A DNA stretch of 43,343 nt, from assembly GCA_026400815.1 (NCBI GenBank), contig JAPLOI010000082.1:1-43343 (forward strand), given 5' to 3'. The position numbers were made by a program, and so were the translations under genes. This document shows positions 1 through 43,343 of this stretch, piece after piece. The stretch comes from Alphaproteobacteria bacterium (GTDB lineage: Bacteria; Pseudomonadota; Alphaproteobacteria; Acetobacterales; Acetobacteraceae). The notes beneath the pieces are model-generated. The model was not told where the DNA came from. It did no database searches and saw nothing but the letters and a program-made list of their open reading frames with translations. Positions within the stretch are counted from its first letter, which is position 1. Each line of letters opens with the position of its first letter.

Positions 1-1
1 C

Positions 2-1246
2 CTCCCCCCCTTCCCCGGCCTGCTCTCGGTCGGCGACCGCCTGGAAGTCATCAGCCGGGATGGCGTCGCCGTCCCCGCCCAGGTCACCAGCAGCACCGCC
101 GAAGCCACCACCGCCACCCTCTTCCGCGACGCGACCGGTCTCGGCGCCGGCGCCCCCGTCCGCCTGCCCATCAAGCCCGCCGCCGCCACCCTGCCCATCA
201 ACCAGGGCTGGATCGGCCGCGTGGTCGATCCCCTCGGCGCCCCGCTCGATAACCGCGGCGCCCTGCCCCTCGGCGCCCCCCAGCCCGTCCGCCGCGCCCC
301 GCCCCCGGCCGCCACCCGCGCCCGCATCGGCCCCGCCGTCACCCTCGGCGTCCGCGCCATGGATCTCTTCACCACCGTGCGCGAAGGCCAGCGCATGGGC
401 CTCTTCGCCGGCCCCGGCGTCGGCAAGTCCACCCTGCTCGGCATGCTCGCCCGCTGGTCCGAATTCGACGCCATCGTCGTCGCCCTCGTCGGCGAACGCG
501 GCCGCGAAGTGCGCGAATTCCTCGAAGACGACCTCGGCCCCCAGGGCCGCGAACGCGCCCTGCTCTTCGTCGCCACCGCCGACGCCCCGGCCCTCATGCG
601 CGCCGAAGCCGTCCACGCCGCCATGGCCGCCGCCGAACATTTCCGCGACCAAGGCCAGCGCGTCCTCCTCCTGGTGGATAGCCTCACCCGCTTCTGCCAC
701 GCCGTCCGCGAAGTGGCCCTCTCCGCCGGCGAACTCCCCGTCGCCCGCGGCTACCCCCCCAGCACCTTCGCCGAGCTCGCCTCCCTCCTGGAACGCGCCG
801 GCCCCGGCGAGGAAATCCCCGGCGGCAAGCCCCCCGGCTCCATCACCGCCTTCTTCACCATCCTGGTGGATGGCGACGACATGACCGAACCGGTGGCAGA
901 CGCCGTCCGCGGCATCGTCGACGGCCACGTCATCCTCTCGCGCACCATCGCCGAACGCGGCCGCTACCCGGCCGTGGATGTCCCCCGCTCCCTCTCCCGC
1001 GTCGCCACCGCCTGGCACACGCCGGAACGCAACGAGGCCCTGCGCCTCGCCCGCCAGGCCATGGCCGAAGCCGAGGAACTGGACCAGCTCCAGCGCATGG
1101 GCCTCTACCGCACCGGCGCGGACGCCCATTCGGACCGGATGATCGCGCTGAACCGCCTCCTGGTCGAATTCCTCCGCCAAGACACCAAAACCACCGCCGA
1201 CCCCGACCAGGGCTTCGCCCAACTCCAGGCCATCGTCGCCGCGTAG
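2..1246 (+). CDS. fliI: Flagellar export ATPase FliI (5'-truncated)
   Basis: Catalytic ATPase of the flagellar type III export apparatus, a homohexamer at the cytoplasmic base of the flagellum related to the F1 beta subunit. The frame is open from base 2 with no start codon inside the window, so the N-terminus lies upstream; 414 residues are visible, close to the family's full length. Seen: beta-barrel segment ending in GRVVDPLGAPLD, Walker A GPGVGKST near base 415, a VLLLVDSLTRF Walker B region near base 665, and the ARGYPPSTF and PGSITAFFTILVDGDD stretches typical of FliI/YscN. An ATG at 221 is internal. The stop codon TAG is part of a REP-like repeat. The next gene is not fliJ. A non-flagellar type III ATPase (SctN) is possible but less likely. 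Confidence 0.9.
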   Translation, partial: LPPFPGLLSVGDRLEVISRDGVAVPAQVTSSTAEATTATLFRDATGLGAGAPVRLPIKPAAATLPINQGWIGRVVDPLGAPLDNRGALPLGAPQPVRRAPPPAATRARIGPAVTLGVRAMDLFTTVREGQRMGLFAGPGVGKSTLLGMLARWSEFDAIVVALVGERGREVREFLEDDLGPQGRERALLFVATADAPALMRAEAVHAAMAAAEHFRDQGQRVLLLVDSLTRFCHAVREVALSAGELPVARGYPPSTFAELASLLERAGPGEEIPGGKPPGSITAFFTILVDGDDMTEPVADAVRGIVDGHVILSRTIAERGRYPAVDVPRSLSRVATAWHTPERNEALRLARQAMAEAEELDQLQRMGLYRTGADAHSDRMIALNRLLVEFLRQDTKTTADPDQGFAQLQAIVAA

Positions 1247-1272
1247 GGCGGATCGCCGAAGGCGGATCCGCA
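1243..1272. repeat. REP-like palindrome, copy 1
   Basis: GTAGGGCGGATC followed by a short loop and GGATCCGC. A close second copy lies at 4367-4395. The palindromic arms are GGCGGATC and GATCCGC(C). The repeat begins inside the fliI stop codon and ends shortly before an AT-rich hairpin element. It resembles the GTAGGGTGGAT-type intergenic palindromes seen in many proteobacteria; that comparison is from memory. Confidence 0.6.
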
Positions 1273-1280
1273 ACCTCAGC

Positions 1281-1330
1281 ACAAGAAAGCAAGCCCTTCT
1301 TTTTCTGAAGAAAAAGAAGCAAAAAGACTT
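1281..1330. repeat. Dispersed AT-rich hairpin element, copy 1
   Basis: Fifty bases identical to 42194-42243. The core is a 10-bp perfect stem (CTTCTTTTTC at 1296-1305, GAAAAAGAAG at 1310-1319) with a TGAA loop, followed by CAAAAAGACTT. It lies 35 bases after fliI. Related variants occur at 22888-22924 and twice in 33694-33805. It may act in transcript ending or stability, but no classical U-tract follows the stem on the plus strand. Confidence 0.7.
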
Positions 1331-1369
1331 TATTCGTCCGTGGCGTCACCCACCGTGGAGCCGCCCCCA

Positions 1370-1690
1370 ATGCCCTGGATCGCCCTTGCCGTCGCCGGAC
1401 TCTTCGAGGTCGTCTGGGCCACCGCCATGAAGCAGTCGCACGGCTTTACCAGGCTGGGCCCGACCATCGTCACCCTCGCCGCCATGCTCGTCAGCTTCGG
1501 CCTCCTGGCCTACGCCATGCGAAGCCTGCCGCTCGGCACCGCCTGTACGATCTGGACCGGTATCGGCGCCGTCGGCGCCTTCCTCGTCGGCATCACGGTC
1601 CTCGGCGAATCCGCCACCCCCACCCGCCTGTTCGCCGCCGCGCTCATCGTCGGCGGCCTCATCCTGATGAAACTCTCCAGCCCCACCTGA
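1370..1690 (+). CDS. Small multidrug resistance (SMR) family exporter, Gdx/SugE-like
   Basis: A 106-residue inner-membrane protein with four predicted helices, the standard SMR size and fold (antiparallel dimer, proton antiport). From the ATG at 1370 the essential membrane glutamate falls exactly at residue 13 (LFEVVWA), as in characterised SMR proteins, and GGAG lies 9 bases upstream; this supports 1370 over the in-frame ATG at 1340. The segments KQSHGFTR and [15 protein letters not shown] match the Gdx/SugE (guanidinium exporter) branch better than the polyspecific EmrE branch. No guanidine riboswitch was recognised in the short leader, which is mostly repeat DNA. The substrate is inferred from family resemblance only. 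Confidence 0.85.
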
Positions 1691-1708
1691 ACACCGCCCG
1701 AGTAACAC

Positions 1709-1891
1709 TCAGAAAACCCGGGCCAGCTTCAGTGCCAGCACCGCACAGGCCACACCCCAAACCGCGGCTACCATCAGCCACATTCGACAAGAATCAAATG
1801 TGGAACGCCCCGCCTCCCGCCTCTCCGCCTCGTGCTGGGAGCGCTGGTCGAACTGCGCCGCCTGCTCCACCAGAGGCATCAAACGGGCCAC
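1709..1891 (-). CDS. Small single-pass membrane protein, paralogue 1
   Basis: Unrecognised protein of about 60 residues, clearly paralogous to the gene at 2147-2353. Shared pattern: LV(E/D)Q, two residues, (Q/K)FD, one residue, RS, then a basic stretch with an R-x-TF-x-S motif, then MW and one hydrophobic helix ending in LARVF (MARVW in the paralogue). The predicted layout is a charged cytoplasmic N-terminus and one C-terminal membrane helix. The GTG at 1891 is chosen because GGAGG lies about 4 bases upstream and it gives the same N-terminal length as the paralogue; ATG 1879 and GTG 1912 are alternatives. It lies downstream of a decayed piece of the neighbouring ATPase. Function unknown. Confidence 0.55.
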   Translation of the reverse strand: MARLMPLVEQAAQFDQRSQHEAERREAGRSTFDSCRMWLMVAAVWGVACAVLALKLARVF

Positions 1892-2021
1892 GCCCCCTCC
1901 GTTGGAAACCACCTTTTAACGGGTAAGCAGATATTCGTAAAATTTCTGCGCCCGGGTCGAACCGGCAGATACCAAATACCGAAGGTTTCACGCTATTTGT
2001 TGCCAACTATACTTGCGCGGC

Positions 2022-2146
2022 CTACCCCTCCAGCACCTGCCGTAGTATCAGCGCGGGATAGGCCGGGAACACCCAAGTAACCCGAACGTGTTCCAGATCC
2101 TTCCACGCCATCTCGCGCATCCCGCCCCCCGGCAGAGCGATCGGGC
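2022..2146 (-). pseudogene. Decayed duplicate of the 3' end of the ATPase gene
   Basis: Translated in frame, this piece reads SPI-ALPG, then MREMAWKDLEHVRVT and LRQVLEG. It aligns with the last ~45 residues of the intact ATPase at 2493-3296 (SPILMALPG, VRETAWEEVEHVRVT, LRQVLEG), with an internal deletion of about eight residues. It starts directly at the stop codon of the small membrane gene 2147-2353 and has no start of its own. With that gene and 1709-1891 it shows that a segment holding the ATPase 3' end plus the small membrane gene was duplicated in tandem and then diverged. Confidence 0.75.
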
Positions 2147-2353
2147 TCACCAAACCCGGGCCATCCTCACCGCCAGCGCAGCACTTGGCGTCAGCAGCAG
2201 CAAGGGGCCTGCCACCACCCACGTCATCACCACCGCAATCCACATCTGCAGCGAATTGAACGTCACGCGCCGCGCCAACCGGCGCTTCATCTGACTCCGT
2301 GAGCGCACATCAAATTTCACCGACTGATCAACCAGAGAAACGACACCCGGCAT
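2147..2353 (-). CDS. Small single-pass membrane protein, paralogue 2
   Basis: A 68-residue protein: basic N-terminal half with SLVDQSVKFDVRSRSQ, then MW and a hydrophobic segment of about 25 residues ending in MARVW. It is paralogous to 1709-1891 and has a few extra residues in the helix (PLLLLTPSA). The ATG at 2353 is preceded by GGAGGGAAGG with good spacing; an in-frame GTG at 2356 is less likely. It lies 140 bases downstream of the ATPase gene on the same strand, so co-transcription is plausible. That would make an ATPase plus small membrane protein pair. No known family recognised. Confidence 0.6.
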   Translation of the reverse strand: MPGVVSLVDQSVKFDVRSRSQMKRRLARRVTFNSLQMWIAVVMTWVVAGPLLLLTPSAALAVRMARVW

Positions 2354-2492
2354 CACATTACCTTCCCTCCCATTTCAATGCGTTCTTAGAATGGGTAAAA
2401 AAAGGGTATCAAATCTCCGTGGTTAAGTCCACCCGAAGAATCTCGAATTCCGACGAACTCACGCGACCCGCTGTCAATCCCGCCCCCGCGTC

Positions 2493-3296
2493 CTACCCCT
2501 CCAGCACCTGCCGCAGCACCCGCGCGGGATAGGCAAGGAAGGCCCGTGTCACCCGTACATGCTCCACTTCCTCCCACGCCGTCTCGCGCACCCCGCCCGC
2601 CCCCACCTCCAGAATCGCCGCCCCCGGCAGCGCCATCAAGATCGGTGAATGCGTGGCGATCACAAACTGGCTGCCGCGTGCCACACCCTGCGCCAGCATC
2701 GCCATCAGCGCCAGCACCCGCGCCGGAGACAGCGGCGTCTCCGGCTCATCCAGGAAATACAGCCCACCCGGCGCCAGCCGCCGCCGCAGCAGCGCCAGGA
2801 ACGTCTCGCCATGGCTGCGCCCATCCGGGTTCTCCCCATAGCTGCACGCCAGTGCCAGCCGCTCCCCGCGCACCACCCCCTGCGCCAGCCGCCGCCCCAG
2901 CCCTTCCGGCATCTCGCGCCCGAAGGCCTCCGCCGCCGCCGCCGCCGCCGCCGCCAGAGCTCGCATATCGTCGGCCACCCGGTTGGTGAATCCGAACACA
3001 TCATCCGCCCGCAGGAACAGCCGCACCTTCGCATGTCGCCGCCGCACGAAGCGGAACGCCCGCGCCATCTCTCGCGCCCCCTCCAGCGTCGTGTCCCGCT
3101 CCAGGTCCCGCCCGCCCGCCGCCACCGCCCGCATCCCCGCCGCCATCCCCTCCAGCAGCGTCGATTTCCCGGCCCCGTTCTCCCCCACCAGGAACGTCAC
3201 CGCCGCCCGCAATTGCACCCCCTCCAATCCGCGCAGCCATGGCAGGGACCACGGAAACACCCGGTCCTCCCGCCCATAACCCTCAGCCCGCTCCAT
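2493..3296 (-). CDS. ABC-type AAA family ATPase (predicted ATPase, COG3910-like)
   Basis: A 267-residue soluble ATPase with an SMC/ABC-like nucleotide-binding fold. Seen: Walker A VGENGAGKST, SYGENPDGRSHGE in the place of the signature/Q-loop region, Walker B GGLYFLDEPETPLSP, and a switch motif FVIATHSPILMALPG. There are no membrane segments, so this is not a transporter subunit by itself. Relatives occur as stand-alone ATPases and in some defence or DNA-repair contexts; no specific role can be assigned. The ATG at 3296 is chosen; upstream in-frame TTG/GTG codons (to 3317) lack a clear ribosome site. A run of GCC codons encodes a stretch of about nine alanines near base 2940. Its 3' end has been duplicated downstream. 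Confidence 0.75.
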   Translation of the reverse strand: MERAEGYGREDRVFPWSLPWLRGLEGVQLRAAVTFLVGENGAGKSTLLEGMAAGMRAVAAGGRDLERDTTLEGAREMARAFRFVRRRHAKVRLFLRADDVFGFTNRVADDMRALAAAAAAAAEAFGREMPEGLGRRLAQGVVRGERLALACSYGENPDGRSHGETFLALLRRRLAPGGLYFLDEPETPLSPARVLALMAMLAQGVARGSQFVIATHSPILMALPGAAILEVGAGGVRETAWEEVEHVRVTRAFLAYPARVLRQVLEG

Positions 3297-3393
3297 CGCC
3301 GCCAGAAACACTGCCAACCCTCACTCGCGTTCGCCCACCCTTCCCCAATCCCCCAACCCCGGCAACACTCTCCCCAACCGGGAGCCCCCAGCC

Positions 3394-4284
3394 ATGCCAA
3401 CCGAATCCCACCAGATCGCCAGCGACACCCTGCGCGCCACCATCGTCGCCAAGGGCGCCGAACTCACCCAGCTCGGTACCACCAGCGGCACCGAAGTGCT
3501 CTGGCAGGGCACCGAGCCCTGGCCGCGCCACGCCCCCAACCTCTTCCCCATCGTCGGCCTGCTGGCCAACGACACGCTGCGCCACGCCGGCAAGACCTAC
3601 CGCGTCACCCAGCACGGCTTCGCCCGCGACCGCGATTTCACCTGGCTCGAACGCACCCCCACCAGCGCCCGCCTATTACTGACGGACGACGAGCAAACCC
3701 GCGCCCTCTACCCCTTCGCCTTCCGGCTGGAGATCGACTACGCCATCGCCGGCAATACGCTGGAGATCGCCTTCACCCTGGACAACACCGGCCCAGAGAC
3801 ACTACCCGCCAGCTTCGGCGCCCACCCCGCCTTCCGCTGGCCGCTCCTGCCGGGCATCCCGAAGGAAGCCCACCTGCTCACCTTCTCCCACGACGAACCC
3901 GCCCCCATCCGCCGCGGCCCCGGCGGCTACATCGCCCCGGAACGCCACGAAAACCCCATCAGGAACCGCCGCCTCCCCCTGTCAGACGCCCAGTTCCAAC
4001 CAAGCGCCATCGTCATGGACGCCCCCGCCAGCCAATGGGTCCGCTACAGCGCCCCCGGCTACGAAAAACAGGGTGCGGCCACCGTCACCGTCGCCTGGGA
4101 TTCCGGCTTCCCCAATCTCGGCATCTGGTCCCGCCCCGATGCCGCCCTGCTCTGCATCGAGCCCTGGCACGGCATGGCCAGCCCCGCCGGCTGGGACGGC
4201 GAGTTCAGCCAAAAACCCGGCCTCATGCACCTCCCCCCCGGCGAACGCCGCCGCGCCCTCCACAGCATCACGGTCACGGGCTGA
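3394..4284 (+). CDS. Aldose 1-epimerase family protein (LacX-like)
   Basis: A 296-residue cytosolic protein of the galactose mutarotase fold. Family markers seen: PRHAPNLFPIVG near residue 45, the YRVTQHGFARDRDF segment with the conserved histidine, SFGAHPAFRWPL near residue 140 with the second histidine, and CIEPWHGMA near residue 255 with the conserved glutamate. These point to a sugar-ring epimerase or hexose-6-phosphate mutarotase; the substrate cannot be read from sequence. It is divergent from the ATPase gene with about 100 bases between them. A run of three dispersed repeats follows the stop codon. Confidence 0.85.
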   Translation: MPTESHQIASDTLRATIVAKGAELTQLGTTSGTEVLWQGTEPWPRHAPNLFPIVGLLANDTLRHAGKTYRVTQHGFARDRDFTWLERTPTSARLLLTDDEQTRALYPFAFRLEIDYAIAGNTLEIAFTLDNTGPETLPASFGAHPAFRWPLLPGIPKEAHLLTFSHDEPAPIRRGPGGYIAPERHENPIRNRRLPLSDAQFQPSAIVMDAPASQWVRYSAPGYEKQGAATVTVAWDSGFPNLGIWSRPDAALLCIEPWHGMASPAGWDGEFSQKPGLMHLPPGERRRALHSITVTG

Positions 4285-4308
4285 CGAAGAAAGGAAGAAA
4301 GAAAGTGG

Positions 4309-4346
4309 CCACAGAGACACAGAGGCACAGAGAAACAAGGCAAGGG
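4309..4346 (+). repeat. CACAGAG-type dispersed repeat, copy 1
   Basis: CCACAGAGACACAGAGGCAC and onward, ending in CAAGGCAAGGG: a quasi-tandem of 7-9-base units. An inverted copy sits at 4446-4480, so the pair could fold into a long hairpin around the REP-like copy at 4367. Variants (CACGGAG) occur at 25351-25435 and 42331-42376. Unit length and purity do not fit CRISPR. Confidence 0.65.
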
Positions 4347-4366
4347 AGAAGAAAGCACCCCGCCTC

Positions 4367-4395
4367 GTAGGGCGGATCGCGAAGCGGATCCGCCA
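4367..4395. repeat. REP-like palindrome, copy 2
   Basis: GTAGGGCGGATC, a loop GCGAAGC, then GGATCCGCC. It is nearly identical to 1243-1272, with arms GGCGGATC and GATCCGCC. It lies between inverted copies of the CACAGAG repeat in the 298-base spacer after the epimerase gene. Confidence 0.6.
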
Positions 4396-4445
4396 CCCCT
4401 CTCATCCACCTCGCACCGTCCAACACAGCCCCCCCACTTTCTACC

Positions 4446-4480
4446 TCCCTTGCCTTGCTCCTCTGTGCCTCTGTGTCCCC
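4446..4480 (-). repeat. CACAGAG-type dispersed repeat, inverted copy
   Basis: Read on the minus strand it is GGGGACACAGAGGCACAGAG, then GAGCAAGGCAAGGG, matching 4309-4346 almost base for base. It forms the right arm of an inverted pair about 100 bases apart. Confidence 0.65.
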
Positions 4481-4524
4481 TTTCTTCCTTGCGCCCGCCC
4501 CAAACCCACCAACCACATCCCCAG

Positions 4525-4575
4525 CTACGTACGTAGAAAGTATTCCTTGCATCCGCACCAAAAGTTAGTTATAAC
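4525..4575 (+). promoter_or_regulatory. Promoter of hypothetical gene 4583, with upstream palindrome
   Basis: A perfect 12-bp palindrome CTACGTACGTAG (4525-4536) is followed by -35 TTGCAT (4547-4552), a 17-base spacer and -10 TATAAC (4570-4575). The ATG starts 8 bases after the -10, so the transcript would begin at or next to the start codon (leaderless). The same arrangement, with identical TTGCA-to-TTAGTTATA spacing, precedes the gene at 42603. Confidence 0.6.
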
Positions 4576-4582
4576 CCCCGAC

Positions 4583-5251
4583 ATGCAAACCCACCCCTCC
4601 CCCCTGGCCGACGATCTGGCCCACCTGCGCGCCACCGCGCAGGCGGGATCCGTCCGCCGTGGCCCGAGGGATGCAATCGCGGCCCTTCTCATGGCCTGCC
4701 TCGCCCGCCTCTTCGCCCGGCTGGAGGACATGCTCCGCCTCTGGCAATCCGGCCAACTCCCCCCGCCCCCGCCGCCCCGCGCGCCGATCGAGGCACCCAC
4801 CGCACACCCGGCCTCCATCCCGCCCCAGCCCCGCGCCACCCCCTGGTCCCTCTCCTCCTGGCTGTCCGGCCTCTGGCCTTTCACCCCCACGCCCGAATTC
4901 CGTGCGCCGTCACCCTCCCGGACCCAGCCCCCCCAGCCCTCCACGCGCGCCACCTCCAGCCCCCGCGCCTCCCGCCCGGCACAGACCGAGCCCGCGCATC
5001 CCGCCGCGCAGCAGGCCGATCCCGCACCCGCGCCGCGCGCGATGCCACCGCACCGCCCCAACCGACCGCGCTCCCATCCCGCATCCACGGCGTCCCTGCG
5101 CGCCCCGCCTCACCCGGCGCGCGCCCCACCCTCATCCCCTCGCGCAAAAACAGCCCCCAGACGAAGCCGCCCACCCACGCCCATTTCATTACGATATCGT
5201 ATCAATAAACCCAAAAAGAACGGGCCCCGCCGAAACAGGGCCCGCACGTAG
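4583..5251 (+). CDS. Hypothetical proline-rich protein (leaderless family, member A)
   Basis: Not recognised. The first ~60 residues are ordinary sequence with an amphipathic helix (LARLFARLEDMLRLWQSGQLP); the rest is proline/arginine/alanine-rich and low in complexity. The helix plus W-Q-x-G-x-LP matches the protein encoded at 42603 (RLTRLYEQWQQGTLP), so I treat them as one family. The ATG at 4583 is fixed by the promoter 8 bases upstream; no Shine-Dalgarno is possible. The 3' end is doubtful: the last codons run through an AT-rich palindrome (TACGATATCGTA at 5190-5201) and the terminator of the opposing gene, and an overlapping frame stays open, so a frameshift or erosion is possible. Function unknown. 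Confidence 0.5.
   Translation: MQTHPSPLADDLAHLRATAQAGSVRRGPRDAIAALLMACLARLFARLEDMLRLWQSGQLPPPPPPRAPIEAPTAHPASIPPQPRATPWSLSSWLSGLWPFTPTPEFRAPSPSRTQPPQPSTRATSSPRASRPAQTEPAHPAAQQADPAPAPRAMPPHRPNRPRSHPASTASLRAPPHPARAPPSSPRAKTAPRRSRPPTPISLRYRINKPKKNGPRRNRART
5210..5244 (-). terminator. Rho-independent terminator of the minus-strand alcohol dehydrogenase operon
   Basis: On the minus strand the stem CGGGCCC (5244-5238) pairs with GGGCCCG (5227-5221) across a 10-base loop and is followed by TTCTTTTTGGG. It starts 10 bases after the dehydrogenase stop codon and overlaps the 3' end of the opposing hypothetical gene. Confidence 0.8.
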
Positions 5252-5253
5252 GC

Positions 5254-6342
5254 CTAGGAGTCGAACTTGATCAGGTTGCGCAGCGGCGCGCCCGACTTCA
5301 GCTGGGCGTAGCCCTCGTTGATCTGCTCCAGCTTGATATGCCCGGTGATCAGGTGGTCCAGCTTCAGCCGCCCCTGCTTCCACAGCGTCAGCATCCGCGG
5401 CATGTCCACGCGGAACCGGTTCCCGCCCATCGAAGTGCCCTGGATCTTCCGATCCCGCAGGAAGTCCGCCCCGTGCAGCTCGATCTTGGTGCCATACGGC
5501 ACCATGCCGATGATCGTCGCCACCCCGCCCGGCCGCAGCATCGCGAAGCTCTGCTCGGCGGTCACCTTGTGGCCGATCGCCTCGAAGGAATAATGCACCC
5601 CGATCCCGTCCATCAGGTCCTTCACCGCCGCCACCGCATCCACGTTGGAAGCGTTGATCACGTCGGTCGCACCCATCTGCTTGGCCACGTCCAGCTTCGA
5701 CGAAACCGTGTCGATCGCAATGATCCGCGAAGCGCCCGCAACGGCCGCCCCGTTCACCGCCGAAAGCCCGATGCCGCCGCAGCCGATCACCGCCACCGTC
5801 GCACCCGGCTCCACCTTGGCCGCGTTGAACACCGCGCCCACGCCCGTCACCACGCCGCAGCCCACCAGCGCGCCGATATCCAGCGGAATATCCTTCTCCA
5901 CCTTCACCAGCGCATTCTCATGCACCAGCATCTGCTCCGCGAAGGAGGAGAGGTTGGCGAACTGGTGCACCACCTGCCCCTTCCAGGAATAACGCCGCGC
6001 CGCACCCGGCAGCAGCTTCACCTCGGTGTTGTCGCAGATGTTCGGATGCCCGGTGGTGCAGTTGGCGCAGGTGCCGCAGAACACCGACAGGCACGAAATC
6101 ACATGGTCGCCCGGCTTCAGATAGGTCACGTCAGACCCAACCGCCTCTACCACGCCCGCGCTCTCATGCCCCAGGATCACCGGAACCGGGTACGGGTACA
6201 GCCCTTCCATCATGTGCAGATCGGAATGGCACAGCCCGGCGAAGGCGGTGCGCACCAGCACCTCGCGTGCCTTGGGCTTGGAAACCTCAACCTCTTCGAT
6301 GGTCAGCGGCTGGTTCGCTTGGTGCAGAATGGCTGCGCGCAT
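5254..6342 (-). CDS. Zinc-dependent alcohol dehydrogenase, class III-like (MDR family)
   Basis: A 362-residue NAD(P)-dependent medium-chain dehydrogenase oxidising an alcohol or thiol adduct. Catalytic zinc ligands: Cys in AGLCHSDLH (~38), the GHE motif (~60), and Cys in GCGVVTGVGAV. The structural zinc loop is complete (CGTCANCTTGHPNIC, spacing C-x2-C-x2-C-x7-C). The Rossmann motif is VIGCGGIG. The sequence pattern is close to the formaldehyde/NDMA-dependent ADH branch, but the substrate is unproven. GGGAG lies 9 bases before the ATG and overlaps the end of the aminotransferase gene, so the two are likely co-transcribed. A strong terminator follows the stop. Confidence 0.88.
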   Translation of the reverse strand: MRAAILHQANQPLTIEEVEVSKPKAREVLVRTAFAGLCHSDLHMMEGLYPYPVPVILGHESAGVVEAVGSDVTYLKPGDHVISCLSVFCGTCANCTTGHPNICDNTEVKLLPGAARRYSWKGQVVHQFANLSSFAEQMLVHENALVKVEKDIPLDIGALVGCGVVTGVGAVFNAAKVEPGATVAVIGCGGIGLSAVNGAAVAGASRIIAIDTVSSKLDVAKQMGATDVINASNVDAVAAVKDLMDGIGVHYSFEAIGHKVTAEQSFAMLRPGGVATIIGMVPYGTKIELHGADFLRDRKIQGTSMGGNRFRVDMPRMLTLWKQGRLKLDHLITGHIKLEQINEGYAQLKSGAPLRNLIKFDS

Positions 6343-6357
6343 GTTTCGTTTCTCCCT

Positions 6358-7545
6358 TTAGTCCCCGGACTCTAGGGCGCCGCCCAACCTGCCCGCAAGT
6401 CTCTCGGGAACAAGGGCAATTGCCGCCTCCTCGGCATTGGCAAAGGCCAGCCGGATATGCCGCCCCTGGCCCGGCCCGAAGAACGGCCCCGGCAGCCCCA
6501 TCAACCCGCGCTCAGCCGCCAACATCTCCGCCGCCGCCATCGCATCCGGCGCCCCCTCGGGCAGCCGGAGATAGGCGAAGTAGCCGCCCAGCGCGTCCAC
6601 CTGCCAATCGTTCACCCCGGCCATCACCCGCGCGAACGCCGCCGCCCGCCCGGCCATGATCGCCTTGTTCCCCTCGCGCCAGTCGCGCAGCCCCTCCACC
6701 GCCCAGGTCAGCGCCGTCTGCGCCGCCCGCGGCGGGCAGATCTGCATCGTGTCCAGCACCTTGGCCAAGTGCTCCCGCAGCGCCTCGCCACAGGCAATCG
6801 CCCCCACCCGGTGCCCCGGCACGCAATACGCCTTGGAGAAGGAATACAAATGCACGAGGTACTCGCCCCAGTCGGGGTCCCGGAACAACGAATGCGGCGC
6901 CGCCTCGCCGGGCAGGAAGTCGCGATACGTCTCGTCCAGCACCAGCCACAACCCGCGCGCCCGGCACAGCTTCGCAAACGCCGCGATCACCTCCGGCGAA
7001 TACACGGCCCCGGTCGGATTGTTCGGCGTCACCAGCACGATCGCCCGCACCGCCGGCGTGATCAGCCGCGCCGCCTCCTCCACATCGGGCACGAACCCCG
7101 CCTCGGCCCGGCACGGCAGCGGCACCACGCCCACCCCCTGCATCCGCAGCGCCATCTCATGATTGAAATACCACGGTGCGGGCAGCATCACCGCGGCGCC
7201 GGGCTCGGCAATCGCCATCATCGCCATCCCGAAGGCCAGATTGCACCCAGCGGTGATCGAAACCTCCCCGGCCGAGAACGCCGCCCCATAGCGCCGCGCA
7301 AGATCCCCCGCCAACGCCGCCCGCAGCGCCTCGTCGCCGAAGATATCGCCATAGCTCGCCCCCGCCCGCGTCCCCGCCGCCTCGGCGAGCTTGGCCAGCA
7401 ACTCGGGATGCGGCGGATACCCGGGCACCGCCTGCGTCAGATCGATCGCCGGCCCCGCCTGCCCCCGGTATCGCGCCGCCCAGGCACGCGCGGCAGGGAT
7501 CGGGGGGGCGCCAATGGCACGAACGAGCGGGGAAGATACGGTCAT
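6358..7545 (-). CDS. PLP-dependent class I/II aminotransferase
   Basis: A 395-residue fold-type I aminotransferase, cytosolic homodimer. Seen: SYGDIFGDEALR near residue 75, VTPNNPTGAVYSP (substrate/PLP contacts), LVLDETYRDF (PLP-binding Asp/Tyr), YSFSKAYCVPGHRVG with the Schiff-base lysine, and a C-terminal RLAFAN with the carboxylate-binding arginine. The amino donor and acceptor are not predictable. The ATG at 7545 starts the homologous region; 77 further in-frame codons upstream overlap the preceding gene and are an overprinted extension. It lies 37 bases after the GT-C-like gene and 15 bases before the dehydrogenase. Confidence 0.88.
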   Translation of the reverse strand: MTVSSPLVRAIGAPPIPAARAWAARYRGQAGPAIDLTQAVPGYPPHPELLAKLAEAAGTRAGASYGDIFGDEALRAALAGDLARRYGAAFSAGEVSITAGCNLAFGMAMMAIAEPGAAVMLPAPWYFNHEMALRMQGVGVVPLPCRAEAGFVPDVEEAARLITPAVRAIVLVTPNNPTGAVYSPEVIAAFAKLCRARGLWLVLDETYRDFLPGEAAPHSLFRDPDWGEYLVHLYSFSKAYCVPGHRVGAIACGEALREHLAKVLDTMQICPPRAAQTALTWAVEGLRDWREGNKAIMAGRAAAFARVMAGVNDWQVDALGGYFAYLRLPEGAPDAMAAAEMLAAERGLMGLPGPFFGPGQGRHIRLAFANAEEAAIALVPERLAGRLGGALESGD

Positions 7546-7582
7546 GCGCCTATCTTGCACCCCGCGCCGCCGCCACCAACCC

Positions 7583-9460
7583 CTACCGCACCTCGTACAG
7601 CACGTAGCCCGCGCCCGCGGTGCGCCCCACCTCCACCAGGAACGACGGCGGCGTGCCGGCATCCAGCCTGTCCAGCAGCGTCCCCACCGGCAGGTCCGCC
7701 ACCATGATGGAGCGCCGCGCCCGCGGGCAGTGCAGCACCAACTCCGCCCCAGCTTGCCGAAGTGCCGCCGCCCCATCCGTCTCCGGCCGGCTACGCCAGG
7801 CAGCGCGCAGGGTCATGAAATTGCGCGTGCTGCGCCGATACGCCGTCTCCCCCGGCTCCATCCGCGACCAGTACAGCGACCCCACCGTCCGCACCTGCGT
7901 GCGATACAAAAGCTCCGGCGTGTCATCCACGTCCGACAGCACCACCCGCCCGGCATGCCCCCGCAGCAGCACCGCCGCCGCCGCGAGGTTGCACGCCCCG
8001 CGCGGCGCCGCGACGCTGCCGCCCGCCACCACGCCCATCAACGGCACCAGCACCGCCACCGCCAGCAGCCCCACGCGCGCCAGCGCCGCCACCGTCTCGC
8101 TCCGGCGTGCCAGCAGCGTGGAAACCTGCGTCAACGCCACCGGCAGCATCGCCGCCCCCAGCGCGGCGGGATAGGCGGTCAGCCGCAGATGCCCGAACCC
8201 CGCCACCACCATAAGCACCGCCGCCGCCGCTGCCGCCCAGCCAACCACGCTGCCGCTCCGCCATACGAGCACCACCACGGCCACCACGCCGATCAGCCCG
8301 GTCAGCAGGAAGGCCAGCAGGTCGCTGATCCCCTGCAACGGCTGCATCTCGGCGATGCTGCCCAGCATCGCGGCATATTCCTCCGGCGCCACCAGCCCGG
8401 CCGCGCCGCGGAACAGCTGCGGATAGACCGCGAACCACACCCCCAGGGCCACCGCCCCCGCGACGCCCCCCGCCATGAACTGCGCCGCCGGCCGCAGCCG
8501 CAGCGCCTGGAGTGGCACAGTCAGCAGCGCCGCCACCGTGGTGCAGCCCACTAGCACCACATACACCACCGAGATCCGGTCGAACGCCACGAACCACCGC
8601 CCGCCATCCACCGGCGGATCGGCCGCGAAGGCGCCCAGCACGACCGCGCCGAACCCGAACGCCGCCGCCCGGATCACCGCCGCCTGCACCAGCCGCGCCG
8701 GCTCCCGCGCCACCAGCCAGCCCAGCCAGGCGAAGCCGAACGCCAGCAGCACAAACGGCACCGCCTCCGCCGTGAACCACAGCCCAAGCCCCGCCCAGGC
8801 GCCCAGCGCCAGCCCCGCCCCCGGGCGCCGGTCCAGCGGCCACGCGCCCAGCGCCCGATGCCCCCAGCCCGCCAGCATCACCGCCACCAACGCCAGTGCC
8901 AGGTGGTGGTGGACCACGCCCGGGATCGCATAGGCTGCCAGCGGTTGCGCCAGCCCGCCCAGCACGGCGGCAAGCCAGAGAAACCGCCGCCCCGCCAGCG
9001 GCGCCGCCGCCCATGCCAGCGCCACCCCCATCGCGCCCATCGAAAGCGGCCCGAACGCCGCGCCCGCGGCATGCACCGCCTCCTTCCAGGGCAGGAACAG
9101 CCGCAGCGGCAGGGCCAGCAGCACCAGCAGGCTTTCGATCAGGTGCGACCAGTGCAGCTGCGTGCCGCGCCCGCTGCCGTCGCGCATCACTGAGTCGATA
9201 ACTTGCGGCGATGTAAGGATCTCATCCAAACGGACGAGGCGCATGTAGCTGTCCGGGTTGACCAGCCCCCCCGCCAGCACCCCCGGCAGCATACGGCCGC
9301 CGACCACCAGATCCACCAGCAGGGCGAGCCCGAAACAGAGCAGTACATCGGCCCAGCGCAGGTGCCCGGCGGGGGTGAGGGGGGTGCGGAAATCCCGAGT
9401 ACCCGGCTGTACCGATTCCGATTCGACCGTCCCGGAAAGCGAGTCCAAAGGTTGCGTCAC
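7583..9460 (-). CDS. Polytopic membrane protein, GT-C/STT3-like
   Basis: A 625-residue protein with about a dozen predicted membrane helices and a soluble C-terminal domain. The N-terminal part has an acidic motif at the end of the first large loop (GGLVNPDSYMRLVRLDEI, Asp near residue 70), followed by GTQLHWSHLIESL and later a VVHHHLALA helix. This is the layout of GT-C glycosyltransferases and resembles STT3/PglB oligosaccharyltransferases. I did not find a convincing WWDYG-type motif, so N-glycosylation should not be assumed. The C-terminus (TPELLYRTQVRTVGSLYWSR) is periplasmic by this model. It heads a minus-strand set with the aminotransferase and dehydrogenase. The role is inferred from topology. 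Confidence 0.6.
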   Translation of the reverse strand: MTQPLDSLSGTVESESVQPGTRDFRTPLTPAGHLRWADVLLCFGLALLVDLVVGGRMLPGVLAGGLVNPDSYMRLVRLDEILTSPQVIDSVMRDGSGRGTQLHWSHLIESLLVLLALPLRLFLPWKEAVHAAGAAFGPLSMGAMGVALAWAAAPLAGRRFLWLAAVLGGLAQPLAAYAIPGVVHHHLALALVAVMLAGWGHRALGAWPLDRRPGAGLALGAWAGLGLWFTAEAVPFVLLAFGFAWLGWLVAREPARLVQAAVIRAAAFGFGAVVLGAFAADPPVDGGRWFVAFDRISVVYVVLVGCTTVAALLTVPLQALRLRPAAQFMAGGVAGAVALGVWFAVYPQLFRGAAGLVAPEEYAAMLGSIAEMQPLQGISDLLAFLLTGLIGVVAVVVLVWRSGSVVGWAAAAAAVLMVVAGFGHLRLTAYPAALGAAMLPVALTQVSTLLARRSETVAALARVGLLAVAVLVPLMGVVAGGSVAAPRGACNLAAAAVLLRGHAGRVVLSDVDDTPELLYRTQVRTVGSLYWSRMEPGETAYRRSTRNFMTLRAAWRSRPETDGAAALRQAGAELVLHCPRARRSIMVADLPVGTLLDRLDAGTPPSFLVEVGRTAGAGYVLYEVR

Positions 9461-9667
9461 GTCAGGCCCCGATTCGGATTCGTACAGATTAGTACAGCGG
9501 TTTTTCGGAGTGCGCCCTGTGGATGAAAAAGGTGGGATGGGCGCAACAAATGGATTTCATCCGCGGGTATGAGGCGCATTCATCCCTCATTCATCCTCCT
9601 GGCCGACTATGCGATGCCCTCCCCCCCGGAGCAATCATCGGGCAACGATCAATGGGGTTTTCGACCA

Positions 9668-10399
9668 ATGCGCATTCTCCTGACCGCGATGGACTCAGCC
9701 CAGACCAGCGACGTTGTCGCCCTGCTTGCGTCCCATCGCTTTGTGCTCGACCGCGCCGCCAACGGGGAGGAAGCCGTGCAGTTCGCCCGGCTGTATGCCT
9801 TAGATGCGGTGATGTTCAACACCGCCATGCTGGACCCGGTGTGCACCGAGTTCGTCCGCCGCCTGCGCGTCTCGGGCAGCCGGTTGCCGATCGTGGCCAT
9901 CGCCCGCCAGATCGCCCCGCGCGACCGCGCCCGGCTGCTGGACATGGGGGCGGATGACGTGATCACCCTGCCGATCGACGGCAGCGAGCTGGCGGCCCGC
10001 ATTCGCGCCGTGGTGCGCCGCTCCGGCGGGTTCACCCGCTCCATGCTGCGCGCCGGCCCGGTGGAGCTGCACATGGACAGCCGCCTGGCCACCGCCCATG
10101 GCCGCGAGCTGCATCTCTCGCCCACGGAATACCGCGTGCTGGAACTGCTGATCCTGCGCAAGAACACGCTGGTGACCAAGTCCGCCGTGATGGACATGCT
10201 CTACGGCGACATCGACGAGCCCGAGATCAAGTCGATCGACGTGCTGATGCACCGCCTGCGCAAGCGCCTGGCGGCCTCCGGCGTCGGCTCGCTCGTCACC
10301 ACCGTGTGGGGCGCGGGCTACATCGTGCGCGAAGCCGCCGCGGTGGAGCCGGCGCTGGATCGCCCGGTGCGGTTCGACGCCACGACGGCGATGCACTGA
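9668..10399 (+). CDS. CtrA-like response regulator with a degenerate receiver
   Basis: A 243-residue OmpR/CtrA-type protein. The winged-helix domain (LSPTEYRVLELLILRKNTLVTK, then LYGDIDEPEIKSIDVLMHRLRKRL) follows CtrA closely, including the DEPE-IK segment. The receiver aligns without gaps to CtrA over the first 60 residues, but the phospho-acceptor Asp51 is Asn (MFNTAML), the acidic pair is replaced (LTAMDS for EDD) and the conserved Lys is Leu (ITLPIDG). Phosphorylation is therefore unlikely. The ATG at 9668 matches the CtrA start; an upstream ATG at 9569 would add unrelated residues. It lies upstream of the lytic transglycosylase and the Tad locus and may regulate them; that is inference. 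Confidence 0.85.
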   Translation: MRILLTAMDSAQTSDVVALLASHRFVLDRAANGEEAVQFARLYALDAVMFNTAMLDPVCTEFVRRLRVSGSRLPIVAIARQIAPRDRARLLDMGADDVITLPIDGSELAARIRAVVRRSGGFTRSMLRAGPVELHMDSRLATAHGRELHLSPTEYRVLELLILRKNTLVTKSAVMDMLYGDIDEPEIKSIDVLMHRLRKRLAASGVGSLVTTVWGAGYIVREAAAVEPALDRPVRFDATTAMH

Positions 10400-10484
10400 C
10401 ATGAAGCCGCGCCGCCGTCCCCGGAACGGGACTCGGCGGTCTCGGCTAGGGTCACGCCGGTTGCAGTTGGATATCCGATCGCCC

Positions 10485-11243
10485 ATGGCCCCCCGCCCGC
10501 CCCGCCGCATCTGGCCGGCAGTCGCCCTTGTGGCGGCGGGACTGGCCGTGGCCGGCACGGCCCAAGCCGCCGCCATCTGCGATGAGGCCGGCGCGCAGGC
10601 CGAGGCGGCGTTCCAGATCCCGACCGGGCTGCTGCGCGCCATCGGTCGGGTGGAAAGCGGCCGCCGCGATCCCGCCACCGGCGCCTTCGCCCCCTGGCCC
10701 TTCACCATCAACGCCAACGGCCAGGGCCGCTTCTTCGACGATGCCGCCAGCGCCACCGCCGCGGTGCGCAGCCTGCAGGCCGCGGGCACATCCAGCATCG
10801 ATGTCGGGTGCTTCCAGGTGAACCTGATGCACCACCCGCTCGCCTTCGTCCGGCTGGAGGATGGCTTCGACCCCGCCACCAATGCCGCCTATGCCGCCAC
10901 CTTCCTCGCCGCGCTGCGCCAGCGCCTGGGCAACTGGGAGGGCGCGGTGGCCGCCTATCATTCCGCCACGCCCGAACGCGGCGAGGCCTACCGGGCCCGC
11001 GTGTTCGCGGCCTGGAACCCGGCAGGCGCGCCGCTGGGCGCGGTCCAGGCCGCCGCCCTGCCCGCCGCCCCGCGCCGCGTGACGCCGCTGGTGATCCGCA
11101 TCTCCGGCCCCGATCTCTCGGGCCCACAGGCGCCGATCCGCGTCTGGTCGCCCTCGCGCCCCGGCACCGGGGCCGCGCTGATCGCCATGCCCGCCCCAGT
11201 GGCAGCCGCCCTCGCCGCCCCGATCGACAGCGCCACCCCGTAA
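10485..11243 (+). CDS. Lytic transglycosylase (SLT domain), secreted
   Basis: A 252-residue periplasmic protein. The signal peptide runs from the ATG at 10485 (basic start, hydrophobic core, cleavage after TAQA). The catalytic SLT glutamate is in LLRAIGRVESGRRDP; the fold continues with SIDVGCFQVNLMHHP (active-site core) and AVAAYHSATPERGEAYRARV. It cleaves peptidoglycan glycan strands and plausibly opens the wall for the Tad secretin or the flagellum. An in-frame ATG at 10401, directly after the regulator's stop, would add 28 basic residues before the signal peptide and is less likely. The C-terminal ~70 residues are low in complexity. Confidence 0.8.
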   Translation: MAPRPPRRIWPAVALVAAGLAVAGTAQAAAICDEAGAQAEAAFQIPTGLLRAIGRVESGRRDPATGAFAPWPFTINANGQGRFFDDAASATAAVRSLQAAGTSSIDVGCFQVNLMHHPLAFVRLEDGFDPATNAAYAATFLAALRQRLGNWEGAVAAYHSATPERGEAYRARVFAAWNPAGAPLGAVQAAALPAAPRRVTPLVIRISGPDLSGPQAPIRVWSPSRPGTGAALIAMPAPVAAALAAPIDSATP

Positions 11244-11502
11244 TCGCGCCTCGGCGCAAGGCAGGCCGCCGGCCCGGTTGCGCGCGGCATCTATGCTACC
11301 GGAATTCTATCGGGCTGCTTCCCCTTACTGATTGACGACTTGCGTGCATACAAAGACGCCCCAGGCCAATTCACCAATAGCGACATTCTGTAAGTCTTTT
11401 GAAATCGCCTGTCGCCTAATGTCCTGAGGCCAACGGGCCGGATGCCCAGCCAGCGCAAAACGCGCCTGGCGGGCCGCACCGCACCAAACAGGAGAGAGCC
11501 AG

Positions 11503-11666
11503 ATGACCACCATCTTCCAGATCGCCAAGTCCGCCATCGCCGACCGCCGCGGCGTGACCGCCATGGAATAGGGCTGATCGCCGGCGTGCTCGCCGTGGGC
11601 CTGGCCACCGCCTTCACCGCCCTTTCGGGCCGCCTGACCAACGCCTTCAACGCGCTGGCGTTCTGA
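11503..11666 (+). pseudogene. flp: Flp-type pilin with a frameshift at the processing motif
   Basis: The first frame from ATG 11503 (GGAGAG upstream) reads 22 codons, MTTIFQIAK through RRGVTAME, then TAG at 11569. One base later the frame GLIAGVLAVGLATAFTALSG continues to a normal stop at 11666. Restoring one base after TA would give RRGVTAMEYGLI, the typical Flp motif in which prepilin peptidase cuts after Gly and Glu+5/Tyr+6 are required. The lesion is therefore exactly in the Tyr codon. It could be a real mutation, a sequencing error or, less likely, recoding. It is the only pilin gene in the window, directly before cpaA. Confidence 0.85.
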
Positions 11667-11681
11667 TCCCGGCCGGGCCGG

Positions 11682-11710
11682 ACGGCGCGGCGAAGGAGCT
11701 GCCGCGCCGT
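11682..11710 (+). terminator. Stem-loop after flp
   Basis: A perfect 10-bp stem, ACGGCGCGGC and GCCGCGCCGT, with a 9-base loop, 16 bases after the pilin stop. There is no long U-tract. A strong hairpin between flp and cpaA would be expected to give more pilin mRNA than downstream mRNA. Confidence 0.55.
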
Positions 11711-11802
11711 TCCAGCCAGGAATGCCCCATTGCTTGGGGCGCTACGTGAATCTTTCCTTCATCCATTTGTCGTTCACTCCTTCGCGGGATCATCGGGACA
11801 GG

Positions 11803-12324
11803 ATGTCTGCCATGGCCGCATTGCCGATCCTTTCGGAGACGCTCACCCTGCTCGCCGCGGCGTTGCTGATCCTTGCCGCGGGCTGCGATATCCTCACCCG
11901 GCTCATTCCGAACGCGATCCCGGCGGCACTTGCCCTGCTGGGCCTGTCGCTGCGGCTGCTCGACGGCTCCTGGCCCTGGGCGCTGCTGGCAGGCGGCATC
12001 GTGTTCGGCCTGTGCCTGCTGTGCTGGCTGCGCGGCTGGATGGGCGGCGGCGACGTGAAGCTGCTGGGCGCCTGCGCCCTGCTGGTGCCGCCGCTCTCGG
12101 TGTTCCCCATGATCACGGCGGTCGGCATGGCCGGCGGCGTGCTGGCCTTCCTGTACCTGGCCGCACGGCGCGTGGTGCCGCGGCCGGTGCCGCTGCCCTC
12201 CGGCCTGCGCCCCAACGGCTTCCTGGGCCGCGCGCTGCGCGCCGAACGCTGGCGCCTGTCGCGCGGGGTGGCCCTGCCCTACGCGGTCGCCATCGCCATC
12301 GGCAGCCTGGCCAGCTTTCCGTGA
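11803..12324 (+). CDS. cpaA: Prepilin peptidase CpaA/TadV
   Basis: A 173-residue inner-membrane aspartyl protease that removes the leader of Flp pilins. Two catalytic aspartates are visible: GCDILTRLIPN near residue 27 and the GxGD-type motif GGGDVKLLGA near residue 83. About five hydrophobic helices are predicted. The ATG at 11803 (preceded by GGGACAGG) gives the usual family length; an upstream in-frame ATG at 11722 would add a non-conserved 27 residues. The gene is apparently intact, although its substrate pilin is frameshifted. Confidence 0.88.
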   Translation: MSAMAALPILSETLTLLAAALLILAAGCDILTRLIPNAIPAALALLGLSLRLLDGSWPWALLAGGIVFGLCLLCWLRGWMGGGDVKLLGACALLVPPLSVFPMITAVGMAGGVLAFLYLAARRVVPRPVPLPSGLRPNGFLGRALRAERWRLSRGVALPYAVAIAIGSLASFP

Positions 12325-12357
12325 TCGCCTGATTTCCCGCCACGAAGGGGCACCCCG

Positions 12358-13239
12358 ATGGTTCTGCGCATCGTCCTGTTCGCCATGATGGTCCTCGGCC
12401 TGGGCGGCTTCGGCATCATCGCCTGGGTCTCCACGCGCCAGCCCCCCGCCGCCGTGGCTCAGGCCAAGCCGGAGCCGGAAGCGGTGGCCGAGGCCAAGCC
12501 GGAGCCGCCGAAGCCCGTGGTGAAGCAAACCGTGCTGGTCGCCGGCCGCCCGCTGCGCGCCGGCTCGCTGCTGAAGCCGGAAGAGATCACCGTCCGCGAA
12601 GTGCTGCAGGACGGCCTGCCGGAAGGCGCGAGCGCCGATACCGCGCAGAACCGCCAGGCCCTGGTGGGCGCCATGGTGCGCCGCCCGGTGGGCGTGGGCG
12701 AGCCGCTGCTGATGGGCGACATCATGCGCCCCGGCGACCACGGCTTCCTGGCCGCGGTACTGTCGTCTGGCATGCGGGCCATCACCATCGGCGTGGATGC
12801 CGTGAGCGGCACCGCCGGGCTGATCTGGCCCGGCGACCGGGTGGACGTGATCCTGACCCAGGCGCTGGAGGATGCCTCCGTGCCCCTGGGCCGGCGGATC
12901 TCGGCCGAGACGGTGCAGCGCAATGCCCGCGTGATCGCCATCGACCAGCAGCTGGTGCAAGGCACGCTGCCGGGCAGCGCCGAGGGCAACAGCGCGCGCA
13001 CCGTGACCCTGGAGGTAACTGGTAACCAGGCGCTTCAGGTACAGGTCGCGGCGCGAATCGGTAAACTTTCGCTTAGCGTGCGGTCCTCGGACACCTCCGA
13101 GTCCGGGAACGACGCGCAGTCGGTGGTTTACGCCGCCGATATCTCTGCTGCCTTGGCGCGTCAGCCGACCCAGCTTCGGACGGATGTCATCCGCGTGCAC
13201 TCCGGCACGTCCGAAAGCAAGGAGTACAAGGTCAAATGA
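12358..13239 (+). CDS. cpaB: Flp pilus assembly protein CpaB
   Basis: A 293-residue periplasmic protein anchored by an N-terminal helix, with a proline/lysine-rich linker (AKPEPEAVAEAKPEPPKP) and an SAF domain starting at VLVAGRPLRAGSLLKPEEITVREV near residue 60. The MRAITIGVDAVSGTAGLIWPGDRVDVILTQ region (RcpC/CpaB domain) follows. It is thought to stabilise the Tad secretin. GAAGGGG precedes the ATG. Its stop overlaps the start of cpaC (ATGA), indicating translational coupling. Confidence 0.92.
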   Translation: MVLRIVLFAMMVLGLGGFGIIAWVSTRQPPAAVAQAKPEPEAVAEAKPEPPKPVVKQTVLVAGRPLRAGSLLKPEEITVREVLQDGLPEGASADTAQNRQALVGAMVRRPVGVGEPLLMGDIMRPGDHGFLAAVLSSGMRAITIGVDAVSGTAGLIWPGDRVDVILTQALEDASVPLGRRISAETVQRNARVIAIDQQLVQGTLPGSAEGNSARTVTLEVTGNQALQVQVAARIGKLSLSVRSSDTSESGNDAQSVVYAADISAALARQPTQLRTDVIRVHSGTSESKEYKVK

Positions 13240-14726
13240 CACGCCGGCTCCGTCTCGGCTTCCTGCTCGCCACGCTCGTGGCGGCGGCGGGCCTGGGCGC
13301 CGCATCGCGGGAGGCCATCGCCCAGGCCCCCGCCGTCCAGGCTCCTGCCATCCAGCCCCCCGCCGCCGTCGTGCCGCCCGCCGTGGCGCCCGCTCCTGTG
13401 GCACCTGTCGTGGCTCGCGTTCCACGCCAAACCCTGCGCTATGAATCCGGCACCGGTGGCATCGTGAACCTGCCCGCCCCCGCGGCGAACGTGTTCGTGG
13501 CCGATGCCAAGATCGCCGAGGTGCGGCCCGCCAGCGCCACCACGCTGTTCATCTTCGGCGTGGGCGCCGGGCGCACCACGGTGGCCGCGGTGGATGCCGC
13601 CGGCGCTTCGATCGCGGAATACGACGTGTTCGTGCGCCCACCGGTCTATGCCGCCACGGAGGCGCAGGCGACCATCGCGCGCGTGCTGCCCGGCGCCACC
13701 ATCCGCGTCTCGCCCCAGCCCAAGGGCCTGATGGTCAGCGGCACCACCGGCAGCCCGGAAGAGGCGGCCCGCGCCGTGGCCATCGCCCGCGGCTTCCTGG
13801 GCGAGGGCCAGGTGGTGGACGACCAGATCTCCGTCACCGGCGGCACGCAGGTGATGCTGCGGGTGCGCATCGCGGAGATCCAGCGCTCCGTCACCCGCAA
13901 CCTGGGCATCGACTGGCAGGCGCTGGGCGTGATCGGCAGCATCGCACGGTTGCCGGCGCTGGCCTTCAACGCCAATGCCGCCTCCACCGGCGTGCTGGGC
14001 GGCGCGCCCTCGCTGGGCAACCAGGGAACATCCTTCAACGGCCTGATCGACCTGCTGGCGCAGGACAATCTGGCCCGCGTGCTGGCGGAGCCGAACCTCA
14101 CCGTGCTCAGCGGCCATTCCGCCAGCTTCCTGGCCGGCGGCGAGTACCCGATTCCGGTCGGCCAGAACAACGGCGTGATCTCCATCGAGTTCAAGAAGTT
14201 CGGCGTGAACCTGACCTTCCTGCCGACGGTGCTGACCGACGGGCGGATCAACATGAAGGTCGCCCCGGAAGTGAGCCAGCTGTCGGACGACAACGCCGTG
14301 CAGCTGGTGGCCGGCGGGCTCAGCTTCCGCGTGCCGGGCCTCACGGTGCGCCGGGCCGAGACGGTGGTGGAGCTGGGCAGCGGCCAGAGCTTCGCCATCG
14401 CCGGGCTGCTGCAGGATTCGCTGCGCCAGGCAGACAAGGCCCTGCCGGGCATCGGCGAGGTGCCGATCCTGGGCGCGCTGTTCCGCTCCGACCGGTTCCA
14501 GCGCAACGAGACGGAGCTGGTGATCCTGATCACCCCCTTCGTGGTGAAGCCGGTGAACGACCCCAACCAGCTGCGCATGGCCGGGGACAACTACACCGTG
14601 CCGAACGACCGCGACCGGCTGCTGATGATGCGCCAGACCGGCGGCCCGCCGGCCGCGCCCGCGCTGGTGCCGATGCCGCTTTCCCCGCCCGGCCGCCCCG
14701 GCCGCCCCGGCTTCATCCTTCAGTGA
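13236..14726 (+). CDS. cpaC: Tad pilus secretin CpaC/RcpA
   Basis: A 496-residue outer-membrane secretin. Signal peptide with cleavage after AIAQA; an N-terminal pilus-type domain (GTGGIVNLPAPAANVFVADAKI), then a BON-like segment, then the secretin core: VMLRVRIAEIQRSVTRNLGIDW, LAEPNLTVLSGHSASFLAGGEYPIPVGQ, and LITPFVVKPV near the end. It forms the multimeric channel for Flp fibres. It overlaps cpaB at the start (ATGA) and the next lipoprotein gene at its end (GTGA). No lesion seen. Confidence 0.93.
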   Translation: MTRRLRLGFLLATLVAAAGLGAASREAIAQAPAVQAPAIQPPAAVVPPAVAPAPVAPVVARVPRQTLRYESGTGGIVNLPAPAANVFVADAKIAEVRPASATTLFIFGVGAGRTTVAAVDAAGASIAEYDVFVRPPVYAATEAQATIARVLPGATIRVSPQPKGLMVSGTTGSPEEAARAVAIARGFLGEGQVVDDQISVTGGTQVMLRVRIAEIQRSVTRNLGIDWQALGVIGSIARLPALAFNANAASTGVLGGAPSLGNQGTSFNGLIDLLAQDNLARVLAEPNLTVLSGHSASFLAGGEYPIPVGQNNGVISIEFKKFGVNLTFLPTVLTDGRINMKVAPEVSQLSDDNAVQLVAGGLSFRVPGLTVRRAETVVELGSGQSFAIAGLLQDSLRQADKALPGIGEVPILGALFRSDRFQRNETELVILITPFVVKPVNDPNQLRMAGDNYTVPNDRDRLLMMRQTGGPPAAPALVPMPLSPPGRPGRPGFILQ

Positions 14727-15073
14727 GCAAAACCCCTCCTGTGAGCACCCCCATGAGCCGCACCCGCAAGATGCGCGTCGCCCCGCTCGCCCTGCTCGCC
14801 CTCTCCGGGGCGCTGGCCGGCTGTTCTGCCACCGACCCCTATGAGAAGGCGGGGATCTGGCGACCCAGCGGAGTGAACGAGGCCAATATCGCCGCCCAGG
14901 TGGCCAACCCGGCCGACCTGGTGCGCGGGCGCGGCGAAACCGGCGGCACCGTGCGCAGTGGTGGCCCGGCGGTGGAACGGATGTGGCAGGGCGGGCCCGC
15001 CCAGCGGACGCAGGGCCAAGGTGCCCAACCCGGCGGTGGCGCCCGTGCCGGCGCGCAGGACGCGACCCGCTGA
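14723..15073 (+). CDS. Short lipoprotein at the cpaD position
   Basis: About 116 residues with a lipobox (LSGALAGC) followed by SATDPYEKAGIWRPSGVNEANI and AQVANPADLVRGRG, then a low-complexity Gly/Gln tail. It sits exactly where Tad loci carry the outer-membrane lipoprotein cpaD and is translationally coupled on both sides (GTGA with cpaC, TGATG with cpaE). It is shorter than typical CpaD (~200 residues) and lacks the long CpaD domain, so it may be a reduced or lineage-specific equivalent that supports secretin targeting. Start choices are GTG 14723 (coupled) or ATG 14753. Confidence 0.65.
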   Translation: MSKTPPVSTPMSRTRKMRVAPLALLALSGALAGCSATDPYEKAGIWRPSGVNEANIAAQVANPADLVRGRGETGGTVRSGGPAVERMWQGGPAQRTQGQGAQPGGGARAGAQDATR

Positions 15074-15872
15074 TGTCCGAGGTCATCGCACGCTCCGCCA
15101 ACGGGGATACCGGCCTGGGCGCAGTGCGCCACGACCGGCCGCAGATCATGACCTTCCTGGCCGATGCGCACACCGAAGCCGCGGTGCGCGACGGCCTGGC
15201 CGACCTGCTGCTGGAAACCGCGGACATGCGCCGCGGCGGCATCCGCGCCGGCATCGCCACGCTGCAGAAGGTGAAGACTCCGCGCATCCTGGTGGTGGAC
15301 GTCTCCGGCGAGGATGAGCCGCTGGCCGCCCTGGGCGCGCTGTCGGAAGTGGTGGAGCCGGATGTCTGCGTGCTGGTGGTGGGCGATATCCACGACATCA
15401 CCTTCTATAGAGAGGTCACGCGCGGCCTGGGCGCAATGGAGTACCTCGCCAAGCCGCTGACGCGCGACATCGTGGCGCGGCATTTCGGCCCCTTCGTGCG
15501 CGGCCAGTCCGGCCGGGCAGGCGTAGTGCTGGGCGGGCGGATGATCGCCTTCACCGGCGCGCAGGGCGGGGCCGGCACCTCCATGCTGGCTGCCAACCTC
15601 GCCTGGCACCTCGGCGCCGAACGGCATCGCCATACCGTGCTGCTGGATGCCGATTTGCACCGCGGCACCGGCGCCTTCCTGCTGAACACCGCCCCCAGCG
15701 GCGGCCTGCAATCCGCGCTGGAAACGCCGGAGCGCATCGATGCGCTGCTGGCCGAGCGCGCCGCCCAACCGGTATCAGACCGGCTGCACGTGCTGGCCAG
15801 CGACGTGCCGCTGATGGACGCGCCCGTGTATGCCGACGGCGCCGCGGCCTCGCTGATGTCCGCCCTGCCGGG
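15073..15872 (+). pseudogene. cpaE: CpaE (Tad localisation ATPase), 3' half deleted
   Basis: A receiver-like N-terminal domain (ILVVDVSGEDEPLAALGALSE, VLVVGDIHDITFYREVTRG, AMEYLAKPLTRD) is followed by a MinD/ParA-like domain: deviant Walker A AFTGAQGGAGTSMLAANLAW, then VLLDADLHRGTGAFLL. The homology stops near residue 266 (SLMSALPG), just before the expected YDFVVVD strand. The remaining codons to 16017 are an out-of-frame reading of tadB. The family is normally about 400 residues or more. The breakpoint lies around 15864-15873. Everything that should follow, the rest of cpaE and the whole cpaF gene, is absent, so this product is very likely inactive unless the assembly is wrong here. Confidence 0.85.
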
Positions 15873-15899
15873 GAGGAAGAGGACGACAAGCCGAAGGAG

Positions 15900-16703
15900 A
15901 TGCGCATGCGCATCACCCGGGTGGAATCCTCGGAGGACAAGGGCTGGATGCGCAAGGCGATGGGCGTGTTCGGCTTCGACCCCGCCCATTCCAGCCACTA
16001 CCCGGTGCCATGGCTGATCGTGTTGGTACTGGCACTACTGCTGGCACGCCTGGTGGCGGGCATCCTCACCATCGTCGCCGGCGACATCGCTTTCTTCTTC
16101 ATCCCCGTGGTGTGGGTGTTCCTGGCGCGCGCCTTCTTCAACTGGGTGGATGAGCGCCGGCGCCAGCTGCTGCGCAACCAGATGCCGGATGCGCTTTCCA
16201 TGATCGTGCGCTCCGTGCGGGTGGGCATTCCGGTCAGCGAGGCGATGCGCCACGTCGCCCGCCAGTCCCAGCCGCCCACCGCGCCGGAGTTCGAGCGCAT
16301 CGCCAGCGACCTCAGCATCGGCACGCGGCTCGACCTTTCTCTGAAAGCCATGGCGCAACGCGCTGGTCTTCCTGAATATCAGTTCTTCGCCACCGCGCTG
16401 TCCCTGCAATCCCAGACCGGCGGTGGGCTGACCGAGACGCTGGAGAACCTGGCCGACGTGATCCGCAAGCGCGTCGCCCTGCGCTCCAAGGCCTACGCTT
16501 TGGCGTCGGAGGCGCGCACCAGCGCCATGGTGCTGGCCGCCCTGCCCTTCGTCTCCGGCCTCGGCCTGGCCGTGCTCAGCCCCGCCTATATCGGCGTGCT
16601 CTTCATCGAGGAGTCCGGCCGCAACCTGCTGGGCATCGCGCTGCTGTCGCTCTCCACCGGCATCCTGGCCATGCGCATGATCATCCGGACCAGCCTCAAA
16701 TGA
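15900..16703 (+). CDS. tadB: Tad inner-membrane platform protein TadB/CpaG, probably 5'-truncated
   Basis: About 267 residues with a type II secretion F domain: MPDALSMIVRSVRVGIPVSEA, LSLKAMAQRAGLPEYQFFATAL, QTGGGLTETLENLADVIR, plus N- and C-terminal helices. It forms the membrane platform with TadC. The open frame extends upstream of the ATG at 15900 through an acidic stretch (EEEDDKPKE) to the cpaE breakpoint, so the real N-terminus may have been lost. Normally cpaF (the motor ATPase) would lie directly upstream. Its stop overlaps tadC (ATGA). Confidence 0.85.
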   Translation: MRMRITRVESSEDKGWMRKAMGVFGFDPAHSSHYPVPWLIVLVLALLLARLVAGILTIVAGDIAFFFIPVVWVFLARAFFNWVDERRRQLLRNQMPDALSMIVRSVRVGIPVSEAMRHVARQSQPPTAPEFERIASDLSIGTRLDLSLKAMAQRAGLPEYQFFATALSLQSQTGGGLTETLENLADVIRKRVALRSKAYALASEARTSAMVLAALPFVSGLGLAVLSPAYIGVLFIEESGRNLLGIALLSLSTGILAMRMIIRTSLK

Positions 16704-17638
16704 ACCACCCCGTGCTGTTCAGCGTCGCCTTCGTCCTTACCCTGGCGATGGTGCTCACCGGCCTGGCGCTGATGCGCCATTCGCGGCGGGAGGAACGGCT
16801 GCGCATGCGGCTGAGGATGGCCAACGGCACCTACGTGGCCCACGCCGCCAACGGCCCAGCCACGCCGCAGGCCGGCCAGATGCTGGCGCGGATGGTGGCC
16901 GGGATCGGCGGGCGCATCGCCAATTCGGGCGTGCTGTCGCGCAAGACGGTGGAGGAGCTGGAAAAGGCGCTGGCGGTGGCCGGCATGTCTGGCCGGCACG
17001 CGCTGGGCCTGTTCATCGGCTGCAAGATCCTGCTGCTGATCGGCCTGCCGCTGGTGGCCGTGGTGGTCACGCAGCAGCTGGACCTGGACCAGATGCTCTC
17101 CAACCTGCTGCCCGCGGCCGCCGCCGTGATCGGCCTGGTGGGGCCAGACATGGTGGTGCGGCGCCTGCGCGACACCTACGTGAAGAAGGTGGAAGCCAGC
17201 CTGCCCGATGCGATGGACATGCTGCTGATCTGCACCCAGGCCGGCCTGCCGCTGGAACCCGCCCTCACCCGCGTGGCGCAGGAAATCGCCGAGGCGCACC
17301 CGCAGATCGCCTGGGAGTTCGAGCAGACCGTGCAGGAGCTGCAGATGAGCTCCGACGTGCGGGTGGCGCTGACCAACCTCGGCGAGCGCACGGGGCTGGA
17401 GAGCATCAAGCGCCTGACCACCACGCTGATCCAGACCATGCAGTACGGCACCCCGCTGGGCGAGGCACTGCGCCAGATGGGCGGCGAGATGCGGCAGGAG
17501 ACGCTGATCCGCTTCGAGGAGAAGGCCGCCCGCCTGCCGGTGCTGCTGACGCTGCCGATGGTGGCCTTCGTGCTGCCCTGCATCTTCATCGTGGTGGCCG
17601 GCCCCGCCGGGCTGCGCCTGGTGGCGGCGTTCAACTGA
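16700..17638 (+). CDS. tadC: Tad inner-membrane platform protein TadC/CpaH
   Basis: A 312-residue membrane protein with a type II secretion F domain: SLPDAMDMLLICTQAGLPLEPALTRVAQEI, LGERTGLESIKRLTTTLIQTMQYGTPLGEALR, EEKAARLPVLLTLPM near the C-terminal helix. It is the partner of TadB. It starts inside the tadB stop (ATGA) and ends the cluster: no TadD, TadE, TadF or TadG homologue follows before the AT-rich spacer. The gene itself shows no lesion. Confidence 0.92.
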   Translation: MNHPVLFSVAFVLTLAMVLTGLALMRHSRREERLRMRLRMANGTYVAHAANGPATPQAGQMLARMVAGIGGRIANSGVLSRKTVEELEKALAVAGMSGRHALGLFIGCKILLLIGLPLVAVVVTQQLDLDQMLSNLLPAAAAVIGLVGPDMVVRRLRDTYVKKVEASLPDAMDMLLICTQAGLPLEPALTRVAQEIAEAHPQIAWEFEQTVQELQMSSDVRVALTNLGERTGLESIKRLTTTLIQTMQYGTPLGEALRQMGGEMRQETLIRFEEKAARLPVLLTLPMVAFVLPCIFIVVAGPAGLRLVAAFN

Positions 17639-18252
17639 ACCAGCGCCGATCGTGACCGTGAACACCGTCCGGCCCGCGTGAATTCCCTCCCCGTCACGCT
17701 GCCCGGCAGCGCCATGCCGGCAGGCACGGAGATACTCGATCGCCCTCGCGGCGGCGTGATTCCCCGCCCCACCCGCCACCGTGGGCCGATGCCCCGGCGA
17801 TCCCGCAAAATGCGATTCACGTTCACGAAATATCTTGTGAATGCCGTCACTTACCGTTGCATTCTCCGGCCGCCCCGCAGCCCCGAAAATGTTCGCGCCT
17901 CCGCCTTGCCCCACGAATTCCTTAACAACTTGCGAATCCAGGTACAGAATCACGGGTCGGTAGTATATTAGCGTGAATTCGATTCTCTTTACGCACGGCG
18001 CCGTGGAAACTAAATCGAAAGAAAGCGTTCTTGTTAAGAACCAATCTGGATGATTCTGGAAAAGGCGGTCGTTTCCACGACTCAAGGTTTTATTATTCTT
18101 CAAGAACAGGGTCGATTCAAGTTTGACTTAAGCGCGATTCAGGTCGCCATTTCTGCCGAGATCATGTGCGGAAACAAGAAATTACCGAAAAATTAACAGG
18201 GAAGGGCTTCACTTTCACGTCAACTGATGTTACTTTTTACTCGACAAACGGG
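17639..18252. promoter_or_regulatory. 614-base spacer with an AT-rich regulatory half
   Basis: I see no convincing gene. From about 17815 to 18250 the composition drops sharply relative to the neighbours. Inverted repeats seen: TTCACGAAATATCTTGTGAA (17822-17841, imperfect) and GTTCTTGTTAAGAAC (18027-18041, perfect 6-bp arms). Such a segment before a LuxR-type regulator suggests a complex promoter, possibly bound by nucleoid or regulator proteins; no exact -35/-10 can be assigned with confidence. Confidence 0.4.
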
Positions 18253-19002
18253 ATGCGCAGAATGCGGATACTCATTGCAGAAAAGAATCGGTCGTTTCGC
18301 GCAGAATTTGTCGAGCTGGTCACGCACTGCCACCCCACGTGGCAGATCGTGGAGACCGCCGACGCGATCGAGCTGCGGGCCCGCATGGCCACGCAACGCT
18401 GCGATCTCGTCTTCCTAGACCTGCAGCTGCCGGGCCTGCACACCCACTTCAATCTCGGCGCCCTGCGCCAGGACCACCCGCACACCAAGGTCGTCGGCGT
18501 CGGCGAAACCAACGACTGCGCCACCATCATCCGCTGCTTCGAGGATGGGCTGGGCGGCTACATCGCCCGCACCTGCAGCGGCATGAAGCTGATCCGCACC
18601 CTCAAGGTCATCGCCACGCCCGACCTGTTCATCTCCACCGGCGGCAGCGAGCCGAAGGAAAGCGCCAAGGTCGCCCCCCACCGCCCAGCGCCGGCGCTCG
18701 CCCCTGCCCCGCAGCGCGACATGGAGCCGCCGCACCACGCCCTCACCGCCCGGCAGGCCGATGTGCTGAACCTGCTCGCCGAAGGCCGCTCCAACAAGGA
18801 TATCGCCCACCGCCTCGGCCTCGCCGTGCCCACCGTCAAGACCCACCTCGCCGCCGTCTACCGCCAGCTCGGCGCTCACAACCGCCTGCAGGCAGTGGTG
18901 AAGGCCAGCGCGCTCACCACCCCGCCCGCCCCTGCCGTGCCCCCCATGGTCCGCAGCATGAGCCAGACTGAGCCGTTCGAGCACAACTTCGCCGCAGGCT
19001 GA
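18253..19002 (+). CDS. NarL/FixJ-type response regulator with LuxR HTH
   Basis: A 249-residue regulator. Receiver: MRILIAEKNRSFRAEFVELV, then FLDLQLPG with the phospho-acceptor Asp intact; the acidic pair after the first strand is EKN, so Mg binding may be weaker. The linker is proline/alanine-rich. LuxR HTH near residues 165-220: LTARQADVLNLLAEGRSNKDIAHRLGLAVPTVKTHLAAVYRQLG, all canonical positions kept. The ATG at 18253 (or 18262) starts the receiver; the in-frame ATG at 18166 lies in the AT-rich leader. No adjacent sensor kinase; orphan. It could control the neighbouring tad genes or the downstream DUF1028 gene, which is not shown by sequence. Confidence 0.85.
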   Translation: MRRMRILIAEKNRSFRAEFVELVTHCHPTWQIVETADAIELRARMATQRCDLVFLDLQLPGLHTHFNLGALRQDHPHTKVVGVGETNDCATIIRCFEDGLGGYIARTCSGMKLIRTLKVIATPDLFISTGGSEPKESAKVAPHRPAPALAPAPQRDMEPPHHALTARQADVLNLLAEGRSNKDIAHRLGLAVPTVKTHLAAVYRQLGAHNRLQAVVKASALTTPPAPAVPPMVRSMSQTEPFEHNFAAG

Positions 19003-19058
19003 GCCATAGCCGCCTTCTGCCCGCTTGCGCGCCCGTCGCGGGCGCGTGATGCTGCGGC

Positions 19059-19766
19059 ATGACCTGGTCCATTCTCGTTCGCGATTCCGCCACCGGTGCG
19101 CTTGGCGCCGCCGTGGCGTCCAAATTCTTCGCCGTTGGCGGGTTGTGCATCCACGTGGAAGGCGGTGTCGCCGCCCTGGCCACCCAGGCGCTGGTGAACC
19201 CCATGTACGCCGTGCACGCCATGCCCCGCCTGCGGGCCGGCGAAGGCGCGCAGGCCGTGCTCTCCAGCCTCGTGGGGCCAGACCCCATGCACGCCCAGCG
19301 CCAGTTCCACATCCTCGATGCCCGCGGCGAGATCGCCCAGCACAGCGGGCCCGATTGCATCACCTGGGCCGGCCATGTGGCGGGCCAGGATGTCTCCGTC
19401 GCCGGCAACATGCTCGCCGGCCCGCAGGTGGTGCAGGCCACGCTGGATGGCTTCCTGAACGCCACCGGCAGCCTCGCCGAACGCCTCCTCACCGCCATGG
19501 AAGCCGGTGAGGCCGTGGGCGGGGACAAGCGCGGCAAGCAATCCGCCGGCCTCAAGATCTGCACCGCCGATCCCTACCCGGATCTGGACATCCGCTCCGA
19601 TGACCACGCCGACCCGCTGGCCGACCTGCGCCGCCTGCACCGCATCAGCCTGGAACGCTACGCCGTGTTCCGCCGCTTCCTGGCCGGGCGCGACAGCCCC
19701 TGGGGCGAATCCGACCGCAGCGTGATCGAAGCCGCCATCGCCCGCGATGGCCGCCCGATCACCTGA
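19059..19766 (+). CDS. DUF1028 family protein (Ntn-hydrolase-like)
   Basis: A 235-residue protein. MTWSILVRDSATGALGAAVASKFFAVGGL at the N-terminus, ALATQALVNPMYAV, and DCITWAGHVAGQDVSVAGNMLAG are the hallmarks of DUF1028, a family with an Ntn-hydrolase-like fold and no settled activity. It is often encoded beside peptide-type ABC transporters and amidohydrolases, and here it lies 27 bases before a dipeptide/oligopeptide-type binding protein, consistent with handling an imported amide compound. Complete, no odd features. Confidence 0.88.
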   Translation: MTWSILVRDSATGALGAAVASKFFAVGGLCIHVEGGVAALATQALVNPMYAVHAMPRLRAGEGAQAVLSSLVGPDPMHAQRQFHILDARGEIAQHSGPDCITWAGHVAGQDVSVAGNMLAGPQVVQATLDGFLNATGSLAERLLTAMEAGEAVGGDKRGKQSAGLKICTADPYPDLDIRSDDHADPLADLRRLHRISLERYAVFRRFLAGRDSPWGESDRSVIEAAIARDGRPIT

Positions 19767-19793
19767 TTCAATTACTTAAACATGGGGACCAAC

Positions 19794-21314
19794 ATGCGGA
19801 AATTGCTGCTTTCATCGGCGTTCGCGCTGGCCGCCCTGGTGGGCATTGCGCCGGCCCAGGCCCAGCCCTCTGCCAGCCATCTGCGCATCGGCCTGGCGGA
19901 AGACCCCGACCTGCTGGACCCGACCCTGGGCTCCAGCTTCGTCGGCCGCATCGTCTATGCCGCCATGTGCGACAAGCTGTTCGACCTCGATGAGAAGCTG
20001 AACATCATCCCGCAACTGGCCACCGGCCACCGCTACGAAAGCCCCACCAAGCTCGTCATCACGCTCCGCCCCGGCGTCACCTTCCACGACGGCGAGAAGT
20101 TCGATGCCGAGGCCGCCAAGTACAAGCTCACCCGCGACCTCACGATGAAGGGCAGCATGCGGGCCGGTGAGGTCAACGCGATCGAGTCCATCGACATCAT
20201 CGATCCGCTCACCATCCGCTTGAATCTTAAGCAACCCGCCTCCCAGCTCCTGGCCCAGCTGACGGACCGCGCCGGCATCATGATCTCGCCCAAGGCGGCG
20301 GAAGCGGCCGGCGACAAGTTCGGCCTCAACCCCGTCTGCGCCGGCGGCTACGCCTTCGACAGCCGCGTGGCGCAGGACCGCATCGTGCTGAAGCGCTTCC
20401 CCGGCCACTACAACGCCGGCAACTACCACTTCGACCGCGTGACCTACCTGCCCATGCCGAACTCCTCGGTCCGGCTCGCCAACCTGCAGTCCGGCAGCCT
20501 CGACATGGCCTTCGTCGCGCCGACCGACGTCGCCGCCGTGAAGAAAGACGCCCGGCTGAACCTCACCATGTGGGATGCGCTGGGCTACACCGGCATCAAC
20601 TTCAACCTCGCCAACGGCCCCGCCGCCAACACCCTGAGTGGCCAGAACGCCCTGGTGCGCCAGGCCTTTGAACTCGCGCTGGACCGCCAGGCGATCAGCG
20701 ACGTCGTCTTCGCCGGCATGCTCACGCCCACGGCCCAGGCCAACATCTCCAGCTCGCCCTTCTACGTGCCCGCCATCCAGCCGCCTGGCCGCGACATCGC
20801 CCAGGCCAAGGCCCTGCTGGCCCAGGCCGGCATCACCGGCCGCGTGCCGGTGGAACTCACCGTCACCAACGCGCCGGAAGCGCAGCAGGCCGCCGAGGTC
20901 ATCCAGTCCATGGTCGCCGAGGCCGGGTTCGACCTGAAGCCGAAGGTGATGGAGTTCGCCTCCTCCCTCCAGGCCGGCTACCAGGGCGCGTTCCAGGCCT
21001 ACATGATCGGCTGGTCCGGCCGCGCCGACGCCGATGGCAACATGTGGGCGCTGATGCACTCCAAGGGCGCCTTCAACTACGGCAAGCACAACAACCCCGA
21101 GATGGACAAGCTGCTCGACGAAGCCCGCGTCGCCACCGCCGTCGCCGACCGCCGCGCCCTCTACGCCAAGGTCTGGGAACTCCAGCGCCGCGACCTGCCG
21201 CTGATCTACCTCTACAGCACCCGCAACATCATCGGCACGCAGAAGTCCGTCCAAGGCCTCAGCATCGTCCCCGACGGCCTCCTCCGCCTGGGCGGCACGA
21301 AGTTCTCGCAGTAA
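19794..21314 (+). CDS. ABC transporter periplasmic binding protein, family 5 (DppA/OppA-like)
   Basis: A 506-residue periplasmic solute receptor. Signal peptide MRKLLLSSAFALAALVG with cleavage after APAQA. Family-5 signatures: LATGHRYESPTKLVITLRPGVTFHDGEKF near residue 80, and long central and C-terminal lobes (LDRQAISDVVF, GWSGRADADGNMWALMHS). Ligands of this family are peptides, nickel chelates, glutathione or other small compounds; it cannot be narrowed here. The start at 19794 is preceded by GGGGA; ATG 19782 lacks a ribosome site. No permease or ATPase genes follow, so it is an orphan receptor or works with components encoded elsewhere. A palindrome-rich spacer follows. Confidence 0.88.
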   Translation: MRKLLLSSAFALAALVGIAPAQAQPSASHLRIGLAEDPDLLDPTLGSSFVGRIVYAAMCDKLFDLDEKLNIIPQLATGHRYESPTKLVITLRPGVTFHDGEKFDAEAAKYKLTRDLTMKGSMRAGEVNAIESIDIIDPLTIRLNLKQPASQLLAQLTDRAGIMISPKAAEAAGDKFGLNPVCAGGYAFDSRVAQDRIVLKRFPGHYNAGNYHFDRVTYLPMPNSSVRLANLQSGSLDMAFVAPTDVAAVKKDARLNLTMWDALGYTGINFNLANGPAANTLSGQNALVRQAFELALDRQAISDVVFAGMLTPTAQANISSSPFYVPAIQPPGRDIAQAKALLAQAGITGRVPVELTVTNAPEAQQAAEVIQSMVAEAGFDLKPKVMEFASSLQAGYQGAFQAYMIGWSGRADADGNMWALMHSKGAFNYGKHNNPEMDKLLDEARVATAVADRRALYAKVWELQRRDLPLIYLYSTRNIIGTQKSVQGLSIVPDGLLRLGGTKFSQ

Positions 21315-21321
21315 GGCAAGG

Positions 21322-21535
21322 CCAGGGCTCTGCCCTGGACCCGCCAGGGACCTGAGGTCCCTGGACCCTCTTCCGTTTTCCGCCTTCGGCGGGGAGGGGC
21401 CATCGAGGCAGCGGAGAGGCCACGCCGGCCCCTCCCCGCCGAAGGCGGACAGAAAATGGGGTCTGGGGCCTAAGGCCCCGTCACGCGTGAGCGTGCTAGC
21501 GCACGACGGGGTCGAGGGGCAGAGTCCCTCGCCTT
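21322..21535. repeat. Palindrome-rich intergenic repeat block
   Basis: Contains CCAGGGC-TCT-GCCCTGG (21322-21338), CCAGGGACCTGAGGTCCCTGG as a perfect stem-loop (21344-21364), a 22-bp perfect inverted repeat (21380-21401 and 21427-21448, beginning CCGCCTTCGGCGG) with a 25-base loop, and GGGGCCTAAGGCCCC (21465-21479). It fills almost all of the 240-base gap between the binding protein and the monooxygenase. Similar CCAGGG/GGGGCC blocks are common between genes in high-GC alphaproteobacteria as far as I recall. No protein is likely here. Confidence 0.7.
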
Positions 21536-21554
21536 CCTTCCGGGGGGAACAACG

Positions 21555-22883
21555 ATGCCGCGCCAGATGACCATGGTGGGCTTTCTGCAGGCCCAGAACT
21601 GCACCAACCTCGCCATGTCCTGGCGCCATCCGGACAGCCGGACGGATTTCATGTCCCCCGATTTCTACCAGGAGATTGGCCGCACACTGGAGCGTGGCAA
21701 GTTCCACCTGGGCTTCTTCGACGATCGCCTGGCCCTGCCGGACCGCTACGGCGGCGACCATGCCCACGCGATCGAGCACGGCATCCGCGTGGTCAAGCTG
21801 GACCCGGTGGCGGTGCTGATGGCCATGGGCATGGCCACCACCCATCTCGGCCTCGGCGCCACGGCGTCCACCACTTATTACGAGCCGTTCCACGTCGCCC
21901 GCCAGTTCGCCACGGTCGATCACCTCACCGGCGGCCGCGCCGCCTGGAACGTCGTCACCTCGCTGAACGAGGGCGAGGCCTGGAACATGGGCCGCAACGA
22001 GGTCGCCGAGCACGACAGCCGCTACGATCGCGCCGACGAGTTCCTGGAGGTCGTCACCGGCCACTGGAAATCCTGGGAAGCCGACGCCCTGGTGCTGAAC
22101 AAGCAAACCGGCCTGTTCGCCCACCCCGAAAAGGTGCACCGCCTGGACCACAAGGGCGAGCACTTCGCCTCCCGCGGCCCCTTCACCGTGCCGCGCACGC
22201 CGCAGGGCCATCCCGTGATCATCCAGGCCGGCCAGTCTGGCCGCGGCCGCCGCTTCGCCGGGCGCTGGGCCGAGGTGATCTTCGCCGGCGGCGGCCCGCT
22301 CGCTGTGCAGCAGGCCGGCTACAAGGCCGTGAAGGACGAGATCGCCGCCGCGGGGCGGGATCCCGAGCAGGTCCATCTCTGCACCCTCGTCCACACCGTC
22401 TGCGCCGCCACCCGCGCGGAGGCGGAAGACAAGATGGCCTACATCGAAACCCTGCCGCTGGAGATCGACGCGCTCTCCCTGCTGTCAGAGGCGCTCAACT
22501 TCGATTTCGCCACCAAAGGCATGGATGAGCCGTTCTCCGATGCGGAGATGGCCAGCATCGGCGGCATCCAGACCATGCGCGACCGCGTGGTGCAGGCCAG
22601 CGGCAAGAAGAACCCCACCACGCGCGACTTCATCACCATCACCGGCCGCGGCCGCCCCCACGGCGCCGTCGTCGGCGGCCCCAAGGAAGTGGCAGACAAG
22701 CTGGAGGAGCTGTTCGTGAACCGCGGCTGCGACGGCTTCGTCGTCGGCGCCACCCACGTGCCCGGCGCCTACGCCGATTTCGTCGATCACGTGGTGCCGG
22801 AACTGCAACGGCGCGGGCTCTACCACAAGGACTACAAAGGCAAGACGCTGCGGGAGAACCTGGGGCTCGATATCCCGAAGTAA
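21555..22883 (+). CDS. LLM-class flavin monooxygenase (NtaA/SnaA/DszA family)
   Basis: A 442-residue FMN-dependent monooxygenase of the bacterial luciferase superfamily. Seen: the N-terminal strand MTMVGFLQAQNCTNLAMSWRHPD, LGLGATASTTYYEPFHVARQFATVDHLTGGRAAWNVVTS (the classic NtaA/DszA signature near residues 98-135), VIIQAGQSGRGRRFAGRWAEVIF, and a C-terminal GCDGFVVGATHVPGAYADFVDHVVPEL. Relatives oxidise aminopolycarboxylates, dibenzothiophene sulfone or similar. It needs reduced FMN from a separate reductase, not present nearby. GGGGGGAAC precedes the ATG. The preceding binding protein may deliver the substrate. Confidence 0.9.
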   Translation: MPRQMTMVGFLQAQNCTNLAMSWRHPDSRTDFMSPDFYQEIGRTLERGKFHLGFFDDRLALPDRYGGDHAHAIEHGIRVVKLDPVAVLMAMGMATTHLGLGATASTTYYEPFHVARQFATVDHLTGGRAAWNVVTSLNEGEAWNMGRNEVAEHDSRYDRADEFLEVVTGHWKSWEADALVLNKQTGLFAHPEKVHRLDHKGEHFASRGPFTVPRTPQGHPVIIQAGQSGRGRRFAGRWAEVIFAGGGPLAVQQAGYKAVKDEIAAAGRDPEQVHLCTLVHTVCAATRAEAEDKMAYIETLPLEIDALSLLSEALNFDFATKGMDEPFSDAEMASIGGIQTMRDRVVQASGKKNPTTRDFITITGRGRPHGAVVGGPKEVADKLEELFVNRGCDGFVVGATHVPGAYADFVDHVVPELQRRGLYHKDYKGKTLRENLGLDIPK

Positions 22884-22887
22884 GCGC

Positions 22888-22924
22888 GTTCTTTTTTGAA
22901 AAAAAGAACCAAAAAACTTTTATT
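22888..22924. repeat. Dispersed AT-rich hairpin element, copy 2
   Basis: GTTCTTTTTTGAAAAAAAGA followed by ACCAAAAAACTTTTATTT: a 9-10-bp A/T stem directly after the monooxygenase stop. The same design as 1281-1330. It may mark the 3' end of the transcript. Confidence 0.65.
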
Positions 22925-22978
22925 TGATTGTGCTGGGGATAGGCTCAGCGCAATCGGATGAGGTCTTTTTTGCCATTC

Positions 22979-23230
22979 TTACCTTAGCGCCACTGCCAGC
23001 GCTGCCAGAACCACCATTGGCACCAGCAGCGCCGTTCCCAGCCGCCGCTGCCCGCGCACCCGCAGCAGCCAGCCGGCCATGGGCACGGAGAACAGCACGC
23101 CCATCACCCCACCCCAGATCAGGATATTGGAAATCGTCACCGTCCCATCGGCCAGGCCGATGATGAAGAACCCGAACACCCCCAGGGCCACGGCAACATT
23201 CAGCGCGAACAGCGTTCCGAACACGATCAT
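22979..23230 (-). CDS. Small hydrophobic membrane protein
   Basis: An 83-residue protein with three predicted membrane helices (IVFGTLFALNVAVALGVFGFF, ILIWGGVMGVLFSVPMAG, LGTALLVPMVVLAALAVAL) and basic residues between the second and third (RVRGQRR). Not recognised. The ATG at 23230 has TAGGA 7 bases upstream; a GTG two codons earlier is possible. It is divergent from the GrdB-like gene with under 90 bases between them, and convergent with the monooxygenase. Good codon use for this genome supports it as a real gene. Confidence 0.6.
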   Translation of the reverse strand: MIVFGTLFALNVAVALGVFGFFIIGLADGTVTISNILIWGGVMGVLFSVPMAGWLLRVRGQRRLGTALLVPMVVLAALAVALR

Positions 23231-23314
23231 GCGCACATCCTACCCCACCCTGCCCCCCTTGAGCACCCGCCCAACCCGGCGCATCGTTCCCTTCGCCACC
23301 AGGAGGAACCGCCA

Positions 23315-24184
23315 ATGGACGACCCCGGCCAACCGGTCGGCTACATGGAGCGAACGCGCCTCTACTACCGCGCGCTCGGCTACAAGGCCGACTACCAATG
23401 GGCGCATAACGAAACCGCCCCCTTCACCCCCCTCGCCAAGCCGCTCACCGAAGCGCGCATCGCCCTGCTGACCACCGCCAGCCCGCTCGACGGCTCCAAC
23501 AAGGACGCAAAAGGCTGGCGCCACGTCTGGTCCGCCCCGGTCGACCCGGCGCCGGATGCGCTGGACACCAGCGACCTCGCCTGGGACCGCGAAACCACCC
23601 ACACCAACGATCGCGAAAGCTTCCTGCCCCTGGCCGCCGCCGCCGCCCTGGCGCGGGAGGGCCACTTTGCCGGCCTCACCCCCCGCTTCCACGGCGTGCC
23701 GACGGAATACAGCATCCGCAAGACGCTGGCCCAGGACGCACCGGAAACCCTCGCTCGCCTACGCGAAGACAAGGCCGACGCCGCCATCCTCTGCGCCATC
23801 TGACCGGTCTGCCATCAAACCGTGAGTTTGATCGCCCGGCATCTGGAAGAGAACGGCATCCCCACCGTCGTCATCGGCTCCGCAAAAGACATCGTGGAAT
23901 ACACCGCGGTCGCCCGCTTCGTGTTCACCGATTTCCCCCTCGGCAACCCCGCCGGCCTGCCAGGCCAGGTGGAAATGCAGAAGGCCATCGTCAGCCAGGC
24001 ACTGAACCTGCTGCAGACCGCCACCGCCCCGCAAACCACCGAAGCCGCCCCGTTCCAGTGGAACGGCGACCCCGGCTGGCGCGCAGTCTACAACCGGGTC
24101 ACCCCGGAAAACGCGGAATACCTGCGCCAGAAAGGCGAGGCCCGCCGCCGCATGATGCTGGCCAAGAAGCCGCAGACAGACTGA
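23315..24184 (+). CDS. GrdB/PrdB-like selenoprotein with in-frame TGA (Sec) codon
   Basis: Read through one TGA (23801-23803) this is a 289-residue protein of the glycine/sarcosine/betaine/D-proline reductase selenoprotein B family: MERTRLYYRALGYKADYQWAHN near the start, FHGVPTEYSIRKTLAQDAPETLARL, then DAAILCAI-U-PVCHQTVSLIARHLEENGIPTVVI. Sec would be residue 163 in a U-x-x-C redox motif; proteobacterial relatives, as I recall, have Cys-P-V-C-H-Q at this place. The frame is identical on both sides and no other stop occurs. AGGAGGA precedes the ATG. A SECIS-like hairpin follows the TGA (see 23801-23832). The clostridial reductase partners are not nearby; these proteobacterial forms probably act as thiol-dependent redox enzymes. 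The alternative is a Cys-to-stop pseudogene. Confidence 0.8.
23801..23832 (+). promoter_or_regulatory. Candidate bacterial SECIS element (UGA plus hairpin)
   Basis: The UGA is followed by 10 bases and then a perfect 7-bp stem ATCAAAC (23814-23820) and GTTTGAT (23826-23832) with the 5-base loop CGTGA. The G at loop position 2 and the loop start 17 bases after the UGA meet the published bSECIS rules as I know them. The stem uses CAA, AGT and TTG codons, unusual in this C/G-ending genome, which suggests the RNA shape is selected. Confidence 0.65.
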
Positions 24185-24192
24185 TCCGGAAA

Positions 24193-24219
24193 GCTGGTCG
24201 CAGCCCGCCTGCGACCAGC
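24193..24219. terminator. Bidirectional hairpin between convergent genes
   Basis: A perfect 10-bp stem GCTGGTCGCA and TGCGACCAGC with a 7-base loop, lying in the 46-base gap between the selenoprotein gene (+) and the Ldh2-type gene (-). There is no marked U-tract on either strand. Confidence 0.6.
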
Positions 24220-24230
24220 AACCCGCGGGG

Positions 24231-25283
24231 CTAGCTCAGCCCCAATTCCCCCGCCACCCCATACCCCTGCGCCAGCTCGCGCAGCTTCGCCCAGGTGGCA
24301 TCCTCCACCTCGATCCCCTTCGCCCGGCGATCCTGCTGCTTCAGATGCTCGATCTCACCGGGATAGAACACGCCGGGGCTGCCCGCCGCGGGCTTGGTGT
24401 CCTTCAGGTATTGCGCGAACTCCGCCACCTCGCGCTTGAAGGTCGCCAGCGGCCGGAACGCGGCGACGTTGAACACCGCCATGAAGCACCCGTCATTGTG
24501 CCGCCCGGTGGGGTCGATCCCGAAGCCCAGCCCGGTCAGCAACCCGCACAGCACCTCCACCATCGCGGCCAGGCCCGTGCCCTTGAACCCCTCCGTGCCC
24601 CCCAGCGGCAGCAGCGCCCCGCCCTGGCGGAAGCTCTTGGGGTCCGTGCTGGCCGAGCCATCCGCCGCCACCACCCAGCCTTCCGGAATCGCCTGCCCCC
24701 GCGCCGCCGCCAGCGAGATCTTCCCCGCCGCCACCGCCGAAGTCGCCATATCCAGGAAGAACGGCCCGTCGAGATCGGAAGGCACCGCAATCGAGATCGG
24801 GTTCGTCCCCAGCCGCGCCTCCGCGCCCCCGAACGGCGCCACATGCTTGGGCGAGCGCCCGGAATCCGCCGTGCACAGCCCGATCATCCCCGCCTCGGCC
24901 GCCATCAGCGAATAGCCCGCCAGCCGCCCGATATGCCCCTGCCGGCTCACCGTCGCCGCCGCCACGTTCGCCGTGCGCGCCTTCTCGATCGTCAGCTTCA
25001 TCGCCCGCTCATTGGCGACATAGCCGAACCCCCAGTTGCCATCCACAACGGTGGTGGTGGGCGATTCCTGCACAATGTCCCACTTGGCGCCAGGCACGAT
25101 GTGGCCTGCCTTGATGCGGTCGATATAGCCGGGGATCTGGATGATCCCGTGGCTGTCATGCCCGGCCATATTGGCCTCGATGCAATGCCGCATCACCGTC
25201 TCGGCCTCCTCCGGGGGCGCCCCGGCACCGATCAGAAGGGCCTTGCCGATGGCATGCAGGCGGGCGGCGGATTCAATCGGCAT
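24231..25283 (-). CDS. Malate/L-lactate/ureidoglycolate dehydrogenase family (Ldh2-type)
   Basis: A 350-residue NAD(P)-dependent 2-hydroxyacid dehydrogenase of the non-Rossmann Ldh2 family. Conserved stretches: MAGHDSHGIIQIPGYIDRIKAG (catalytic His region, residues 39-60), VDGNWGFGYVANERAMKL, APFGGAEARLGTNPISIAVPS (cofactor contacts), FLDMATSAVAAGKISLAAARGQAIPEGW, and a C-terminal PGVFYPGEIE. Relatives act on malate, sulfolactate, lactate, ureidoglycolate or Delta1-piperideine-2-carboxylate; the substrate is not resolved here. It follows the ThDP enzyme gene on the same strand with a repeat between them. Confidence 0.9.
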   Translation of the reverse strand: MPIESAARLHAIGKALLIGAGAPPEEAETVMRHCIEANMAGHDSHGIIQIPGYIDRIKAGHIVPGAKWDIVQESPTTTVVDGNWGFGYVANERAMKLTIEKARTANVAAATVSRQGHIGRLAGYSLMAAEAGMIGLCTADSGRSPKHVAPFGGAEARLGTNPISIAVPSDLDGPFFLDMATSAVAAGKISLAAARGQAIPEGWVVAADGSASTDPKSFRQGGALLPLGGTEGFKGTGLAAMVEVLCGLLTGLGFGIDPTGRHNDGCFMAVFNVAAFRPLATFKREVAEFAQYLKDTKPAAGSPGVFYPGEIEHLKQQDRRAKGIEVEDATWAKLRELAQGYGVAGELGLS

Positions 25284-25350
25284 ATGCGTGTGTCCCTGGC
25301 AAAAACGAACGTCTCTCAGTCAGCGCAGCAGCAGCGGAAGGCAAGACTCA

Positions 25351-25435
25351 CCACGGAGCCACGGAGCCCGCGGAGAAGGCACGGAGTCGACGCGGCACCT
25401 CCGTGCCTTCTCCGTGCCCTCCGCGCCTCCGCGGT
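25351..25435. repeat. CACGGAG-type dispersed repeat with a 15-bp hairpin
   Basis: CCACGGAGCCACGGAG, then perfect arms GGAGAAGGCACGGAG (25372-25386) and CTCCGTGCCTTCTCC (25399-25413), then CCGTGCCCTCCGCGCCTCCG. It belongs to the same family as 4309-4346. It occupies the 162-base gap between the ThDP enzyme and the Ldh2-type gene. Confidence 0.65.
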
Positions 25436-25445
25436 GAACCTTCAC

Positions 25446-27110
25446 TTACTTCCTGCGCCACGCACTCATCTGCTCGGCCGACGAGTGCACATGCACCACC
25501 ACCGGCCGGTCCTTGATCGCGAACGCCTGCGCGATCTTCGGCCCCACCTCGGCCTCGCTCCCGATCGTGATCCCCTCCGCCCCGAACGCCCGCGCCCAGG
25601 CCGAGAAATCCGGGTTCCGCAGATCCGTCGCCGCATTGTACGGCCGGCCCGGATACCGGTTGATATGGTGCATGGAGATTGTGCCGTAGCTCTTGTTATC
25701 CGAAACGATCAGGATCGGGTTCACCCCATACATCCGCGCCGTGGCCAGCTCGTTCCCCGTCATCAGCGTGCCGCCATCGCCGGAGAAGCTCACCACCTGC
25801 CGCTCCCGGTCACGCAAACACGCGGCGACGGCCATCGGCACCCCCGCCCCCATCGCGCCCACCACGGAGGACAGAAAGCTCATCCCCGGCTTGAACCCGA
25901 TATAGCGATGGATGAACGACGAGAAATTCCCGGCATCGGACGTCACCGCCGCATTCGGCGCCAAATGCTTGCCGATCTCCACCACCACCTGCGCGAAGTT
26001 CACCCCATCCGTGGTCGCCGCCCATTCCGGCGCCATCAGCTTGCGATGGATGGCATTCAGCCCCTCCACCCAGCCACGCCGCTTCTCCGCCCCAGCCGGG
26101 CGGCCCTTGGCCAGCAGCGCCCGGATCACCGAAAGCGGCGTCGCCGGAATGCCCAGCTCCGGCCGGAACACCCGCCCGACCTCGTTCGGGTCCGGGAACA
26201 CATGCACGAACGGCAGTTGCGGCTGCGGCGCCGTCGGGAAGGTGTAGGCCTGGCTCACCGTATCCGTCATCCGCTCGCCCAGGCACAGCAGCAGGTCGGA
26301 TTTCTTCATCTCCCCGATCTGCGCCGCCGGCACGCGAATGCCCACGTAGCCGCCATAATTCGGATGCCCGGCATCGAACAGCGCGGGGCGGCGATGCGTC
26401 GGGCTCACCGGCACCACCCACTCCTCGGAGAACCGCACCAGGTCGGCGAACGCCTCGGCATCCCCCACCGCATCCGCCGCCATCGCGCCCCCGACATACA
26501 CCAGCGGCCGCTCGGAAGCCGCCAGCATCGCCGCCAGACGGTCCAGATCCTCCGCCCGCGGCCCCGCATGCACCTTCGGCCGCGGCAGATCCACCGGCGC
26601 CTCGGTAGTCTCGTCGAACAGGTCTTCCGGCAGAATCACCGCCACCGGCCCCGGCAGCCCGCTTTCGGCCACATGGAACGCCCGCGCAATCGCCTCGCTG
26701 GCCTGCTCCGGCTCGTTCACCTCGATCACCAGCTTGGTGATGTCGCTCAGCAGCCGCGAGTAGTTCTGCTCCTGCAGCGCCAGCCGCCCGAAATCCTTCC
26801 GCTCCACCTGCCCCACCAGCATCACCAGCGGGGTCGCGTCATGAAACGCCGAGTGGATCGCCACCATCGCGTTCGCCAGCCCCGGCCCGCGCGACACCAC
26901 CGCCACCCCGGCCCGGTCCCGCAGCCGCCCATCGGCCACCGCCATGAACGCCGCCCCGCCCTCATGCCGGCACACGACAAGCTGGATCGAGTTCTTGTCC
27001 GCCAACGCGTCCGTCAGCCCCAGGTAACTCTCGCCCGGCACGCAGTAGATGATGTCGATGTCATGCGCCTCAAGGCTGTCGGCAAGCAGGCGCGATACAG
27101 TGCGGGCCAT
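25446..27110 (-). CDS. Thiamine diphosphate-dependent enzyme (acetolactate synthase large-subunit-like)
   Basis: A 554-residue, three-domain ThDP enzyme. N-terminal pyrimidine-binding domain with VPGESYLGLTDAL (activating Glu) and SRGPGLANAMVAIHSAFHDATPLVML; central domain with ERPLVYVGGAMAADA; C-terminal PP-binding domain with FSGDGGTLMTGNELATA and IVSDNKSYGT (Mg/ThDP motif, ending DN rather than NN). It decarboxylates a 2-oxo acid; candidates include acetolactate synthase-like, benzoylformate-type or sulfopyruvate-type enzymes. It is not next to ilvN/ilvC, so a catabolic role is more likely than branched-chain synthesis. Paired with the Ldh2-type gene on the same strand. Confidence 0.88.
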   Translation of the reverse strand: MARTVSRLLADSLEAHDIDIIYCVPGESYLGLTDALADKNSIQLVVCRHEGGAAFMAVADGRLRDRAGVAVVSRGPGLANAMVAIHSAFHDATPLVMLVGQVERKDFGRLALQEQNYSRLLSDITKLVIEVNEPEQASEAIARAFHVAESGLPGPVAVILPEDLFDETTEAPVDLPRPKVHAGPRAEDLDRLAAMLAASERPLVYVGGAMAADAVGDAEAFADLVRFSEEWVVPVSPTHRRPALFDAGHPNYGGYVGIRVPAAQIGEMKKSDLLLCLGERMTDTVSQAYTFPTAPQPQLPFVHVFPDPNEVGRVFRPELGIPATPLSVIRALLAKGRPAGAEKRRGWVEGLNAIHRKLMAPEWAATTDGVNFAQVVVEIGKHLAPNAAVTSDAGNFSSFIHRYIGFKPGMSFLSSVVGAMGAGVPMAVAACLRDRERQVVSFSGDGGTLMTGNELATARMYGVNPILIVSDNKSYGTISMHHINRYPGRPYNAATDLRNPDFSAWARAFGAEGITIGSEAEVGPKIAQAFAIKDRPVVVHVHSSAEQMSAWRRK

Positions 27111-27249
27111 GGTCTGGGCGTCTCCCGGGTTTTTCTCCCGCGATCATGCGTCGGCAGTGCCGGCGCGCCAACCCCGTAGCAGAGTATGACCCCGTCCAAC
27201 CGGTTCGTGGCACCAAAGGAAGAAGCGGCTCAACGCCCCAAGCTTCAAA

Positions 27250-27264
27250 GGCGCATAGTGCGCC
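27250..27264 (-). terminator. Short hairpin after the AT-rich orphan gene
   Basis: GGCGCA and TGCGCC with a 3-base loop, about 17 bases after the stop of the minus-strand gene at 27281, followed by TTTG on that strand. A weak terminator candidate within the 170-base gap before the ThDP enzyme gene. Confidence 0.4.
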
Positions 27265-27280
27265 GTCGAAATTTTCCAAC

Positions 27281-27955
27281 TCACGGCGGTGTTAGAACAA
27301 GTTCGGAATCGTTCATTTTGAACATAGAATTCAATGGAACACCGCCAAAATATAACACAAGATTTACGTAGTAATTCTCGTAGCCAAATCGCGTGGGATC
27401 GCTGACCTCCCTCATCGCGTTCAAGGTTTTTTCGACAAAACCATCTGCTTCTGTATTTCGACCAAATAGCAAGAAGAGTGCGGGAATGTAGAATTCGCCA
27501 GCAGGGACGGCCCAATTATACTCGACGGCTGCGTCCAGGCAAAGTTCCAGGCTGGAAAATGATTTCAAGAACGGCATAGCCACCTCTCGCAACCACCAGA
27601 TAAAATCAGATATTTCGGCCTCGTCGTAGCCGAGATCGCGCGATTTATTGTGCAGAATCCTTGTGTCATTCGGCGAAATAATTCCAGGCGCTATTCTGAA
27701 CAATGGCACCGAGTTGGTTCTTTTAATATGTGGATATACTTTTCGTATAATTTTGTAGACTATTTTGTCTACTTCTTTAGAAATTACGCCAAACAGCGGA
27801 CGGAATGCCCTGTCATTCCCGAGCATGGCGACCCAAGATGAAACGGGGTCCCTATGGTCCGAAAACATCTCAGCTCCGATATATCGAAAACCGTCCTGCT
27901 CAAGAGACTCTCTGAGCTCAGCAAACATCTGGCGGAAGGTTAGAACTTTCGTCAC
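27281..27955 (-). CDS. AT-rich orphan gene, uncharacterised protein
   Basis: About 224 residues from the GTG at 27955 (MTKVLTFRQMFAELRESLEQDGFRYIG). Composition and codon use differ strongly from every neighbour: many A/T third positions (AAA, ATT, TTT, GAT), which points to recent transfer. The layout, an N-terminal helix plus strand, a middle strand-rich part (SVPLFRIAPGIISP) and a C-terminal helix repeat (WWLREVAMPFLKSFSS), loosely recalls DUF4304-type and toxin-immunity proteins, but I cannot claim homology. It lies 20 bases after the FAD oxidoreductase gene on the same strand. The open frame extends upstream in Gly-rich overprinted sequence that is not credible. ATG 27927 is an alternative start. 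Confidence 0.7.
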   Translation of the reverse strand: MTKVLTFRQMFAELRESLEQDGFRYIGAEMFSDHRDPVSSWVAMLGNDRAFRPLFGVISKEVDKIVYKIIRKVYPHIKRTNSVPLFRIAPGIISPNDTRILHNKSRDLGYDEAEISDFIWWLREVAMPFLKSFSSLELCLDAAVEYNWAVPAGEFYIPALFLLFGRNTEADGFVEKTLNAMREVSDPTRFGYENYYVNLVLYFGGVPLNSMFKMNDSELVLTPP

Positions 27956-27975
27956 CGCAAAAGGCGCTCCCTCGC

Positions 27976-29586
27976 TCAAGCCGCCACCGCCTCCCGCCCC
28001 AGCACCGCCCGCGCCACCGCCTCCGCCACCCGTATCCCATCCACCCCCGCCGACAGGATGCCGCCGGCATACCCGCACCCCTCGCCGGCCGGAAACAGCC
28101 CCTTCGTGTTGGTGCTCTGCAAATCCGCCCCCCGCGGCAGCCGCACCGGCGAGGAGGTCCGCGTCTCCACCCCCGTCATGACGGCATCCGCCATGTCGAA
28201 CCCCGGAATCTGCCGCCCGAACACCGGCAACGCCTCGCGGATCGCCGCCACTGCGAACTCCGGCAGGCACTTCGACAAATCCGTCAGGTGCACCCCCGGC
28301 TTGTAGCTCGGCAGCACGCTCCCGAACGCCGTCGAAGCCCGCCCGGCCAGAAAATCCCCCACCAACTGCCCCGGCGCCTCATAATTCCCGCCCCCGGCCG
28401 CAAACGCCAGGCTCTCCCATTTCCGCTGGAACGCGATCCCCGCCAACACCCCGCCGGGATAATCCGAGGGATCGATCCCCACCACGATCCCAGCATTCGC
28501 ATTCCGCTCCGCCCGCGAATACTGGCTCATCCCGTTCGTCACCACGCGGCCTTCCTCGCTGGTCGCCGCCACCACCGTGCCCCCGGGGCACATGCAGAAC
28601 GAATAAACGCTGCGCCCGTTGGCACAGTGATGCACCAGCTTGTAATCCGCCGCCCCCAGCGCATCGTGCCCCGCGAATGTCCCGAACCGCGCCCGATCAA
28701 TCAACGATTGCGGATGCTCAATGCGCACCCCGATCGAGAACGGCTTCGCCTCCATCGCCACCCCGATCTCGTGCAGCCGCGCGAAGGTATCCCGCGCCGA
28801 ATGCCCCACCGCCAGAATCACATGGTCGGCCGCAATCCGCTCCCCGCTCTCCAGCACCACCCCGCGCACTGCCCGCCGCTCATCCAGTTCCAGGTCCACC
28901 ACCTGGCTCCCCCAGCGATACTCCCCGCCCAGCGCCTCGATCGTCGCGCGGATATGCTCCACCATCGAAACCAGCCGGAACGTCCCGATATGCGGCTTGG
29001 CCACCCACAAAATCTCTTCGGGAGCCCCCGCGCGCACGAACTCCTCCAGCACCTTCCGCCCGCGATGCCCGGGGTCCTTGATCTGCGAATACAGCTTCCC
29101 GTCTGAGAACGTGCCGGCCCCCCCCTCACCGAACTGCACGTTCGATCCGGGGTTCAGCAGCCCCCGCCGCCACAACCCCCAGGTATCCTTCGTGCGCTCC
29201 CGCACCACCTTGCCGCGTTCCAGGATGATCGGCCGGAACCCCATCTGCGCCAGCACCAGCGCGGCCAGGATCCCGCACGGCCCCGTCCCCACCACCACCG
29301 GCCGCGCCGCCCCCGAAGGCGCCCGCCCGACAAACCGGTAATCGGTATCCGGCGACACCGACACATGCTTGTCCCCGGCCAGCCGCGCCAGCACCCCGGC
29401 CTCGTCGGCAAGTTCCACATCCACCGTGTAGCTGAACACGATCGCAGCCTTGCGCCGCGCATCATGCGCCCGCCGCGCCACATGCACAGCCCGCACCGCC
29501 TCCACCTCCAGCCGCGCGGCCACGGCGGCGCCCAGCGCCTCGGGCGGATGGTCCAATGGCAATCGCAGTTCGGTCACACGGATCAT
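27976..29586 (-). CDS. FAD-dependent oxidoreductase (COG2509-like)
   Basis: A 536-residue flavoprotein. The N-terminal ~90 residues form a small basic domain (AVHVARRAHDARRKAAIVFSYTVDV); the FAD domain starts with PVVVGTGPCGILAALVLAQMGFRPIILERG near residue 105, then GLLNPGSNVQFGEGGAGTFSDGKLYSQI, HVILAVGHSARDTF, and a C-terminal LFPAGEGCGYAGGILSAGVDGIRVAE. This matches the large uncharacterised 'FAD-dependent dehydrogenase' group (COG2509), with YtfL/HI0933-like topology. The physiological substrate is unknown. The ATG at 29586 begins the homologous region; an upstream in-frame ATG at 29673 overlaps the divergent gene. Confidence 0.85.
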   Translation of the reverse strand: MIRVTELRLPLDHPPEALGAAVAARLEVEAVRAVHVARRAHDARRKAAIVFSYTVDVELADEAGVLARLAGDKHVSVSPDTDYRFVGRAPSGAARPVVVGTGPCGILAALVLAQMGFRPIILERGKVVRERTKDTWGLWRRGLLNPGSNVQFGEGGAGTFSDGKLYSQIKDPGHRGRKVLEEFVRAGAPEEILWVAKPHIGTFRLVSMVEHIRATIEALGGEYRWGSQVVDLELDERRAVRGVVLESGERIAADHVILAVGHSARDTFARLHEIGVAMEAKPFSIGVRIEHPQSLIDRARFGTFAGHDALGAADYKLVHHCANGRSVYSFCMCPGGTVVAATSEEGRVVTNGMSQYSRAERNANAGIVVGIDPSDYPGGVLAGIAFQRKWESLAFAAGGGNYEAPGQLVGDFLAGRASTAFGSVLPSYKPGVHLTDLSKCLPEFAVAAIREALPVFGRQIPGFDMADAVMTGVETRTSSPVRLPRGADLQSTNTKGLFPAGEGCGYAGGILSAGVDGIRVAEAVARAVLGREAVAA

Positions 29587-29660
29587 GCCGCCGATATAGT
29601 CGCCTCGCCCGCGCCCTCCAACGTCCGCTATGATGCATCCCAAGAGGGGGCGCGAACGCC

Positions 29661-30767
29661 ATGACCGAGTCACACCAGGGCACCGCGCCCGAATTCGACA
29701 CCGAACGCCTGGAATCCTACCTGAAAGCCCGCCTCCCGGGCCTCGCCGGCGCCCTACGCCTCGAACGCATCGGCGGCGGCCAATCCAACCCCACCTTCTT
29801 CGCCAGCTTCGACACGCGCGAGCTCGTCCTGCGCAAGAAGCCCGCCGGCGACCTCCTCCCCAGCGCCCACGCCATCGACCGCGAATTCCGCGTCATGACC
29901 GCGCTGCGCGGCACGAAAATCCCCGTCCCCGACTGCCTGTTCTACGAAACCGACGCCGCCATCATCGGCACCCCGTTCTACGTGATGGACCGCCTGCAAG
30001 GCCGCGTCTTCCCCACCTACGAAGCCGAAGGCGTCTCCCCCGCCGACCGCCGCGCCATGTACCACTCCATGGCCGAAACCCTCGCCCACCTCCACGCCAT
30101 CGACCCCGCCACGGTCGGCCTGTCCGATTTCGGCCGCCCCGGCAGCTACTTCGCCCGCCAGATCGCCCGCTGGACCAGGCAATACGAACTCTCCAAAACC
30201 ACCCCGGTCCTCGACATCGAATATCTCAACATCTGGCTCCCGAAAAACATCCCCGAAGGCGAAACCACCGCCCTCTGCCACGGCGATTTCCGGCTGGGGA
30301 ACCTCATGTTCCACCCCACGGAGCCCCGCGTCATCGCCGTGCTCGATTGGGAACTCTCCACATTGGGAGACCCGCTCGCCGACCTCGCCTTCAACGCCAT
30401 GGCCTGGCGCTCGCGCCCCGAGCACTACGGCGGCATCGCCGGCCTCAACCACCAGGCCCTCGGCATCCCCACCGAGGAAGAACACATCGCCGACTACGTC
30501 CGCGCCGCCAAACCCACACCGGGCCTCTGGCCCTTCCACTTCGCCTTCGCCCTCTGGCGCTTCGCCGTCATCTTCGAAGGCATCGCCGCGAGGGTCCGCG
30601 CCGGCAACGCCGCCGCCGCCGATGCCGCCAACACGCTGTCCCTCAGCCGCGCCTTCGCCCGCCAAGCCATGGAAGCCATCGACGGCCCCCCGCCCTATGC
30701 CGGCAGCGCCGAAGGCGCGCGAGGCAACTTCGAAGACGGAGATCGCACATGCATGACGCCCCCCTGA
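29661..30767 (+). CDS. Phosphotransferase family protein (APH fold, ACAD10-like)
   Basis: A 368-residue kinase-like protein: nucleotide loop RIGGGQSNPTFFASF, LVLRKKPAGDLLPSAHAIDREFRVM (ATP Lys and Glu), catalytic CHGDFRLGNLMFHP and metal-binding VLDWELSTLGDPLADL. This is the aminoglycoside-phosphotransferase fold in the branch related to the N-terminal domain of human ACAD10/11, which phosphorylates 4-hydroxyacyl-CoAs ahead of beta-oxidation. It is followed at once (19-base overlap) by an enoyl-CoA hydratase, so a role in CoA-ester degradation rather than drug resistance is likely. Confidence 0.88.
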   Translation: MTESHQGTAPEFDTERLESYLKARLPGLAGALRLERIGGGQSNPTFFASFDTRELVLRKKPAGDLLPSAHAIDREFRVMTALRGTKIPVPDCLFYETDAAIIGTPFYVMDRLQGRVFPTYEAEGVSPADRRAMYHSMAETLAHLHAIDPATVGLSDFGRPGSYFARQIARWTRQYELSKTTPVLDIEYLNIWLPKNIPEGETTALCHGDFRLGNLMFHPTEPRVIAVLDWELSTLGDPLADLAFNAMAWRSRPEHYGGIAGLNHQALGIPTEEEHIADYVRAAKPTPGLWPFHFAFALWRFAVIFEGIAARVRAGNAAAADAANTLSLSRAFARQAMEAIDGPPPYAGSAEGARGNFEDGDRTCMTPP

Positions 30768-31537
30768 TCGTCGAAGCCGATGGCCCCATCGCCACCCTCA
30801 CCCTCAACCGCCCCAAGGCCCTGAACGCGCTCGACATCCCCATGGCCGAGGCCCTGGAATCCGCCGTCCTCGCCCTGCAACAAAAGCCCGACCTCCGCGT
30901 CATCATCCTCACGGGCGCAGGGCGGGGCTTCATGGCCGGCGGCGACCTCAGCGTCATCCAGCGCGGCCTCACCGAAGGCCCGCAGGTGGTGGACGCCATC
31001 ATGCTCCCCCTCCACCGCACCCTCGCCCGCCTGGCCGAGATGCCCCAGCCCGTCATCGCCAGCCTCCACGGCCCCGTCGCCGGCGCGGGCATGAGCGTGG
31101 CCCTGGCCGCCGACCTCGCCATCGCCGCCGACGATGCTAAATTCACCCTCGCCTACACCCGCGTCGGCACCAGCCCCGACGGCAGCGCCTCCTGGCACCT
31201 CCCCCGCCTCGTCGGCCTCAGGAAAGCCCTCGAAATCGCCCTCCTCGCCGACACCATCGACGCAAACGAAGCCCTTCGCCTGAACCTCATCAACCAGGTC
31301 GTCCCCGCCGCCGACCTCGCCACCGCCACCCAGGCCCTCGCCCAACGCCTCGCCACCGGCCCCACCCAGGCCTACGGCCGCATCAAGCGCCTCCTGCGCG
31401 AAAGCGCGGACCGCGACCTCCCGTCCCAGATGAACGCCGAGCGCGAAGCCTTCCACCAGAGCATGAAAACCCAGGATTTTGCGGAGGGCGTCGCCGCCTT
31501 CCTCGGCAAGCGCGCGCCAACCTACCAGGGGCGGTAA
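30749..31537 (+). CDS. Enoyl-CoA hydratase/isomerase family protein
   Basis: A 262-residue crotonase-fold enzyme: TLTLNRPKALNALDIPMAEAL at the N-terminus, the oxyanion-hole region ILTGAGRGFMAGGDLSV near residue 60, and ASLHGPVAGAGMSVALAADLAIAADDAKFTLAY near residue 110. The residue equivalent to the second catalytic Glu lies in the TRVGTSPDGSASWHLPRLVG stretch, where Asp/Gly are seen, a pattern closer to isomerases than to strict hydratases. The ATG at 30749 has GGAG 7 bases upstream and lies inside the end of the phosphotransferase gene, indicating an operon for acyl-CoA breakdown. Confidence 0.88.
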   Translation: MHDAPLIVEADGPIATLTLNRPKALNALDIPMAEALESAVLALQQKPDLRVIILTGAGRGFMAGGDLSVIQRGLTEGPQVVDAIMLPLHRTLARLAEMPQPVIASLHGPVAGAGMSVALAADLAIAADDAKFTLAYTRVGTSPDGSASWHLPRLVGLRKALEIALLADTIDANEALRLNLINQVVPAADLATATQALAQRLATGPTQAYGRIKRLLRESADRDLPSQMNAEREAFHQSMKTQDFAEGVAAFLGKRAPTYQGR

Positions 31538-31613
31538 CACCGCCATCCCTCTGTAAGCTGCCTGAAACTGTCCACATGCTTCGCTATCGGCTCATCCCGT
31601 CGTGGAATGCCCG

Positions 31614-32693
31614 ATGCCGGACGACGCCCATTTCGCGCCCCGCCGCTGCCTCGCAGTCCATCCGCAGCACTCCGATCACGCCGCCGATCTTCTCGCCCAG
31701 GCAGCGGATGCCCTGATCGCCGGCGACAGCGCTCGTGTCGCCGACCTCCTGGCTCGCGCCGACATGCCGCACCTGCGCACGTTCAGCCTCCGCGTCATGG
31801 GAAAACTCGACCCCGACATCCACCGGATCAGACCCGCGTCCAGGGCTAACCGGTCGGCCGGAAAATCCGGTCAACGCATGCCAAGCCAATCCGTCCGAGA
31901 CGAAGTCTTGCGCCGCGACGGCTACCACTGTCGCTTCTGCGGCATCCGCGTCGTTCATCCCGCCGCCCGAAAGCGCCTGCGCGATGCGGCACCACACGCG
32001 GTGCCCGAGGGCCGCAGCGACACATACCACGCCGCCTTCCTCGCGCTGAACGCCACCTGGGACCACGTGATTCCGCACTCCGCCGGAGGCAACAACGACC
32101 CCGACAACCTCGTCACCACCTGCTGGCCCTGCAACTTCGGGCGCGGCAACTACACGCTGGAGCAAATGGGGCTGATCGATCCCCGCCTCCACCCGCCAGT
32201 CCACACCAACTGGGACGGCCTTTCGAGGCTAGTGACCATTCCCCGCCCAGAGAAACGCCGCGACATCCAGTCGGCCGGCACGAGTGCCGTATCAAGCTGG
32301 CAGCACGACATCGAGCAGGTCCATCCCGGTGCGGCAAGACATCTTCTGGCCCTTGCAAGGGCCTGCGCGCCAATAGGTGTCGACCACGTGACGAAGCGGC
32401 ACTTCGCGCTCCGCCTCTCAGTGGACAACCATTACATCATACCCATCGCCATCCATGCCGACGGGTCGGTCAACCTGTCCTGGTCGATCGGTCAACATAA
32501 AGCGGCGATGCAACCCTTTGCCCATCGGATCGCCAGCGCCATACCCGGTGCCAGCCCAATCGAGAATCCAGGTGGCTGGATCGTCGGCTTCGGGGGCAAG
32601 CGCAGCCTCCCCGTCGACAAGCTCCTGGCCGCCGAGAAGGCCGTCGTGGCTGCTCTGATCGAACTCCGCGAGGCTGTCTGTCGCCGGGACTGA
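31614..32693 (+). CDS. HNH endonuclease domain protein
   Basis: About 359 residues. An N-terminal helical part (~80 residues) is followed by an HNH/ββα-metal nuclease: QSVRDEVLRRDGYHCRFCGIRV (first zinc CxxC), TWDHVIPHSAGGNNDPDNLVTTCWPCNFGRGNY (catalytic His, Asn, second CxxC). The C-terminal ~190 residues are not recognised. Between the zinc knuckles is an insert (AVPEGRSDTYHAAFLAL). Orphan on the plus strand between catabolic genes; slightly lower GC than its neighbours hints at transfer. A defence or mobile-element role is possible. The ATG at 31614 has GTGGA upstream; an in-frame GTG at 31602 is the alternative. Confidence 0.78.
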   Translation: MPDDAHFAPRRCLAVHPQHSDHAADLLAQAADALIAGDSARVADLLARADMPHLRTFSLRVMGKLDPDIHRIRPASRANRSAGKSGQRMPSQSVRDEVLRRDGYHCRFCGIRVVHPAARKRLRDAAPHAVPEGRSDTYHAAFLALNATWDHVIPHSAGGNNDPDNLVTTCWPCNFGRGNYTLEQMGLIDPRLHPPVHTNWDGLSRLVTIPRPEKRRDIQSAGTSAVSSWQHDIEQVHPGAARHLLALARACAPIGVDHVTKRHFALRLSVDNHYIIPIAIHADGSVNLSWSIGQHKAAMQPFAHRIASAIPGASPIENPGGWIVGFGGKRSLPVDKLLAAEKAVVAALIELREAVCRRD

Positions 32694-32698
32694 TCAGC

Positions 32699-33673
32699 CT
32701 ACCCCACTAACACCGCCTTCCCAATCACCTCCCGCCCAATAATCGCCTGCAAGCACTCACTCGCCTGGTCCAGCGGAAACCGATGCGAAATCGCCGGCTT
32801 CAGCTTCCCCTCCGCCGCCAACCCCAACAACACCTGCATATTCGCCTCGGCCACCGCAGGCTCGTTCATCCCAAGCCCCCCGATCCAAACCCCGATCGCC
32901 TCCGCCCCCTTGATAAGCAGGTGGTTCGTCTTCGCCAGAGCCGGCGCCCCACCCAGGAACCCCAAAATCAGCAACCGAGCCCCCCAGTTCAAACACCGCG
33001 TGGACTCGTCAAACACCTCCGCCCCGATTGGGTCATAGACGATATCCACGCCCTTCCCCCCGGTCAGCTCCTTCACCTTATCCTTGAACCCCCCGCGATA
33101 CTCGATCGCATGGTCCGCCCCCTGCGCCAGGCACGCCGCCCGCTTCGCCTCACCGGAAGCGGTCGCAATCACCTTGGCCCCATACAGCTTGGCGATCTGA
33201 ATGGCCGAAATTCCGATCCCCCCCGCCGCGCCATGGATCAGCACCCACTCGCCCGGCTTCATCCGCCCCTTCTGCAACAGCGCATAGTACGCGGTCGTAT
33301 AAGCCCCCCGAAACGCCGCCCCCTCTTCCAGGCTCAAAGCCGCCGGCAGCAGGTCACACGCGGAAGCCTTGCAATTCCCCAGCGTCTTGAACGCCCCATC
33401 GGAATGCCGGCTCATCACCCGGTCGCCCACGGCAAACCCCTCCACGCCGGAGCCCACAGCCACAATCTCGCCCGCGGCTTCCCCGCCAGGGATGAACGGC
33501 ATCGCCGGCTTGGTCTGGTAGGTGCCCGCCACCTGCAGCACATCCACATACTGCGCGCCCCGCGCCAGAATGCGCACCTGCACCTCGCCCGGCCCGGGCG
33601 GCGCGGGATCGGGCAGATCCCGAATCACCAGAACCTCGGGCCCGCCCAGCACTTCGCAAACAACAGCCTTCAT
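32699..33673 (-). CDS. NADPH:quinone oxidoreductase-like MDR enzyme
   Basis: A 324-residue zinc-free medium-chain reductase/dehydrogenase: MKAVVCEVLGGPEVLVIRDLPDP at the start, FIPGGEAAGEIVAVGSGVEGFAVGDRVM near residue 65, VLIHGAAGGIGISAIQIAKLYGAKVIATASGEAKR (NADPH Rossmann AAGGIG) near residue 145, and VDIVYDPIGAEVFDESTRC. No catalytic zinc ligands, as in the quinone oxidoreductase (zeta-crystallin) branch. The ATG at 33673 starts the homology; 32 further upstream codons run through repeat DNA. Its stop is only 5 bases from the HNH gene stop (convergent). Confidence 0.9.
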   Translation of the reverse strand: MKAVVCEVLGGPEVLVIRDLPDPAPPGPGEVQVRILARGAQYVDVLQVAGTYQTKPAMPFIPGGEAAGEIVAVGSGVEGFAVGDRVMSRHSDGAFKTLGNCKASACDLLPAALSLEEGAAFRGAYTTAYYALLQKGRMKPGEWVLIHGAAGGIGISAIQIAKLYGAKVIATASGEAKRAACLAQGADHAIEYRGGFKDKVKELTGGKGVDIVYDPIGAEVFDESTRCLNWGARLLILGFLGGAPALAKTNHLLIKGAEAIGVWIGGLGMNEPAVAEANMQVLLGLAAEGKLKPAISHRFPLDQASECLQAIIGREVIGKAVLVG

Positions 33674-33693
33674 CAGAACCCCCAAGAAAGAAT

Positions 33694-33805
33694 CTTCTTT
33701 TTGTGAACAAAAAGAAGCAAAAAAAACTTCATTTGTTTGCTGGCCTCGACCATCGAGACCAGCAAACAAACAAAAGTTTTTTGGTTCTTTTTTTCAAAAA
33801 AGAAC
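33694..33805. repeat. Two AT-rich hairpin elements in inverted orientation around a palindrome
   Basis: Left hairpin CTTCTTTTT-GTGAAC-AAAAAGAAG (33694-33717); centre TTTGTTTGCTGG...CCAGCAAACAAA (33732-33743 and 33759-33770, with CTCGA and TCGAG just inside); right hairpin GTTCTTTTTTTCAAAAAAGA and onward (33784-33805), which on the minus strand matches the copy at 22888. The whole could fold into one long hairpin. It lies between two minus-strand genes. Confidence 0.7.
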
Positions 33806-33813
33806 AGCTTGCT

Positions 33814-34668
33814 TCAATCCTTATCAGGCCCCTTCACGCTCGCATACCCCCGCCCAAACGCCGAATCCCGCTTGGTGAAGGCATGCTTCACGCCAAACTC
33901 CCGCATCGTCTTCTTGAACTCCCGGGCCATCGGCGCGTTGTGCCCACGCGCATCGATCTCGGCCGCCAGGCGCTGCAACGTCCGCGCCCCCATCAGCTCC
34001 AACCCGAGATTGATCAACCGCTTGTTGGCACTCAAAAGATGCGGATCAACCAACCCCATCCTCCCTGCCAACCGCATCACCTCCGCCTCCAACTGATCGA
34101 AAGGCACCGCCTTCAGCACCAGCCCAATCTCCGCGGCATCGGTCCCGGTCACCGAATCCCCCGTCAGCATCAACCGCTTCGCCCACTGCGGCCCGATATT
34201 GTACAGCCACATATGCCCCGGCGGCGTGCCCAGGTCCCGCACCGGCGGAAACCCGATCCGCGTGTCATCCGCCGCAATCGCGATGTCGCACAGCAGCATG
34301 ATATCCGTGCCCACGCCGATCACCGTGCCATGCACCATGCAGATCACCGGCTTGTGCATGTCGAACAATGTCATGCGCAGCTTCTGCCCCTGCTCCAGCC
34401 GCCAGATATCGTCGTCAATCTCCTCCCGCCCGCGATACTCCGGCCCGCGCTGCGCCGAATACTCGGACAAATCCGCCCCCGCGCAGAAATGCGGCCCCGC
34501 CCCCTTCAGCACCACGCAATGCACCGCATTGTGCTCGTCGGCCTCGATCAGCGCCGCCGCCAGCTCCTTCTGCAATTGCAAACTCAGCGCATTGCGCCGC
34601 TCCGGCCGGTTCAGCGTGATCACCGCGGTCGTGTCCCGCAGCTCATAGGTGATGGTCTCGTAGCTCAT
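33814..34668 (-). CDS. Enoyl-CoA hydratase/isomerase family protein (second)
   Basis: A 284-residue crotonase-fold enzyme: AVITLNRPERRNALSLQLQKELAAAL, VLKGAGPHFCAGADLSEYSAQ (oxyanion hole), ICMVHGTVIGVGTDIMLLCDIAIAADDTRIGFPPVRDLGTPP. The C-terminal trimerisation helices are present (RTLQRLAAEIDARGHNAPMAREF). It is longer than the gene at 30749 and not especially close to it, so this is not a recent duplicate. Of the two adjacent ATGs, the second (34668) has the better spacing to GGAGG. It is followed by the inverted hairpin repeats and then the quinone oxidoreductase on the same strand. Confidence 0.88.
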   Translation of the reverse strand: MSYETITYELRDTTAVITLNRPERRNALSLQLQKELAAALIEADEHNAVHCVVLKGAGPHFCAGADLSEYSAQRGPEYRGREEIDDDIWRLEQGQKLRMTLFDMHKPVICMVHGTVIGVGTDIMLLCDIAIAADDTRIGFPPVRDLGTPPGHMWLYNIGPQWAKRLMLTGDSVTGTDAAEIGLVLKAVPFDQLEAEVMRLAGRMGLVDPHLLSANKRLINLGLELMGARTLQRLAAEIDARGHNAPMAREFKKTMREFGVKHAFTKRDSAFGRGYASVKGPDKD

Positions 34669-34832
34669 CATTCCCTCCCTCGCCCGGCGCCTGTCCCGGC
34701 GTTGCAGGCAAGCGTCGCAAATGCCCCCAAGGTGAGCAAGCCACCCACCCACCACGCAAAATCAACTGCCTGTTCATTCCTGCTCGCGCATGAAGGCCCA
34801 GCTGCCGCGCCACGCGACGAGGAATGCCGACC

Positions 34833-37301
34833 ATGCGAGTGAACGAGCCTGTCACCAACGAAGAGATCGAAGTCAAAGAGGGCCAGATCCTCGCCTCCCG
34901 CACCGCCCCCGACAGCCGCATCGTCTTCGCCAATGAGGCCTTCACCCACATCAGCGGCTTCTCCGAGCAGGAGCTGATGGGCGAGCCGCACAACCTCGTC
35001 CGCCACCCCGACATGCCGAAGGAGGCCTTCGCCGACCTCTGGGCCACCGTCAAGGACGGCCGCGCCTGGGAAGGCCTGGTCAAGAACCGCACCAAGTCCG
35101 GCGGCTTCTACTGGGTCCGCGCCAACGTCACCCCAGTCACCGAAGATGGCGAGCACAAGGGCTACATCTCCGTCCGCACACGCGCCAGCCGCGAGGACAT
35201 CGCCGCCGCCACCCAGGCCTACGCCGCCATGCGCGCCGGCCGCCCCACCATGGCCCTGGCCGATGGCGAGCTGGTGCCCGCCGGCCCCGGCGCCCGCCTC
35301 GCCTCGCTCTGGCGCAGCATCACCGGCCGCCTCGTGCTTGCCTTCACCGTCATGGCCATCATCATGCTCAGCGTTGGCTCCGTCACCCTCTACGGCATGA
35401 ACGATTCCAACGAGGCCCTGCACACCCTCTACGCCGACCGCCTTGTCCCCGCCCGCCAGCTCGCCAGCATCGTCGACCTCATGCACAGCAATGTGTCCCT
35501 GCTGCACGACGCCGACGACTCCCTGGAGGATGGGAAGCAGGACAACGCACGCCAATCCACCCACCAGATCGTCGCCAACCGCGACCGCATCACCGCCCTC
35601 TGGGGCGAGTACATGGCCACCTACCTCACCCCGGAGGAGAAGAAGCTCGCCGACGACTTCGCGGCCAAGCGTGGCATCTTCGTGCGCGAAGGGCTGCAGG
35701 AGGGGATACGCATCGTCGAGACCGGCGATCACCCAGCCCTCGCCCGCCACATCCGCACCACCGTCGTCCCCCGCTTCACAGTGGCCCGCGAAGCCGCCCT
35801 GGCCCTGATCCACCTGCAGGAGCGCATCGGCAAGGAAATCAACGAGGAAGCCGCGGAAGACTTCCACCTGCACATGACAGGCGCGCTGGTCCTCTTCGCC
35901 GTCGCCCTCATCGCCGCCGCCCTGTTCAGCCTCTGGCTCCTCGCAGCCCTGCGCCGCCCCCTGCGCCAGCTGGAAGGTGCGTTCGACGCGATCATCCGCG
36001 GCGAAACCACCGAAACCATCCCCCTCACCGCCGCACGCGAGTTCCACCGCACCATCCGCATGCTGCGCGGCATGCGCGCCCGCCTCGCCTACTCCGCGCG
36101 GGAACGCGAGGAGAACGAGCGCAAGACAGCCATCGAACGCCGCGCCGCCATCCAGGCCATGGCCAACACGGTGGAAACCCAAACCCGCGCCGCCGTGGGC
36201 CAGGTCGCCCAGCAAACCGCCGTCATCGCCGGCGAAGCGCGGGAGATGAACGCCGCCGCCGAACGCGTCAGCAACAACGCCACCACGGTGGCCGCCGCCG
36301 CCGAGGAAGCGCTGGCCAATGCCCAGGCCGTCGGTGCCGCCAGCGAGGAACTCAGCGCCTCCATCAACGAGATCGCCGCCCAGGTCGCCCAGGCCGGCGC
36401 CGTCGCCCAGCGCGCCGTAGAAGGCGGCGAACGCGCCCAGCAGCGCATCCAGTCCCTGTCGGATTCCGCCCAGCGCATCGGCGACGTCGTCCAGCTCATC
36501 GGCTCCATCGCCGCGCAAACCAACCTGCTCGCACTTAACGCCACCATCGAGGCCGCCCGCGCCGGCGATGCCGGCAAGGGCTTCGCCGTCGTCGCCTCAG
36601 AGGTAAAGAACCTCGCCACACAAACCGCCCGCTCCACAGAGGAAATCTCGCGCCAGATCGCGGAGATCCAGTCCACCACCGGCTCCGTGGTGGAAGCGGT
36701 CGGCGAAATCAGCCTGCGCATCCAGGAACTCGCCAGCGTCTCGGTCGCCGTCGCCGCCGCCGTGGAACAGCAGGCCAGCGCCACCCAGGAAATCGCCCGC
36801 AACGTCGCCCAGACCGGCAGCGCCGCCGAAGAAGTCTCCCAGCGCATCGCAGAGGTCTCCGCCGAAGCCCAGCGCTCCGGCAGCCAGGCCGCCAGCCTGC
36901 TCGGCAACTCCGATGCCATTTCCGCCACCATCGATGCGCTCAACGGCAACATCATCGGCGCCATCCGCACCGCCACCGCCGACGCCGATCGCCGCCTCCA
37001 GCCGCGCTACCCCGTCGAGAAGCCCTGCATGATCCAGCCGGATGGCGGCGCGCGCCTCGAAGGCCGCCTGCGCGACATCTCCCGCGGCCGCGCCCGCGTC
37101 GAAGGCTTCGCCACCCTCTCCGCCGGTGCCCGCGGCACCCTGCGCGCCGACAGCCTCGGCCGCGACTGCGAAGCCCGCTTCACCGTCAACGAACGCCTGC
37201 CAGACGGCACGCTGCGCCTGAACTTCCTGGACGACGGGCTCTCCGCCGGCTTCCTCGCAGCACTCGACACGATCGAGGGCCGCGCCCGCACCGCGGCGTA
37301 A
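34833..37301 (+). CDS. Methyl-accepting chemotaxis protein: PAS - membrane sensor - MCP signal - PilZ
   Basis: An 822-residue chemoreceptor. Residues ~20-125 are an Aer-like PAS domain ([35 protein letters not shown]), probably binding a redox or ligand cofactor. TM1 ~165-188, a periplasmic four-helix bundle, TM2 ~347-371, a HAMP-like linker, then the signalling coiled coil with hairpin tip [24 protein letters not shown] near residue 560. The C-terminal ~100 residues form a PilZ-like domain: R-x-x-x-R (RLQPR) is intact but the second motif reads DISRGR instead of D-x-S-x-x-G. Such PAS-MCP-PilZ receptors link energy taxis to c-di-GMP in related bacteria. The ATG at 34833 has GAGGA at good spacing; 34824 is too close. 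Confidence 0.9.
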
Positions 37302-37308
37302 CGCCCGC

Positions 37309-38229
37309 CTACCCGGCGGCGGCCTGCTCCACCATCAGCGCCGCCTCCAGCGCCCGCCGCCCCGCCGCCCCATCCACCAACACCGGCGCCCCATCCAGCA
37401 CCGCGGCCGCAAATGCCGCATGCTCTGCCGCGATCAGGTCAGCCGCCTCCCAGCCCCCCTCCTCGGCCACCACCGCCGCCACGCCGGCTTGCGGCCGCAC
37501 ATGCCGCAGCGTCCGTGCGCCGAAATCCAGCTCCAGCACCCCCTCCGCCCCGCTCACCACCATCCGCCGCTCCACCGCAGCCGCCACCCGGCTCGCCGAA
37601 AGCACCGCCGCCGTCCCATCCGCGAAGCCCAGCCAGGCCCGCACCAGGTCCAGCCTCCCGCTCGCCACCACCGCCCCCGCGGCCTCCACCCGCACCAGCG
37701 GTGCCGCCACCAAGGACAGCACCATGTCCAGGTCGTGCACCATCAGGTCCAGCACCACGCTCACATCCGTCCCGCGCGGCCGGAACGGCGCCACCCGCAC
37801 GCATTCGATCAGCGTCGGCCGCGCCATCCGCGCCACCACCGCCGCCCGCTCCGGCGCATAGCGCAGCAGGTGCCCCACCTGCAGCACCAACCCACGCTCC
37901 GCCGCCAGCCCGATCAGCGCATCCGCCTCAGCCAGCGTCGCCGCCACCGGCTTCTCCACCAGCACGTGCCTGCCCGCCCGCAACGCCGCCGAAGCCGCCC
38001 CGAAATGCGCCGCCGCCGGCGATGCCACCACCACCGCATCGCAGCCCGCCAGCATCTCGTCCCAGCCCAGCGCCGCACATCCCATTTCGGCCGCCAGCGC
38101 CCCTGCCCGCCCCGCATCCGGGTCGTGCACCCCCACCAGAACGCTGCGCGCCCCCTGCGCCACCTTCTGCGCATGAAACCGCCCGAAATACCCGGCCCCC
38201 GCCACGCCGATGCGCACCACGCCGCTCAT
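37309..38229 (-). CDS. Gfo/Idh/MocA family oxidoreductase
   Basis: A 306-residue NAD(P)-dependent sugar/cyclitol oxidoreductase: Rossmann start RIGVAGAGYFGRFHAQKVAQG, AVVVASPAAAHFGAASAALRAGRHVLVEKPVA (family EKP motif, catalytic Lys) near residue 95, and VVLDLMVHDLDMVLSL (conserved D-x-x-x-H-D) near residue 165. Similar short members occur beside lipid A genes and can act on UDP-GlcNAc, but no lpx genes are present here, so the substrate stays open. It is convergent with the chemoreceptor (7-base gap) and divergent from secD. Confidence 0.88.
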   Translation of the reverse strand: MSGVVRIGVAGAGYFGRFHAQKVAQGARSVLVGVHDPDAGRAGALAAEMGCAALGWDEMLAGCDAVVVASPAAAHFGAASAALRAGRHVLVEKPVAATLAEADALIGLAAERGLVLQVGHLLRYAPERAAVVARMARPTLIECVRVAPFRPRGTDVSVVLDLMVHDLDMVLSLVAAPLVRVEAAGAVVASGRLDLVRAWLGFADGTAAVLSASRVAAAVERRMVVSGAEGVLELDFGARTLRHVRPQAGVAAVVAEEGGWEAADLIAAEHAAFAAAVLDGAPVLVDGAAGRRALEAALMVEQAAAG

Positions 38230-38411
38230 TCCATGCTCCTCAAGCCCCGCCCAGCCCTACCAGCCGCGCCACGTTTCGGCCACCGCCCCGCTCCATGGTT
38301 GCCTGCCCCCCCCTTTGCCGCCATTTTCCGCCCCTCCCGACCTCCCGCCCAGCGGAGCCGACTCCTGCCCCCCCTCGCCCCCCCGGACCTCGCAGCGATG
38401 ACCCTTCGCCC

Positions 38412-39983
38412 ATGATGTATTTCAGCCGCCTGCAAACCTGGCTGATCCTCGGCGTCTGCGCCCTGGGCGTCCTGCTCAGCCTGCCCAACCTCCTGCCCAA
38501 GCCCGCCAGCTGGGTCCCCTGGCGCGCCATCAACCTGGGCCTCGACCTCAAGGGCGGCTCCTACCTGCTGCTTGAAGTGGACATGAACGCCGTCATCAAG
38601 GAACGGCTGGACAGCATGGCCGACAGCGCCCGCCAGTCCTTCCGCCGCGCCGGCATCCCCCGCTTCCTCGTCACCGCCCAGCAAGCCCAGAACCGCATCA
38701 CCGTGCGCGTGGAGGATCCCACCAAGATCGCCCAGGCCATGGGCCTGCTGCGCGAACTCTCCACCGCCCAGCCCGGCCAGCGCCCCGATCTCGAATTCGA
38801 ACAGGCGCCCGATGGCCTGATCACCGTCACCCTCTCCCCCATCGGCCTGCGCGAGCGCGCCACCGCCGCCGTCGGCCAGTCGATCGAGATCGTCCGCCGC
38901 CGCATCGACGAAACCGGCGTGGTCGATCCCGTCATCACCCGCCAGGGCGAAGCCCGCATCGTCGTCCAGCTCCCCGGCGTGGAAGACCCCAACCGCATCA
39001 AGCAGTTGCTGGGCAAAACCGCCCGCATGACCTTCCGCCTCACCGATGAGAACGCCAACATCAGCCAGGCCGTCCCGCCCCCGGGCGTGGATTTCCTCAC
39101 CCTCGAAGGCCGCGGCGGCGGCCGCATCGCCGTGCGCCGCCGTATCGAGGTCGATGGCGCCAACCTCATCGATGCCCGCGCGGGGCAAGACACGCGCAAC
39201 AGCCAGTGGGTGGTGAACTTCACCTTCGACAGCGTGGGCACCCGCCGCTTCGCCGAAATCAGCCGCGCCAATGTCGGCCGCCCCTTCGCCATCGTGCTGG
39301 ATGACAAGGTCATCTCCGCCCCGGTCATCAACGAGCCGATCGTCGGCGGCCGCGGCCAGATCAGCGGCAACTTCACCGCCGCCAGCGCCAACGAGCTGGC
39401 CATCCTGCTCCGCGCCGGCGCACTCCCCGCCCCGCTCACCGTCATCGAGGAACGCACCGTCGGCCCCGAACTGGGCGCAGACGCCATCCGCGCCGGCGCC
39501 CTGGCCATCGGCGTCGGCTTCATCCTCGTGCTCGCCTACATGGCCGTGTTCTACGGCCTGTTCGGCTGGTTCGCGAACGTGGCCATGATCGCCAACCTGG
39601 TGCTCATGATCGCCATCCTCTCGCTGATGGAAGCCACCCTCACCCTGCCCGGCATGGCCGGCATCCTGCTCACGCTGGGCCTCTCGGTGGATGCCAACAT
39701 CCTCATCAACGAACGCATCCGCGAGGAAGTGATCGCCGGAAGATCGCCGCTCAACGCCATGCAGCACGGCTACAGCCGCGCCTTCTCCACCATCCTGGAC
39801 AGCAACGCGACAGGCTTCCTCAGCCATGTCATGCTGTTCACCTTCGGCGCCGGCCCCGTGCGCGGCTTCGCCATCACCATCACGGTCGGCATCCTCACCT
39901 CGATGTTTACCGCCACCGTGGTCGCACGCCTGATGATGGTGCGCTGGTATGCCCGCAACCGCCCGCAGGCGCTGCCGGTATGA
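38412..39983 (+). CDS. secD: Protein translocase subunit SecD
   Basis: A 523-residue RND-type membrane protein that works with SecF to pull exported proteins through SecYEG using the proton gradient. TM1 (TWLILGVCALGVLLSLPN), then INLGLDLKGGSYLLLEVDMN (the D1 motif LGLDLKGG), periplasmic P1 domain, IVVQLPGVEDPNRIKQLLGKTARMTFRL, and the C-terminal five-helix block with GFILVLAYMAVFYGLFG and GLSVDANILINERIREE (conserved Asp). Start at the double ATG 38412/38415. It is slightly shorter than E. coli SecD, as usual in alphaproteobacteria. A yajC gene is not seen upstream. Confidence 0.95.
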   Translation: MMYFSRLQTWLILGVCALGVLLSLPNLLPKPASWVPWRAINLGLDLKGGSYLLLEVDMNAVIKERLDSMADSARQSFRRAGIPRFLVTAQQAQNRITVRVEDPTKIAQAMGLLRELSTAQPGQRPDLEFEQAPDGLITVTLSPIGLRERATAAVGQSIEIVRRRIDETGVVDPVITRQGEARIVVQLPGVEDPNRIKQLLGKTARMTFRLTDENANISQAVPPPGVDFLTLEGRGGGRIAVRRRIEVDGANLIDARAGQDTRNSQWVVNFTFDSVGTRRFAEISRANVGRPFAIVLDDKVISAPVINEPIVGGRGQISGNFTAASANELAILLRAGALPAPLTVIEERTVGPELGADAIRAGALAIGVGFILVLAYMAVFYGLFGWFANVAMIANLVLMIAILSLMEATLTLPGMAGILLTLGLSVDANILINERIREEVIAGRSPLNAMQHGYSRAFSTILDSNATGFLSHVMLFTFGAGPVRGFAITITVGILTSMFTATVVARLMMVRWYARNRPQALPV

Positions 39984-40009
39984 CGATGCCCAATATCTCC
40001 GAATCTTCC

Positions 40010-40034
40010 CTCCCCCCGTCCTTCACGGGGGGAG
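40010..40034. terminator. Stem-loop between secD and secF
   Basis: A perfect 10-bp stem CTCCCCCCGT and ACGGGGGGAG with a 5-base loop, in the 110-base gap between secD and secF. Such C/G-run hairpins are common dispersed repeats in this group. It may stabilise or attenuate the mRNA; there is no U-tract. Confidence 0.45.
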
Positions 40035-40093
40035 CCGGAGGGGGGCAGCCCGGCCGCCCTGCCACGACCGCAAGCGCCTGCTAGGACGAAGCC

Positions 40094-41056
40094 ATGTTCA
40101 TCCGCCCCCTCTTCCGCATCGTCCCGGACAACACGACCTACCAGTTCATGAAGGGCCGCTACCTCGGCCTCATCGTGTCTGCGTTCCTGTCCACCGCCTC
40201 GGTGATCCTGTTCTTCCATCCCGGCCTGCATCTCGGCATCGATTTCGCCGGCGGCATCGTCATGGAAATCCGCACGCCGGGGCCCGCCGACATCCCGGCC
40301 CTCAAGCACGGCCTCGCCCAGAAGGGCCTCGGCGAGCCCGCCATGCAAAGGTTCGGGGACGACAACGCCGTCATGATCCGCCTCGGCCCCCAGCCGACGG
40401 AAGCCGAAAACCAGAAGATGATCACCCGCGTCCGGGAATCGCTGGAGGCCACGGCGCCGGGCACCCGCATCGTGCGCACCGATGCCGTGGGCGCGGCCGT
40501 CTCGGGCGAGCTGTTCCGCGATGGCATGATCGCGCTCGGCGTCTCGATGCTGATGATCCTGATCTACATCTGGTTCCGCTTCGAATGGCAGTTCGCCGTC
40601 GGCGCCGTCATCACCCTCATCCTCGATATCACCAAGGCCATCGGCTTCCTGGCGATCACCGGGCTGGATTTCGACCTCGTGATGGTCGGCGCCATCCTGT
40701 CGATCCTCGGCTACTCCACCAACGACAAGGTCGTGGTGTACGACCGCATGCGCGAAAACCTGCGCCGCTACAAAACCATGCCGCTGCGCGACCTGATCGA
40801 CCTGTCGATCAACGAAACCCTCAACCGCACCGTCGGCACGTCGATGACCATCTTCCTGGCCTCCGTGCCGCTGGTCATCTTCGCCTCCGGCACCTCGCTG
40901 GCCGGCTTTGCCTGGATGAACCTGTTCGGTGTCGTCGTCGGCACCTCCTCCTCCATCTTCATCGCCGCCCCGATCCTGCTCTTCCTCGGCGAAAACCGCC
41001 TCCGCCGGGATGCCCAGGCCCCCGCCAAGCCGGCCGAAACCCCCGCCACCCAGTAA
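40094..41056 (+). CDS. secF: Protein translocase subunit SecF
   Basis: A 320-residue partner of SecD: MFIRPLFRIVPDNTTYQFMKGRYLGL, GLHLGIDFAGGIVMEIRTPG (the F1 motif with GIDFxGG) near residue 50, periplasmic domain, then helices with LILDITKAIGFLAITGLDFDLVMVGAILSILGYSTNDKVVVYDRMRENLRRY (conserved D and R of the RND core) and SINETLNRTVGTSMTIFLASV. Complete. AGGACGAAGCC precedes the ATG. Essential-type housekeeping gene in the usual secD-secF order. Confidence 0.95.
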   Translation: MFIRPLFRIVPDNTTYQFMKGRYLGLIVSAFLSTASVILFFHPGLHLGIDFAGGIVMEIRTPGPADIPALKHGLAQKGLGEPAMQRFGDDNAVMIRLGPQPTEAENQKMITRVRESLEATAPGTRIVRTDAVGAAVSGELFRDGMIALGVSMLMILIYIWFRFEWQFAVGAVITLILDITKAIGFLAITGLDFDLVMVGAILSILGYSTNDKVVVYDRMRENLRRYKTMPLRDLIDLSINETLNRTVGTSMTIFLASVPLVIFASGTSLAGFAWMNLFGVVVGTSSSIFIAAPILLFLGENRLRRDAQAPAKPAETPATQ

Positions 41057-41058
41057 CC

Positions 41059-42189
41059 ATGCCCCTCGGCGGCCGCTCAAAGACTATCCATGAGCTCGAC
41101 CAAAAGCCCTCTCCCCTTGGGGGCTTGAGCCGCGACGTGGATCAAGGGTGGGTGAGGGGTACGCCGAAAGCCGCCAATCAGGCTGAAAACCAACCGAAGC
41201 GCACCAAACAAGGCCTCACCCGCAGAGCCCTCCTCGCCACCCCCCTGGCCCTCGCCGCAACCACAGCGCAGGCCCGCACCCAACCGCCACCCACCCCGCC
41301 CCTGCTCTCCCTCGTCGTCGGCAGCCCGCCGGGCCGCGGCGCCGACCCTTCCGCCCGCGCCTTTGCGCCGTTCCTGGAACGCCATCTGCGCAATGTGCGC
41401 GTGGCCGTGCTGAACCGCCCCGGGGAGGCGGGCCTCGCCGCCCTGCGCCTGCTTGCCAGCTCCGATGCCTCCGGCCTCACCCTGGGCTGGGTCAGCAGCC
41501 CCACCCTGCCCGCCCGCATGGTGGACCGCGACGCGCCCGGCCTGCTCGATCGCCTGCGCCTGGTCGGTGCCGTGCAGAAGGAACCGCTGGTCTTCGTCTC
41601 CAGCCCCCGCTCCCCGCTCGCCTCGGTCGGCGACCTGCTGCGCCGCGCCGGGAAGGATAGCGCCGCCATGGCCCTCGGCACCCCGCCGGAAGGTAGCCCA
41701 GGCCACCTCGTCGCCCTGCGCCTGCAAGCCCTCACCGGCACCAAGCTTCAGATCGTCGCCTTCCCCTCGGCCACCGCCGCCCGCCAGGCTGCCCAGGAAG
41801 GCCACGCCGCCGCTGCCGTGCTGGCCATGGCCGACGCGATCGAGGCCCTGCGCGACGGCACGCTCTCAGGCCTCGGCGTCGCCACCCGGCGCCCGCACCG
41901 CGCCATGCCCGATGTCGCCCCGCTGCACGCCTCCGGCGTCGCCCTGCAAGCCACCATCCTGCGCGGCCTCGCCCTGCCCGCCGCCGCCGACCCGGCCCGC
42001 ATCGCCGCCCTGCAATCCGCCCTCACCCGAATCGCCGCCGACCCCGAATTCATCGCCGCCGGCGACGAATCCGGCTTCCAACCCATCACCCTCCCCGGCC
42101 CCGCCTGGACCGCCGAAGTCGAGAAAGACTACGCCATCTTCACCACCCTCTGGTCCCTCTCGCCCTGGACCCCAACCCCCACCGGTTAG
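41059..42189 (+). CDS. Bug/TctC-type tripartite transporter binding protein
   Basis: Periplasmic substrate-binding protein of the tripartite tricarboxylate family: LSLVVGSPPGRGADPSARAFAPFLERHL (ligand loop) near the mature N-terminus, FVSSPRSPLASVGDLLRRAGKDSAAMALGTPPEGSPGHLVALRLQALTGTKLQIVAFPS, and a C-terminal EFIAAGDESGFQP. The signal region is LTRRALLATPLALAATTAQA, a twin-arginine-like start. The N-terminal ~45 codons from ATG 41059 look like translated repeat DNA (CCCTCTCCCCTTGGGG...GGTGAGGGG), so the true start may be GTG 41152. It is shorter (~290-residue core) than typical Bug proteins (~320). No TctA/TctB genes nearby. Confidence 0.8.
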   Translation: MPLGGRSKTIHELDQKPSPLGGLSRDVDQGWVRGTPKAANQAENQPKRTKQGLTRRALLATPLALAATTAQARTQPPPTPPLLSLVVGSPPGRGADPSARAFAPFLERHLRNVRVAVLNRPGEAGLAALRLLASSDASGLTLGWVSSPTLPARMVDRDAPGLLDRLRLVGAVQKEPLVFVSSPRSPLASVGDLLRRAGKDSAAMALGTPPEGSPGHLVALRLQALTGTKLQIVAFPSATAARQAAQEGHAAAAVLAMADAIEALRDGTLSGLGVATRRPHRAMPDVAPLHASGVALQATILRGLALPAAADPARIAALQSALTRIAADPEFIAAGDESGFQPITLPGPAWTAEVEKDYAIFTTLWSLSPWTPTPTG

Positions 42190-42193
42190 AAGA

Positions 42194-42243
42194 ACAAGAA
42201 AGCAAGCCCTTCTTTTTCTGAAGAAAAAGAAGCAAAAAGACTT
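42194..42243. repeat. Dispersed AT-rich hairpin element, copy 5
   Basis: Identical over 50 bases to 1281-1330, 40 kb away; hairpin at 42209-42232. Again directly after a stop codon (TAG at 42187-42189). Identity over this length while the surroundings differ points to recent spread or strong constraint. Confidence 0.7.
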
Positions 42244-42330
42244 CAAGAATACGCACTCCACCACAGAGACTAGGCCGGAACGTAAAGCGGTTCCGGCATG
42301 CCACTCCCTCCCCCCTCATTGTTCCTTGCT

Positions 42331-42459
42331 GCCTTCTCCCTTGCCTTGCTTCTCCGTGCCTCCGTGTCTCCGTGTTGAATCTGAACTTGCTTTCTTCCTA
42401 CCCTCTCCGCCCCCCGCAGCATCTTCCCGCTTCCTTTGTGTCTTAGTGTCTTAGTGGCC
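42331..42459 (-). repeat. CACGGAG/CACTAAG-type dispersed repeats
   Basis: On the minus strand, 42376-42331 reads AACACGGAGACACGGAGGCA and onward to GCAAGGCAAGGGAGAAGGC, matching the 4309 and 4446 copies. A second unit (42459-42431) reads GGCCACTAAGACACTAAGAC followed by ACAAAGGAA. With the hairpin at 42194 these fill most of the 413-base gap between the Bug protein and the hypothetical gene at 42603; the rest shows no gene. Confidence 0.6.
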
Positions 42460-42566
42460 GCTTGCTTGCTTCCTGACCGACCTCTCCCCCCCCCATGCGC
42501 GCCAGGCGCCACCAGGAAGGCTCGTCAGACCTCTCCACCCACCCAGAAAAAATCCCCACAAGCCCC

Positions 42567-42602
42567 TTGCACCGCCATCATTGGTTAGTTATATAACTAA
42601 CC
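42567..42602 (+). promoter_or_regulatory. Promoter and 20-bp palindromic operator of the gene at 42603
   Basis: -35 TTGCAC (42567-42572), 17-base spacer, -10 TATATA (42590-42595). A perfect palindrome GGTTAGTTATATAACTAACC (42583-42602) covers the -10 and ends at the base before the ATG. A dimeric repressor bound here would block the promoter. As at 4583, the transcript should start at or next to the ATG. Confidence 0.65.
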
Positions 42603-43262
42603 ATGATCCAGTTCACCACCATCATCACCGGGCTGATCCAGGGCCTGCGCCGCGTCATCGCGCGCGCAGCCCCTGTCGTATCCGCACCCGCGCGCCCGAT
42701 CTGGGCCGGCCCGGAGCACCGCTGGATCATCGCCCCCCACGGCGACCTCCCCCTGCTTCCCGGCCCCATCTGGACCCTGCTCTGGTTCCGCCTAGAACGC
42801 GTCGCCAACCGCCTCACCCGCCTCTACGAGCAGTGGCAACAGGGCACCCTCCCCAAGCCCCGCCCCACCACCCAACGCCCGAAAACCACCCAGCGCCCCA
42901 CCCCGGCCCAGATCCCCGAGTTCCCCCACCCCGGCACCACTCTCGTGGACTGCCCCTCGCGCCTCCCCCGCGGCCGAGGCTGGATCACCAGGCGCATCCC
43001 CGAAGCCGGCCCCAGCGCCGGCCACCTCCACGATCTCCTGCAGCAGCCCAACATCCAGGATTTCGTGCAAGCGGCCCCCCAGGCCGCCCGCCTCCTGCGC
43101 CCTCTCTGCCACGCCCTCGGCGTCGACCAGCCCGCGTGGCTCCAACGCCCCCCGCGCCCCCGCCCGCCGAGAAAGCCGCGCACCCCCAGGCCGCGCCGCC
43201 TGAAACTCACCGCCCCCGAACTGAACCTAGAGCTGGCTCGGGAAATTCGGACAGTTCGATAA
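42603..43262 (+). CDS. Hypothetical protein (leaderless family, member B)
   Basis: A 219-residue unrecognised protein. The N-terminal half has a short hydrophobic start (IQFTTIITGLIQGLRRVI), a central amphipathic helix FRLERVANRLTRLYEQWQQGTLP shared with the gene at 4583, then a Pro/Thr linker, a second ordered part (AGHLHDLLQQPNIQDFVQAAPQAARLLRPLCHALGVDQPAWL) and a basic Pro/Arg tail. No enzymatic motif seen. The promoter and a palindromic operator lie directly upstream, and no Shine-Dalgarno is present. The final codons (REIRTVR) may come from the left end of the adjoining insertion sequence, so the native C-terminus may differ. Confidence 0.6.
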   Translation: MIQFTTIITGLIQGLRRVIARAAPVVSAPARPIWAGPEHRWIIAPHGDLPLLPGPIWTLLWFRLERVANRLTRLYEQWQQGTLPKPRPTTQRPKTTQRPTPAQIPEFPHPGTTLVDCPSRLPRGRGWITRRIPEAGPSAGHLHDLLQQPNIQDFVQAAPQAARLLRPLCHALGVDQPAWLQRPPRPRPPRKPRTPRPRRLKLTAPELNLELAREIRTVR

Positions 43263-43312
43263 GTGGCTTTCCTGCCTGACAGCGGCGATGTTGCCGCAGA
43301 TCAGGAGCGAAC

Positions 43313-43343
43313 ATGACGAAGCGGACACGACGGATGCACAGCC
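43313..43343 (+). mobile_element. Start of an IS3-family transposase OrfA (cut by the window edge)
   Basis: AGGAG precedes ATG, then MTKRTRRMHS. This is the typical beginning of OrfA (HTH protein) of an IS3-family element, which usually continues with PEFKAKVALAA. Only ten codons are visible. The left terminal repeat is expected between about 43235 and 43300 but cannot be fixed without the right end. Confidence 0.55.

Follow-up and report, generated by a model that had tools for sequence, protein, structure and literature searches.

Background

Clostridial PrdB works together with PrdA, and the UxxC motifs in the GrdB/PrdB superfamily, U being selenocysteine (Sec), have been proposed to act via a selenenylsulfide. 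Selenoproteins of the UxxC type named "proline reductase PrdB" ranked third in abundance among the families of the Sargasso Sea survey, with 42 genes, according to an excerpt of PMC1088965, and the corresponding excerpt on the Global Ocean Sampling (GOS) data gives 235 Sec and 110 Cys sequences of "PrdB" (PMC2398784). D-proline reductase (TIGR04483) is listed with UxxC in portions of PMC13188914 and PMC9312934, and a count of 2006, as excerpted from PMC1794560, credits the Alphaproteobacteria with a single selenoprotein family, formate dehydrogenase.

The gene described here lies at 23315-24184 of a 43,343-nucleotide stretch of alphaproteobacterial DNA, the whole of which was analysed and is called the window below. 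Its best explanation as a whole, to which we give a probability of about 0.92 from comparative sequence evidence, is a gene predicted to encode a PrdB-like selenoprotein. Because PrdB UxxC selenoproteins, described from marine data since 2005 in the excerpts cited above, and RefSeq selenoprotein B names are already on record, we count the gene as an addition to a known kind, of which it would be a further member.

The gene and its in-frame TGA codon

The features to which the text refers are as follows, all on the forward strand.

23301-23306 (+): Shine-Dalgarno-like AGGAGG, 8 nt before the ATG, read directly off the sequence
23315-24184 (+): predicted PrdB-like selenoprotein gene, from ATG to the terminal TGA at 24182-24184; 289 codons, predicted Sec at codon 163
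23801-23803 (+): UGA codon predicted to be read as selenocysteine (Sec163), first residue of UPVC, from the TGA/Cys column and the PrdB alignment
23810-23812 (+): TGC codon for Cys166, which completes the UxxC pair; unchanged throughout 92 distinct relatives and also found in clostridial PrdB
23814-23832 (+): bacterial SECIS-type hairpin; stem 23814-23820 / 23826-23832, apical loop CGTGA at 23821-23825, conserved G at 23822

The frame is interrupted once only, by the TGA at residue 163, and the codons CCG GTC TGC that follow directly complete a U-P-V-C motif; an earlier note on this DNA had singled out the same TGA as the sole interruption and as the first place of a CxxC-type motif, and both frame and motif bear it out. 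The same note had called the selenoprotein "hidden", which is only partly right: table 11 ORF calling does split the gene, into 162 aa (23315-23803) and 120 aa (23822-24184), but RefSeq already names Cys relatives of the protein as members of a selenoprotein B family. An open frame is in itself no proof of a Sec reading, because 96 of the 900 TGAs considered in the window are also followed by at least 126 open codons. The note's further claim of a family match on both sides of the TGA stands by way of a Cys paralogue in the same genome, which is 46% identical over residues 3-285 and reads NCPVCHQT against IUPVCHQT in the window gene; by profile, the half after the TGA matches the NCBIfam PrdB model on its own (46.5 bits), and the half before it, taken alone, has no NCBIfam match at E<=0.001. 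Two separate genes, one of 162 aa ending at the TGA and one of 120 aa beginning at the GTG at 23822, would reproduce the ORF split exactly, and yet we consider this arrangement very improbable: the Cys relatives, the paralogue of the same genome included, are each one continuous protein, a GTG start would remove UPVCHQT, no Shine-Dalgarno-like site is seen before 23822, and the covarying hairpin described below would be left unexplained.

The main comparison comprised 74 sequences, namely 73 loci (L025-L096 and the paralogue, L002) plus the window gene, with a few near-duplicates among them (72 distinct proteins, 40 with U). At column 163 they have TGA in 42 cases, TGC in 27 and TGT in five, with no other codon, and 23 further loci add four TGA and 19 Cys; aligned with its homologues, as the earlier note had proposed, the TGA column is Cys in every one that lacks the TGA. 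The stretch UPVCHQT is invariant or nearly so across the family. Purifying selection acts on both sides of the TGA, with dN/dS values in nine pairs of 0.065-0.384 after the codon and 0.072-0.305 before it. These observations bear on the possibility of a nonsense mutation, a pseudogene with a decaying downstream part or a sequencing error. A lone stop in a frame that is otherwise open, within a draft assembly (5.11 Mb in 89 contigs, 97.6% complete), is what such an error typically looks like. Such an origin is nonetheless extremely improbable for a codon that recurs in more than half of the aligned sequences, including those from isolate genomes of Reyranella (L063, L076, L086), that is followed by sequence still under purifying selection, and that stands before a covarying hairpin.

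The SECIS-type hairpin

Exactly ten bases separate the TGA from a perfect 7-bp stem (ATCAAAC at 23814-23820, GTTTGAT at 23826-23832), and the earlier note's coordinates and its description of this stem, its loop CGTGA and the G at loop position 2 are correct. A comparison with bSECIS constraints, also its proposal, places the hairpin within the published limits in every respect (loop of 5, stem of 7, G at loop position 2, spacing of 17 nt, -14.0 kcal/mol; limits as given in the Fig. 2 legend of PMC13188914), and the stem covaries. The energy is that of the 40 bases from the TGA, with a z of -2.37 and 5 of 200 shuffles as good; over 61 bases z is just -1.32 (24 of 200 shuffles as good). An Rfam search of the hairpin returned no family over the gathering score. 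The hairpin alone proves little, because a SECIS-like hairpin under a loose definition stands behind 89 of 897 TGAs (about 10%) when all frames and both strands of this GC-rich window are taken, and we have ruled it out as a stand-alone proof of Sec on account of that chance rate; only one of the 897, the TGA at 23801, is followed by a hairpin of exactly the present geometry, with a spacer of 10 nt, 7 Watson-Crick pairs and a loop of 5 nt that has G in one of its first two places. The stem was also said to draw on the rare codons CAA, AGT and TTG, with which the counts in five neighbouring genes agree (CAA for 8 of 72 Gln, AGT for 3 of 122 Ser, TTG for 18 of 203 Leu). The PrdB-like gene itself uses AGT and TTG a single time each, at codons 171-172.

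It is the comparative evidence that makes the hairpin, and the Sec reading with it, firm. The loop CGTGA is present in all 42 TGA members of the main comparison, and the stem is complete (7/7) in 40 and has 6 of 7 pairs in the other two; two further TGA family members likewise have the loop CGTGA, with stems of 7/7 and 6/7. Among the 32 Cys members no full stem is found and the loop CGTGA occurs once, and 18 further Cys rows have 3-6 stem pairs. The 33 distinct TGA rows show standard pairing in 99.1% of pair cells. Changes on both sides affect 21 of the cells, where shuffling gives a mean of 7.8, and the covariation score reaches 0.240 against a shuffled mean of 0.125; neither value was equalled in 500 shuffles. 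Two of the five measures, the number of pairs changed on both sides (2) and that of further pair types (3), are no higher than in the shuffles, and because the sequences are related the shuffles overstate significance. The clearest single exchange is one in which both changes are silent, the third base of a Gln codon (CAA/CAG) pairing with the first base of a Leu codon (TTG/CTG) as A-U in 18 rows and G-C in 14, with one unpaired. In the 32 Cys rows covariation is absent (pairing 67.9%, score 0.037, 497 of 500 shuffles as high).

Selenocysteine machinery

The earlier note had asked for selA, selB, selD and a tRNA-Sec, and all four are present in the host genome: SelA scores 575.8 bits (cut-off 267.9), SelB 337.6 (242.25), SelD 293.2 (125) and the tRNA-Sec 78 (gathering score 47), the last with anticodon tca by ARAGORN. 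A second match to the tRNA-Sec model, at 47.2 bits, was rejected as a tRNA-Leu. SelD makes up the C-terminal part of a 702-aa protein in which it is fused to a pyridine nucleotide-disulfide oxidoreductase at the N-terminus (L138 6602-8710 (-), G000:C37); this protein also matches a "fusion_not_SelD" model below that model's cut-off (466.7 of 700). The presence of SelA, SelB and tRNA-Sec leads us to take the fusion protein as SelD. A gene for a 475-aa protein (L136 355-1782 (-), G000:C47) with a thioredoxin-like CPTC motif near its start and no NCBIfam or Pfam match at E<=0.001 lies about 5 kb from selB. A Sec-containing formate dehydrogenase was not found in the host genome with models TIGR01591 and TIGR01553: the former has one match over its cut-off, with no internal stop, and the latter none.

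The features of a selenoprotein gene thus include, at this locus, an in-frame UGA aligned with Cys or Sec of homologues, a SECIS geometry and Sec machinery in the genome, and they lead us to conclude that UGA 23801 almost certainly encodes selenocysteine. Readthrough of the UGA by other means, through a near-cognate tRNA or a reassignment of UGA to Trp or Cys, draws on the fact that what has been established is the full-length frame and not the residue inserted. We give this very little credence, in view of the tRNA-Sec, SelA, SelB and SelD of the host, a column that is otherwise always Cys and a SECIS-type hairpin kept by TGA members only; UGA is moreover also used as a stop here, because both the PrdB-like gene and its neighbour at 27976-29673 end in TGA. 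With Sec inserted, and along the lines of established selenocysteine biology, SelB carrying Sec-tRNA-Sec would bind the hairpin at 23814-23832 and the ribosome would read UGA 23801 as Sec instead of stopping, to give a protein of 289 residues for which UGA 24182 would be the real stop.

A gene for SelA over the cut-off is present in all eight genomes that have a TGA copy (in G237 this is only the distant L127) and in 11 of the 20 that have Cys copies alone. The link between selA and the TGA form is thus weak (one-sided Fisher p 0.024), and the genomes are themselves related. Since selA occurs in those 11, the Sec machinery does not depend on the PrdB-like gene alone. Contrasts within two genera point both ways: G227 has a TGA copy and selA and G253 has neither, and G154 has both where G246 has neither over the cut-off, but G212, from the same genus, has selA without a TGA copy.

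Family and structure of the protein

The best NCBIfam model for the window protein is PrdB (TIGR04483), which gives 75.3 bits (residues 35-249) where the cut-off is 300 and a true PrdB reaches 422.6. It was first described as GrdB-like, which holds only in the sense that the GrdB/GrdF/GrdH models TIGR01917, NF040794 and NF040795 are also matched, at 31.7, 35.3 and 36.3 bits and far below their cut-offs of 602.2, 800 and 775 (those of the GrdB-type models span 65.45-800); PrdB is the nearer named family, and it too is matched below its cut-off. Pfam gave no match at E<=0.001, PF07355 (the GRDB superfamily) included. Against PF07355 (cut-off 22 bits) the Cys paralogue scores 36.0 and the Sec member L049 21.3, with none for L063 and L085, and the UGSC family model NF041046 gives 19.8 bits of a cut-off of 125. 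The PrdB gene of Terrisporobacter is an annotated CDS that runs through a TGA, and this TGA aligns with residue 163. In the 92 distinct relatives 24 residues are invariant, and Sec163 and Cys166 are the only Sec/Cys positions kept universally.

An AlphaFold2 model, built with Cys at 163 from 80 aligned sequences, has a pLDDT of 93.9 and a pTM of 0.92, and places residue 163 between a strand (156-160) and a helix (164-179). Foldseek returned no PDB fold match with E<=0.001 among 727 matches, and searches for sequence relatives in the PDB gave best E values of 0.3 (phmmer) and 0.57 (profile). By analogy, and with less certainty than the decoding steps, Sec163 and Cys166 may form a selenol/thiol pair at the start of the helix and reduce a substrate via a selenenylsulfide.

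Partners, neighbours and likely reaction

PF09338, which detects PrdA at 79.2 bits, was used to look for a PrdA/GrdE-type partner in 16 genomes, several of them drafts: 12 with a Sec-type gene, the host among them (no match anywhere in that search), and G212, G246, G253 and G514, searched together with a Terrisporobacter control. The control matched and none of the 16 genomes did, and no grd or prd neighbours were seen among the annotated genes of the window. The idea that the gene product is a functional subunit of a reductase acting on D-proline, glycine, sarcosine or betaine draws encouragement from the named models nearest to it, PrdB and the GrdB group, and from the 13 of the 24 invariant residues that are the same in clostridial PrdB (D91, D99, Sec163, Cys166, His167, E178, R201 and G210 among the residues in common). 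The idea is very improbable all the same, the scores being far under equivalog cut-offs and neither a partner nor neighbouring reductase genes having been found in the genomes and window just described. For want of a PrdA/GrdE-type partner in those genomes, neither the D-proline nor the glycine reductase reaction should be taken for granted.

Clustering of neighbouring ORFs at 45 loci (44 and the window) found no conserved operon partner, the widest cluster other than the gene itself reaching 15 of 45; the ORFs were unfiltered, some of them antisense, and several loci have short flanks. Neighbouring genes are conserved only among close relatives and are otherwise varied (TctC receptor, TcuA-like dehydrogenase, D-2-hydroxyacid dehydrogenase, glycerol-3-phosphate dehydrogenase, 2OG oxygenase, MFS, DoxX, TPR and others), so that no substrate can be deduced from those scanned. 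The result with PF09338 and the lack of conserved neighbours favour a stand-alone or differently partnered selenol/thiol reductase. Because no PrdA/GrdE-type partner was found, the protein probably acts by itself or draws on an unrelated reductant, and its substrate would be other than D-proline or glycine. We lean towards a stand-alone redox enzyme that would use its UxxC pair; that the PrdB-like selenoproteins without a partner make up a distinct enzyme family of Alphaproteobacteria and relatives, with a Sec-dependent reduction other than that of D-proline or glycine, is a proposal for which we see about even chances. No paper on the function of stand-alone PrdB-like proteins was found in the literature searched, which takes in little of the subscription journals.

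Distribution and Sec/Cys history

Relatives were found at E<=1e-20 in 28 of 299 genomes in an even draw of the order, and at E<=1e-12 in 16 of 398 drawn from the phylum. For 94 distinct rows a quick maximum-likelihood tree, from which the motif and hairpin columns were excluded and in which several long branches (L127, L130, L091 and others) were flagged as unsafe, needs at least four changes between Sec and Cys, three of them forced by starred branches. The window gene falls within a group with support 97 that has 38 Sec and 9 Cys rows (47 in total), and the nine Cys rows, from Bradyrhizobium, Stellaceae and other MAGs, form one nested group (support 99); the other large group, of 41 rows (support 81), is mostly Cys with four Sec rows. 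Nesting of these Cys rows among Sec rows suggests that Sec was lost there, although change counts alone give no direction. In the nested group L111 keeps the loop CGTGA and 6 of 7 pairs, and L085 and L089 have CGTAA; their hairpins look like decayed SECIS elements.

Two further occurrences of the TGA may be recorded here. In one alphaproteobacterial genome, G436, both paralogues have the TGA: these are L110 and L125, which share 62% and 48% identity with the window protein and fall into different main groups of the tree. The more distant PrdB-like gene at L127 536-1762 (-) (G237:C467), with 30% identity and scores of 95.4 bits for TIGR04483 and 31.3 for PF07355, has TGA in a UPFC motif and a C-terminal extension; it has a loop CGTGA at the same distance although the protein there differs, and its fold z is only -0.06.

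Other features of the window

Just after the terminal TGA, at 24193-24219 (+), there is a second, strong hairpin, with an 11-bp stem, a loop CCCGC and a z of -3.44. Its distance of 19 nt from that TGA would suit a SECIS element, but neither of the first two loop positions is a G. A terminator between convergent genes is one possible reading, and the hairpin, standing at what is predicted to be a true stop UGA, offers a natural contrast to the Sec UGA. Elsewhere, between the SBP and LLM genes, a long antisense ORF with a low-complexity-looking reading crosses the intergenic stretch 21315-21554, which may hold an intergenic repeat element.

Significance

The predicted gene adds a well-supported selenoprotein with a covarying SECIS to a class that was once, in the excerpted count of PMC1794560, credited with formate dehydrogenase alone. 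The missing PrdA/GrdE-type partner argues that automatic names such as "proline reductase" or "glycine reductase" are unsafe for these single proteins. If the family is indeed distinct, the name "proline reductase" would be wrong for many abundant selenoproteins of marine metagenomes, and the enzyme would be one main reason to keep the Sec machinery in genomes where no Sec formate dehydrogenase is found. A single small protein makes the question of its real reaction directly testable, and the close Sec and Cys relatives, together with the nested Cys group in which one member has the hairpin loop, form a good natural series for the study of Sec/Cys exchange.

Comparison with known systems

Clostridial PrdB (TIGR04483), as represented by that of Terrisporobacter, is about 29% identical to the window protein over residues 39-249 and has the Sec and Cys of its UxxC motif at the same columns, followed by His; the window protein differs in its motif (UPVC, against UGTC in PrdB), in an extra C-terminal stretch and in having no PrdA-type partner that we could find. 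The UGSC family (seleno)protein (NF041046 / PF24696) resembles it through a weak match round the motif and through Sec in UxxC, but the likeness extends over residues 131-191 only. RefSeq proteins named "glycine/sarcosine/betaine reductase selenoprotein B family protein", for example from Roseomonas and Haematobacter plasmids, are 45-47% identical and of similar length and have CxxC at the UxxC column; they differ from the window gene in having Cys for Sec and no SECIS hairpin. With the bacterial SECIS consensus, in the form given by the legend in PMC13188914, the hairpin at 23814-23832 agrees in all four of the constraints stated there. The "PrdB" selenoproteins of the Sargasso Sea and GOS surveys, as portrayed in the excerpts of PMC1088965 and PMC2398784, share with the window gene the UxxC motif, a relationship to Pfam07355 and the occurrence of Sec beside Cys forms, and from this comparison by description only we infer that many of those sequences belong to the stand-alone family.
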